Source of the DNA: Thermoplasmatota archaeon | GTDB lineage: Archaea > Thermoplasmatota > Thermoplasmata > UBA10834 | Direction of reading: 5' to 3' | DNA: 47,110 bases | NCBI GenBank assembly: GCA_016930135.1 | Contig: JAFGHM010000001.1 | Span: 1 to 47,110, forward strand | Shown: piece after piece, positions 1 through 47,110 of the stretch | How the letters are laid out: each line of letters starts with the position of its first letter | How positions within the stretch are numbered: position 1 is the stretch's first letter | The notes under the pieces: model-generated | What the model saw: only the letters and a program-made list of their open reading frames with translations | Databases searched by the model: none | Told to the model about the DNA's origin: nothing | Program-made: the position numbers and the translations under genes

Positions 1-2
1 AC

Positions 3-107
3 CCCGGCGCGTTCCAGCATGACGTGATGATGGCCCTCTACGAGCCAGCGATGGCCGCACGGCCGGAGCCGAATGGGACGAGTTGCGTCAGCGAGGGGGC
101 CTCTTAG
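3..107 (+). CDS. Possible C-terminal end of an upstream gene (partial)
   Basis: Frame 3 is open from the window edge to a TAG at 105-107 and would encode about 34 residues, beginning PGAFQHDVMMALYEPAM. The codons favour G or C at the third position, as real genes here do, and the frame points toward the convergent pncC. I do not recognise the family. The stretch is too short to exclude chance. The remaining 67 bases before the pncC stop hold nothing I can identify. Confidence 0.3.
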   Translation, partial: PGAFQHDVMMALYEPAMAARPEPNGTSCVSEGAS

Positions 108-174
108 TGGCCTACACCCGCTAATGCAACAGAACCGTTATTGCCCTCGAAAGCGGGCTGCGACAAGACCTTCA

Positions 175-648
175 TCAATTGATCTTGTCGAGAAGGCCCT
201 TAAGCATCGTGAGTGCTCTCTCGGCAGACTGCTTCTTGATGCTGGATCTTGAGCCTTTGAACAGGTTCCGCCTGCACACGGAGGCCCCGCCCGAACTGAC
301 TGCTATGTAGACAAGGCCGACGGGCTTCGCCGCCGTGCCCCCTCCGGGGCCCGCCACGCCCGTTATGCCCACTCCGATGTCGGCCCCCAGAACTCGCCTT
401 GCGCCTGAGGCCATCTGAAGCGCAACCTCCTCGCTGACAGCCCCTTTGGTCTTCAGTGTCTCGCGCTCGACCCCGAGTATGTTGGCCTTGGCGTCGTTGC
501 TGTAGGATATCACGCCGCCGAGGAAGTAATCGCTGCTCCCCGGGACCTCTGTGAGCATGTCACCGACCTTCCCTCCCGTGCACGATTCGGCGACGGCGAG
601 TGTCTTCTTCTTCGCCCTGAATAGCCTTCCTATCTCCTCAGCGAGCAC
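175..648 (-). CDS. pncC: Nicotinamide-nucleotide amidase (CinA C-terminal domain)
   Basis: This is the stand-alone CinA C-terminal domain, which deamidates nicotinamide mononucleotide to nicotinate mononucleotide in cytosolic NAD salvage. The family signature AVAESCTGG lies near the N-terminus with its serine and lysine neighbourhood, followed by GVISYSNDAK and GVGITGVAGPGGG. The ORF track starts at 732, but that would overlap nadM by 95 bases. A GTG at 648 preceded by GGAGAGGGTGCC gives 157 residues, the usual length for the family, and only an 11-base overlap with the end of nadM. The overlap implies translational coupling with nadM, which also handles nicotinamide mononucleotide. The family call is secure; the start is inferred. 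Confidence 0.9.
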   Translation of the reverse strand: MLAEEIGRLFRAKKKTLAVAESCTGGKVGDMLTEVPGSSDYFLGGVISYSNDAKANILGVERETLKTKGAVSEEVALQMASGARRVLGADIGVGITGVAGPGGGTAAKPVGLVYIAVSSGGASVCRRNLFKGSRSSIKKQSAERALTMLKGLLDKIN

Positions 649-1174
649 GGCACCCTCTCCGTTTGCCCTCAGTGCCCATGCCAGAATCGAGAAGCCTGCT
701 TCTCGCATCAAGGCCCTCGAGCATGCTTGCAACCTCTTTCGGCACGAGGTGCCTCCACTTCTGCCCTGAGATTATCCTCTTCCTTATGTTCGTCGCCGAG
801 TAGACCTTGGGATTGTATGCCTTGGTCCTAGAGACCTCATACCCAGCGTGCCTGAAGAGAGAGCGTGTTAGGCCGCTGTTCGAGAAGACGATATCGAAAG
901 GCGGCACATACGACTCGACGTGGTTCACCCAGATAGAATACCTATTGACGTCGCGAAGCGGGATTATGTGCACCCTCGCCCTCTGCTCAGGCGTCAGCGA
1001 CGATATGATCATCTGATATCGCTCGCCCGCGGTGAAAGGGTTCTTCTCGGTGTGCGACTCCTCGGCGCTGCCGATCACAATAACCAGGTCATCGCACTTC
1101 GCCAATACTTCCCTGATAACCGCAACGTGCCCCAGGTGTAGCGGCTGGAACCTTCCGACGATGAGTCCGCGCAT
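638..1174 (-). CDS. nadM: Nicotinamide-nucleotide adenylyltransferase, archaeal type
   Basis: The enzyme joins NMN and ATP to form NAD in the cytosol. The N-terminal GRFQPLHLGH carries the nucleotidyltransferase HxGH signature. The C-terminal part carries the second family motif, SATNIRKRIISGQKWRHLVP, whose ISG/R element contacts ATP. The protein is 178 residues, close to archaeal NadM; the last 20 or so residues (GTEGKRRGCRAR end) are basic and probably lineage-specific. The ORF track begins at a TTG at 1177, but an ATG follows directly at 1174 and I take that. It lies 15 bases after lonB and overlaps pncC, so the three genes look co-transcribed. Confidence 0.93.
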   Translation of the reverse strand: MRGLIVGRFQPLHLGHVAVIREVLAKCDDLVIVIGSAEESHTEKNPFTAGERYQMIISSLTPEQRARVHIIPLRDVNRYSIWVNHVESYVPPFDIVFSNSGLTRSLFRHAGYEVSRTKAYNPKVYSATNIRKRIISGQKWRHLVPKEVASMLEGLDARSRLLDSGMGTEGKRRGCRAR

Positions 1175-1189
1175 CAAGCATCAGCCCTG

Positions 1190-3172
1190 TCAATGCACAG
1201 CTGGCCTGTCCGCGCCCGGGAGCGGCGCCGCCGGTGATTGCCCGCGCTTGGCGGCAACGAGTAGCGCCAACTTCTTCAGGAGCCCTTCCTTCCTTGCGCC
1301 GACGAGCGCATGCGAGAGGACGTCGTTGAGCGTCCGGACGGATATGACCTCGATCTTACCAGTGTACTTGTCCTCGAGAAGGACATCCTTGAGGTTCTCC
1401 TCCGGGATCAGCACCTTCTTCAGGCCCAGCTCCGCTGCCGCTTCGATCTTGGCAGTCACGCCTCCGACCGGGAGCACCTGTCCCCTGACGCTGAGGCTGC
1501 CGGTCATCGCGCAGCCCTGGTCGACCTCGATCTCCTCAAAGGCCGATATGACCGCTGTCGCGACGGCTATGGACGCGCTGTCCCCCTCTATGCCCTCGTA
1601 GGTCCCTATGAACTGAACATGGATGTCGTGGTTGCTTATGTCCTGGCCCGTGTACTTCTTGATGAGCGCTGAGACGTTCTGAACGGACTCCTTCGCGATC
1701 TCGCCGAGCTTCCCGGTCGCTATGATCTTCCCACCCTCCCGGTTCTGTGCGGGCGTTATCTCGGCGACAATCGGGGTGACTATCCCTGAGAACTCGGCCA
1801 TAGAGGACTCCGCATTCAACACTGCGAGGCCGTTGACAATCCCGACCACTGCACCCTCTGTGAGCGCCAGCCGATAGTCCTTACGTCTCTCGACAGCCCT
1901 GTCTGTCACCTGCTGCTCGAGCGAGCGCGCGATCTTCTTCGCGTCGAGCACGTGCTTGGTCTCGACGACGGTCGACCCACGCTCAGAGGCGATGTCGCCA
2001 GCGACCCTGACCAGCCCTCCGAGTTCTCTCAGCCGGAGAGTCAGCATGCCGCGCCTGCCAGAGCGCCTCTGGGCCTCCCTTATGATCTCGGCGACCGCTC
2101 CTTTGTTGAAGTGCGGTATCTTCTTGTCCTTGGAGACCTCCTGGGCGACAAACCTGATGAGCTTCACCCGGTTGTCCTCGGTATCGCGCATGGTGCTGCG
2201 CATATAGATCTCGTAACCGTAACCCCTGATCCTGGACCTCAGCGCGGGGTGCATCCCGGCGACGGCATCCAGGTTGCCCGCCGCGACGAGTATGAAGTCG
2301 CACGGAACTGGCTCGCTCTTGACCATGGCCCCGGAGCTCCGCTCGCTCTGTCCGATGATGCTGAACTCGCCCTCCTGGAGCGCGGTCAGAAGGCTCTGCT
2401 GGCTCTCGATCCTGAGCATGTTGATCTCGTCTATGAACAGGACTCCCTTGTTGGCCTTGTGTATGGCCCCCGGCTCCAGCCGCTCGTGAGCCGGCGTCTC
2501 GAGGCCGCCGCTCTGGAACGGGTCGTGCTTGACATCTCCCAGGAGCGCGCCCGCATGCGCACCCGTGGCGTCTATGAACGGCGGGGGCTCATCTGGCTTG
2601 TGGGAGATAAGGAGCTTCGGGACGAGAGACGTCTCCCGGCGCTGTGTGTAGGACCGCGCGATCATGAAGACAATCAGACCGCCGATAGCAGCGATGAGAA
2701 GAGGGGTTGAGTCCTTCTGAACGACCGAGAAGACCGCGCCCACAATCACTATCATCACGATGAGCATGATGAGCGACGAGTTCTTCTGGGCCTTCTTCTG
2801 CTCAGCCTCGATCTTCTGGGCCTGCACGATTTCCTTGCCCTTGCTCGCGGGCACTATGCGCACCTTGGGCTCGTTCTGGTCGTCCGAATTGTTGTAGGCA
2901 ATGACGTCCTGCAGCTCCCCCTTGGGGAGGAAGTCGACCATTGACCGGGCGAGCATGGACTTGCCCGTTCCCGGCTCGCCTATGAGTATGACATGGCGCT
3001 TCTGCTCGGCGGCCTTCTTGATCACAGTGACCGCGTCCTCTTGGCCTATGACCTGGTCCACTAACTGCGGAGGTATCTTCACATTCGCCGTGGTCTCGAA
3101 ATCCTGAGACCTGATCCATTCCTCGATGTCGGAGAGACCGAGCGTGCTCCCCCAAGAATCGTCAGTTGCCAT
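1190..3172 (-). CDS. lonB: Archaeal Lon protease (LonB), membrane-anchored
   Basis: This is an ATP-dependent protease that degrades misfolded and regulatory proteins at the inner face of the membrane. From the ATG at 3172 it has 660 residues: Walker A GEPGTGKS at 65-72, two adjacent membrane helices at about 132-151 and 157-173 inserted into the AAA+ domain as in archaeal LonB, and Walker [10 protein letters not shown] near 243-251. The C-terminal peptidase domain has the catalytic Ser532 in EGDSAS and Lys575 in VTAKIEAA, a spacing of 43 as in other Lon enzymes. The ORF track starts three codons upstream at a GTG (3181); the ATG seems more likely. A palindrome lies 16 bases upstream. nadM and pncC follow on the same strand. 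Confidence 0.96.
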
Positions 3173-3187
3173 CCGCTGCACCAGTAG

Positions 3188-3204
3188 CAGTCACAAGGTG
3201 ACTG
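3188..3204. promoter_or_regulatory. Perfect palindrome upstream of lonB (putative operator)
   Basis: CAGTCAC and GTGACTG are perfect 7-base arms separated by AAG. On the minus strand a TATA-like CTTATTTAG lies at 3225-3234. A start site about 25 bases downstream of it would fall on this palindrome, so a bound regulator could block lonB initiation. The same AT-rich block reads TAAATAAGG on the plus strand and could serve the divergent hel308. The operator role is inferred from position and symmetry only. Confidence 0.5.
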
Positions 3205-3372
3205 TTTGAGCTATTGAACCTGATGCTAAATAAGGCTTGCGCTGCCAGAGACGCCGGTTGTTGGCCAAGCCAGTATATCCTTTCTGCATGCGAGATAGAA
3301 GGTCTGCCTGCAGAGCCTTTTCACGCATCCGCAGCCAAGTATTATGACATGGGTTGGCATGGAGGAAACCGG

Positions 3373-5544
3373 ATGAGGGTTGACGAGCTCGGCCTAGACG
3401 ATAGAATAGTCAAGAGCCTCTCGGAGGACGGCATCAGCGAGCTCTATCCCCCACAAGCCGAGGCCATTCTTCCTGCTCTCGAGGGCAAGAACCTGGTCCT
3501 AGCGGTCCCGACCGCCTCCGGGAAAAGCCTCGTCGCCTACATGGCCATCCTGAAGGCCGTCCTGAGAGGAGGGAAGGCGCTTTACATAGTGCCCCTGAAG
3601 GCCCTCGCGTCAGAGAAATTCGAGGACCTATCGAAGTTCGAGACCCTTGGGATCAAGGTGGGTGAGTCCACGGGCGACTACGACGAGGTCGACCCGATGC
3701 TCCACAAGTATGACATAGTGATAGCGACCTCCGAGAAGGCGGACTCGCTGCTCAGGCACAGGGCCAAATGGCTTGACCAGCTTTCTGTCGTTGTCGCCGA
3801 CGAAGTCCATCTGATCCACGACCCCGAGCGTGGCCCGACCCTCGAGGTCACCCTGGCCAAGTTCAGGAAGTTCAACCCGGACGCGCAGGTAATCGCCCTT
3901 TCGGCCACGATCAGGAACGCCTCGGAGCTCGCAGCATGGCTCGACGCGGAACTGGTCACCAGCCAGTGGCGGCCCGTGACGCTGCGCGAGGGCGTCTATC
4001 TGGACGGCGAGATCTTCTTCACGGACAACACGCGGAGGGCGCTCCCGAAGGAGGACGAGCCCTTGCACGCCATCGTCAAGGGGGCGCTCGGGTCCGGCGG
4101 ACAGAGCCTGATATTCGTCAACTCCAGGAGGTCTACCGAGGCCCTTGCGTCCCAGCTCGGGCCGATCGTGCGGGCGACGGCGGAGTTCAAGGAGCTGGAG
4201 CTGGCCAAGGTGGCGAAACGCTTGATCGGTGAGCAGGAGGAGCCCACTTCCATGGGCAGGAAGCTGGGGATGTGCATCAAAAGCGGATGCGCGTTCCACC
4301 ACGCAGGGCTCACAGGCCCGCAAAGGCGCCTGGTTGAGGCCAGCTTCAGGCAGGGGATGATCAGATGCATAGTCGCGACTCCCACTCTTGCCGCCGGGAT
4401 AAACCTCCCCGCGAGGACCGTCATAGTCCGGGACGTGAGGAGGTACGACGCGAACGTCGGGTTCACCTCCATACCGGTGCTTGAGATAAAGCAGATGTGC
4501 GGCAGGGCGGGTAGGCCGAGGTTCGACACTTACGGAGAGGCGATCCTCGTCGCAAGAGACGAGGAGGATAAGGAGTTCATGCTCGAGGAGTACCTCCTCG
4601 GAGAGAACGAGAACATATACTCGAAGCTGGGAACCGAGCCCGCCATCAGGTCCCATGTCTTGGCCCTCGTCGCGACAAAGGCGGCGTCCTCTCTCGGCGA
4701 GCTGACCGAGTTCTTCGGAAGGACCTTTCTCTCGCACCAGACAGACATTGGCTATCTCGGAGACATGATAACAGGCGTCGTCGACTTCCTCAAGACCGAG
4801 GGTATGCTCAGGGACCAAGAGGAGCTCAGGGCAACCCTCTTCGGGAAGCATGTGAGCGACCTCTACCTCGACCCCAAGTCGGCAACGGGGATCAGGGACG
4901 CACTTGGCAGATGGGCGCCCGGACACGCTTTCGGGCTCCTACACGCCGTCTGCGCCGTCCCCGACATGCAGCAGTTGTACCTTCGGGGTTCGGACTATGG
5001 ATGGGTTGAGGAGTATGCCGCCCAGGTGCATGACCAGCTCCTTATCGACCCTCCGGACGACCTCAGGAAGTACGACTTCTTCCTGTCCGAGGTCAAGACA
5101 GCGAAGCTGCTGAACGACTGGATATCCGAGGTGCACGAGAACGACATCGCCAAGGGCTTCGGGATTGGACCAGGGGACATCAGGAACAAGATGGAGCTCG
5201 CGGAATGGCTTATGCACGGCGCTGCGAGGCTCGCCGAGCTGTTCAATGAGGACGCAGTAGAGGAGGCCCTGGAGCTGCGAACCAGGCTCAGGTACGGGAT
5301 AAGGCCGGAGCTGCTTGAGCTGGTAAAGCTGAAGGGCATAGGCAGGGCCAGGGCGAGAGCGCTTCACGACAGAGGCATAAAGACCATCGAGGACCTCAGG
5401 AACACGAGCTATGATTGGCTGAAGCAGATACCCACGATCGGAGAGGCGGTCGCTAGGTCAGTCAAGAGCCAGCTGGGGCAGTCGGAGAGAGGGATTCCCG
5501 AGGAACCCGCAGATGGCCAGAGGTCCCTCAGGCACTACCGATAG
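3373..5544 (+). CDS. hel308: ATP-dependent DNA helicase Hel308
   Basis: This is a superfamily 2 3'-5' helicase that acts at stalled replication forks. The start is taken at the ATG at 3373 because GGAGG precedes it with a 7-base spacer. The longer ORF-track start at 3214 adds 53 residues without family character. The resulting 723 residues match Hel308 length. Motifs in order are YPPQAEAI (Q motif), PTASGKS at 46-52, DEVH at 143-146, SAT at 177-179, and QMCGRAGRPRFD (motif VI). A helix-hairpin-helix region with LKGIGRARARAL follows near the C-terminus. The last residues, QRSLRHYR, resemble a PCNA-interacting peptide. cgi121 follows 15 bases later on the same strand. Confidence 0.96.
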   Translation: MRVDELGLDDRIVKSLSEDGISELYPPQAEAILPALEGKNLVLAVPTASGKSLVAYMAILKAVLRGGKALYIVPLKALASEKFEDLSKFETLGIKVGESTGDYDEVDPMLHKYDIVIATSEKADSLLRHRAKWLDQLSVVVADEVHLIHDPERGPTLEVTLAKFRKFNPDAQVIALSATIRNASELAAWLDAELVTSQWRPVTLREGVYLDGEIFFTDNTRRALPKEDEPLHAIVKGALGSGGQSLIFVNSRRSTEALASQLGPIVRATAEFKELELAKVAKRLIGEQEEPTSMGRKLGMCIKSGCAFHHAGLTGPQRRLVEASFRQGMIRCIVATPTLAAGINLPARTVIVRDVRRYDANVGFTSIPVLEIKQMCGRAGRPRFDTYGEAILVARDEEDKEFMLEEYLLGENENIYSKLGTEPAIRSHVLALVATKAASSLGELTEFFGRTFLSHQTDIGYLGDMITGVVDFLKTEGMLRDQEELRATLFGKHVSDLYLDPKSATGIRDALGRWAPGHAFGLLHAVCAVPDMQQLYLRGSDYGWVEEYAAQVHDQLLIDPPDDLRKYDFFLSEVKTAKLLNDWISEVHENDIAKGFGIGPGDIRNKMELAEWLMHGAARLAELFNEDAVEEALELRTRLRYGIRPELLELVKLKGIGRARARALHDRGIKTIEDLRNTSYDWLKQIPTIGEAVARSVKSQLGQSERGIPEEPADGQRSLRHYR

Positions 5545-5559
5545 CTGTTAATCCGGGGC

Positions 5560-6102
5560 ATGCATAACGTGGTTCGGAAACCGATGAAGGACATCGTTGA
5601 GAAGACCGCCGAAGCATTGGAGGCTTGGTCGGCCGAAGTCAAGAAGGGCGAGGGCACAAGGCTGATGGATGCAGTCATGGCCAGGGCGTCCGCGGCAGGG
5701 GTCGAGGTGCTCGTCCTCGATGGAGCGATGGTTTTCGGGAAGGACCACTTGAAGAGCGCTCTTCGGCACGCAGCTCGGGCGATCGAGGAAGGCACGAACT
5801 CATCACAGTCCAGGCCGATGGAGACCCTACTGTACGCTTCGGGCGAGAGACAGCTCAGCTCAGCGATAAAGAAGATGGCCGTCTCGGAGCGGACAGAGGA
5901 GGTGGTGGTCGCACGGCTGACGAAAGGTCAATTCGAGCCGGAACCTACCTGGACACCGGTCCCGGACAGGCACGTCAGTCCGGACAGGAGCCGGTTGCTC
6001 GGGTTCGGCATATCCGCCACGGAACTCGATACCGTCGAGCCCGGGAAGGCATCCGAACTCGTCCTCGAGAGGGTAGCCGCCGTGGACATCCTCAAGAAAT
6101 GA
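5560..6102 (+). CDS. cgi121: KEOPS complex subunit Cgi121
   Basis: Cgi121 is the tRNA-binding subunit of KEOPS, which makes the universal t6A modification at tRNA position 37. The family core is visible: FGKDHLKSALRHAARAIEEG, then the ETLLYASGERQLSSAIKKMAV stretch. A divergent C-terminal third ends in ERVAAVDILKK. The length of 180 residues is normal. The start at 5560 follows CCGGGGC; a second ATG at 5584 is possible. It lies just after hel308 and probably shares its transcript. No other KEOPS subunit is in the window. Confidence 0.92.
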   Translation: MHNVVRKPMKDIVEKTAEALEAWSAEVKKGEGTRLMDAVMARASAAGVEVLVLDGAMVFGKDHLKSALRHAARAIEEGTNSSQSRPMETLLYASGERQLSSAIKKMAVSERTEEVVVARLTKGQFEPEPTWTPVPDRHVSPDRSRLLGFGISATELDTVEPGKASELVLERVAAVDILKK

Positions 6103-6190
6103 GCATGGGCCCTTCTCATGCCGAGCGAGGGGCCAAGGCTCAACTCGAAGAGTAGAAGTAACCAAGAAGCGATAGCCCCTGCCGGTTCCT

Positions 6191-7090
6191 ATGCCAGCGA
6201 TTGTGGAATGCGTCCCCAACTTCAGCGAGGGGCGTAGGAAGGAGATCGTTGACAGGATAGTCTATTCGATCAGATCTGTGCCCGGCATCAAGGTGCTCGA
6301 TGTCGAGATGGATTCCGACCACAACAGGTCGGTCGTGACATTCACGGGCGGGAGGGAGAGCATACAGGAAGCGGCGTTCAGGGGCGCGAGGGCCGCGGTC
6401 GAGCTCATAGATCTGACGAAGCACAAGGGCCAGCACCCTCGGATTGGAGCCTTAGATGTGCTGCCTTTTGTGCCCTTGTCCGGAGTCTCGATGGAGGAAT
6501 GCGTGGAGATCGCAAACAAGGTGGGTCAGAAAATCGCGAAGGCACTCAAAGTGCCGGTCTTCATGTACGAGAACGCCGCGAAAAGACCCGAGAGGAAGAA
6601 CCTTGAGAACATAAGGAAGGGCGAGTTCGAGGGGCTGAGGGAGGCGATTGCCGCGGACGAATCACGGCACCCCGATTACGGGCCTCGCATATTGCACCCC
6701 ACCGCGGGGGCGACAGCCGTGGGAGCACGCATGCCCCTGATAGCATTCAATGTGAATCTGAAAAGCAGGGAGATCAAGGTGGCGAGGGACATCGCAAGGA
6801 AGATACGTGCGAGCAATGGCGGCCTCCCTCATGTGAAGTCTCTGGGGTTCGACCTCGAGCACAAGGGTATGGTACAGGTATCGATGAACATCACTGACTA
6901 CACTGTCACCCCGTTATCCAAGGTGTTCGAGGCCATCAAGAAGGAGGCGGACGATAGAGGAGTGCAGATAGCCGAGAGCGAGGTGATCGGGCTGATGCCA
7001 CTTGACGTCGTATGCGACCTTGCGGCCAAGTACCTGAAGATAGCCGAGTTCTCAAGCAGGCAAGTATTGGAGAGGAGGATTTGGGGCTGA
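6191..7090 (+). CDS. ftcD: Glutamate formimidoyltransferase
   Basis: The enzyme transfers the formimino group from N-formimino-L-glutamate to tetrahydrofolate, the last carbon-transfer step of one histidine degradation route. The N-terminal MPAIVECVPNFSEGRR is the family hallmark. HNRSVVTFTGG and GQHPRIGALDVLPFVPL, with the His-Pro-Arg folate/substrate loop, follow. At 299 residues it corresponds to the transferase domain alone; the cyclodeaminase that is fused to it in animals is the separate next gene, overlapping by 10 bases. This supports joint expression. hutH lies 8 kb away on the other strand; HutU and HutI are absent from the window. Confidence 0.95.
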   Translation: MPAIVECVPNFSEGRRKEIVDRIVYSIRSVPGIKVLDVEMDSDHNRSVVTFTGGRESIQEAAFRGARAAVELIDLTKHKGQHPRIGALDVLPFVPLSGVSMEECVEIANKVGQKIAKALKVPVFMYENAAKRPERKNLENIRKGEFEGLREAIAADESRHPDYGPRILHPTAGATAVGARMPLIAFNVNLKSREIKVARDIARKIRASNGGLPHVKSLGFDLEHKGMVQVSMNITDYTVTPLSKVFEAIKKEADDRGVQIAESEVIGLMPLDVVCDLAAKYLKIAEFSSRQVLERRIWG

Positions 7091-7710
7091 GGAGCGCAGA
7101 CAGCTTGAGGGCGTTCTGTGCGGAGCTCGCCGAGGACCAACCATCGCCCGGAGGCGGAAGCGCGTCCGCCGCCGCGGGCGCGATGGCGGCATCGCTGCTC
7201 GCCATGGTCTGCGGCATCACAGCCAAGAGCAAGAAGTACGCAGACAAGGCCGAGATCGTTGGCAGCCTTCGGGGAGACCTGCTGGCACTGCAGTCGAAGC
7301 TTCTAGACAACGCGAAGTCCGACTCGGAGGCCTATGACATGGTGATTGCGGCATCAAGACTCAGGAGGGAGAAGCCGGGGGAGGAGGCCGAGGCCGCTTT
7401 CGAAGCCGCGCTCAAGCATGCCGCAGACGTGCCGATGAGAGCTGCAGAAGCCTGCTCAGCAGTGCTTGAGGCAGGACTCGAAGTGGCCGAGCTGGGGGCC
7501 AGGAGCGCGTGGTCGGACACGGCGACGGCCCTGCTGCTCGGGGAAGCCGGGCTCAGGGGTGCCGCACTGAACGTCCGGATCAACCTCGACTCTATCCATG
7601 ACAGGGCATACGCAGGCGAGTCGAGGAGAAAGATCGACGCTCTCGTGAGCATATCCCAGAAGAGGTTCTCGGAGGCGATGGCGAAGCTTCTGCCGACAAG
7701 TAGCGAGTGA
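7081..7710 (+). CDS. fchA: Formimidotetrahydrofolate cyclodeaminase
   Basis: The enzyme converts 5-formimino-tetrahydrofolate to 5,10-methenyl-tetrahydrofolate and ammonia. The family motif SPGGGSASAAAGAMAASLLAMV is near the N-terminus, and the rest is the expected all-helical fold. The ORF track begins at 7012 deep inside ftcD. I place the start at a TTG at 7081 preceded by GGAGAGGAGGA, giving 209 residues, the usual size. A CTG at 7087 has almost equal ribosome-site spacing and cannot be excluded. The overlap with ftcD suggests translational coupling of enzymes that pass the same folate intermediate. Confidence 0.9.
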   Translation: MGLRSADSLRAFCAELAEDQPSPGGGSASAAAGAMAASLLAMVCGITAKSKKYADKAEIVGSLRGDLLALQSKLLDNAKSDSEAYDMVIAASRLRREKPGEEAEAAFEAALKHAADVPMRAAEACSAVLEAGLEVAELGARSAWSDTATALLLGEAGLRGAALNVRINLDSIHDRAYAGESRRKIDALVSISQKRFSEAMAKLLPTSSE

Positions 7711-7761
7711 TGCTCTGCCGATGCGACGTCCTTGAGCGAATCAATATTGATAGAGATAACG

Positions 7762-7772
7762 ATACATTTAAG
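7762..7772 (+). promoter_or_regulatory. TATA-like element for the giant repeat protein
   Basis: ATACATTTAAG sits in the only AT-rich stretch of the 143-base gap between fchA and the next gene. It would place transcription start near 7793 and leave a leader of about 60 bases. The assignment is by position and composition only. Confidence 0.4.
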
Positions 7773-7853
7773 TGAGCACAGAAAAATGATAACAGAGACT
7801 ACAGAGTCTGACCCCGGCCTGTCAAAGGCCTTACCCCCGGAGCTTGATGCAAC

Positions 7854-10800
7854 TTGGCTGGGAACTATCTAAAGAGCCTCCAGCTAGCAAAGCAGCTGGA
7901 GGAGCGAGCCAAGGAAGCCTCGAAGAACAAGGAGCTTGCCGAGAGGGAGAACGAAGCGCTGGAGCAGTTCCTCAAGGCGTGCTATGAGAACGACGTGGAT
8001 CTCTCAGGCGTCGAAGCGACCAGGAGGGACTTCGAGGCTGCGATGCTGGCGAAGGATTACCAGAGCGCCTTAGCGCATGCCAGGAGGGCTCGGGAAGCAG
8101 CTAACGACGCCTACATAAAGAGGATAGGGGACGTAGCGGACTCCGTAGAGGCGCTTCTGTCTTTGCTGGAGAGCTCAGAGACCGAGCCCAAGGGGGCACA
8201 CGATTACCTCGACAGGAGCAGAGAGCGCGTCGTGGCGGAGGATCTCGAGGGCGCCATGAAATTCGCCAAGAACGCCTACGATGCCGCCGAGAGGCAGCTC
8301 CATGAGTTCCTATCGCAGTTGTTCTCGCAGGCCCAGGAGGTGATGATCCAGGCAAAGGAGATGGGCGAGGACGTGTCCATCTTCGAGGACCAGCTCATGC
8401 GGGCCAAGAACGCCCTTCAGAGCCAGGACTACGAGGCTTGCATGATGCAGGTCAAGGACGTTCTAGAGAGCGCCGGTGAGGAGGTGAAGGCGCAGATAGG
8501 CGGGACGATATCGCGGGTGGAGGAGCTCATCTCGGCAGGAGAGGACCTCAGCGCCGACCTGACCAGGGTAAAGAACCATCTTGAGAAATCCAAAGGCTCC
8601 CTCGGAAGCCTCAAGTTCAAGGAGTCGCTGGCATACGCCAAGAGGGCCGAAAGCGAGGGAGAGAACGCCATCTCAAGCAGATTCCAGGAGATGGCGAGGG
8701 ACGTTAGGGAGAGCATCAAGAAGATGAAGAGTGCCAAAGAGGATGTCACGATCCCCCAGCAGCTTCTTGATCAGGCTCTAGGCGCCCTGAAAGACAAGAG
8801 ATACATCGAGGCTCTCCACGCCCTCAACACCGCCCATGAAAAAGTACACCAGGCAGAGTTCAACTCTGTCCTCGAGGTCATCTCGAAGGCGAGGGACAGA
8901 TTCGTCCTCGCAAAGAAAGTCGAGGTGGACATGACGAAGGCCATCATGCTGCTCAACACTTCGAGGGATCACCTCAAGCTCGGCAAGTTCGAGGAGGCCA
9001 TGCGGTATGCCGAGGAGAGCAGGAAAGAGCTCGACAAATCCCTCGAGACCTTCTACGCGGCCAGGGACCAGCTGGTGGAACTCGCAAAGGCAGTCAAGTT
9101 CGCCTCGGACCTCGGTGCCGACTCCACAGCGAGCAGGAACAGCCTCGCGGAGGCCAGGAAGTTGTTCGAGGCCAAGGAATACGAGGAGACAGTGGAGGGC
9201 GCCGAGCGCGGACTCGCAGAGGTTGCGAAGGTGGTCCGTGAGCGCGCCATGTCCGAGATAGAAGTCGCTGACAAGTCAGTCAAGCTCGGCAAGCAGATAG
9301 GCGCAGATATGACCGAGGCCGAGGGCACCCTTCAGAGGGCGCTGGAGAGCATGGCAAAGGGGGAGATGCTCGAATGTGTCAATCTCTCGAAAGCCTCCCG
9401 AGAAGCCGCCAATGCTGCCATGACGAGAGTGATGAGCGACAAGCTCCAGAGCCTGGACCAGTTCGTGAAGGGATACTCCGGGGACGCGTCAACGGTCACC
9501 GACATTGGCGAGCTGATCACAGAGGCGAGGCAGAACATAGCGTCGTACGACTTCGAGCACGCTCACAATATCCTGAAGGAGGTCACGGAGAAGATAGAAT
9601 CGATAGGCCAAGATGAGTGTCGGAAGGTCATTGGCCTCGCCGTGGAGAGGATTGAGGCCCTCAAATCGATCTCGGGTGATGCTTCCGACCTTGAGATCCT
9701 CCTGACACGTGCCAACGATGCCTTCGAAAGGAGGGTCTACGATGATGCCACAGCCAGGGCAAGGGAGATAATCGATCACGCGGACGAGACGATGGCGAGA
9801 CTCGTAATGACAGAGCTGTCAGCGGTCAAGGACACCCTCGAGGAGGCGCGCACGATAGGCATCAACATCAGGGATGCCATGGAGGCTCTGAGCGAGGCGC
9901 GGACCGTCTCCGAGGCGCAATCGTATCTCGAGGCATTCAGATCGATAAGGCGCACCAAGGAGTCCCTTGAGCAGGACATAGTCAAGTATGACAGCGTCAA
10001 GACGAAACTGACCAGAGCGGAGGAGCTGATTTCCGAGGCCGCCAAGGCAAAGGCAGACGTCTCGCATCTCTCCCGCAAGCTCGAGACGGCAAGGGAACGC
10101 TTCGCTGCATACGACCTGGACCGTGCGGACGAGGCCGTTGAGGACCTCGTCAATGGAGCTGAGAAGAGCCTAGCCATGTACCTAACCGCGAAACTCATAC
10201 TCACATCCAAGGAGAGCATCGAGCTCGCACAGAGCCACGGCATCGACGTCAAGGAGACCGCGGGGAGGCTGGCCGAGGCGAAGGATCTCATGAGACAGAA
10301 GCGATACGAAGACGCTCTCGTGGCCGCGAAGGCCTCTGACCAGGCGGCCAGAAAGACAATAGCCGATTCGATCACGGAGATGATCCGCGACGTCCAGCGG
10401 CTCGTCACAGACGCGAGGAACGTCGGAGTGGACACGGTAGGCCCGGAAAAGCTCCTGACGAAGGCAACCGACCTCGCCAGATCCGCCGATTTCGTGGAAG
10501 CTCTGAGGTGCATATCATCTGCGAGGGAGGACATAAACCATGTCAAGAGCCTGAGCTCTCAGGCGGCCGTCGAGATCCGTGCTGCCAGGAACGGCCTGAA
10601 GGATGCCGAAACCCTCGATATGGACGTCGGGCGCGCGCGGGAACTCCTCGAGCAGGCAATCGAAGCGCTGACGCGGCATCAGTACGCGATAGCCCTCGAG
10701 CTCTCGAGGAAATCCTCAGAAGCGTCATTGGAGGTCTCGCGGTCCAGGATATGGGACATCCTCCAGAAGTTCAAGGAGAGGGTGGACAAGGCCGCGGAGG

Positions 10801-12368
10801 AGGGGGTCCATGTGGGCATGGCCGAGAGGCTCGTCGCCGACGGGCTTCAGGCATTCAAGGATGGCAAGTTCCAGGATTCGCTCAAGCTCGCCATGGCCTG
10901 CGAGGCTGAGATGGACAGGGCGGAGCTGCAGCGGGACATGAGCTCGAGGGCCGTTGAGCTCGCCAAGAAGAAACTGGCGGAGGCCGGAACCGAGGGGATA
11001 GGTAACGAGGAGCTTACGCGCATCGTCGAGCGCGCAGAGGCCCTTCTCAGAGAGGGCAAGTATGTCGAGGCCATGACGACAGCTATCGAGAGCGGAGACG
11101 AGCTCTACTCTGTCAAGGAGAAGCTGGACGGATGCCGCATAGAGCTCAGCACCACCAAGGAACGCATTGACAGGCTGAAGAAGATCAACATCGACACCTC
11201 GGAGTGTGACGAGATATTGGAGATGGCCCAGGAGCTGATGTCCTCCCAGCAGTTCAGTAAAAGTAGTGAGGCGATGACCCGAGCATCGGAGACCGCCGCA
11301 AGGCTCTTCGAGAGCTCCATCAGGGACGTGATGGAGCAGAACAGACAGATCATATCGAAGGCACGCTCGATGGGCATCAACACAAAGCGATGTGAAGACC
11401 TCCTTGAGGTCGCGAACACATCGTTCACCGAGAAGCTCTGGGACTTCGCCTACCAGCAGGCAATGAGTTGCAGGGAGAGCTGCCTTGGCCTTGTTTCGAA
11501 GAAGATATCGAACCTGGTCGCTGAGGTGATGGCCAAGGCGGATGAGTTGAAGCGTCAGGGTGCGGCTACCGGGACCATCGAGGACATGCTCGAGCATGCC
11601 AAGAGGGCTGCTGATAGCGGGGACATAGCAAACGCATTCCAGATACTCATGGATGCCGACAGCAGGTTGGTCGGGCTCGAGGAGTCCCACAAGAAGTACC
11701 TCGACATAATGATTGCTGCCGAGAGCGCCATCGAGAACATCGCGCGCTTCGGCCTTTCGAAGAGAGAGCCGGAGAGGCTCATGGACATGGCCGAGATAGA
11801 GAAGGAGAAGGACTACGACTCCGCGATCGAGCTCGTGGCCGCAGCCCTCGATACGGCCAAGGAGATGCTGGAGACATGCTCCGCGGACCTCAGTGCCAGC
11901 ATAGCCTCCGCGGGCCTTCAGGAGGGCGCGGAGGGAGAGATGACGCTCATAGTCAAGAACACGGGCAAGGCCCTGGCGAAGGACCTGTCCATCGAGGTCG
12001 TGGGCGACTTCGAGACCGGCGACGCAATGAGACTGGCGGCTCTGAAGCCGGGGGCCGAGGTACCGATCAACGTGAAGCTCACGCCCAGGAAGAGCGGCAG
12101 CGTCCCAATCAAGGTGAGGCTCTCGAGCAAGAGGCACTTGGACGGCAAGATTCAGACATTCGAGCTCGACGACTCGGTTAACGTCTTCGCGTCCGGGCCG
12201 CCCTTCAAGATTGGACGGTCTGCCGAAACGACAAGGTGCATATCGTGCCAGGGCAGGATAAAGCCCGGGTTCGACATAGTCACCTGCAGGTGCGGCGGGC
12301 AGCTGCACCTCTCTTGCGCCAAGAGGGCCAGACTCTGCCCGATATGCGGCCAGAAGTATCAGCTCTAG
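7854..12368 (+). CDS. Giant helical-repeat protein with C-terminal beta-sandwich and RING-like zinc finger
   Basis: The 1504-residue protein has no signal peptide or membrane segment and is probably cytosolic. About 1390 residues form roughly 21 tandem units of about 66 residues, each with a Gly-x-Asp turn followed by LLxxAxxAL and a K/D-Y-x-x-A helix (examples: KEDVTIPQQLLDQALGAL, GADMTEAEGTLQRALESM). A CARDB-like beta-sandwich follows near 1340-1450 (EMTLIVKNTGKALAKDLSI). Residues 1462-1498 show C-x2-C-x12-C-x-C-x4-H-x2-C-x6-C-x2-C, the C4HC3 order of RING-CH/PHD-type fingers. The start is TTG with GGAG 11 bases upstream. Its stop overlaps the stop of tldE. I do not recognise a named family; scaffold or protein-quality roles are speculation. 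Confidence 0.85.
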   Translation: MAGNYLKSLQLAKQLEERAKEASKNKELAERENEALEQFLKACYENDVDLSGVEATRRDFEAAMLAKDYQSALAHARRAREAANDAYIKRIGDVADSVEALLSLLESSETEPKGAHDYLDRSRERVVAEDLEGAMKFAKNAYDAAERQLHEFLSQLFSQAQEVMIQAKEMGEDVSIFEDQLMRAKNALQSQDYEACMMQVKDVLESAGEEVKAQIGGTISRVEELISAGEDLSADLTRVKNHLEKSKGSLGSLKFKESLAYAKRAESEGENAISSRFQEMARDVRESIKKMKSAKEDVTIPQQLLDQALGALKDKRYIEALHALNTAHEKVHQAEFNSVLEVISKARDRFVLAKKVEVDMTKAIMLLNTSRDHLKLGKFEEAMRYAEESRKELDKSLETFYAARDQLVELAKAVKFASDLGADSTASRNSLAEARKLFEAKEYEETVEGAERGLAEVAKVVRERAMSEIEVADKSVKLGKQIGADMTEAEGTLQRALESMAKGEMLECVNLSKASREAANAAMTRVMSDKLQSLDQFVKGYSGDASTVTDIGELITEARQNIASYDFEHAHNILKEVTEKIESIGQDECRKVIGLAVERIEALKSISGDASDLEILLTRANDAFERRVYDDATARAREIIDHADETMARLVMTELSAVKDTLEEARTIGINIRDAMEALSEARTVSEAQSYLEAFRSIRRTKESLEQDIVKYDSVKTKLTRAEELISEAAKAKADVSHLSRKLETARERFAAYDLDRADEAVEDLVNGAEKSLAMYLTAKLILTSKESIELAQSHGIDVKETAGRLAEAKDLMRQKRYEDALVAAKASDQAARKTIADSITEMIRDVQRLVTDARNVGVDTVGPEKLLTKATDLARSADFVEALRCISSAREDINHVKSLSSQAAVEIRAARNGLKDAETLDMDVGRARELLEQAIEALTRHQYAIALELSRKSSEASLEVSRSRIWDILQKFKERVDKAAEEGVHVGMAERLVADGLQAFKDGKFQDSLKLAMACEAEMDRAELQRDMSSRAVELAKKKLAEAGTEGIGNEELTRIVERAEALLREGKYVEAMTTAIESGDELYSVKEKLDGCRIELSTTKERIDRLKKINIDTSECDEILEMAQELMSSQQFSKSSEAMTRASETAARLFESSIRDVMEQNRQIISKARSMGINTKRCEDLLEVANTSFTEKLWDFAYQQAMSCRESCLGLVSKKISNLVAEVMAKADELKRQGAATGTIEDMLEHAKRAADSGDIANAFQILMDADSRLVGLEESHKKYLDIMIAAESAIENIARFGLSKREPERLMDMAEIEKEKDYDSAIELVAAALDTAKEMLETCSADLSASIASAGLQEGAEGEMTLIVKNTGKALAKDLSIEVVGDFETGDAMRLAALKPGAEVPINVKLTPRKSGSVPIKVRLSSKRHLDGKIQTFELDDSVNVFASGPPFKIGRSAETTRCISCQGRIKPGFDIVTCRCGGQLHLSCAKRARLCPICGQKYQL

Positions 12369-13717
12369 CGGGACCCGCCTATCCTGGCGCTCGATATCCT
12401 CATGGCGGGGGCCCTGACGCCGAAGGCATCTCTGGAGTCCTTGCCCACCAAGTCTATCCTCGAATACATCTCGAGAAGGCTGATCCCTATGGTCGATTGG
12501 CGTATGGACGGCCCAAGCTCGCCCTTCTCTATCCTGAAGCTCTCCATCATCAGGCCCGAAAGCTCCCCCGTGGCCAGGTTCGGATAGTCGAAGGTGAGCC
12601 TCAGGTAGATGCCATTCCTCGATTCCCGGCACATCTCCTCGACGCTCGCGTCACCGCGCTTGATGACCAGGTTCGAGCTAGAGATGGCAGGAGGCCGCCT
12701 GAATGTCCAGAGCGACTTGCCGCGCGACGAGTTGCCGGTGCTCCTGATCGAGTCCTTTCCTGCGGTGTATGAATCGTGCAGATATGACTTCAGTGTCCCG
12801 CGATCGAGCAGGGTCCTCCTCTTGGCCGGAATCCCCTCGCCGTCGAAGCTGTAGCTGCCGTTGGCCCATCTCAGCGTCGGATCGTCCAAGACGGTGAGCT
12901 CTTCCGAGCCGACCTTCTGGCCCAGCTTCCCTGCCATGTAGCTCCTCTTCCTCTGCACGCTCTCCGCGTTGAGCCCGCCACCTATTGCCCCTTCGAAAAG
13001 GAATCCCACCGCCAGCGGGTCGAGCACCACTGGATAATCCCCCGTGGCGACCTTGCATTGGCTGAGGCCCATGAGAGCGTGCTCCTTGGCCTCCGAGCCC
13101 ACGGACGAAAGCAGCTTGCGGTCGAACCTCCTGCTCCCTCCCACGTCCACGCCAGAGAACATCTTCTGGCCGGACTTGGCGACGGCCTCCGCGCCCACCT
13201 CGAACGCCGTCATCTTCTGGCAGGCGCTGAAGCCGTTGCTGTTCGCAAGAGCGATCTGTCCGACGCCGACGCTCACTCCCGCATTTACAGAGTATATCCT
13301 CCTGTCGCCTGCTGCACTCTCCGCCAGCTCAATGGCCATCGCGACCGCATCCTCGGGCAGTACATCCTGGAGCCGCCTCTCGAAGAGGCCCTCGGCCTTC
13401 GTTGGCCTCTCCTTCGCCGGAAGTCCCTTGAAGTCTGGGTCTGGCGTTCCCGACCTGGCCAGGGCCAATGCCCTCTCAGCGGCGGATCTGATCCGAGCCC
13501 GGTCGAATCCTGCACACGAGGCGAAGCCGGAGCAGCCCCCCACGAACGCGCGCACGCCCACGCCCGGGTCACTCACGTGGCTCGCCTGCTTCATCGAGCC
13601 CTTCTCTATCTCCGCGCTGATTGACCACGAGTCGGTCACGACGACATCGCAATCGGATGCCCCCTGCTTGGTCACGTGCCTTACAGTCTTTTCTGCGATA
13701 TCACTCAAGTCGACCAT
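12365..13717 (-). CDS. tldE: TldE/PmbA-family metalloprotease subunit
   Basis: TldE is the non-catalytic partner of TldD in a heterodimeric peptidase that trims unfolded peptides and, in bacteria, matures modified peptides such as microcins. The 450 residues include GVGVRAFVGGCSGFASC near the N-terminus, a DYPVVLDPLAVGFLFEGAIGG-like segment where TldD has its zinc helix, and the C-terminal GISLLEMYSRIDLVGKDSRD region. No HExxxH motif is present, as expected for TldE. It starts 11 bases after tldD on the same strand, so the two subunits are one operon. The stop shares a CTAG with the convergent giant repeat gene. Confidence 0.93.
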   Translation of the reverse strand: MVDLSDIAEKTVRHVTKQGASDCDVVVTDSWSISAEIEKGSMKQASHVSDPGVGVRAFVGGCSGFASCAGFDRARIRSAAERALALARSGTPDPDFKGLPAKERPTKAEGLFERRLQDVLPEDAVAMAIELAESAAGDRRIYSVNAGVSVGVGQIALANSNGFSACQKMTAFEVGAEAVAKSGQKMFSGVDVGGSRRFDRKLLSSVGSEAKEHALMGLSQCKVATGDYPVVLDPLAVGFLFEGAIGGGLNAESVQRKRSYMAGKLGQKVGSEELTVLDDPTLRWANGSYSFDGEGIPAKRRTLLDRGTLKSYLHDSYTAGKDSIRSTGNSSRGKSLWTFRRPPAISSSNLVIKRGDASVEEMCRESRNGIYLRLTFDYPNLATGELSGLMMESFRIEKGELGPSIRQSTIGISLLEMYSRIDLVGKDSRDAFGVRAPAMRISSARIGGSR

Positions 13718-13728
13718 TCGAGCACCCC

Positions 13729-15123
13729 CTAAGTGAGACCTCCGACGACTACGTTCTTCACTCTGAGATGCGGACCGCCGTCTGTAGTTCTAGCATCCTG
13801 ACCGCCCTTGCCGCAGTAGCCGGGATCCCCCAGGACGAAATCATTCCCCAAGGCATCCACGTTGTTCAGCACGTCCAGGATGACGCCCGAGAGCGATGCG
13901 TCCCTGAACCTCTGCCCTATCTCGCCATTTCTGATCTCGTAGGCCTCATCGCATTTGAACATGAACTGACCCTTCGCTGGCTCGACATAGCCGTACTGAC
14001 CGCCCTGTATCAGAAGGCCGTACTTGAGGTCCTCGAAGAGTTCCTCCTTCTTCCAGTCCCCAGGGCCTATGTACGTGTTGCTCATCCTGATTATCGGAGG
14101 ACTGTTGTACGCCTGCGCCCTCGCGGACCCGTTGGGCGGGAGCCCCATCCGGCTGCTCGTCTCCAGGTTGTGCATGTAGCCCTTGAGCACACCGTCCTCG
14201 ATCAGCACATGCTTCCTCGACTTCACACCCTCCCAGTCGATCGAGAAATAGCCGAAGGTGTTCCTGATCGTCGGGTCATCTATCAGGCTGACCTCTCTTT
14301 GGGCCACCTTCTTCCCGACCTTGCCCTCTAGGACTGACGCTCCCGCAAGGACCCCGTCAGCCTCGCATGCGTGTCCGAAGGCTTCGTGGGCAAGGAGGCC
14401 CGTCATCTTGTTGTCCAGGATGCAGGTGAACTTACCAGCACTCGGGGGTTTCGAGTCCAACAGCCTCAGCGCCATCTGCGTCGCCTTCTCGCCTATGCTC
14501 TGGGCCTCGTCGCCTCGCATGAGCTCGTATCCGCCCACACTGCCGCAGGCCGCGTGCCCCCTCTGGACGATGCCCTGTGAGCTGGACCAGGCAGAGCATG
14601 CGGATATCAGCCATATCTCCCTGGTCCTGGACATCGTCCCGAATGAGTTCGCGACGATCCTGTCGGCCTCGATGTCGTCATATCTGGTGTTCGTGCTCGA
14701 TATCCTCGGGTCAAGGTCCCGCATCATCTTGTCCTGCCCGAGGACGTACCTCAGCTTCGCCTCGGTGGATACGTCCGAAGGCCTCTCCTTGCATGCGTAT
14801 TCCTCTCGGACTCTGACCGCTGGTGCGTGCCTGATCTTGAACTTGACCTTGGCCTTCGCCTGGGCCGCCTTCGCCATCTTGGTGGCGGAGGCCGCAGCAG
14901 CTTTCGCGGAAAACGCGTTCAGGGTGTTGGTCGCAGCGAAGCCCCAGGCCCCTCCGACGAACGCCCTGAGGCCGCACCCGGCCTCTGTGAGAGCGTTCAG
15001 AGTCTTCGTCCTGCCGTCCATGACGACGATGTTTGTCCCACGAGCTGACTCCATTCTCAGGTCCACGAATTCGGCACCGAGCTTCATGGCATGGTCGATG
15101 GCTACTTGTGCGATGTCTTCCAT
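13729..15123 (-). CDS. tldD: TldD metalloprotease, catalytic subunit
   Basis: This is the zinc-dependent catalytic half of the TldD/TldE peptidase. HEAFGH at residues 246-251 supplies the two zinc histidines and the catalytic glutamate, within GLLAHEAFGHACEADGV. The N-terminal GCGLRAFVGGAWGFAAT and the C-terminal NDFVLGDPGYCGKGGQ are also family features; the latter region carries the third ligand in known structures. At 464 residues it is full length. The ATG at 15123 is preceded by GGTGATC, and a TATA box lies about 55 bases upstream, so the tldD-tldE pair probably has its own promoter. Confidence 0.95.
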   Translation of the reverse strand: MEDIAQVAIDHAMKLGAEFVDLRMESARGTNIVVMDGRTKTLNALTEAGCGLRAFVGGAWGFAATNTLNAFSAKAAAASATKMAKAAQAKAKVKFKIRHAPAVRVREEYACKERPSDVSTEAKLRYVLGQDKMMRDLDPRISSTNTRYDDIEADRIVANSFGTMSRTREIWLISACSAWSSSQGIVQRGHAACGSVGGYELMRGDEAQSIGEKATQMALRLLDSKPPSAGKFTCILDNKMTGLLAHEAFGHACEADGVLAGASVLEGKVGKKVAQREVSLIDDPTIRNTFGYFSIDWEGVKSRKHVLIEDGVLKGYMHNLETSSRMGLPPNGSARAQAYNSPPIIRMSNTYIGPGDWKKEELFEDLKYGLLIQGGQYGYVEPAKGQFMFKCDEAYEIRNGEIGQRFRDASLSGVILDVLNNVDALGNDFVLGDPGYCGKGGQDARTTDGGPHLRVKNVVVGGLT

Positions 15124-15172
15124 CCGATCACCTCAGAGCAATCAAGAGAACGCTCCAGTACCACTGTGTGTT

Positions 15173-15182
15173 GGATATATAC
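15173..15182 (-). promoter_or_regulatory. TATA box for tldD-tldE
   Basis: On the minus strand the sequence reads GTATATATCC, a near-consensus archaeal TATA box, inside the 66-base gap between hutH and tldD. Start of transcription is expected near 15152, leaving a leader of about 29 bases that contains the GGTGAT ribosome site. Confidence 0.65.
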
Positions 15183-15189
15183 GTGAGAC

Positions 15190-16749
15190 TCAGGTCCTCC
15201 GGAAGTCACATGCGCTCTCAGCGGCCCCGATGAAGACCCCTTCGGCCATCATCCTTGACACCTCATCTATCTCCCTGGCCATGGATCTGTCCTCCTCGAG
15301 ATGTGGCACGCAGGCCCTCAGCGCAGACTTCACCTTCTCCACAGCCGGGCTGGAACCAAGCGAAATGAAGTCCAGCCCCTGGGCGGCGGAGATCAGTTCG
15401 ATCGCGACCACGCGCCTCGAGTTCTCCACGATCTGCCTCGCTTTCCAGGCTGCTATGGTGCCCATGCTGTTGTGATCCTCCTGATTGGCGCTCGTGGGTA
15501 TCGAATCCGCTGACGCAGGATGCACCAGGACCTTGTTCTCAGAGACGAGCGAAGCGGCCACATACTGGGGGACCATGAGGCCGGAGCCCACACCTCCGTG
15601 CCGTGTGAGAAAAGCAGGCAATCCGCTCAGCTTCTCGTCGACCAGCCGGGCCGTCCTCCGCTCCGAGAAGCTCCCTAGCTCGTGCACCGCCAGCCCGAGG
15701 AAGTCCAATGCGAGCGCGAGCGGCTGTCCGTGGAAGTTGCCTCCGGATATGACTCTGCCGTCCTCTGGGAAGAAGAGCGGGTTGTCAGTGGCTGAGTTGA
15801 TCTCCACCTCCAGGACGTCCTCGGCGTACCAGATGGCATCCAGGCTCGCCCCCATGACCTGGGGGATGCACCGCAGCGTGTAGGAGTCCTGTATCTTCGG
15901 GCAGTCGTGATGCGAGACCATGATCTCGCTGCCCTCGAGAAGAGAGAGCATGTTCCTCGACACGGTCAGCTGGCCCTTGTACGGCCTCACCTTGGATATC
16001 CTGAGGTCGAACGCGGACGATGTCCCCTTGAGCGCCTCGAGGGACATCGCAGCTGCGATCTGCGCGTTGTCCGCCAACACAGCCGCATCCTTGACTGCCA
16101 GGACGCCGAGCGCACCCATCGCCTGCGTGCCGTTTATCAGCGAGATGGCCTCCTTCGGCTCCAGCTTCATCGGCGATAGCCTCTTTCTCCTCAGCGCTCT
16201 CACGCTCGGCTCGAACCCGCGCCCAGCATCCACCTCGCCCTCGCCCAGCATCGCAAGCCCCAGATGAGCGAGCATGACGAGATCGCCGCTCGCGCCTACA
16301 GAGCCCTGCCGCGGGACAAGAGGGTGGACTCCCGCATTGAGCATGTCAAGGAGCATCTTGGGGAGATCTGGCCTGACGCCGGAATACCCCTTTGCCAACG
16401 CGTTGGCCCGGAGCAGCATCAGCGCCCTGACTACCTCGGTTGGATACGGCTCGCCGACGCCACATGCGTGGCTCCTGATGAGGTTCACTTGGAGGTCCAT
16501 CAGCTCGTCCAAAGGGATGCGCACATCCACAAGCTCGCCCACACCCGTGTTTATCCCGTAGATCGTTCTCCCGTCCTCGACGAGCTTCTCAAGTGCCTTC
16601 CTGGACTCCCTCATGCTCTCGCTGGCGGTCTGAGACAACTTGACTCTGACCATCTCTCGGGCGACCCTGACGACCTTCTCGATCGAGAGCGTGTTGCCGT
16701 CTATCGTGACGACGTCCTTGCGCTCGTTATCTGAACCAGCCATTGACAT
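15190..16749 (-). CDS. hutH: Histidine ammonia-lyase
   Basis: The enzyme deaminates L-histidine to urocanate, the first step of histidine catabolism, in the cytosol. The MIO-forming triad Ala153-Ser154-Gly155 lies in GSVGASGDLVMLAHL. The active-site tyrosine is Tyr64 in YGINTGVG. Other family segments are SATDNPLFF and SANQEDHNSMG. At 519 residues it is full length. The ATG at 16749 is followed two codons later by another ATG. A GC-rich inverted repeat lies 8 bases upstream of the start. The gene is 59 bases after the DUF35 gene on the same strand and may be read through from the mevalonate operon. ftcD and fchA, which act later in the pathway, are 8 kb away. Confidence 0.96.
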   Translation of the reverse strand: MSMAGSDNERKDVVTIDGNTLSIEKVVRVAREMVRVKLSQTASESMRESRKALEKLVEDGRTIYGINTGVGELVDVRIPLDELMDLQVNLIRSHACGVGEPYPTEVVRALMLLRANALAKGYSGVRPDLPKMLLDMLNAGVHPLVPRQGSVGASGDLVMLAHLGLAMLGEGEVDAGRGFEPSVRALRRKRLSPMKLEPKEAISLINGTQAMGALGVLAVKDAAVLADNAQIAAAMSLEALKGTSSAFDLRISKVRPYKGQLTVSRNMLSLLEGSEIMVSHHDCPKIQDSYTLRCIPQVMGASLDAIWYAEDVLEVEINSATDNPLFFPEDGRVISGGNFHGQPLALALDFLGLAVHELGSFSERRTARLVDEKLSGLPAFLTRHGGVGSGLMVPQYVAASLVSENKVLVHPASADSIPTSANQEDHNSMGTIAAWKARQIVENSRRVVAIELISAAQGLDFISLGSSPAVEKVKSALRACVPHLEEDRSMAREIDEVSRMMAEGVFIGAAESACDFRRT

Positions 16750-16756
16750 ACCGCCG

Positions 16757-16782
16757 GGCGGGGTTCTTCCCCTACCCCCGCC
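16757..16782 (-). repeat. GC-rich inverted repeat in the hutH leader
   Basis: GGCGGGG and CCCCGCC form perfect 7-base arms around a 12-base loop, ending 8 bases before the hutH start on the minus strand. It could end transcription from the DUF35 gene or mask the hutH ribosome site. There is no T-run after the stem, so an intrinsic terminator is not clear. Confidence 0.45.
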
Positions 16783-16808
16783 ATCGTACCCGGAGTTGAC
16801 GCAGGCGC

Positions 16809-17225
16809 TTAAGGAGATTTCTCCTTCCTTAGGACGAACTTGTAGCCGTAGTGGATGACGCCGGAGGGGCCCTCCTCGCTCAATTTGCGCAGGACCGCCC
16901 TGACGGGCGTGCCTATCTGAAGGTCGGCTGGCTCGCAGTCTATCACCTGACCCGTGAACCTGAGGCCGTCCTCCATCTCCACCATGGCGTAGATGTACGG
17001 CCTGTTGCTGCTGAGCTCCTCAGGGCCCTCCTGGACCTCGGTCCAGGAGAATATCTTGCCCTCTCCCTTCAGCTTCACGCGCTCGATCTTCCCCACGCTC
17101 TTCCTGTGGCAGACCGGGCATATGGATCTCGGAGGGAAGAAGTGCCTGCCGCAGCTGTTGCACTTGATGCCCACGAGGTTGTACCTGCTCGGGTTCTCCC
17201 TCCAGAACCGCGGTGCCGTTGCCAT
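16809..17225 (-). CDS. DUF35 OB-fold/zinc-ribbon acyl-CoA-binding protein
   Basis: Proteins of this family bridge thiolase and HMG-CoA synthase in archaea and hold the shared CoA-binding site for channelling of acetoacetyl-CoA. The zinc ribbon CNSC and CPVC lies at about residues 24-40 in CNSCGRHFFPPRSICPVC, after a short N-terminal helix. The OB-fold follows, with GKIFSWTEV and FTGQVIDCEP. The start is taken at the ATG at 17225, one base after the thiolase stop, giving 138 residues; the ORF-track start would overlap the thiolase. Order and spacing match the known archaeal operon. Confidence 0.93.
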   Translation of the reverse strand: MATAPRFWRENPSRYNLVGIKCNSCGRHFFPPRSICPVCHRKSVGKIERVKLKGEGKIFSWTEVQEGPEELSSNRPYIYAMVEMEDGLRFTGQVIDCEPADLQIGTPVRAVLRKLSEEGPSGVIHYGYKFVLRKEKSP

Positions 17226-17226
17226 C

Positions 17227-18393
17227 TCAGACCCTCCTGAGAACGTGGACGACCACGGTCGCACCAGTCCCGCCGACGTTGTGCGTGAGGCCGACCTGCG
17301 CGTCCTTGACCTGCCTCTTGTCGGCCTTCCCCCTCAGCTGAGCGACTATCTCGACCGCCTGGGCGAGGCCGGTCGCGCCGATCGGGTCCCCCCTGGCCTT
17401 GAGGCCTCCCGATGTGTTGACCGCTATCTGTCCGGATAGGCCTGTGAGGCCAGCTTCGGTAGCCTTGCCACCTTCACCCTTCTTGAAGAAGCCGAGGTCC
17501 TCGATCGCCAATATCTCGCTTATCGTGAAGCTGTCGTGGACTTCCGCAACCTGTACGTCCTTCTGGGCCACCTTGGCCATGTCGAACGCTCGTTTGGCGG
17601 CGACCCGCGTCGCCTCCATCGTACATATGTCCTTCCGGTCATGGAGCGAGAGGGTGTCGCTGGCCTGGCCGGAGCCGATTATCTCGACGGGGGTGTCGGT
17701 GTACTTCTTCGCGTTCTCCAGTGCGCAGAGGACGACCGCGGCCGCGCCATCAGAGCTGGGGGCGCAGTCGAACACTCGAAGCGGGGACGAGACCATAGGG
17801 GAACCGAGAACCGTCTCCCTGGTTATCTCCCTCCTGAACTGCGCTTTCGGGTTGAGCGCACCGTGCCTGTGGTTCTTGACCGCAACATCGGCCAGCTGCT
17901 CCCTCGTGGTGCCGTACACATGCATGTGCCTGTGCGCTATGAGAGCGTGTAGCGCGGGGAAGGTCGCCCCGAGCACAGTCTCCCACTCCTGGTCAGCTGC
18001 AGACGATTGTATGTTCGCAGAGTCCAGGTCGCTCACATCTGTCATCTTCTCGGCACCTCCGACCACGACTATATCGTGGAGGCCCGATGCGACGGCCATG
18101 AAGCCCTGTCTGAGGGCCAGACCCCCAGATGCGCCAGCGGCCTCGACTCTGGTCGCGGGCACGTGGTCCCTCGCAAGGCCCGAGTAGTCCGCTATGAGGG
18201 CTCCGATGTGCTCCTGCTCGATGAACCGGCCCGCGGACATGTTCCCCACGTAAAGGGCATCTATCATCTCCGCAGATATGTTCGCATCCTCGACCGCTGC
18301 AAGGCCGGCCGTGATGCCTATCTCCCTGAAGGAGTGGTCCCAGAGCTCTCCGAACTCCGTGTTTCCGATGCCTATGATCGCGACGCGCCTCAT
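17227..18393 (-). CDS. Thiolase-family protein (acetoacetyl-CoA thiolase position), catalytic Cys replaced by Gly
   Basis: By family and position this should condense two acetyl-CoA to acetoacetyl-CoA for HMG-CoA synthase. The 388 residues show the archaeal/SCP2-type thiolase fold: [14 protein letters not shown] at the N-terminus, [24 protein letters not shown] with the conserved histidine, and [15 protein letters not shown] at the C-terminus. The nucleophile segment, normally VExACASG, reads VEAAGASGG, so residue 87 is Gly (codon GGC) where Cys (TGC) is expected. Either the enzyme is inactive or altered, or one base is wrong. It is one base from both HMG-CoA synthase and DUF35, so it is surely part of that operon. 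Confidence 0.92.
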
Positions 18394-18394
18394 G

Positions 18395-19447
18395 TCATTC
18401 CCTCCCCAGGACTATCATGCCCCTGAACTTGGCGTATGTGGCATAGTCCAAGAACTTCACGTTCGATATGATTTCCTTGACCGTGGGCGCCCTGTCTCTC
18501 GCGTAACTATCGATCTCGTCAGTCACGGTCATCGCGAACGCATCAGAGCCGGCGCCTGAACCATACGCAACCGCGAATATCCTGTCCCCGGGTTTGGCCT
18601 CGTCCAGGATCGCCGCCAAGCCGAGTGGGACCGCACCGGAGTAGGTGTTGCCTATCAAGGGCGCGAGCAGGCCGGCCTTGATCTGCGTGTCCGAGAACCC
18701 AAGCTGCTTCGCGACCCTCGTGGGGAACTTGCCATTCGGCTGGTGAAAGACCGCGTATGTGTAATCCTTGGCCGTGGTGCCTGTCCTCTCCATAAGCCCT
18801 CTCCCGCCATTCAGGACATGCTTGAAGTATGCGGGCTCTCCCGTGAACCGGCCACCGTGCCTTGGATAGATCTGCCCTTCCCGACGCCAGAAGTCCGGGG
18901 TGTCCGTCGTGTATGAGTAGGTGCGGTCTAATGTGGCGATGATCTTCTCAGACCCTATGAGGAACGCAGCTCCGCCGGCCGACGCTGAGTACTCGAGCGC
19001 GTCCCCGGGCGCGCCCTGAGAAGTGTCGGCCCCTATTGCCACGCCGTACTTCACCATGCCCGATCCCACGAGGCCCATGCATGTCTGTATCGCGGCCGTG
19101 CCAGCCTTGCACGCGAACTCAAAGTCCGCCACGGTGAGGTGAGGCGCAGCCTCGATCGCCTCGGCAACGATTGTGCCCGTCGGCTTCACGGCATATGGAT
19201 GTGATTCCGAACCCACATAGAGTGCCCCGATGTCCTTCGGGCTGACATCACACCTCTTCATCATGTTCCTTGCAGCCTCGACCGAGATCGTTATCGTGTC
19301 TTCGTCCGGCGCTGGGATGGACTTGCAGTTGATCATCAAGCCTTTTCCAACGGCCTTGCCGTCCGCCCCCCACACCTTGCCGATCTCCTCCGGGGTTATC
19401 CTGTATCGCGGCACACAGGCCCCATAGCTGACTATCCCGACCTTCAT
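18395..19447 (-). CDS. mvaS: Hydroxymethylglutaryl-CoA synthase
   Basis: The enzyme condenses acetoacetyl-CoA with acetyl-CoA to HMG-CoA, the entry to the mevalonate route that makes archaeal lipid isoprenoids. The nucleophile Cys113 is in [10 protein letters not shown]. The catalytic glutamate is in [14 protein letters not shown] (Glu82), and His235 is in [10 protein letters not shown]. At 350 residues it is the archaeal length. The ATG at 19447 follows AGGCGGACAAGGG. One base separates its stop from the thiolase start, and 19 bases separate it from the upstream regulator. Confidence 0.96.
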
Positions 19448-19466
19448 CCCTTGTCCGCCTCCTAGA

Positions 19467-20150
19467 TCATCCCAGAGACTGAAGCCCCTCGATCAGGTCG
19501 CTGACCGGCAGCTCTGTCCTGATCAGCGGTATCCCCTCCAGCTCGGCGAGTCGGATGGCGAGCTCGTCCACCTGCTCGGGCTTCTGATAGACGACTATCG
19601 CAGGCTTGAGCGGGTGCGCCCGGATGGCTATCATCGGCGACCTGCCAAACTTGACGCCCGTGAACACGAGCGCCCTCTGGCTGCTCCAGCCGTAGATCTT
19701 GAGGTAGTCGAAAGAGTTGAGCGAGGTGATTGCCCGTATGCTGTCTATGACGGTGTACCCGTGTATGTGTTTGTCGAGCCCTATCGCGGGCGTGAGGTTG
19801 TCGCCTTCGATCATGTCGACGAGCTCGGTGGCCAAAACCTCCTTTGCGAACTCCTTGATCGATATTATCGAGTCCGTTTTGGCCGCAAGGGAGTACTGCT
19901 TGAGGATCTGCCCTCCCGTCTTCTCGTCTATGTCGAGGAACGCATCGACGATCTTGCGGACGGTCACGATTCCGGGGGACTTGCGCCTGCCGGCCTCGTA
20001 GTCGCTTATGACAGAAGGGGAGACGCCGAGGTGCTTCGAGAGCTCCTGTTGGGATATATGGAACTGCTCCCTCCACTTCCTGATCGTCTTCCCAGGTTCA
20101 TCCGAAAGGCAGATCTCACCAGCTACCTTCTCCCTCACCTGGTCCCGCAT
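19467..20150 (-). CDS. HTH (XRE-type) transcriptional regulator of the mevalonate operon
   Basis: The 227-residue protein has an N-terminal helix-turn-helix of the Cro/XRE type at about 22-75 ([29 protein letters not shown], recognition helix [11 protein letters not shown]). The C-terminal domain of about 110 residues contains [22 protein letters not shown] and has no catalytic motif I can name. It is the archaeal regulator often found ahead of HMG-CoA synthase, so control of isoprenoid synthesis is a reasonable inference. It is the first gene of the operon. The ATG at 20150 lies about 27 bases after a TATA box and probably starts a leaderless message. Confidence 0.88.
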
Positions 20151-20171
20151 ATCCAGAGGAGCAGATTGTCG

Positions 20172-20183
20172 CTACTTATAGTT
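20172..20183 (-). promoter_or_regulatory. TATA box for the mevalonate operon
   Basis: The minus strand reads AACTATAAGTAG, with its centre about 27 bases before the regulator ATG at 20150. That spacing puts transcription start at or next to the start codon, consistent with a leaderless transcript for the first gene. Confidence 0.65.
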
Positions 20184-20349
20184 TGCCGTACTTGAGAATC
20201 GGCAATAGACGAATAGGTCTGGACGTGGCACTTCCCCTTGAAAACTGAGCTAGATGCCTTCGATGAGTTCCACAGCAAGACGAGTGGCGATGATCTCCGG
20301 ACAGGACATGCGCGGGTCGATACCTGCTCCGCGAGTTCCGCTTGCACTA

Positions 20350-20362
20350 GGAATAAATAAGG
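20350..20362 (+). promoter_or_regulatory. TATA box for tRNA-Pro
   Basis: GGAATAAATAAGG lies about 39 bases upstream of the tRNA-Pro 5' end. It is AT-rich against a GC-rich background and fits an archaeal TATA element with a short 5' leader on the precursor. Confidence 0.55.
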
Positions 20363-20394
20363 AACCTCTCTATCCCTCACACGCCCGACACCAT

Positions 20395-20468
20395 GGGGTA
20401 GTGGTCTAGCTTGGTATGATCCGTGGTTCGGGACCACGTGACCGTCGGTTCAAATCCGGCCTACCCCA
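20395..20468 (+). tRNA. tRNA-Pro (anticodon CGG)
   Basis: The acceptor arms GGGGTAG and CTACCCC pair fully, with discriminator A at 20468. The anticodon stem CGTGG/CCACG encloses the 7-base loop TTCGGGA, so positions 34-36 read CGG (decodes CCG). The T arm is GTCGG-TTCAAAT-CCGGC. The D arm GTCTAGCTTGGTATGAT has GG at 18-19. There is no intron and CCA is not encoded. No gene overlaps it on the plus strand; the minus-strand ORF across it is a shadow. Confidence 0.95.
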
Positions 20469-20568
20469 CTTACATCCTACTGGGTATTTTCTAATCAGCG
20501 GGGATTGAGACCTCGCTCGGATAAGCCCTTAGGGGAGGAAAGGCGATGCCCGCAATGGAGAGCTCGAA

Positions 20569-20910
20569 ATGAAGAAGGTCAACCACAAGGACATCGAGGC
20601 AACTTCGCCGACCGGTACGAAGGGCATTGATTTCAAGCAGATGATAGCGAAGAACATGGAGGCCCCGCACTTCTACATGCGCCTAATCGACCTTTTTCCT
20701 GGTGGTCACACGGAGAGGCATACCCACGAGTGGGAGCACGAGGTGTTCGTCGTCGAGGGCAGCGGCAAGGTCGCACTGAAGAACCGCGAGGAGGATATCG
20801 TCCAAGGTGACGCGATCTTCATCGAACCGAACGAGATTCATGAATTCGTCAACTCGAGCAATTCCCTGCTGAGGGTGATATGCGTTATCCCGAGGCCTCC
20901 CGAGGATTAG
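20569..20910 (+). CDS. Small cupin-domain protein
   Basis: This is a single-domain cupin of 113 residues, probably cytosolic and metal-binding. Cupin motif 1 is HTERHTHEWEHEVFVVEGSG, supplying the histidines and glutamate for the metal. Motif 2 is DAIFIEPNEIHEFVN with the third histidine. The ATG follows GGAGAGCTCGAA. It stands alone between tRNA-Pro and a convergent gene. Cupins of this size range from isomerases to dioxygenases and sensors, so no substrate can be named. Confidence 0.88.
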   Translation: MKKVNHKDIEATSPTGTKGIDFKQMIAKNMEAPHFYMRLIDLFPGGHTERHTHEWEHEVFVVEGSGKVALKNREEDIVQGDAIFIEPNEIHEFVNSSNSLLRVICVIPRPPED

Positions 20911-21037
20911 TGTACTTCGAAGGTGGACCAGCCAGCATCTCAGGTGGACGCGAATACCATTCCGTTCACCCTCCCGAGGAAGAGGCCTAGGGGGAAGAAA
21001 GCAAGAAAAGGGCCTGATACTCGGTTCCGTTTGAGAC

Positions 21038-21709
21038 CTACACCGGAGGCCACGGAACGGACCACCACACCTGCCCCGGAGCGGCTCCAGGATCGGTGGA
21101 ATCCAAGTCCCAATATCCTGAATAAGGCGGCAACGCCCACAGGACGACCGTGCACGGCATGACCCAGAAGCTCTTCAGATTCCCGATGGAAGCCGCTGAG
21201 AACTGTATCTGAAGCTTCGAACCGTCAACTGAAAACGGCAATGTCGTCACGACCGGGGACCACTGACCACCTTGAGTCAGCACAGCAACATACTCCGATC
21301 CGTCGTAGATCAGGATGACCGTGTAGTATGACCCCACTGTGGGTGCGTATTCAGGATTCCAGGCCCCCATGTCAAGCCACACAAGCCACCTGACTTCCTT
21401 GAATCCTGTTGGTAGCGGCGATCCGGCGTCCGGAAGTGACTTCGCGACCTCCATCCCGAACGTGTATAGCTTGTCCTTTCTCGAGTACTCGAACCACCAA
21501 GAGGTCATATCCAAGTACCCCACACGTGTCAGAGGCATGGTATCCGGCCAGAACAGAACAGTATCGGCGGATGCGGCATCATACTTCGGGCCAAGGTCTC
21601 CCAGCCTGTCAGCTGCCTTGATGGCCATGCTCCCCGCCGAGACTGGGCCCGGCGCTAGCATCAGTCCCACGACTATCACGCTCAACAACGCTACAACTAT
21701 CTTCTTCAA
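21038..21709 (-). CDS. Secreted protein of unknown function
   Basis: The N-terminus is a clear signal peptide: MKK, a hydrophobic run (VVALLSVIVVGLML) and a likely cleavage after PVSAG. The mature part, about 200 residues, is rich in Trp, Tyr and Asp (SWWFEYSRKDKLYTF, WLVWLDMGAWNPEY) and looks like a beta-sandwich. I cannot assign a family. The start is TTG at 21709, supported by a strong GAGGAGGGAG just upstream. A TATA box lies about 55 bases upstream. It is monocistronic and converges on the cupin gene; the 127 bases between them hold nothing evident. Confidence 0.75.
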   Translation of the reverse strand: MKKIVVALLSVIVVGLMLAPGPVSAGSMAIKAADRLGDLGPKYDAASADTVLFWPDTMPLTRVGYLDMTSWWFEYSRKDKLYTFGMEVAKSLPDAGSPLPTGFKEVRWLVWLDMGAWNPEYAPTVGSYYTVILIYDGSEYVAVLTQGGQWSPVVTTLPFSVDGSKLQIQFSAASIGNLKSFWVMPCTVVLWALPPYSGYWDLDSTDPGAAPGQVWWSVPWPPV

Positions 21710-21758
21710 CTACTCCCTCCTCCTCGAACCCGAGGCATTGTTAGAGCGGCAGCAGCAA

Positions 21759-21768
21759 TCATATATGC
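21759..21768 (-). promoter_or_regulatory. TATA box for the secreted protein gene
   Basis: The minus strand reads GCATATATGA about 50-60 bases upstream of the TTG start at 21709. The surrounding 187-base gap to the next gene shows no other signal. Confidence 0.5.
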
Positions 21769-21896
21769 ATGTCTGGTCGATAGATGCAGTTGGGGCAAGA
21801 GACGCCCGGTGGGCTGACCTTTTCGGCCCGAATTTGATTGACAGAACGGACATTCCCAAGGCAGTGGCGAAGTCCTCAGCCTGCTGACTGGGAACA

Positions 21897-22886
21897 TCAT
21901 GTCCTGGGGGCAGGATGCAGGCTGCGCGTTCTCGCCTTCCCAGGAGGGGGCGTCCTCACTGCAGGTAGTCTATCTCGCCAGGTCGTGGTGTATATACGCT
22001 CGAGATAGACCAGATTCAGCATCACAGCCCGGACGTCTTCATCTTCGTCAGCTTCTCTGACCGCCCTTCTTATCTCCGTCATCTTGTCAGACCAGAAGAC
22101 CCAGATTAAGAGATTTGGGATGTTGGTGAATGTCCTGACATACTCGTCGACGAACATGTGCTTCGAGAGCAGTCTACTGCCAACTTCTGCCTTATCAGCG
22201 CCTTCTCTGAGAGTCACATGCATCACGGCAAACAGGTCCCCAGCCGAGGAGAGGTCCTGCGGCGTGCTCATTTCCAGCGATCCCTCGGATATCATCCTCT
22301 CCAGATGTCTGCTGACTGTCTTGACAGAGACTCCGACCATCTTGGCGACTTCTGACGTCGACCTTCGCGCGTCGTCCTTGAGAGCGACGACGATTCTGAG
22401 GTCCAGAGGAGAGAGATCTCTGTAGCTCTGCGGCTTCGGTCTTCCTCCTCCGTTGACGGAGTAATCTGGCATCAACCCCAGGTCGAGAGAGTATATGCCT
22501 ATGGTGGGATCGGGTATCTCTCCCACCCGCTTGACGAACTCAACATAACCCTCAAGTTCGGAAATTTCTCTCAGAAAACCCACGACGTAAAGGAAGTTGC
22601 CTCCGGCGAAATCGGCACGGCGCGAGAACTCGCTTTCCCCTAGTCTGTCCAGGGTCTTATCGATCGAAGCTGTCTTTGACACGCCGAAGATTGCCACAGG
22701 GACTGCGTCGAGGTAGGGAAGGGAAACACCCGCCATCGTGCCCTTGATCACCCCGATTCGCATGAGGACCTGTATTCGATAATAGATCGCCTGCCTGGAG
22801 ATGCCGAGCCTCTTCGCAAGTTCCCGTAGCTGGATCCTGGGGTTCGCACTCACAGCGATCAGTATCTTCCTGTCGATATCGTCCAT
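21897..22886 (-). CDS. Lrp/AsnC-type regulator with two HTH domains
   Basis: The protein has two winged helix-turn-helix units. The first is at residues 1-50 (MDDIDRKILIAVSANPRIQL, then RELAKRLGISRQAIYYRIQ). The second is near 165-215 (LSPLDLRIVVALKDDARRST, then SEVAKMVGVSVKTVSRHLE). Each is followed by a region that could be a ligand-binding fold; the second resembles the RAM/ACT-like half of Lrp (FAVMHVTLREGADKAEVGS). I take the ATG at 22886, giving 329 residues, because MDDIDRKIL is the usual Lrp beginning; a TTG at 22922 is the alternative. The C-terminal tail is Arg/Pro-rich. A long inverted repeat lies upstream. The regulated genes are unknown; the radical SAM gene is the immediate upstream neighbour. 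Confidence 0.85.
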   Translation of the reverse strand: MDDIDRKILIAVSANPRIQLRELAKRLGISRQAIYYRIQVLMRIGVIKGTMAGVSLPYLDAVPVAIFGVSKTASIDKTLDRLGESEFSRRADFAGGNFLYVVGFLREISELEGYVEFVKRVGEIPDPTIGIYSLDLGLMPDYSVNGGGRPKPQSYRDLSPLDLRIVVALKDDARRSTSEVAKMVGVSVKTVSRHLERMISEGSLEMSTPQDLSSAGDLFAVMHVTLREGADKAEVGSRLLSKHMFVDEYVRTFTNIPNLLIWVFWSDKMTEIRRAVREADEDEDVRAVMLNLVYLERIYTTTWRDRLPAVRTPPPGKARTRSLHPAPRT

Positions 22887-22950
22887 TTCCTTCGGAATGT
22901 CCAGGACATGCAGGCTCTTCAACCTTTCTCACACTGCCTGGATGGGCGAT

Positions 22951-23018
22951 TCCAATCGAGGGGAGAACGCGCGGAGGGCCTTGTGAACCATCCTGGAATC
23001 TGGTTCCCCTTGATTGGA
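22951..23018. repeat. Long inverted repeat between the Lrp-like regulator and the radical SAM gene
   Basis: Arms at 22951-22965 (TCCAATCGAGGGGAG) and 23004-23018 (TTCCCCTTGATTGGA) pair over 15 positions. In a plus-strand RNA two of these are G-U pairs; on the minus strand they become mismatches. The loop is about 38 bases. The element fills most of the 172-base gap between the radical SAM stop and the regulator ATG. It may be an operator, a transcript end or a small RNA. Confidence 0.5.
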
Positions 23019-23058
23019 TGCTGGAAGGCGCGCGCTAGAGCGGCTGGCCGCCCCGAAC

Positions 23059-24528
23059 TCAGTGTGAACGGCCGCTTTCGCTCCTGACATGCCTCCTGGC
23101 CGCGGACCCTGATGTGGATTCGAACCTCGACCCGTCAGATATCCTCTGTCGGACCTCGGGCTTGAGGATGTTGTGCAGAACGACTTCCCTGGCTGTCTTA
23201 CTCGAGAAGAGCGTGTTGAGTATCTCGATCAGGCCTTCCTTAGTCTTCCAGCCCTCGAGGTGTGAGTTGTAGCAGCGGTTCACGACTTCCTCGAGTACTT
23301 CCTTCGTCATACCATTGCGACTGTACTCGTAGATCCTGTGGTTGGTCTTCCAATCTTCAGGGCCCGGAACGCCTTCTTCCTCCAGGCGCGACCATATCTC
23401 AGTCCCGATCAGACAGTCCAGGATGTTGACTTGCAGTGCGTGCGGTCGCACCCTTCGTATGAACTCCTCGGTCTTCTTCATGTCGTCCAGAGACTCGACA
23501 GGAGCACCGACGATGTAGGATGTGACTACCAGCATGCCAGCTCGTTTCGCCTCCAGGATGGCCTTCTCAGCCCGCTCGGCAGTGACACTCTTCCTGTAGT
23601 ACTCGAGGACGTGCTTCTGCGGGCTCTCTATCCCGAAGTATATCACGCCGAACCCCGCCCGCTTCATCTTCCTCATCAGATCGTATTGCGCGCTGTCTGC
23701 CCTGCCCTCACAGTAGAACTGCATCTTGATCCGCCGCGACTCGATGAGGTCGCATATCTTCTCGATCCTCTTCCTGTTGTGCGTGAGGTTGTCGTCGATG
23801 AACACCGCGCACTCGTAGCCCTCGCCATAGAGCTCCTCCAGCTCGTCGACGACGTTCTCTGGGCTCCTGGCCCTCCACTTGCGCTCTGAGAACGCAGCGC
23901 AAGAGCAGTACGAGCATCTGTATGGACAGCCTCTTGAGCTTGACACCGTGGTGAACTTGCCGAAAGTGAGTCTGATCCCTTTGTGGAAGTAGCCGTACTC
24001 CACCTCCTGAGCGAGGTCTCTCGCCGGGAACGGGAGAGAGTCGAGGTCATCGATGAGAACAGCGGGGTTGTTGACGACTTTTCCGTTGTCGCTGTAGCAG
24101 AGCCCGTCCACGTCGGATGGTGACCTGCCGGACTCGATGCGCTCAAGGAGCTTCGGGAAGGACTTCTCTGCCTCCCCCTTCACGATGTAGTCTACGAACG
24201 GATAGTCCTTCAGTATGCGCTCAGCCGCGAAGGTAGCGTGGAACCCGCCCAGGACAAGAGTCGTGTCAGGCAGGACCTCGCTGAGTCTCTTCAGCGTCTC
24301 AATCGTGCTCAAGAACGTGTGAGTTGAGCAGTTGATCCCGAAGACGTCGGGTCTCTCCCTACTCACGCGTGCGACGAGCTCATCCTGTCCCAAGTTCTCA
24401 CAGAACGCATCGACCACCTTGACCTCGTCGTCGCGGACTGAGCGCAGGGATGAGGCTATGTAGAGCAGGCCGAGGGGCGGCCAAAGCTCGGTAGTCTTAC
24501 CTGGCGGAGTCGAGAGCAGTATCTTCAT
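23059..24528 (-). CDS. Radical SAM protein with N-terminal B12-binding-like domain
   Basis: The N-terminal 140 residues form a cobalamin-binding-type Rossmann domain (STPPGKTTELWPPLGLLYIA, then LVLGGFHATF). The B12-ligand motif DxHxxG is not visible. The radical SAM core begins with C201-x3-C205-x2-C208 in RGCPYRCSYCSC, which binds the 4Fe-4S cluster. GIESPQKHVLEYYRKS is the usual SAM-pocket strand. It belongs to the large methylthiotransferase/oxidative-cyclase-like group and has 489 residues; the substrate cannot be named. The ATG follows CAGGAGATATC. It is transcribed divergently from the MarR-ABC operon. Confidence 0.88.
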   Translation of the reverse strand: MKILLSTPPGKTTELWPPLGLLYIASSLRSVRDDEVKVVDAFCENLGQDELVARVSRERPDVFGINCSTHTFLSTIETLKRLSEVLPDTTLVLGGFHATFAAERILKDYPFVDYIVKGEAEKSFPKLLERIESGRSPSDVDGLCYSDNGKVVNNPAVLIDDLDSLPFPARDLAQEVEYGYFHKGIRLTFGKFTTVSSSRGCPYRCSYCSCAAFSERKWRARSPENVVDELEELYGEGYECAVFIDDNLTHNRKRIEKICDLIESRRIKMQFYCEGRADSAQYDLMRKMKRAGFGVIYFGIESPQKHVLEYYRKSVTAERAEKAILEAKRAGMLVVTSYIVGAPVESLDDMKKTEEFIRRVRPHALQVNILDCLIGTEIWSRLEEEGVPGPEDWKTNHRIYEYSRNGMTKEVLEEVVNRCYNSHLEGWKTKEGLIEILNTLFSSKTAREVVLHNILKPEVRQRISDGSRFESTSGSAARRHVRSESGRSH

Positions 24529-24593
24529 GATATCTCCTGAGGGCGCCCGCGGCAGGCAGGCCCGATCGTTCCTTGTCTGTATGTCCGTAGATG

Positions 24594-24603
24594 GATATAT
24601 GCC
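24594..24603 (-). promoter_or_regulatory. TATA box for the radical SAM gene
   Basis: The minus strand reads GGCATATATCC in the 199-base divergent gap. It would give a leader of about 44 bases carrying the GGAG ribosome site before the ATG at 24528. Confidence 0.5.
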
Positions 24604-24674
24604 GTGCTGGTTGCAGACAGAGACAGCCTGTGTATGTTACTCCACCTTCCACTCATCGTCCGGGCCCCTCTGAA

Positions 24675-24712
24675 GAATAGTTTATCTTGCGAATAGTTAA
24701 ATAAATGAACTA
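24675..24712 (+). promoter_or_regulatory. Promoter and probable autoregulatory operator of the MarR gene
   Basis: Two direct copies of GAATAGTT start at 24675 and 24691, 16 bases apart. The second copy also forms an inverted repeat, TAGTT (24694-24698) and AACTA (24708-24712), around the TATA-like TTAAATAAAT. The TATA centre lies about 26 bases before the ATG at 24728, which suggests a leaderless message. A MarR dimer bound here would cover the TATA box and repress its own operon. That role is inferred from family habit and position. Confidence 0.55.
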
Positions 24713-24727
24713 ATCTACGGGCCCGTC

Positions 24728-25216
24728 ATGACCCGTGCGGACCAGAAGAAGCTAGAGGACATAGCGGACGGATTCATGGACTCGTTCCCCGCATTCTTCA
24801 GGAGAGTGACTCGAGGTGCGACGCATCCCAGTGCCAAGAAGTTCGATCCGAGCAGGATTGTGCTCAAGGCGGTCCTGGCCCACGGCCCCCTCAGCATGTC
24901 GATGATCGGCAGGCACATGGAGATGTCGAAACCCTACATGACAGCCCTGGTCGACTCGCTGATCAGCGAAGGGCTTGTCGAAAGGGCGCCGGACCCTGAC
25001 GACAGAAGGGTGGTCAACGTCATGATCACGGATGCCGGCAGAGAGGAGATGAAGGGCTTCACGAAAAGCGCCAGAGAGGCCGTGGTGAAGAACCTCTCCT
25101 CGCTGGATGCCAAGGACATCTCCACTCTCCACGAGATGGTGAAGAACATCAAAGGCATCATCTCCAAGCTGGACCAGGAAGAGACGAGGAAGCGCAGAAC
25201 AAGAAAGGGTGCTTGA
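24728..25216 (+). CDS. MarR-family transcriptional regulator
   Basis: This 162-residue winged-helix regulator has the MarR order: an N-terminal helix for dimerisation, HTH with MSMIGRHMEMSKPYMTALVD, then the wing DPDDRRVVNVMITDAGREE. The D-R-R wing motif is the family marker. The C-terminal tail is basic (EETRKRRTRKGA). The downstream ABC genes begin 2 bases after its stop, so it most likely controls this exporter in response to a toxic small molecule. Confidence 0.92.
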   Translation: MTRADQKKLEDIADGFMDSFPAFFRRVTRGATHPSAKKFDPSRIVLKAVLAHGPLSMSMIGRHMEMSKPYMTALVDSLISEGLVERAPDPDDRRVVNVMITDAGREEMKGFTKSAREAVVKNLSSLDAKDISTLHEMVKNIKGIISKLDQEETRKRRTRKGA

Positions 25217-25218
25217 CC

Positions 25219-26241
25219 ATGTCGGATGTAGCAATAACTGCCACGAGACTGACGAAGAAATTCGGGGATTTCACCGCAGTCGACCACATCTCATTCAACG
25301 TCGAGAAGGGGGAGATATTCGGCTTGCTAGGTCCGAACGGCGCGGGCAAATCGACTGTGATCAGGATGCTGTCCACGCTCAGCACCTCGACCGAGGGCTC
25401 TGCCACCGTGGCGGGCTTCGATGTCCGAAAGGAGGCTGCCAAGGTCAGGGAGCACATAGGCCTCGTGTCAGAGAAGATGATAATGTATGATGAGCTGACC
25501 GCCAGGGAGAACCTGACGCTATTCGGGAAGCTGTACGACATCCCCAGCGATGTCCTAGAGAAGAGGATCGGCAAACTCCTCGATTTCGTGCGAATGCAGC
25601 AGTGGGCGGACCACAGGATCGACACCTTCTCCACAGGCATGAAGCAGCGGATCAATGTCATACGCGCCCTGGTGAACCAGCCTGAGATCCTCTTCCTGGA
25701 CGAACCCACGCTCGGCCTGGACCCTCAGTCGACAGCGGAGGTCAGAGAGCTCGTCCGGAGGATCAACATCGAGAACAGGACCACCATCATACTCACAACG
25801 CACATGATGACCGAGGCGGACATGCTGTGCGACAGGATAGGGATCATAGACCGCGGGAAGATCGTCGCAATGGACACCCCTGCGGGACTGAAGAGGTCCG
25901 TCTCTGGAAGCGATGCGGCGCTCTTCGAGTTCGAGATACCTAACCTCGACTCGAACATCCTGTCGTCGGTCAAGTCCACGGGGTCCGTCAGCTCAGTGGT
26001 TCAAGATGACCCGACGCACATCAAGGTCAGCTCGGTGGGGGACGATTCATTCGACATCCTGGTCGATGTCCTCCGAAAGAACGGTGCACAGATAAGAACG
26101 GTGAGGAACCTCGAGCCCACCCTCGAGGATGTGTTCCTCAAGATCACGGGGCACGAAGTGAGGGACGAGGTGGCGAAAGCGCCGGTACCCCAGCGCAGAG
26201 GCGGCCCGCCAGGAATGCGGCCAAAGAAGAGGGTGAGGTGA
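25219..26241 (+). CDS. ABC-2 type exporter, ATP-binding subunit
   Basis: This ATPase of the DrrA/CcmA type energises export by the next gene's permease. It shows Walker A GPNGAGKST, Walker B ILFLDEPTLGLDP, a signature written FSTGMKQR in place of LSGGQ, and the H-loop in LTTHMMTEAD. The C-terminal 100 residues hold the DrrA-like domain (LEPTLEDVFLKITGHEV) and a short basic tail. I start at the ATG at 25219; the ORF track uses a TTG two codons earlier. The tandem MarR-ATPase-permease arrangement fits a drug or lipid exporter. Confidence 0.95.
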   Translation: MSDVAITATRLTKKFGDFTAVDHISFNVEKGEIFGLLGPNGAGKSTVIRMLSTLSTSTEGSATVAGFDVRKEAAKVREHIGLVSEKMIMYDELTARENLTLFGKLYDIPSDVLEKRIGKLLDFVRMQQWADHRIDTFSTGMKQRINVIRALVNQPEILFLDEPTLGLDPQSTAEVRELVRRINIENRTTIILTTHMMTEADMLCDRIGIIDRGKIVAMDTPAGLKRSVSGSDAALFEFEIPNLDSNILSSVKSTGSVSSVVQDDPTHIKVSSVGDDSFDILVDVLRKNGAQIRTVRNLEPTLEDVFLKITGHEVRDEVAKAPVPQRRGGPPGMRPKKRVR

Positions 26242-26245
26242 GCTC

Positions 26246-27436
26246 ATGGGTCTCAGGAGAGTTGTCAGACACAGCGCGTGGATCTGTTGGAAGGATCTGC
26301 TGGAGTTCAGCAGGAGCAAGCTCAGGATGGTCATGTTGGTGCTCATGCCGCTGTTCATGATGATGATGGTCGGGTTCATATTCCCGACGGGCGACAGCAT
26401 CAGTCAACAGCCCATAGCTCTGGCGAACCAGGACTTGGCCGTCAATGGCACTTCCCTGGGCGACAGCTTCGTCGCACAGCTTGAAGCAGTGAATGAGCAG
26501 ACTGGAATGATGGACCTGAGCGATGCCGTGGGCTTCGACGATATCAAGTCGAAGATCCAGGATGGAGAGGTCATGGGGGGCATCATCGTGCCCTCGACGT
26601 TCACCTCGGACATCCTCGCCGGCAGGCAGGGAAACATCACCGTCCTGACCGACCAATCGAACCCACAGATGTCGGCGACGATGCAGAGCGTGCTCACGCA
26701 GGTCATCGAGCAGATGGGGTTCCTCATGGCGGAGCAGAACCTCAACCAGACATATGGTGTCTCGCTCGAGCAGGCACCTGCGGTGCTGAAGCCCTACAAC
26801 GTCGAGCTGAAAGGGATCGTGCCCGGGGACCCGAACTACTTCGAGTTCGTCGCGCCTGGGATAATGGCGATGGTTGTCATGATGTCGCTTATGACCGGAC
26901 TGCCGCACGCGATCTCCTACGAGAAGGACATGGGAACGCTGGATGGCATGCTGGCGGCGCCCACGAGCCGATGGGCGATCATCCTCGGCAAGGTGATGGC
27001 GCAGTCGTCCACAGGGCTGATCCAGGGGTTCATCATACTGCTGCTGTCGGTGCTGTTGTTCGGCGTATCCATCCAGGGAAGCATCCTGCTAGTGTTGCTA
27101 CTGATCATCCTGACGGTGTTCAGCTTCGTGGGCCTCGGCATACTGATAACGTCCTTCGCGGACAAAGAGGAGACCGCAACGATGGTGATGATGACGCTCA
27201 TGTTCCCCATGATGTTCCTGAGCGGGGTCTTCTTCCCGATCCAGCAGATGCCATCATTCATGCAGACCTTAGCCAGCTTCCTGCCACTCACGTACGCTGC
27301 GGACGCGCTGAGAAAGGTCATGGTGCTAGGCGCGGGAACCGAAGCGATACTCACCGACGTATTGGTCCTCGCGGTGTTTGGGAGCGTCCTGCTCGCAGTT
27401 GCCGTTCCCATGTTCAAGAAGGCCATGAGCAGGTGA
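26246..27436 (+). CDS. ABC-2 type exporter, permease subunit
   Basis: The membrane subunit of the exporter has 396 residues. One membrane helix lies near residue 25-48 (MVMLVLMPLFMMMMVGFIF). A large extracytoplasmic domain of about 170 residues follows, and then about five helices in the C-terminal half, including MFPMMFLSGVFFPIQQMPS, the typical ABC-2 segment before the last loop. The ATG is preceded by GAGGTGAGCTC and lies 4 bases after the ATPase stop. Confidence 0.93.
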   Translation: MGLRRVVRHSAWICWKDLLEFSRSKLRMVMLVLMPLFMMMMVGFIFPTGDSISQQPIALANQDLAVNGTSLGDSFVAQLEAVNEQTGMMDLSDAVGFDDIKSKIQDGEVMGGIIVPSTFTSDILAGRQGNITVLTDQSNPQMSATMQSVLTQVIEQMGFLMAEQNLNQTYGVSLEQAPAVLKPYNVELKGIVPGDPNYFEFVAPGIMAMVVMMSLMTGLPHAISYEKDMGTLDGMLAAPTSRWAIILGKVMAQSSTGLIQGFIILLLSVLLFGVSIQGSILLVLLLIILTVFSFVGLGILITSFADKEETATMVMMTLMFPMMFLSGVFFPIQQMPSFMQTLASFLPLTYAADALRKVMVLGAGTEAILTDVLVLAVFGSVLLAVAVPMFKKAMSR

Positions 27437-27575
27437 GCGGTCCTGGGAAGTACGCACTTCGCTCCAGAAGCGCAGTCCGGGTATCATCGAAACAGGTCGA
27501 CATGTCGCACGAAACCCGGAGAGTCAATTCGACATAGCCGCATCAGCTAGACTCGGCCTCACGTGGAAGTAGGGG

Positions 27576-27632
27576 TCCGACCATGGAGACCAAAATCCCG
27601 CCACGTATCTGCCCTGCGCACGTATGGTCGGA
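27576..27632. repeat. 9-base inverted repeat in the gap after the ABC operon
   Basis: TCCGACCAT (27576-27584) and ATGGTCGGA (27624-27632) are perfect complementary arms with 39 bases between them. The 286-base gap from the ABC operon to the next start holds this, a second inverted repeat at 27658 and a TATA box, and no ORF I believe. It may be the end of the ABC transcript or a structured RNA. Confidence 0.4.
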
Positions 27633-27657
27633 ATGACAATGAATCAAGCTTCTGACG

Positions 27658-27681
27658 GGAATCCAGTAGTGTTTGGATTCC
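27658..27681. promoter_or_regulatory. 8-base inverted repeat just upstream of a TATA box
   Basis: GGAATCCA and TGGATTCC form perfect arms around 8 bases and end 17 bases before the TATA box at 27698. The position suits an activator or repressor site for the surface-protein operon, or a terminator hairpin for upstream transcription. Confidence 0.4.
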
Positions 27682-27697
27682 TGCGGGGCCGACGATT

Positions 27698-27705
27698 GAT
27701 ATATC
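27698..27705 (+). promoter_or_regulatory. TATA box for the surface-protein operon
   Basis: GATATATC is centred about 27 bases before the ATG at 27729. The expected start of transcription is at the start codon, so the first message is probably leaderless. This spacing is also why I prefer the ATG at 27729 to the GTG at 27723. Confidence 0.6.
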
Positions 27706-27728
27706 TGAAGGCCGATTAAGAAGTGGCA

Positions 27729-30710
27729 ATGGAGGAAAAGGCCCTGCAGAGCAGCTTCTGGAGACTGTCGGGAGGCTTACGGGACCGCACTCTTGCGAGA
27801 TTCGTAAGGACTCTGTTAGTCGCGGTCTGCGTGGCGGTTCTTCTTATTCCTGGCATCAGCGTGCGTCCAGCAGATGCGGCGACGAGCTACTTCCTTGACC
27901 TCTGGCCTGAGATGGATACGTTCGTGAACGAACAGGCCAAGGATACGACATACGGCCTCAATCTCTCGCTCATCTCCGGCTACTGGCAGTACTGGGAGAT
28001 GGGGTTCTATCATCTGTGCATTCTCCTGCAGTTCGACTTCTCCCTGCTGCCGTCGGATGCGGTGCTCATCGACGCGTATCTCATACTCTATCTGCACTCG
28101 GGAGGTGGGAGGATCCTCGAGCTGATGCTCCTTGAGGATCCGTGGGATCACAGGACCGCGAGTTGGAACAACCAGCCCAGACCCGTTTATCCATCTCCCG
28201 GAATGAACGTGACATGGGACATATCCACGACGGTCTCGCAGAAGAGCATCGATGTCTCGTCGTGGGCCTTGGGATGGTATGGTGAGACCATTGAGAACAA
28301 CGGTCTGACGGTGAGACCGTATGAATGGATGACTTCGGACGACAGATGCCTCTTCTACAGCCAAGAGGGCGCGAGCGTCGAACCGGACGAGGAGCTAAGG
28401 GCCACGAAGATGCCCAAACTGAGGGTCTCGTACACTGCCTCGGCCCCCGTCCCTCAACCGGACCCGCCCGATCCTCCTCCGTGGATCGATGACATTGTCC
28501 CGCCTCAGCTATCTATGACGATAGCGCCCACGGGCACCATCCGCCCGACGGACACTGTGACCATCACGGTCCAGGCAACGGACGACTCCTGCCTTGACAG
28601 CGTCACCCTGAACGTCGATTGGGTCGCGGTCGTGAACGTACTGGTGCCCTACAGCGACCTGCACAACACCTCGATACTGGCAGCCTACGAGACCACTCTG
28701 AGTCTGGGCGCCCATCACATACACGCGACAGCCCAGGACAGGATGTCCCATCTCGTGGGGGACTACGAGAGGCTATGGGTGGGCAGCAACACACCTCCTC
28801 AGGTCATGATAAGGTTCTCGCCCACCGTCACTCTGCCAGAGGACAACACGGTCATCGAGGTGACCGTCGAGGCGAGTGATGCGGAGGGCCTGAAGAGCGT
28901 GGTCGTGGGCGTCGAGAACGGCCTGTACGATCCCGGGTCATATCCCGATCACTCCGAATCGGTCAACTTCGCCGAACCCTATCCAACGACCTATACATGG
29001 ACTGTCGCATTCACGAACAAGCATGTCCCCAACATCCTCCTCGACCCGCTCAACGCAACGGGCATCATGGTCGGTGCCCGGGTGATGGACGCCGAGATGC
29101 TTTCGGCGACAGCGGCCGACTACATCGATGTCGTGAGGCCGTACCAATGGGACTACGGCATTCCATACACCAACCCCGGGAACAACCACCTTGGCTGGCA
29201 GAGGATGGAGGACGCCTTCGGGCATGGGGAGCTCTGGGGTCCCGGAGGACAGGATTGGTGGCACACTGCCGTCGCGAAGTTCTGGAAACCGATCTTCTCG
29301 ATGATGGCATCGAACGGTGAGTGCTTCGGCATGAGCCTGTACAGCCTGTGGCACTACTACAACGACGTCGCCGTTCCGGACAGCCTGACAGAGCACATCG
29401 GGGACGAAGAGGCGCCCTACCTTCCTGGATACGAGGAGTGGAGATACGCCAAGCGTACGATCGAGATGTGGCAGGGCGCGCAGATATCTCAAGAGCTGCT
29501 CTCGAAGTACATAAGCCAGGTGGAGGATGAGCTCAGGGCATCGAGAGCGATATCGCCGTTCATGGCCGGGCCGTTCCAGAACATGCTCACTGACCTGGCA
29601 GCCGGCAGGCCAGGCATCGTCTATGTGGCGGAGTACAGGGGACTGGACGAGGGCATCACCGAATGCGTGGGCGCGCATGCGATGGTCCCGTACTTCGCCA
29701 GAGAGATAGACGACGGTCTCTGGCAGGTCTACGTGTATGACTCCAACCGGGAGACTGCGAGCACTTGCTTCTGCTCCGACGTCGAGAATTTCGAGCACTA
29801 TCCGTACATCCTGATCAGCGAAGACGGCTACGCGTGGGCCCAGCTCCTCGACAGCAGCACGTCTCCAGTCACCACCGAGTCGTGGAACGATTTCATCTGG
29901 TACATCTCGTACGAAGACGCGATGAAGCAGGACTACGACCTCATCGACGGATGGCTCGTGGCTGCGACAGTCATCCTCATGATCGTCGTGACGGCCATCA
30001 CCTTGGCGACCGTGGCGCCTGTCCTGATCACTATCTCGCACCTCCTGCCCATCCCGTTGCCCCTGCCGATGGGCACCGATTCGACTGCGCAGTCGATAGC
30101 CCTTCCTGCCGGCGGGGACTACACGGTGAACTTCACAGGCCAGGTGGAAGGCGAGTACAGCTGGGCCATGGCTTCAGGATACTCGAACTTCGCCATACAG
30201 AACAGGAGCTGTGGCAACGGGAGCCAGGACGTCCTCCTCTTGGGGCTTGGACCTGAGCGCACTGACTACGGCCTCAGGTTCAGAGGAGATCTGCCCGACG
30301 ACGACTTCATGATCGGCATCATGCACAAGGTCGGCTCTGAACACAGGGAGTACTCCCTCCTGAACGTCTCGATGGGCGCTGGAGGGGACCTCGAGACTTA
30401 CGCCTCATCTGACGGCGACAGCCTCGTTCTCGCCAACCATGGGGATTCAGATGTGACGATGAGGGTGCTGTTCAGGAGCAGTCGTGAGGTCGGGCAGGCG
30501 AGCCAGGATATCACCGTGGAGCCGGGTATGAAGGTCACGATAACCGCCGACTGGGACGACCTCACTCAGCCACTGGAGGTCACTACTGAGGATATGGACG
30601 GGTCGCGGATGCTCCTCTATGGAGTGGTCATCATATCTGCCGTGATAATGGTCGCGGCCATCATCCTGACCGCGCTCAGCAGAAGGGCCAAGAGAGGTGG
30701 AAGGACTTGA
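27729..30710 (+). CDS. Membrane-anchored surface protein: DNRLRE-like, Ig-like and papain-like domains
   Basis: The protein has 993 residues. An N-terminal hydrophobic segment (TLLVAVCVAVLLIPG) ends in a likely cleavage after ADAA. A DNRLRE-type beta domain follows at about 35-220 (DTFVNEQAKDTTYG, WDHRTASWNNQP), then a Pro-rich linker and two Ig-like domains to about 450. A later region carries Cys532 in NGECFGMS, His650 in VGAHAMVPY and Asp671 in YVYDSNRE, the order and spacing of a papain/C39-like cysteine peptidase. A hydrophobic stretch lies near 745-775, and a C-terminal helix (YGVVIISAVIMVAAIILTAL) followed by basic residues anchors it to the membrane. The peptidase assignment is inference. 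The next gene overlaps by 4 bases. Confidence 0.82.
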   Translation: MEEKALQSSFWRLSGGLRDRTLARFVRTLLVAVCVAVLLIPGISVRPADAATSYFLDLWPEMDTFVNEQAKDTTYGLNLSLISGYWQYWEMGFYHLCILLQFDFSLLPSDAVLIDAYLILYLHSGGGRILELMLLEDPWDHRTASWNNQPRPVYPSPGMNVTWDISTTVSQKSIDVSSWALGWYGETIENNGLTVRPYEWMTSDDRCLFYSQEGASVEPDEELRATKMPKLRVSYTASAPVPQPDPPDPPPWIDDIVPPQLSMTIAPTGTIRPTDTVTITVQATDDSCLDSVTLNVDWVAVVNVLVPYSDLHNTSILAAYETTLSLGAHHIHATAQDRMSHLVGDYERLWVGSNTPPQVMIRFSPTVTLPEDNTVIEVTVEASDAEGLKSVVVGVENGLYDPGSYPDHSESVNFAEPYPTTYTWTVAFTNKHVPNILLDPLNATGIMVGARVMDAEMLSATAADYIDVVRPYQWDYGIPYTNPGNNHLGWQRMEDAFGHGELWGPGGQDWWHTAVAKFWKPIFSMMASNGECFGMSLYSLWHYYNDVAVPDSLTEHIGDEEAPYLPGYEEWRYAKRTIEMWQGAQISQELLSKYISQVEDELRASRAISPFMAGPFQNMLTDLAAGRPGIVYVAEYRGLDEGITECVGAHAMVPYFAREIDDGLWQVYVYDSNRETASTCFCSDVENFEHYPYILISEDGYAWAQLLDSSTSPVTTESWNDFIWYISYEDAMKQDYDLIDGWLVAATVILMIVVTAITLATVAPVLITISHLLPIPLPLPMGTDSTAQSIALPAGGDYTVNFTGQVEGEYSWAMASGYSNFAIQNRSCGNGSQDVLLLGLGPERTDYGLRFRGDLPDDDFMIGIMHKVGSEHREYSLLNVSMGAGGDLETYASSDGDSLVLANHGDSDVTMRVLFRSSREVGQASQDITVEPGMKVTITADWDDLTQPLEVTTEDMDGSRMLLYGVVIISAVIMVAAIILTALSRRAKRGGRT

Positions 30711-32545
30711 GCACGAGGGCACGGCTCTCTGCCGCTTTCGCAGTCTTCTCCTTGCTGCTCGCGGGAGCGTTGGGCCTGATTCCTGGGCCTTCTTCTGCGG
30801 CACATGTGTACATGTTCACAGAGGACTTCGACGGCGACTGGCCTCCGGACTTCTATGTCATCAGCCCTGTCCCCGGCAGTTGGAAGGTCGTCGACAACAA
30901 TGCGGCCTCGGGCATAGACTACTGGGGCAGGACTTCTTACAGGAGCCAGGGCGGGACCTACAGTGCGTGGTGCGCTCAGAACGGCGTGAACAGCCTCAAC
31001 CTGCAGGAGAACAGACTGAACCACTACTACGACCAGGACATGCAAGCGTGCATGATGGTGTACTTGGGGAACATCGAAGGCTACAGCGCAGTCTATCTGT
31101 CTTTCGCGTACTGGGCGAAGACCGGAACCGAGAGCCCCAGCGACCACCTGGAGGTGCGGGCGTTCACGGGAACCGCATGGGTCGATCTATGGACGCAACC
31201 GAACGTAGGCAACATGACCTGGGAATGGGTGACAAGGACGCTGCCCGCATCGACCATCTGGGTGGGCTGGTTCTTCTTCAGCGATGCCGAAGTTGGCATG
31301 GGGCCCTACGAGGGTGTGTACGTCGACAGCATACAGATCGCGGGCAACGATGTCGATCGCCCGGCCTCATCCGCAGGCCCGCTGGAGCAGTACTGGGTCG
31401 GGGACACTGTGTACGTACCATACATTGCTACGGACTCGTTTGGAAGTGGGGTGAAGTCTGTGGAGTTGTACTACAGGTTCAATGCCACGGGCAACTTCCA
31501 GCTGTACGCTCCCCCGGAAAACCCTTCTGGAGAATGGAACTCCGGCATGATCGCATTCAACGCCACTCTGATAGGCGGTGACGGCGTCTACGAGTTCTAC
31601 ACGCTTGCCACGGACAACGCTTTGAACGAGGAGCTGGCCCCAGGAAGTCCGGACGCATATGCAATCCTCGACAACTCCTTGCCGTCTACAGCGGCAACGA
31701 CGGTCGGAGAAACGGGCATCTACGGGTGGTACTCGTCCGATGTCCACCTCTACCTATCTGCCTATGACACGGGGAGTGGCATCAACAACACGATGTACAG
31801 GGTTGGCACAGGCGGATGGCAGACCTACGACGAAGGCGTGTTGATCGATGTGGACGGCATCCATTCGGTGCAGTTCTACTCGGACGATCGCTCCGGGAAC
31901 AACGAACAGATCCGGGTGCTCGAGATACGCCTGGACCAGCAGAGTCCGATTCTCGACGTCTTGGGGCCGCTCGACGGCGCCGGAATCGAAGGCGGGGACA
32001 TGCTGGTGTCCTGGGAGTGCTCCGATGAGACCAGCGGGATAGACAGGGTAGTGGTGACGGTAGATGGGGAATTCAGCGAGTATTGCAGCGAATCGACTCA
32101 CAACCTCTCTCTCCGCCTGGAACCCGGAGAGCACAACCTTGTCTTCACAGCGGTGGACAAGGCGGGGAACCTGGTCGAGGCCTCTGTCAACTTCGAGATC
32201 CTGTCTGATGAGGAGGCAGAGGTCTTCGGCGACCTCTTACCGCTCATCACTATCGCTGCCTTCATCATACTCCTCATCACAATCATGACTCTGCTCCTCA
32301 GGCGGAGGACAGGTGTCGAGGGTGGCCGCGCGGAAGGACGCCTGGGAGGAGGGGGAGGTGGCGAGCGTGGCGCTGCCATGAGACCGGAGGTTCCGAGCGC
32401 GCCTGCGAAGAAGGAAAGCTCCAGAAAGGACGCGGAGGACCGCGACCAGAGAAGTCTGGGAGGAGGGCAAGGCGGTCCAGGAGCCGAGCCCATGAGGCCT
32501 GAAGTCGAAAGCGCCCCTTCCAGGAAGAAGAAGCCTGGGCGCTGA
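30707..32545 (+). CDS. Membrane-anchored surface protein with Ig-like repeats
   Basis: The 612-residue protein has a signal peptide (AVFSLLLAGALGLIPG) and then a jelly-roll-like domain to about 210 (EDFDGDWPPDFYV, SWKVVDNN). Three Ig/OmpL47-like units follow, for example MYRVGTGGWQTYDEG with VQFYSDDRSGNNEQ, and HNLVFTAVDKAGNLVEASV. A C-terminal membrane helix (LITIAAFIILLITIMTLLL) and a cytoplasmic Gly/Pro-rich tail complete it; the tail contains a duplicated GGGxGG...MRPEVxSAP unit. The start is TTG at 30707 with GAGGTGG upstream, overlapping the previous stop. Co-expression with the peptidase-like neighbour suggests one surface assembly. Confidence 0.82.
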   Translation: MSTRARLSAAFAVFSLLLAGALGLIPGPSSAAHVYMFTEDFDGDWPPDFYVISPVPGSWKVVDNNAASGIDYWGRTSYRSQGGTYSAWCAQNGVNSLNLQENRLNHYYDQDMQACMMVYLGNIEGYSAVYLSFAYWAKTGTESPSDHLEVRAFTGTAWVDLWTQPNVGNMTWEWVTRTLPASTIWVGWFFFSDAEVGMGPYEGVYVDSIQIAGNDVDRPASSAGPLEQYWVGDTVYVPYIATDSFGSGVKSVELYYRFNATGNFQLYAPPENPSGEWNSGMIAFNATLIGGDGVYEFYTLATDNALNEELAPGSPDAYAILDNSLPSTAATTVGETGIYGWYSSDVHLYLSAYDTGSGINNTMYRVGTGGWQTYDEGVLIDVDGIHSVQFYSDDRSGNNEQIRVLEIRLDQQSPILDVLGPLDGAGIEGGDMLVSWECSDETSGIDRVVVTVDGEFSEYCSESTHNLSLRLEPGEHNLVFTAVDKAGNLVEASVNFEILSDEEAEVFGDLLPLITIAAFIILLITIMTLLLRRRTGVEGGRAEGRLGGGGGGERGAAMRPEVPSAPAKKESSRKDAEDRDQRSLGGGQGGPGAEPMRPEVESAPSRKKKPGR

Positions 32546-32550
32546 TGTCT

Positions 32551-33156
32551 TCACTGCTTCGATCTTCCTCTGGCAGCTAGCCAGTCATCTCTGGTCATCG
32601 CGTATATGGTGTCGTCGGAGATGACCCCATCCGAGGTCATTACTCTGCTCCTGAGGATGCCCTCTCGCCTGAAACCCAGACGCTCGAGCATCCTAGTGGA
32701 CCGTGTGTTGAAGAGGAACACGAAGGCCTCAATCCTGGTCAGCTTCATTCGCTCGAATCCGAAGTCGATGACCGCCCTCATGGCCTCCGACATCATGCCC
32801 CTCCCCCAGTGCTCCTTCTGAAGGTCGTACCCCATCTCGGCCATGTGGCTCCAAGGACGAGCCCACTTATAGTAGCCCAAGGATCCAATTAGGCGCGGGT
32901 CGCCCTTAAGCGTGACACCCCACCTGAAACCGTCTCGGTTCCTGAAGAGATCCACTATGTACTTACGGAGCTCCTCTTCGGCTACCTCCCTGCTCTCCGG
33001 TGCGGGGAAATCCTGGCCCTCGACCATCTCCGGCCTCGAGAAGTGCTCGATGTACCAGTCGAGGTCGTCCATCGTTATCTCACGCAGCACGAGCCTGTCT
33101 GTCTCCAAGACAGGAAACACGGGGAACTCATTCACTCTGTCGAGCACTGGGTTCAC
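32551..33156 (-). CDS. GNAT-family N-acetyltransferase (RimJ/RimL-like)
   Basis: The enzyme uses acetyl-CoA to acetylate an amine, in this subfamily often a protein N-terminus. The 201 residues begin with the typical ETDRLVLREITMDD. The acetyl-CoA pyrophosphate loop is QKEHWGRGMMSEAM, and the C-terminal NTRSTRMLERLGFRREG is the usual RimJ/RimL segment. The start is GTG at 33156 after GAGGCGG; no in-frame ATG fits better. It converges on the surface-protein operon with a 5-base gap. The substrate is unknown. Confidence 0.9.
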   Translation of the reverse strand: MNPVLDRVNEFPVFPVLETDRLVLREITMDDLDWYIEHFSRPEMVEGQDFPAPESREVAEEELRKYIVDLFRNRDGFRWGVTLKGDPRLIGSLGYYKWARPWSHMAEMGYDLQKEHWGRGMMSEAMRAVIDFGFERMKLTRIEAFVFLFNTRSTRMLERLGFRREGILRSRVMTSDGVISDDTIYAMTRDDWLAARGRSKQ

Positions 33157-33257
33157 AACCGCCTCGTGATGTCACGACTTGGCAAAAAACCTTGCCATTC
33201 CCGACACTGGGTTCTGACGACCAGCCTCAGCAGCATGCCTGGTACCTGGGAAACAAT

Positions 33258-33267
33258 GTATTTATCA
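33258..33267 (+). promoter_or_regulatory. TATA box for tRNA-Gly
   Basis: TGTATTTATC lies about 28 bases before the tRNA-Gly 5' end, the expected distance for initiation at or close to the mature end. Confidence 0.6.
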
Positions 33268-33290
33268 CGGGAGGGGATTCCCAACATCGA

Positions 33291-33400
33291 GCAGGTGTAA
33301 TCTAGTCTGGTTAGGATTTTGGCCTTCCAACTCTCCAAGACGAAAGAAAATTGGAGAGGGACGAAAGCCAACGGCCCGGGTTCGAATCCCGGCACCTGCA
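33291..33400 (+). tRNA. tRNA-Gly (anticodon TCC) with intron
   Basis: The acceptor arms GCAGGTG and CACCTGC pair fully, with discriminator A at 33400. The anticodon stem TTGGC (33319-33323) pairs with GCCAA (33367-33371). The mature loop is CTTCCA plus A, so the anticodon is TCC (decodes GGA). A 36-base intron, about 33330-33365, sits at the canonical 37/38 site and folds by itself through CTCTCCAA and TTGGAGAG, consistent with bulge-helix-bulge splicing by the archaeal endonuclease. The T arm is CCGGG-TTCGAAT-CCCGG. CCA is not encoded. Confidence 0.94.
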
Positions 33401-33469
33401 CTTCCGTGCCTTCGAGTTTCAGTTCAGGCCCATCTCGCAGATTCTCCTATCTGGAGGAGGTCCAAGCGT

Positions 33470-33664
33470 TCACTCCTCTTCCACGAGCACGGGAGCGTGC
33501 GCAAGCGCGTACACCTCGTCGAATCGCTTCGCCTCTGCCAACGCCAGGGGCTGTATGATGCAGTGTGGGTGGAACTCCGCGTTCTTCATGTGATCAAAGC
33601 TCGCGTAGTCGTCTTCCAGGTCCTTCGTTGGTCTCTTGTTCTTCGTGCGTCTCAGTTTCACCAT
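33470..33664 (-). CDS. Small protein of unknown function, second gene of a two-gene operon
   Basis: The product has 64 residues, with a basic N-terminus (KLRRTKNKRPTK) and then a His/Cys-containing segment (DHMKNAEFHPHC) and a helical acidic end (VLVEEE). I take the ATG at 33664, which has AGGTGA eight bases upstream; the ORF-track GTG at 33673 abuts the upstream stop. The stop of the first gene overlaps this ribosome site, so translation is likely coupled. No family is recognised. The tight operon and a strong upstream promoter are the reasons to believe it. Confidence 0.6.
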   Translation of the reverse strand: MVKLRRTKNKRPTKDLEDDYASFDHMKNAEFHPHCIIQPLALAEAKRFDEVYALAHAPVLVEEE

Positions 33665-33673
33665 GTCGTTCAC

Positions 33674-33910
33674 CTATCCAGCGGTTATCGCATGCTCACT
33701 TGCCTCAAGCTCAGGAACCGTGTCCGCGCCGGTCTGCAGACTCCGATCTATCTCACACAGATCATCCAGGAGCTGCGCGATGTCACTGACATCTTCTCCA
33801 AGGCCCGCCATCTCGTCCACGAGATCCTCGAGATCCCGAAGCGTGTGTGTCTTCGCCCACTTGATCGCCTGGGCGTTCCTCGCCGCCCGCAACGCGTTCC
33901 CGTGCTTCAT
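33674..33910 (-). CDS. Small acidic helical protein of unknown function, first gene of a two-gene operon
   Basis: The 78-residue protein is predicted helical, with a short basic start (MKHGNALRAARNAQAIKWA) and an acidic middle (LEDLVDEMAGLGEDVSDIAQLLDDL). No catalytic motif, membrane helix or signal peptide is visible. The ATG at 33910 lies downstream of the consensus TATA box at 33977-33986. The layout of an acidic small protein followed by a basic one resembles a toxin-antitoxin pair, but nothing in the residues proves it. The location next to tRNA-Gly would also suit a remnant of an integrated element. Confidence 0.6.
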   Translation of the reverse strand: MKHGNALRAARNAQAIKWAKTHTLRDLEDLVDEMAGLGEDVSDIAQLLDDLCEIDRSLQTGADTVPELEASEHAITAG

Positions 33911-33929
33911 CGCATCCCATCCTAAGGCG

Positions 33930-34000
33930 TTTCGTCTGACATTTCGTCAGCTGTTCGACCGTATGATGCTTCTTTCTATTTATAGATTCGCTGATTCGCA
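33930..34000 (-). promoter_or_regulatory. Promoter and repeat-rich control region of the small-protein operon
   Basis: The minus strand carries the consensus TATA box CTATAAATAG (33977-33986). Immediately upstream is a tandem 8-base repeat, GATTCGCT and GATTCGCA on the plus strand (33985-34000). Downstream of the expected start are direct TTTCGTC copies at 33930 and 33942 that also contain an inverted pair, CTGAC and GTCAG (33936-33950). The element density points to tight regulation. Confidence 0.6.
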
Positions 34001-34046
34001 TCTTCCCAAAGCCATACATGTCCGACCACGATATGACAGACCCCTC

Positions 34047-34069
34047 AAGAAATCTCTATGAGATTTCTT
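34047..34069. repeat. Perfect 10-base-arm palindrome
   Basis: AAGAAATCTC and GAGATTTCTT are perfect inverted arms separated by TAT. The element lies between the divergent small-protein operon and the giant TPR gene. It could be an operator for a dimeric regulator of either one. It is too far upstream of both start codons for a simple leader hairpin. Confidence 0.6.
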
Positions 34070-34163
34070 CACTGGACAAGAGAGAATCTGCAGCAACAAT
34101 CGTCGTCCGCGACCACTATGCGTCTGACGGGAGCAATGCGTTCCAAGCACACTGGGAGGCCGC

Positions 34164-34196
34164 GGGTCCACAGGGTCCACAAACCCTTTTATGAAG
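34164..34196 (+). promoter_or_regulatory. Tandem GGGTCCACA repeat and TATA-like element for the giant TPR gene
   Basis: Two adjacent copies of GGGTCCACA (34164-34181) directly precede AAACCCTTTTATGA (34181-34194), a TATA-like stretch. Start of transcription would be near 34215, leaving a leader of about 20 bases with the ribosome site AGGTGA before the TTG at 34237. The tandem 9-mer is in the place where an activator or the TFB-recognition element would sit. Confidence 0.45.
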
Positions 34197-34236
34197 CCAA
34201 GAACATTAAGTCGCATCACGGCCAGGTGAACCCCCT

Positions 34237-37200
34237 TTGGGCCTTATCGACGCTCTACTCAACAAGGAGAAGAAGCTGCATGAGAGGACCAAGAAGGAGC
34301 TGGCGAAGGTGGATTCTCTCGACAAGGGCGGCAGACCAGCGGAGGCGCTTGCTGAGCTGGAAAAGACCGGCAATCTCCTGAAGGAGAACATGCTCTTCAT
34401 CGGCAAGATGCGGTTCGAGTTCGCCGTCCTGTTCTCGGATCTCGGAGACAAGTACCTCAGGTTTGAGAAGCCCGACAGAGCCGACGACGCCGCCAAGGTG
34501 GCTCTGCAGCTTGATCCCAAGAACGCCAACGCGATGGGAGTGGAAGGCCGGGCCGCCCTCAAGCTGGGCATGAACGACGTGGCCCTGACATCGCTGAATA
34601 ATGCTGTCCAGACGTCTCCTCGCGCTGAGAACCTCTGGGTTGCCCTAGGGGATGTTCAGAGCGCGATAGGCGACGAGGTTGCTGCCGTGGAGAGCTACAG
34701 GCGGGCGCTGGATCTCAACCCGGACGAGATCGCGAACTACGACAGGATACTCCGGCACGACCCCCACGACATGCAGATGATCAAGATGAAGGCCGCAGCT
34801 CTGACGAGGCTGCGGAGATATGAAGAGGCTGTTGCCGTCTACAAAGAAGGGCTGCAGACTGCGCCCAAGGACAAGGACCTGTGGATTGGCATGGCGGCTT
34901 CGCTGGACTTCGCGGGCATGGGCGAGGAGGCCATAACAGCCCTGAACTCAGCGCTCAAGATAGGCCCTAAGGATCCGCAGTGCTTGGAAAGCCTGGGACG
35001 AATACTCCACAAGCTCGGCAGGCAGGAGGAGGCCAGGAAGGCGCTCAGGAAGGCAGTGCAATATGACGAGAAGAACAAAGGCATCTGGAACGAGCTCGGA
35101 GTCGTCGAGCAGGAGCTGGACAGATACGACGACGCCCTCGAGTCTTTCGAGCAGGCCTTGGAGATCGACCCCAAGGACATGACCGTATTGGCGAACAAGA
35201 AGAAGACTCTCGCCCACATGGACAGGCATGAGGAAGTCATTGCGACCTGCGACCTCATCCTCCTGCTGAACCCAGCCGATGCCGAGTGCCTTCTTGACAA
35301 GGCGAAGGCCTTCTTCGCTTTACAGAGGTTCCCAGAGGCGCTGGCGTTCGCGGAATCCTCTCTGCATCTGGTTCCCAAGTCGAGGGATGCCATCAACCTG
35401 AAGAAGGAGTGCTTGATCAAACTCGGTAGACACGCTGATGTCGTCGCTTGGTGCGCCAAGATCATCGAGCTGGATCCTAACGATTACGTCGCCATGCATG
35501 ACAAGGGCGTTGCGCAGATGAAATCCGGGCGGGCCCACGATGCTGTGAAGACCTTCGAGAAGGCCCTGAAGCACGCCCCTGATCCCCTGCCGCTTCTCGT
35601 GAGCCTCAAGGAGGCATACAAGATGCTTCAAAGGGACGACCTTGTCGTTCAGACCTGCGACCGTGTCCTGGAGATCGACCCGAAGAACAAGGGGGCTCAC
35701 CTCGACAAGTCCGTGGCACTCGACAGAGCCGAGAAGTTCGACGAGGCGGTCGCAGCCTATCTAATGGCTCTCAAGAACGACCCTGAGAGTGCGGATCTAT
35801 ACCACAACCTGGCCGCACTTCACCTGCGCGTGGGAAAGGCGAAGGAGGCGCAGGAATACGCAAGGCAGGGGCTCAAGATCGCGCCATCGGATTACGGTCT
35901 CTGGAGACTGCGGGCGGAGGCCAGTTACAAGCTGCAGGAGTTCGATGAAGCCGTCTCGGCCTACACGAAGTCGGTGGAGCTGGTGCCCACCGACAAGGGC
36001 TCCTTCGTGGCCCTCGGGCGGGCGCTGATCGAACTGAAGCGCTTCGAGCAGGCGCTTCTGGCCTTCGACCGGGCGATCAAGCTCGACCCCTCCGACGCCA
36101 ACACATGGTTCCAGCAGGCCCTGGCACTCGAATGGCTCGAGCGATTCGAAGACGCCCTCTCGTCCGTGAGGGAGGCAGTCAGATCTAGCCCGGCAGTGCC
36201 GGAGTACAGGATCAAGGAAGGGGTGATGCTCGCTCGCATGAACAAGCCAGATGAGGCCCTTCTTGCCTACGACGAAGCCCTGAGGCTGGTTCCGAAGAAC
36301 CTGCCGGTCATGATCGCCAAGAGAGAACTCCTGAAGAGCCTGAAGAGGTACGAAGAGGTGATCGCGATATGCAACGAGATACTCGCCGCGAACCCCAGAG
36401 ACAGGGACACACTCACGGATAGGGGAAGTGCCTCGCTGTTCCTGAAGAGACCGAATGATGCTCTCGTGTCCTTCAACAAGGCCCTCGAGCACAACAAGGA
36501 CGATCTCGACCTCCTGGAGCTCAAAAAGATGGCGCTGATTGCCATGGATGACGCTGAGAGTGTGGTCCATGTCGCCGACCATATACTCAGACTCAGCCCG
36601 GAGAACAAGAGCGCATTCGCGGACAGGGGCAATGCCCTCGACAAGCTCGGAAGGAGCGACGAGGCGCTCAAGAGCTATGAGGAGGCGCTAGCGCTCGACC
36701 CTAAGGACGTCTACCTTCTCAACAGGAAAGGGATGCTGCTCCTGGCCGACGGCAACCCCGCCCAGGCTGCGGAGACCTTCGAGTTTGCAATCAAGCTCGA
36801 CTCCAATCAGCCTTTCGTGTTGAACAACAGGGGGAAGGCGTATCTCGAGCTGCGGAGGTTCGACGAGGCGCTCGCGGACTTCAGAAAGGCAATCACAATC
36901 CTTCCGAACGTGGCCGAGTTCCACATGAACGAGGGACGGACGCTCGCCAGCGTGGGAAAGTTCGACGAGGGTATCGGTTCCTTCAACGAGGCCAGGAGGT
37001 TGGCGCCCCAGGATGTCGGCGTGCTGAAGTACATGGGCATGGCCCTCCTGAAGCTGAACAGGGTTTCCGAGGCTCTCGGGATTTTCGACGAGGCGATCAG
37101 GCTCGGCTCCAACGACAAGGACATGTGGAAGAGCCGCGCGAAGGCGTTCGAGGCCACCGGTGACAAGGAGGAGGCCATCAAGTCATACATGCGCGCGCTC

Positions 37201-38694
37201 GATGTCGACCCTCAGGACCAGGCGGCCTGGTATCGTCTCGGGCTGCTCCACACGGAGGTCGGGAGGAACATAGATGCGAACGCATGCTTCGACAGGGCCT
37301 TGGACATCGATAGCTCCAACGCCAAGATATGGATGAGCAAGGGTTTCGCCATGGAGAAGCAAGGCCTGCTGGAGGAGGCCGTGAGCTCGTACGACCGAGC
37401 CATAGGCCTCGACTCGAATGACAAGGAGGCCTGGAATAGCAAGGCGCAGGTGCTCATGGGGCTCGGCAGGGCGGAGCAGGCCCTGAGGTGCTTCGAGCAC
37501 GCGCTCAGCATCGACCCGTACTTCGAGGCCGCGGCAGAAGGCAGGAAGCAGGCGGAGGAGGACATACGCAGGAACAAGATAGAGGACTACTCACGGGCCG
37601 TGCTAGACTTCGAATACACTCACGGCAGGCCCGTCTCCAAGGAGGAGGCGTTCAGGGTGTGCGGCATCCCCTACGCTTTCCTAGGCGACGTGATGGAGTT
37701 CCTGAGTGGCAAGGTGGAGTTCAGCCTCTCCGGGATGAGCAGAGAGGATTTCGAGAGGTACGAGAAGATGGCGAGGGAGGTCCTCGTCAACGCAATGGAG
37801 AAGCGGGACCTCGCCGCCCACGGGCTGAGGTTCTGCGACATCACAGTCAACTTCCCCGAGCTGAAGATCTCCAGCGCGAAGAAGATCCTGAGCTACATAC
37901 AAGCTGTCGAGGAGCACGAGTTCTCGACGAAGGTGACGGACCCGCAGACCGAGACCCTCCTCAGGCAGGCCCTTGAACTCCCGAACGACCAGAAGAACGT
38001 CCTCGGGCTGATCAGGAACCTGGGAGTAGGCCCCTACTGGGCCCGTCAGCTCACGACCATCCTGCACACGTTCCATGAAGCCGGCGTATCGACTCAGACG
38101 GTCGCACTGAGGTCCATAGTCAGCGAAGGGTACGGTCGGTATGTGCCCTATGATGAGCGGGAGGTCAGACGAGCGACCCCGGAGATGCTCGAGGAATACG
38201 AGGGCAGGCGACCGAGACAGAGGCCTCCGCCCCAACGGGGGCGGAGGGAATACGAAGCCCCTGAGGAGGAGGAGCCCGGCCCGCGGAGGCGGTACAGCAA
38301 GGAGGTCGAGGCGGTCAGGCAGAGAATCTACGAGGAGACCCCGAGCGCTAGGCCTAAGAAGGAGACTCAGAAGCAGGAGGAGGAAGTGCCCTCGGATCTC
38401 GTGGGCAGAAGGTGTCTCTTCCACGGGGGCGTGGCTGTTGCCAGGTGCAGGAAGTGCAAGGCGGTTCTCTGCAGGGAGTGTGTCAGAGGGTCCGACCGTT
38501 GCCCGAGGTGCAACACGCCTCTCAGGGAAGTGACGGAGGGGAGGCCCGAGAGGCGAAGGGCTGAGGAGCCGGAAGAGGAGGAGGCCGAAGGAGAGGCCGA
38601 GGAGGAGCCGGAAGAGGAGAGGCCGAAGAAGAGGGCCAGGGAGCAGAGGCGGGATAAGAAGAAGCCTTCAGAGGACGACCTCAGCAGGCTCTGA
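34237..38694 (+). CDS. Giant TPR protein with C-terminal B-box-like zinc finger
   Basis: The 1485-residue protein is without signal peptide or membrane segment. About 30 tetratricopeptide repeats of 34 residues span roughly 35-1110 (examples YDDALESFEQALEIDPKD and AWYRLGLLHTEVGRNIDANA), forming a long superhelix for protein binding. A region of about 230 residues with HTH-like and helical segments follows (GRPVSKEEAFRVCGIPYAFL). An Arg/Pro/Glu-rich linker leads to a zinc finger at 1393-1425: C-x2-H-x7-C-x2-C-x4-C-x2-C-x6-C-x2-C, of B-box type. The last 60 residues are highly charged (EEPEEEEAEGEAEEEPEEER). The start is TTG with AGGTGA upstream. Role unknown; a scaffold is likely. Confidence 0.88.
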   Translation: MGLIDALLNKEKKLHERTKKELAKVDSLDKGGRPAEALAELEKTGNLLKENMLFIGKMRFEFAVLFSDLGDKYLRFEKPDRADDAAKVALQLDPKNANAMGVEGRAALKLGMNDVALTSLNNAVQTSPRAENLWVALGDVQSAIGDEVAAVESYRRALDLNPDEIANYDRILRHDPHDMQMIKMKAAALTRLRRYEEAVAVYKEGLQTAPKDKDLWIGMAASLDFAGMGEEAITALNSALKIGPKDPQCLESLGRILHKLGRQEEARKALRKAVQYDEKNKGIWNELGVVEQELDRYDDALESFEQALEIDPKDMTVLANKKKTLAHMDRHEEVIATCDLILLLNPADAECLLDKAKAFFALQRFPEALAFAESSLHLVPKSRDAINLKKECLIKLGRHADVVAWCAKIIELDPNDYVAMHDKGVAQMKSGRAHDAVKTFEKALKHAPDPLPLLVSLKEAYKMLQRDDLVVQTCDRVLEIDPKNKGAHLDKSVALDRAEKFDEAVAAYLMALKNDPESADLYHNLAALHLRVGKAKEAQEYARQGLKIAPSDYGLWRLRAEASYKLQEFDEAVSAYTKSVELVPTDKGSFVALGRALIELKRFEQALLAFDRAIKLDPSDANTWFQQALALEWLERFEDALSSVREAVRSSPAVPEYRIKEGVMLARMNKPDEALLAYDEALRLVPKNLPVMIAKRELLKSLKRYEEVIAICNEILAANPRDRDTLTDRGSASLFLKRPNDALVSFNKALEHNKDDLDLLELKKMALIAMDDAESVVHVADHILRLSPENKSAFADRGNALDKLGRSDEALKSYEEALALDPKDVYLLNRKGMLLLADGNPAQAAETFEFAIKLDSNQPFVLNNRGKAYLELRRFDEALADFRKAITILPNVAEFHMNEGRTLASVGKFDEGIGSFNEARRLAPQDVGVLKYMGMALLKLNRVSEALGIFDEAIRLGSNDKDMWKSRAKAFEATGDKEEAIKSYMRALDVDPQDQAAWYRLGLLHTEVGRNIDANACFDRALDIDSSNAKIWMSKGFAMEKQGLLEEAVSSYDRAIGLDSNDKEAWNSKAQVLMGLGRAEQALRCFEHALSIDPYFEAAAEGRKQAEEDIRRNKIEDYSRAVLDFEYTHGRPVSKEEAFRVCGIPYAFLGDVMEFLSGKVEFSLSGMSREDFERYEKMAREVLVNAMEKRDLAAHGLRFCDITVNFPELKISSAKKILSYIQAVEEHEFSTKVTDPQTETLLRQALELPNDQKNVLGLIRNLGVGPYWARQLTTILHTFHEAGVSTQTVALRSIVSEGYGRYVPYDEREVRRATPEMLEEYEGRRPRQRPPPQRGRREYEAPEEEEPGPRRRYSKEVEAVRQRIYEETPSARPKKETQKQEEEVPSDLVGRRCLFHGGVAVARCRKCKAVLCRECVRGSDRCPRCNTPLREVTEGRPERRRAEEPEEEEAEGEAEEEPEEERPKKRAREQRRDKKKPSEDDLSRL

Positions 38695-38763
38695 ACTACT
38701 GGCCGGCGAGATTCATCATATAGCGGAGCTCTCACGGCTCCGAAGGACGAAGGAGGTATGGCG

Positions 38764-39591
38764 ATGGGAAGGATATCTAGAGGGTGGCAGCTGACCAAGA
38801 TGAGCCTGAGGGTTGTGGGGAAGGACAAGGAGATACTCCTGTTTCCGCTTCTGTCCGGAATCGTCACGCTGCTCATCCTCGGCTCGTTCCTGGGAGGCAT
38901 GTTCATGACAGGGACTCTGGCGGGAGGGGAGTCCGCCGATCTCCCATGGATGTTCTACGCCTTCTGGATCTTGTTCTACTTCGTCTCATTCTTCATTGGG
39001 GTATTCTTCAACGTCGCAGTGATTGGCTGCGCGACCATCAGAATGAACGGGGGAGACCCCACCGTGCGTGATGGGTTCAGGATCGCCTTCGAGAACATCA
39101 GATACATATTCATGTGGACGGTCTTCGCGGCCACGATAGGAGCCGTTCTCAGGGCGATCCAGCAGAGGGCGGGCATCATAGGCAAGTTCGTCCTCGGAGC
39201 GCTTGGCATGGCGTTCACCATCGCTTCCTACTTCGCGGTGCCTGTATTCATCTACGAGAAGCTCGGTCCCTGGAAGGCCCTGAAGAGGAGCGTGTCCATA
39301 CTCAAGAGCACCTGGGGCGAGGCGATAGTGGGCAACCTAGGGCTGGGGATCATAGTCTTCCTGTTCGCACTGATAGGGCTGCTGCCCATCATCATCGGCG
39401 TGTACATCATGACGCTCTGGTCCATCGTGATAGGCGTTGGTATCGCAGTGGTCTATTGGGTGATCCTCGGGCTGGTGTTCTCCGCAGCCCAGTCTGTGCT
39501 CTTGGCCGCGCTGTACAGGTACGCCACGACCGGCAAGATATCTGAGGAGTTCGCTGGGATGTCCTTCGCGAACCCTTTCGTCGGCAAGTAG
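38764..39591 (+). CDS. Polytopic membrane protein (DUF6159-like)
   Basis: This 275-residue integral membrane protein has about six helices. The N-terminal GRISRGWQLTKMSLRVVGKDKEI is the family signature, followed by LLFPLLSGIVTLLIL. A conserved core reads VPVFIYEKLGPWKALKRSVSI. I prefer the ATG at 38764 because GGAGG lies 7 bases upstream; the ORF-track ATG at 38758 is only one base from it. The function of the family is not established. It follows the TPR gene by 69 bases, with a weak TATA-like CATCATATAG between, and converges on the flavodoxin gene. Confidence 0.85.
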   Translation: MGRISRGWQLTKMSLRVVGKDKEILLFPLLSGIVTLLILGSFLGGMFMTGTLAGGESADLPWMFYAFWILFYFVSFFIGVFFNVAVIGCATIRMNGGDPTVRDGFRIAFENIRYIFMWTVFAATIGAVLRAIQQRAGIIGKFVLGALGMAFTIASYFAVPVFIYEKLGPWKALKRSVSILKSTWGEAIVGNLGLGIIVFLFALIGLLPIIIGVYIMTLWSIVIGVGIAVVYWVILGLVFSAAQSVLLAALYRYATTGKISEEFAGMSFANPFVGK

Positions 39592-39596
39592 TGAGG

Positions 39597-40124
39597 TCAC
39601 CCGTGCAGCAGCTTTGTCAGCCTTGCCACTCGCTTTCCGTACCTGAAGCACATGCCCTCTGCGCGCCTGTTCGGCTTCTCGATCGAGACTGGGCCATAGT
39701 GGTCGTCCGATGAATCCCCGCAGACGACCATTCCGTGTATCAGCAGGGCCTGCAGTAGGGCCATGATCGTGGTCTCGTTACCGCCACCGATGTTGGCGCT
39801 CGACGAGAATGCGCCTCCGACCTTGTCCTGCAGCTCACCGTGGAGCTTGATGCTCTTGTCGAGCAGGTCCTTGATGGGCGCAGCAGGGCCGCCGTAGTAG
39901 GTCGGCGAGCCGATGACTATGCCGTCATAGGCCTTGAGGTCGCCAACCTTGACGTCCTTGACGTCTCTGGTATCGACCTCCACACCCTCCTCCATGACAC
40001 CCTTCTGTATCAGGTAGGCCATCTTCTTCGTGTTGCCTGAGCGCGAATAGTAGCATATCAGTATCTTCGTCGTTGTCCCGCCTCCTGGGCGACTGCCTAA
40101 TCGTACGAACTTCCTGATAAACAA
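39597..40124 (-). CDS. Flavodoxin-like/WrbA-type FMN protein
   Basis: The protein probably binds FMN and acts as a quinone reductase or electron carrier. The phosphate-binding loop is YYSRSGNTKKMAY, followed by GIVIGSPTYYGGPAAPIKDLLD and GGAFSSSANIGGGNETT, both typical of the WrbA/flavodoxin-fold reductases. The start is uncertain. The only in-frame conventional start is a TTG at 40124, which adds about 19 residues (FIRKFVRLGSRPGGG) before the usual TKILICYYS beginning. A GGAGG lies within that extension, ahead of ACA-ACG-ACG codons. The fold assignment is firm; the exact partner is unknown. Confidence 0.88.
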   Translation of the reverse strand: MFIRKFVRLGSRPGGGTTTKILICYYSRSGNTKKMAYLIQKGVMEEGVEVDTRDVKDVKVGDLKAYDGIVIGSPTYYGGPAAPIKDLLDKSIKLHGELQDKVGGAFSSSANIGGGNETTIMALLQALLIHGMVVCGDSSDDHYGPVSIEKPNRRAEGMCFRYGKRVARLTKLLHG

Positions 40125-40141
40125 TGGCCCGCTCAGGGGTC

Positions 40142-40309
40142 CTATCCGCCCTGCAGCTCGATCAGCTGGGAGCCGAAATGCAGCAGTACATAGATCAGGA
40201 AGGCCACAAACAGCGCGGCGACAGCCTTCCAGAGGAGGTCCTGGACCCTCTCCCTTGTAAGACTGTATCTAGCTCCGTCCGACTGCGCCTCGTGGTTCGA
40301 CGAGCCCAT
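40142..40309 (-). CDS. Small single-helix membrane protein
   Basis: The 55-residue product has a hydrophilic N-terminus and one C-terminal membrane helix (AVAALFVAFLIYVLLHFGS). It resembles a tail-anchored protein, but I find no SecE or Sec61-beta signature. The ATG at 40309 has GGACGGGA just upstream; a GTG at 40327 is also possible. Its stop is 17 bases before the flavodoxin TTG on the same strand, so the two may be co-transcribed. Confidence 0.5.
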   Translation of the reverse strand: MGSSNHEAQSDGARYSLTRERVQDLLWKAVAALFVAFLIYVLLHFGSQLIELQGG

Positions 40310-40460
40310 TCCCGTCCACCGTGCCACAGATTGCGCGTCCGAGGTACTTCAACATTGTCATCCACGGAGTCGAACCGCATATTTTCAACAGCCAGACCCA
40401 TGATACGAAACTTGAAATGGAATGAGGCGCTTCACCGAACCTGCGGGAGGACCGGGGCCG

Positions 40461-40949
40461 ATGCGAGTGTGCAACAGGTGCAAGAGAGAGACGGAACAGA
40501 TGTTCTGCCCGCACTGCCATGTCCTCACATATCCTCCGAGAACGCCTGGAGCGTCGCCCAAGTCCGCTGCCGGCGACGTCTTTGACTGCACGGTATGGCA
40601 GGGTCCTAACAGGAACAGGGGCATCGAGGTCTCTCCTGACAGCAGGGAGAGGTTCTTCTCGAAGAGTCACGACATGGTGATCCTCCACATCGAGGGCAGG
40701 AGGACCGTGGCCAAGCTGGGCCCTCAGTTCTGGAAGAAGCCCTCGGTGATCAAGAAGGCGTTGGATGATGCTGGCAGGGACCAGCTGATCAAGTTCTTCG
40801 AGAAGCACCACCTGCTACCTCCGAGCCAATCGATCAAGGAGAAGGGAATAGTCGACACGGTTGTGTTCGAAGTGGTCACCCCCACCGAGGAGTTCAAGAT
40901 AGCAGTGACCGAGAGGACGGAGGAGGAGAGGGCGCAAGAGCTCGACTAG
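40461..40949 (+). CDS. Zinc-ribbon protein of unknown function
   Basis: The 162-residue protein starts with a CxxC...CxxC zinc ribbon (MRVCNRCKRETEQMFCPHC). An alpha/beta domain follows, with FDCTVWQGPNRNRGIEV and SKSHDMVILHIEGRRTVAKLG. I take the ATG at 40461, with GGGAGG upstream, because the ribbon begins there; the ORF-track ATG at 40422 adds 13 low-complexity residues. I do not recognise the second domain. The stop codon shares a CTAG with the stop of kbl. Confidence 0.75.
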   Translation: MRVCNRCKRETEQMFCPHCHVLTYPPRTPGASPKSAAGDVFDCTVWQGPNRNRGIEVSPDSRERFFSKSHDMVILHIEGRRTVAKLGPQFWKKPSVIKKALDDAGRDQLIKFFEKHHLLPPSQSIKEKGIVDTVVFEVVTPTEEFKIAVTERTEEERAQELD

Positions 40950-42145
40950 ACGAGCCCGAGCTTCTTCCCGATCTTCTCGAACGCTCCGAGGGCCTCATCT
41001 AGGTCCGCCCTAGTCAGCGCAGCGTTCATTATCGTCCTTATCCTCGCCTTGTCCCGGGCGACCATCGGGAACACGATCGGAAGGGCGAACATGTTCATTT
41101 CGAAGAGCAGGGAGCTGAAGCGCTTCGCGGCTCCACTCTCGCCGATCATGACTGGGACTATGGGCGTCTGACTCTTGCCCGTATCGAATCCCAGTGACTG
41201 TATGCCCTTTCTGAAGTAGTCCGTGTTGGCCCACAGGCTCCTCACATGCTGGGGCTCCGTCTCGAGGACGTCCACCGCGGCGATGCAGGCAGCTACGACC
41301 GCAGGCGGATGCGAGCCGCTCAGGAGCCATGTCCTCGACTTGTTGTAGGCGTAGTTGACGAGATCCCTGCTGCCAGAGATATGCCCCCCGACTACCCCGA
41401 AGGCCTTGGAGAACGTGCCCATCTCGACATGGACGTCATTTCTGCCCAGGCGGAAGTGCGACACGATGCCTCTGCCGCCCTCGCCGAGAACGCCCTCCCC
41501 GTGAGCATCGTCAACATAGACCATCGCTCCGTGCGCGCGCGCGATCTTGGCAATCGAATCGAGTGGGGCGATGTCGCCGTCCATGCTGAACACGCCATCG
41601 GAGATGACGAGTATCCTCCTGTAGGCCGGGATGTGTTTCTCTGCATCTGCCATGACCTTCTCGAGGTCCGCGACATCGCAGTGCTTGTAGACCGCTCGGT
41701 CTGCTTTGGAGAGCCTCACGCCGTCTATGATGCTCCCGTGGTTGAGCTCGTCACTGACTATCAGGTCCCCCTCGTCCGCGAGCTGGGGGATCAAGCCCGA
41801 ATTGGCCGCGAACCCCGTCTGATACACGAGCGAGGCTTCTGCGTCCTTGAACCTTGCCAACCGTCGTTCGAGCTCCATGTGCAAGTCCATGTTGCCAGCT
41901 ATCGGCCTGACGGATCCGGAACCCGCACCGTGTGTCTTCACCGCATCGATCGCAGCTGCTTTGAGCTTCGGATGGTTGCTCAGGCTGAGGTAGTTGTTCG
42001 AACATAGCATGAGGACCTGCTTGCCGTCGACTACACACCTCGTGGTACTCGGGCCCTGCAGAACCCTCAGCTTCCAGTCGAGCTCAGCCTCGACAAGGCC
42101 CTTGTACTCGCTCCCAAGGAAACCTACGGGATCTCTCGAGGGCAT
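40946..42145 (-). CDS. kbl: Glycine C-acetyltransferase (2-amino-3-ketobutyrate CoA ligase)
   Basis: This PLP enzyme cleaves 2-amino-3-oxobutanoate with CoA to glycine and acetyl-CoA, the second step of threonine breakdown. The PLP lysine is Lys247 in MGTFSKAFGVVGGH. Other features are NNYLSLSNHPKL, the DDAHGEGVLG aspartate segment, and SDELNHGSIIDG. At 399 residues it is full length for the alpha-oxoamine synthase family; 8-amino-7-oxononanoate synthase is related, but pairing with tdh decides the call. The ATG at 42145 is 4 bases after tdh and has GGTGA upstream. Confidence 0.95.
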   Translation of the reverse strand: MPSRDPVGFLGSEYKGLVEAELDWKLRVLQGPSTTRCVVDGKQVLMLCSNNYLSLSNHPKLKAAAIDAVKTHGAGSGSVRPIAGNMDLHMELERRLARFKDAEASLVYQTGFAANSGLIPQLADEGDLIVSDELNHGSIIDGVRLSKADRAVYKHCDVADLEKVMADAEKHIPAYRRILVISDGVFSMDGDIAPLDSIAKIARAHGAMVYVDDAHGEGVLGEGGRGIVSHFRLGRNDVHVEMGTFSKAFGVVGGHISGSRDLVNYAYNKSRTWLLSGSHPPAVVAACIAAVDVLETEPQHVRSLWANTDYFRKGIQSLGFDTGKSQTPIVPVMIGESGAAKRFSSLLFEMNMFALPIVFPMVARDKARIRTIMNAALTRADLDEALGAFEKIGKKLGLV

Positions 42146-42149
42146 ATCG

Positions 42150-43217
42150 TCACCACTCAGGCCTCAGGGACACCTTGGCGGCCTCCTTTGTGCGTATCAG
42201 CCGCATACCCTCCTCGATGTCCCTAATGGGTATCGAGTGGGAGATAATTGAGGCTATCTTCTCTCTGAAGGCTGGCTTCTTCAGGAGAAGGTACATCTGG
42301 TCCCATGTCTGGAACATCCTCCTGCCTGTGATGCCGAAGACGGTCGCTGACTTGAATGTGATCGCGTTGTTGACATCGAGGGTGACGGTGTCGTTGTAGA
42401 GGCCGAGTATCGATATCCTTCCGCCGGGTGTGAGCATGTCGAAGCACTGCTTGAGCGCTACGGCCGCTCCCGACATCTCGAGACAGACATCCGCGCCGTT
42501 CCCGTCGGTAGCATCTTTCACCGTCTCCACGAGCGCCTCCGTGCCCATGCCCGCGTCGAGGACCATGTCAGCGCCCATCTTGTATCCCAGGGCGGACCTG
42601 ACCTTTTCGCTCGCGAGCTCGCTCATGATGACCTGCCTCGCCCCAACGGCCTTCAGGATCGCGACCGCCATCAGACCTATCGGGCCGCCCCCAGTGACGA
42701 CCACGTTCTTCCCCTTGACATCGCTCACGCAGTCGTTCGGCATGACCGTGAATGTGGCATTGCCCAGAGGCTCCAGGAGCGAGCCCAGGTGCGGCTTGAC
42801 GCCTGCGGGCACCTTCCGGGCGTTCCGCTCCGGCAGGAGCACATACTCCGCGAAGACGCCGTCAGTGTCAACTCCGAGTATCTTCAAGTTCTTGCATATG
42901 TGCATCCGATCCGTCCTGCACTGGTAGCAGGTCCCGTCGACTATGTGGGTCTCGGCGGAGACGATGTTCCCCTCCTTGACGCTCTTGACGCCCTCGCCCA
43001 CATCGACCACCCTTCCGCAGAGCTCGTGGCCGAAAATTATGGGCAGGGACTTGACGCGCTTCTGGGCCCAGTGGTTCCAGTCCCAGATGTGCACGTCCGT
43101 GCCGCAGATGGACGACATCAGCGTCTCGACGAGCACCTCGCCCTTCCCCGCGACCGGTCTCTCCACATCCTCTATTCGAGCGCCCGGCTGCCTGTATCTC
43201 TTGACCACGGCATGCAT
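42150..43217 (-). CDS. tdh: L-threonine 3-dehydrogenase
   Basis: The enzyme oxidises L-threonine to 2-amino-3-oxobutanoate with NAD, feeding kbl. The catalytic zinc site is Cys38 in ICGTDVHIWDWNHWA, with His64-Glu65 in GHELCG. The NAD Rossmann motif is VVTGGGPIGLMAV. The structural zinc loop reads DGTCYQCRTDRMHIC, so the first of the four usual cysteines is Asp94 and the others are Cys97, Cys100 and Cys108. Otherwise the 355 residues are standard medium-chain dehydrogenase. tdh and kbl form one operon. Confidence 0.94.
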   Translation of the reverse strand: MHAVVKRYRQPGARIEDVERPVAGKGEVLVETLMSSICGTDVHIWDWNHWAQKRVKSLPIIFGHELCGRVVDVGEGVKSVKEGNIVSAETHIVDGTCYQCRTDRMHICKNLKILGVDTDGVFAEYVLLPERNARKVPAGVKPHLGSLLEPLGNATFTVMPNDCVSDVKGKNVVVTGGGPIGLMAVAILKAVGARQVIMSELASEKVRSALGYKMGADMVLDAGMGTEALVETVKDATDGNGADVCLEMSGAAVALKQCFDMLTPGGRISILGLYNDTVTLDVNNAITFKSATVFGITGRRMFQTWDQMYLLLKKPAFREKIASIISHSIPIRDIEEGMRLIRTKEAAKVSLRPEW

Positions 43218-43518
43218 CTGGGATCCACGGCCCCTTCGGATACCGGCCCTGGACTCCGCTAGTCCCTCTTAAGTGATTAGGCCCTACGGTTCTGTCAGTA
43301 ATCGGGTGGTCGTCATTCGGACATCCTCGACGACTGACTCATTCCATTCGGCTCCAATCGTGCGCCCATTCGGGAATATGGATTTTCCCCACATGTCGGA
43401 CGCGATCCGCTGCTTCCCGGACCGACCGTACCGGCCCGCGTGTATGCCCTGTTCGGCATCAGATGATCGACGGGGAACGTGGTTCTTGGTCGTTGGCGCT
43501 GCATGTGACATCCGACGG
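43218..43518. other. Intergenic stretch upstream of tdh
   Basis: These 301 bases lie between the tdh start and the stop of the RNase J-like gene. On the minus strand ACTTAAGAG near 43266-43274 could be the tdh TATA element, and GGACT/AGTCC at 43250-43264 is a short hairpin in the expected leader. The long plus-strand ORF of the track (43273-44763) is a shadow. I see no RNA gene or other coding region. Confidence 0.4.
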
Positions 43519-44898
43519 CTAAACAGCACCCTTGCCGACCGGGATTGCATTCCCGGGTCTGGGCAGAACCGACCTGCAGCTCTTGCACCTCGCAAACAGC
43601 TCCGGATGCTCCGTATGGACCGGTATCACGACGCCGGGGGATACGCGGTCGATTATGCTGAATATCTCCGACATGCTCGCATGGCCAGAGGCGTGCGCCT
43701 GCCTGAAATCGAGCCCGAACCAATTGACCCAGTTCTGGAGCACCTCCTCCTGGATGTCGTCCTCCTCGAACGGCTCGCTCTTCGATCTTATGAAGAGGCT
43801 GTCGCGCTTCGGCTGTATGTCGATCAGCTCCGTGAGCTGGAAGAAGTCCGTATGCATCATCAGCTCTGCCTGATGCTTCCTCACGTAGTCCGAGTCCACC
43901 ACGTGCGCGTCCTTCTCAAGCAGTTCCGCGTAGACCTTCTCGTACTTGACCCTGTCCATATTGGCCATCCTCCTGACGTAGACCAGCATGGACGAATCTC
44001 TCATAGGGTCCGGGGCGTCTATGTGCTCGTCGTCCTGGAGCATCTTGAGCATGTGAGCGACCTTGGCCGAGACGACGAACTTCCTGCCAGTGGCCTTGGC
44101 GACATCCCGAAAGGTCCTGATCCTGTCGACGTCCTTGGGATAGAACGATACTATTGCCAGCTTGTCGGAGGAACTGACCAGCTCACGCGCCCTCTTGCCA
44201 ACATCGACCTCCGACATGTTCTCTCGCGGGTCGCTCTCGGACACCCTTGTTCCCTCGCATATCATCGCAATAGGCCTCTCGGAGGAAGCACGGGCGACGA
44301 AGTCTTCCGTCATGTCTCCTCTCGGTCCGTGGAGGCGAAGATCTCCTGTGTAGGCGATGGCGCCCTCGGATGTGTGGACGATGAAACCGTACGCGCCAGG
44401 GGTGGAGTGGTCGACATGTATGGGCTCGACCTCGATGGAACCGACCTTGATCTTGCTCCCAGTCCGGAACTCCCTGAACTCGTGCTCCCCGAACTTGACC
44501 TTGCCCAAACTTGTCTCGGTCCAGGATCTCCTGATCGCGTTCGCCGTGGCCCCGAGGTAGACAGGGATGTTACGATCTGCGAACCTCAGGTGCATCGAGT
44601 GGTCGAAGTGCATGTGCGAGATGAATATCGCATCGAACTCCGGGGGCACGTAGGTGAGGTCCGTGTCCTCGAGGTATTCCTCATCGTAAACTCCCTTTAT
44701 CCTCGGCATCAGTTTGAAATGGAAGTAGTCCCTGAGTCCGAACCTGCCTTCCCTAGGGGATAGGAAGTCGACGAAGTAATCGTCGAGCAGGCCGAATGGC
44801 TCACCGAAGTCCAGGAATATCCTTGTGTCACGGTCCTCGAGCAGTATCTTGTTGCCGCCTATCTGGCCGGCACCTCCGTGGACTGTAATCGAGACCAT
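43519..44898 (-). CDS. Metallo-beta-lactamase/beta-CASP ribonuclease, RNase J-like
   Basis: The protein probably degrades or trims RNA from the 5' end or internally. The start at the ATG at 44898, with GGGGAGGTGA upstream, gives 459 residues. Motifs are HMHFDH (zinc ligands), HVDHSTPGAYGF, AYTGDLRLHG with the bridging aspartate, the beta-CASP ICEGTR, and the terminal ASGHAS and PVHTEHPE. GAGQIGGNKILLE at the N-terminus is the usual start of the fold. A C-terminal CKSC could bind a metal. It overlaps the upstream HAD gene by one base (TGATG), indicating coupled translation. Confidence 0.9.
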   Translation of the reverse strand: MVSITVHGGAGQIGGNKILLEDRDTRIFLDFGEPFGLLDDYFVDFLSPREGRFGLRDYFHFKLMPRIKGVYDEEYLEDTDLTYVPPEFDAIFISHMHFDHSMHLRFADRNIPVYLGATANAIRRSWTETSLGKVKFGEHEFREFRTGSKIKVGSIEVEPIHVDHSTPGAYGFIVHTSEGAIAYTGDLRLHGPRGDMTEDFVARASSERPIAMICEGTRVSESDPRENMSEVDVGKRARELVSSSDKLAIVSFYPKDVDRIRTFRDVAKATGRKFVVSAKVAHMLKMLQDDEHIDAPDPMRDSSMLVYVRRMANMDRVKYEKVYAELLEKDAHVVDSDYVRKHQAELMMHTDFFQLTELIDIQPKRDSLFIRSKSEPFEEDDIQEEVLQNWVNWFGLDFRQAHASGHASMSEIFSIIDRVSPGVVIPVHTEHPELFARCKSCRSVLPRPGNAIPVGKGAV

Positions 44899-45527
44899 CA
44901 GGTCACCTCCCCTCTGACATCGAGAGACCCGCACTTGAATCCGGTACTGCGGCAATCAAGGTTTGGGTTGCCATCGAAGGCGAACTCCTCCAACCTCGGC
45001 ATCCTGACGGCTTTCCTGCCGATGCCATCCACTACGTCGGCAAGCCTGAGCCATGTGGGCAGATCCTTGAGTCCGGATATTCGCTCTGCATCCGCATACC
45101 TGTTGTAAAACCTGTCCACGAGTATCGCCTCGATCCCATGCTCTTTTACCGGGAATATGTCCAGCCTCGGCATGTCGCCGACCATGATGGCCTCGTCCTT
45201 GCTCAGGCCGCGCCTTGAGAGATACCTGGAGATGTTCTTGCCCTTGTTGCCGTTGAGCAGCACACCATCGAAGTACTGTCTTATTCCGAATTTCGCCAGC
45301 AGAGCGTAGAGGATCTCGGGCGAGTTGCGGGACACCAGGCACAGAGTATCAGATCGGGCGCGTATGTCTGCAAGCGCCTCATTCACGCCCTCGTCGAGCT
45401 CGAAGAACTCGAGTGCTAGCTCGAGGGATGGGTTCATCCAGAACTCCCAGCGCGATCTCCCGTGCTTCGGCACATAAAGCGTCCCCTCTGCGTCTACAAA
45501 GACGTGCTTGAACCTTCTCTGCTTCAT
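44898..45527 (-). CDS. HAD-superfamily hydrolase-like protein
   Basis: The 209-residue HAD-fold protein has motif I VFVDAEGTLYV (D-x-E instead of D-x-D), motif II in LCLVSRNSPEI, a lysine in LSKDEAIMVGD, and motif IV GDMPRLDIFPVKEHGIEAILVD. The D-x-E change affects the general acid/base of phosphatases, so it may be a specialised or weak phosphatase. I choose the ATG at 45527 (MKQRRFKHVFVDAEG). The ORF-track TTG at 45599 would add 24 residues and would suit a nearly leaderless message, so it is a real alternative. It is operonic with the RNase J-like gene and divergent from the CARF-like pair. Confidence 0.8.
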   Translation of the reverse strand: MKQRRFKHVFVDAEGTLYVPKHGRSRWEFWMNPSLELALEFFELDEGVNEALADIRARSDTLCLVSRNSPEILYALLAKFGIRQYFDGVLLNGNKGKNISRYLSRRGLSKDEAIMVGDMPRLDIFPVKEHGIEAILVDRFYNRYADAERISGLKDLPTWLRLADVVDGIGRKAVRMPRLEEFAFDGNPNLDCRSTGFKCGSLDVRGEVT

Positions 45528-45631
45528 GGGCTTCTTACCTTCTGGCAACCCATAGAGCGGCTCATCCAGTATTGTTGGTCTCCAGAGACAGTATGACAAC
45601 CATTGATACCGAGTGAACTGGCCGACACATT

Positions 45632-45656
45632 ATAATAGTATTATCATAAATATGAT
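45632..45656. promoter_or_regulatory. Overlapping palindromes in the HAD/CARF divergent promoter
   Basis: ATAATA-G-TATTAT (45632-45644) and ATCAT-AAAT-ATGAT (45643-45656) are two adjacent perfect palindromes in a very AT-rich block. The block contains TATA-like elements for both directions: CATAAATATG on plus and CTATTATAATG on minus. Binding of the wHTH regulators encoded next door would cover both promoters. A further TATA-like TGTAAAAAGG at 45669 lies about 22 bases before the first CARF gene. Confidence 0.55.
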
Positions 45657-45694
45657 GGTATCACAAACTGTAAAAAGGCCCCAACGCCTTCCGT

Positions 45695-46378
45695 ATGATG
45701 GTGAAGGAAATGGTCGCGGTCTTCGGAACTCTCGGCTTCAGGCACGATTCTCTCATACCCACGATAAGGTCAACGCCGAATGTGGATAAGGTGGTGTTCT
45801 ACTGCGGTGCGGACAAGTCCGAACCCTCAGCTGTCAAGTCGGTCGCCGCTGCGAGGAGGGCGGTCCTGGACTACTGTCGCGAGATGAAGATCGCAGCCGA
45901 GGCGGTCGACCTTCAGGATCCCTTCGACTTCAAGTCGATCGCGAAGCGGATCAGGGCGGATGTCAGGCGTTACAAGAAGGATGGCAAGGAGATCGCGGTC
46001 TTCAACATCGCAGGGGGAACGCGCCCGACATCCTCCGCTGCCCTGCTCACATGCATGCTCGAGGGGATACCCACGGTGTACGTGCATGACATCACTTACG
46101 ATGAGATACCTCTGCCGCTCATGCGCATGGAGTACAGCAAGATACTGTCCGGCGAGGAGAGGCACGTGCTCCAGACCCTGCTGAAGAGCAGGGCGAAGGA
46201 GATGACCGAGGTCGAGCTGGCTAAGGCTATCGGCAAGCACAAGGCGACCGTGAACCACCATGTGAAGAACCTGGTCGCCAAGGGGGTTCTGAGGCTCGAG
46301 AGGCATCCCAAGGACGCGAGGAAGAAGGTGCTGACGGTGGACGATTCCGTCGAGCTGCTGCTGGGTGAGGACGATTGA
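45695..46378 (+). CDS. CARF-like domain/winged-HTH regulator (Csa3/HFX_2341-like)
   Basis: The 227-residue protein has an N-terminal Rossmann-like domain of about 150 residues: VAVFGTLGFRHDSLIPTIR at strand 1, and AVFNIAGGTRPTSSAALLTC as the second nucleotide-facing loop, the place of the N-x-TGGTK motif in CARF proteins. The C-terminal 75 residues form a winged HTH (EVELAKAIGKHKATVNHHVKNLVAKGVLRLE). CARF domains bind cyclic oligoadenylates or related nucleotides, so ligand-controlled transcription is the likely role. The start could be either of the paired ATGs at 45695 or 45698. The next gene overlaps by 4 bases. No CRISPR array or cas gene is visible here. Confidence 0.82.
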   Translation: MMVKEMVAVFGTLGFRHDSLIPTIRSTPNVDKVVFYCGADKSEPSAVKSVAAARRAVLDYCREMKIAAEAVDLQDPFDFKSIAKRIRADVRRYKKDGKEIAVFNIAGGTRPTSSAALLTCMLEGIPTVYVHDITYDEIPLPLMRMEYSKILSGEERHVLQTLLKSRAKEMTEVELAKAIGKHKATVNHHVKNLVAKGVLRLERHPKDARKKVLTVDDSVELLLGEDD

Positions 46379-47025
46379 GAGTGCTTGCCTCGACCTTCAA
46401 GCAGGGCGATGTCGAGAAGATCCTCGAGGCCATGAGAAGCCTCCCCTATGACAGGCTGGTCCTCATAGGCATGCCGGGATTCGAGGAATGCGAGGACCTC
46501 AAGAGAATCGAGCGCCTCGAGGAGATGGCCAGGCGAAAGGTGGAGGTCTCGTTCACGGAGGAGAGCGATTTCAAGGACATCGTGGCCCAGGTTGCTGAGA
46601 CCCTCGCGAGATATCTCAGGAGCAGCCGGGACTCCGAGGGCGGCAGCGTCGTGCTGAACATCAGCGGAGGCTCGAAACTCCTGGGCGACGCAGCGCTACT
46701 GGCGGCGTTTGAGCTAGGCGTCGAGGCATACCACATAGACGGAAGAGTGACAAGGCTACCCGTGATCCGAGGCGCTACCATCAGGGATAGGTTCACGAAG
46801 AATCAGGCGAGGATGATAGAGGCGATCGGAAAGGACACCTTGACCTTGGAGGATGTGGTCTCCAGGATGCAGCCGATGAGCCGACAGACAGTGGATCGCG
46901 TCATCAGGGAACTCAAGCGAGACAGGCTCATCGACTCGCGAGGCGATGGCGGGAAGGTAATGCTCTGGCTCACGCCTCCGGGACGGGAAGTCCTGAGAGC
47001 TCTCAGGCTGACAAGGGCAGGCTAG
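46375..47025 (+). CDS. Second CARF-like domain/winged-HTH protein
   Basis: The 216-residue protein has the same two-part plan. The Rossmann-like half ends with VVLNISGGSKLLGDAALLAAF, matching the CARF loop, preceded by RLVLIGMPGFEECEDLKRIE. The winged HTH follows (TLEDVVSRMQPMSRQTVDRVIRELKRDRLIDS). It begins at a TTG whose last two bases are the first two of the upstream stop, after GGTGAGG, so the two proteins are translationally coupled and may form heterodimers. A GTG two codons later is an alternative start. The N-terminal strand is less typical of CARF than in the first gene. Confidence 0.78.
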   Translation: MRVLASTFKQGDVEKILEAMRSLPYDRLVLIGMPGFEECEDLKRIERLEEMARRKVEVSFTEESDFKDIVAQVAETLARYLRSSRDSEGGSVVLNISGGSKLLGDAALLAAFELGVEAYHIDGRVTRLPVIRGATIRDRFTKNQARMIEAIGKDTLTLEDVVSRMQPMSRQTVDRVIRELKRDRLIDSRGDGGKVMLWLTPPGREVLRALRLTRAG

Positions 47026-47110
47026 ACCTCAAGGTCCTCTCCGCCCCTGAGGACCTGCTGGACGATGTTGTAGATATCCTCAAGGCCCTGAAGCTCGTCC
47101 GCGCTGACCG
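47022..47110 (-). CDS. C-terminal end of a minus-strand gene (partial)
   Basis: The minus strand is open from the window edge to a TAG at 47024-47022. It encodes about 28 residues, VSADELQGLEDIYNIVQQVL followed by RGGEDLEV, with amphipathic helical character. The stop shares a CTAG with the stop of the second CARF-like gene. The family cannot be named from this fragment. Confidence 0.6.
   Translation of the reverse strand, partial: VSADELQGLEDIYNIVQQVLRGGEDLEV

Follow-up and report, generated by a model that had tools for sequence, protein, structure and literature searches.

An archaeal cascade of E1, E2 and RING protein works in vitro, and in the RING protein srfp of Caldiarchaeum the residues W58 and R69 have been reported to be important (PMC5654768). 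Precursor trimming by a JAMM-type enzyme also has a precedent in Caldiarchaeum (PMC6043591), and prokaryotic RING domains have the C4HC3 order according to a review (PMC11354881). The RING protein encoded in the known archaeal ubiquitin operons is small, whereas in some Thermoplasmatota a giant repeat protein is encoded in the operon. The giant described here is encoded in a window of 47,110 nucleotides (the whole stretch of DNA that was analysed), which makes up the entire contig C41 of a 1.83-Mb genome bin.

Architecture of the giant repeat protein

The coordinates, frame and length of the giant open reading frame had been given correctly in an earlier sequence-only reading of the window (Table 1). 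The gene is flanked upstream by Hel308, Cgi121 and parts of formiminotransferase-cyclodeaminase, and downstream by TldD/PmbA and HutH. In addition to the helical repeats and the C-terminal finger already noticed in that reading, the protein possesses a conserved N-terminal helix and a CARDB domain located between the array and the finger. Pfam matches to PET, IL2 and Telomere_reg-2 were judged to be chance matches to helices.

Table 1. Coordinates of the giant, its parts, a second giant of the window and the cassette of the same genome
Feature	Sequence	Coordinates	Strand	Description
Giant repeat protein	window	7854-12368	+	1504 aa, TTG start, frame open over 1504 codons
Conserved N-terminal helix	window	7854-7994	+	residues 1-47; YLKxxQLxKQLEEKAKEA; before the array; conserved columns; AlphaFold helix 5-45
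21 tandem repeat units	window	7995-11876	+	residues 48-1341; 62-63 residues each; repeat statistics and AlphaFold
Starts of repeat units (residues)	giant	48, 113, 171, 234, 296, 358, 421, 483, 548, 609, 669, 734, 796, 858, 923, 984, 1053, 1113, 1174, 1236; partial 1317		unit profile
Ig-like CARDB beta sandwich	window	11889-12218	+	residues 1346-1455; PF07705, predicted strands, Foldseek
C4HC3 zinc finger, Prok-RING_1 type	window	12237-12347	+	residues 1462-1498; profile and ligand spacing
Second giant	window	34237-38694	+	1485 aa; about 20 TPR copies, TPR_1 E 6e-126
ThiF/E1	L111 (own genome, contig C75)	3625-4467
Ubl	L111	4468-4716		83 codons, ends PDPEGG-stop
E2	L111	4725-5246		HPNI...GGYVC with catalytic Cys; PF00179 54.8 bits vs 27
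JAMM protease	L111	5230-5889		carries HSHPGHTCFLSRTD

Self-alignment, run as a BLOSUM autocorrelation of residues 1-1330 of the single sequence, peaked at a distance of 62 residues (z 10.5) and again, less strongly, at 124 and 126, compared to a largest z of about 4.2 in 300 shuffles; when a profile of 33 orthologs was used, z at 62 rose to 19.7. The tandem repeat seen in the sequence-only reading is real, but its period of 66 residues has to be corrected to 62, with a unit spacing of 62-63. The number of about 21 copies was borne out by a family unit profile, which detected 20 copies with E-values of at most 1e-6 and one further, partial copy (E 4e-4); the consensus of the unit is GADVSEAEELLEKAKEALKEGDYEEALELAKEAKEEAEKALEEKVSDLISSAEELIE.

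Structures of residues 1-603 and 918-1504 were predicted by AlphaFold2 from alignments of 53 and 54 rows, with a mean pLDDT of 86.6 and 87.6, respectively. In the models, helices of 15 residues strictly alternate with helices of 36-41 residues (about 40), and within each unit the two are joined by a turn of 3 residues. Sixteen short helices were directly modelled (residues 51-545 and 926-1304) and five more can be placed between these in the 62-residue register, for a total of 21 units with a mean spacing of 62.6 residues. As the pTM is only 0.43 and 0.48, the overall rod shape in the models is unreliable. The predicted helix pattern suggests a geometry resembling a shortened spectrin rod.

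Following the array, the giant contains a CARDB domain, for which profile and fold agree. In the Pfam scan, residues 1348-1423 matched PF07705 at 23.0 bits against a cut-off of 22.7, and the model of the C-terminus has an Ig-like beta sandwich at residues 1346-1455, which Foldseek matched to the CARDB domain of Pyrococcus PF1109 (3idu/2kl6).

The finger has the pattern C-x2-C-x12-C-x-C-x4-H-x2-C-x6-C-x2-C, with the ligands C1462, C1465, C1478, C1480, H1485, C1488, C1495 and C1498. All eight are invariant in 19 aligned ortholog fingers. Of 76 distinct fingers, 60 have identical spacing and 16 vary only at C2-C3 or C3-C4. This agrees with the C4HC3 order read from the sequence alone, but the assignment to RING-CH or PHD fingers was too specific. 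RING-CH fingers have the spacing C4-x7-H and C6-x(11-25)-C7, and PHD fingers C6-x(12+)-C7. In all 76 fingers four residues separate C4 from H and six separate C6 from C7; thus RING-CH identity fails on spacing despite the fitting ligand order, and PHD identity fails on the six-residue C6-C7 loop.

The finger instead groups with Prok-RING_1 (PF14446): alone it scored 29.5 bits against a cut-off of 29.1 (the full protein scored 21.7, under the cut-off), and 13 of 22 orthologs matched at E <= 1e-3. Against the PDB, the finger profile reached E about 1e-3 with the fingers of RING E3 proteins such as Arkadia and RNF165. The sequence-only reading had named a simple zinc ribbon as the alternative; AlphaFold2 predicted two strands followed by a helix, which is compatible with a treble clef. 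RING fingers contact E2 through the residue at C1+2; it is Ile, Leu or Val in 54 of the 76 fingers, and Ser in the giant of the window. A Trp in the C6-C7 loop was found in none of the 76, and a linchpin Arg or Lys at C8+1 in only two.

Moreover, the finger is a mobile module of the phylum, which is also joined to zinc ribbons, Kelch and Ig domains, DUF835 or large Ig/PKD proteins (L051, L053, L054, L056 and L183 6974-9886). The second giant of the window also has a C-terminal Cys-rich finger, CLFHGGVAVARCRKCKAVLCRECVRGSDRCPRC, with a charged tail after it.

The giant family and the ubiquitin-like cassette

The giant family spans the phylum Thermoplasmatota, as revealed by the profile search for the repeat in other archaea that the sequence-only reading had proposed. 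Orthologs were found in 53 of 60 relatives, most of them about 1440-1520 aa long. In a sample of 300 genomes of the class, 223 had matches to the C-terminal model, many of the weak ones being finger-only or partial. Named records of the family come from Thermoplasmata, including Methanomassiliicoccales and SG8-5. Outside the class, repeat proteins reach about 3,200 aa with the finger (G303 and G314) and 2,780 aa (G330), and a contig of G336 (C92; L189 and L190) has one open frame of 7,295 codons, very large for an archaeal open reading frame, with many copies of the 62-residue repeat.

Variants of this architecture were also observed. The finger was lost in families f8, f10, f20, f30 and f32, which kept the repeats and CARDB, and paralogs of about 2,000-2,400 aa in three genomes (G113 contig C63, G186 contig C25 and G162 contig C1) match the repeats and CARDB, not the finger. 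In G011 (L014 / L059), a single in-frame TGA splits an otherwise intact ortholog. In G322, a finger open reading frame in another frame (L193 2847-3428) overlaps the 3' end of the giant, whose finger may be split off or frameshifted.

As had been proposed from the sequence, we searched the genome for ubiquitin-like and E2-like genes, which revealed a full E1-Ubl-E2-JAMM cassette (Table 1). Besides the own genome, 29 of 40 relatives gave a hit to E2 (PF00179) over its cut-off, compared to none of 14 control genomes. Pfam gave no match for the Ubl, which was identified by its GG end, its position in the cassette and its conservation there. Judged from these sequence features, the own genome has the complete archaeal ubiquitin-like conjugation gene set (Ubl-GG, E1, E2 with Cys, and JAMM). 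The cassette was found repeatedly across the phylum. No earlier report of it in Thermoplasmatota was found in the literature searched, mostly open-access papers, which also gave nothing specific on the 62-residue repeat or on CARDB with RING in archaea.

In several families, though not in the own genome, a finger protein is encoded within the Ubl operon. In f37 (two genomes; L183+L184 and L185+L186), the order on a single strand is E1, giant, Ubl, E2, JAMM, the giant being about 3,150-3,200 aa long with a C-terminal finger. Its Ubl ends in GGG or GGA, one residue past GG, as would be expected if JAMM trims the precursor. In f54 (two genomes; L187 and L188), the giant is followed by E2 and JAMM, each open reading frame starting directly after the preceding stop. 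In f51 (L214), a 425-aa finger protein precedes E1, Ubl, E2 and JAMM. In addition, E1 precedes the giant in f52 (L193). Five loci of f7 have an E2-like gene next to the giant and divergent from it; the product of this E2-like gene has an N-terminal extension resembling Ubl and no Cys at the catalytic position, which is Lys in L034 (6288-7004) and His with an adjacent Cys in L033 (5411-6094). These proteins may be inactive E2 variants.

With the cassette in the own genome and relatives of the giant encoded in the same operon elsewhere, the best single explanation is that the giant is a RING-type, E3-like scaffold for a ubiquitin-like tagging pathway of the phylum, a reading that we favour tentatively. 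The Prok-RING_1 score of the finger, its profile matches to RING E3 fingers and the archaeal cascade known to work in vitro speak for it as well. The finger would dock the E2~Ubl thioester, and the repeat rod would bind substrates or a cellular structure along its length. The E1-charged E2 would then place Ubl on the rod-bound targets, and the JAMM protease would trim the Ubl precursor and remove the tag. In lineages without E2, rod and finger might persist as a scaffold. Extended to the whole phylum, this becomes a Ubl pathway whose E3 is a giant scaffold with a length between 1,500 and about 3,200 residues. The finger at its tip would recruit E2~Ubl, and the solenoid of unnamed 62-residue repeats would present the substrates, which in some lineages might be the SMC machinery; this extended form is plausible, if rather uncertain.

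A finger that served purely as an E3 module should disappear together with E2. Among the families of the class, 11 have both, 10 have the finger without E2, four have E2 without the finger and one has neither, with no positive association (Fisher p 0.36); families were assigned by hand from listed matches, excluding the mixed or unclear f21, f29 and f33. The absence of E2 was confirmed with a lineage-specific E2 profile, including in genomes 98-99% complete. The ten families with finger and without E2 thus imply that the finger works there without an E2 of the PF00179 type, and co-occurrence of the two (p 0.36) failed as proof of E3 function.

Further observations weigh against the E3-like scaffold. 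The giant of the own family is unlinked to the cassette; its finger lacks two standard E3 residues, the C6-C7 Trp and the linchpin Arg/Lys; the same finger occurs in unrelated proteins (Kelch, DUF835 and zinc ribbon); Ser occupies its C1+2 position; the E2-like proteins of f7 have no Cys at the catalytic position; and in six families the giant lies in an smc-scpA-scpB operon instead. The role in ubiquitin transfer proposed from the sequence alone therefore stands in part: the cassette of the own genome and the finger-bearing giant in the operon of two other families speak for it, whereas half of the finger-bearing families in the class are without any E2.

Possible alternative roles of the giant

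Alternatively, the giant might be a cytoplasmic structural rod or general docking scaffold that belongs to no fixed pathway and has lineage-dependent neighbours, its finger being a docking or structural zinc module without ligase function. Length and architecture are indeed kept while the neighbours vary (Hel308/Cgi121/FTCD, smc-scpAB, E2 and FKBP/RFC), and such a role also accords with the finger losses in families that retain repeats and CARDB and with the missing E3 contact residues. However, the eight ligands and their spacing are nearly fixed, and the recurrence of finger proteins within Ubl operons of several families would be left unexplained by a neutral scaffold. We consider a rod without ligase function somewhat unlikely.

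Given the six families with smc-scpA-scpB, the main rival to the E3-like reading is that the giant assists the archaeal SMC-kleisin (condensin-like) machine as an accessory scaffold, whose rod would contact SMC or ScpA like the eukaryotic HAWKs, with Ig domain and finger docking partners. Nse1 of SMC5/6 carries a RING-like finger. Gene neighbourhoods were clustered with non-overlapping open reading frames, and smc, scpA and scpB were identified by Pfam. In f15, f19, f21, f23, f24 and f27, smc, scpA, scpB and the giant follow one another on a single strand, the last two open reading frames being about 20-150 bp apart, and in genus g24 of f10 the giant is convergent with and adjoins scpB. At L091 2742-12470 and similar loci of the six families, hutH is convergent downstream of this single-strand set. 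In the tree, the SMC-linked giants form one well-supported clade in addition to the separate f10 case. In six pairs of archaeal ScpA and ScpB that have been tested, the two proteins did not bind each other (PMC7055376), which raises the question of what else assists archaeal SMC and counts for an SMC role; the giant beside smc-scpA-scpB in another branch is thus a candidate for the missing partner of archaeal SMC complexes.

Nevertheless, the smc linkage is essentially confined to one clade and may reflect a single ancestral arrangement. The adjacency of hutH was not taken to indicate a functional link and served instead to control for inherited gene order: this unrelated catabolic gene is an equally conserved, convergent neighbour (10 families), so inherited gene order suffices to explain the smc linkage. 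Moreover, the giant and scpB are far apart in complete genomes of relatives as well as in the own family (in the own genome they lie on different contigs), and a full-length giant is missing from f18 and f6, both of which have scpB. An SMC-linked scaffold is somewhat unlikely as well.

It is highly improbable that the giant is an ordinary TPR or spectrin-type repeat protein, since its unit length of 62-63 residues (vs 34 or about 106), its long second helix of about 40 residues and the lack of Pfam and PDB fold matches outweigh the TPR-like spacing A-x2-A-L-x4-Y-x2-A-x3-A-x2-A in the first half of each unit, the single ortholog of 22 that reached TPR_2 in Pfam and the weak profile matches of the repeat to consensus TPR in the PDB. 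In the giant, neither TPR nor spectrin was matched in Pfam even at E 1, and a Foldseek search of the N-terminal repeat model against the PDB gave no fold match at E <= 0.001. Comparison of the unit with a TPR profile, a small one built from 12 units of the neighbouring TPR giant, aligned only 17 columns at 44% probability. As the sequence-only reading had supposed in finding no named repeat for the pattern, the 62-residue repeat is new to the libraries searched.

Altogether, the analysis yields a defined, testable gene set (E1, Ubl, E2, JAMM and giant) in addition to a new helical repeat. If the E3-like scaffold is the true reading, prokaryotes far from the Asgard archaea built large E3-like platforms, long held to be a eukaryotic elaboration.

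Comparison with known systems

The helical hairpin of the giant shares the Ala/Tyr spacing of TPR helices A and B, but has a period of 62-63 residues and helices of 15 and about 40 residues, the second being continuous, compared to a period of 34 with two helices of similar length in TPR. Like spectrin repeats, the giant is predicted to have long continuous helices that bridge neighbouring units in a rod; however, each unit has 62-63 residues instead of about 106 in three helices, and there is no sequence or fold match between them. The HAWK and KITE subunits of SMC complexes resemble the giant in that it is encoded beside smc-scpA-scpB in six families, a likeness of gene neighbourhood, and they have no sequence relation to it.

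The finger resembles Prok-RING_1 in its eight ligands and C4HC3 order and, taken alone, passes the curated cut-off of that family, but in the giant it is fused to CARDB and to about 1,300 residues of helical repeats. Compared to srfp, it has C4HC3 instead of C3H2C3 ligands and is without the Trp and linchpin that matter there. Similar to the ubiquitin operon of Caldiarchaeum subterraneum and Asgard archaea (Ub, E1, E2, srfp and Rpn11; PMC5654768, PMC6043591), the cassette brings together a GG-ended Ubl, an E1-like, an E2-like and a JAMM protein, and some Thermoplasmatota families likewise have a RING-like protein in the operon. Despite this shared gene content, the small RING protein of those operons has its counterpart in Thermoplasmatota in a repeat giant of 1,500-3,200 residues.
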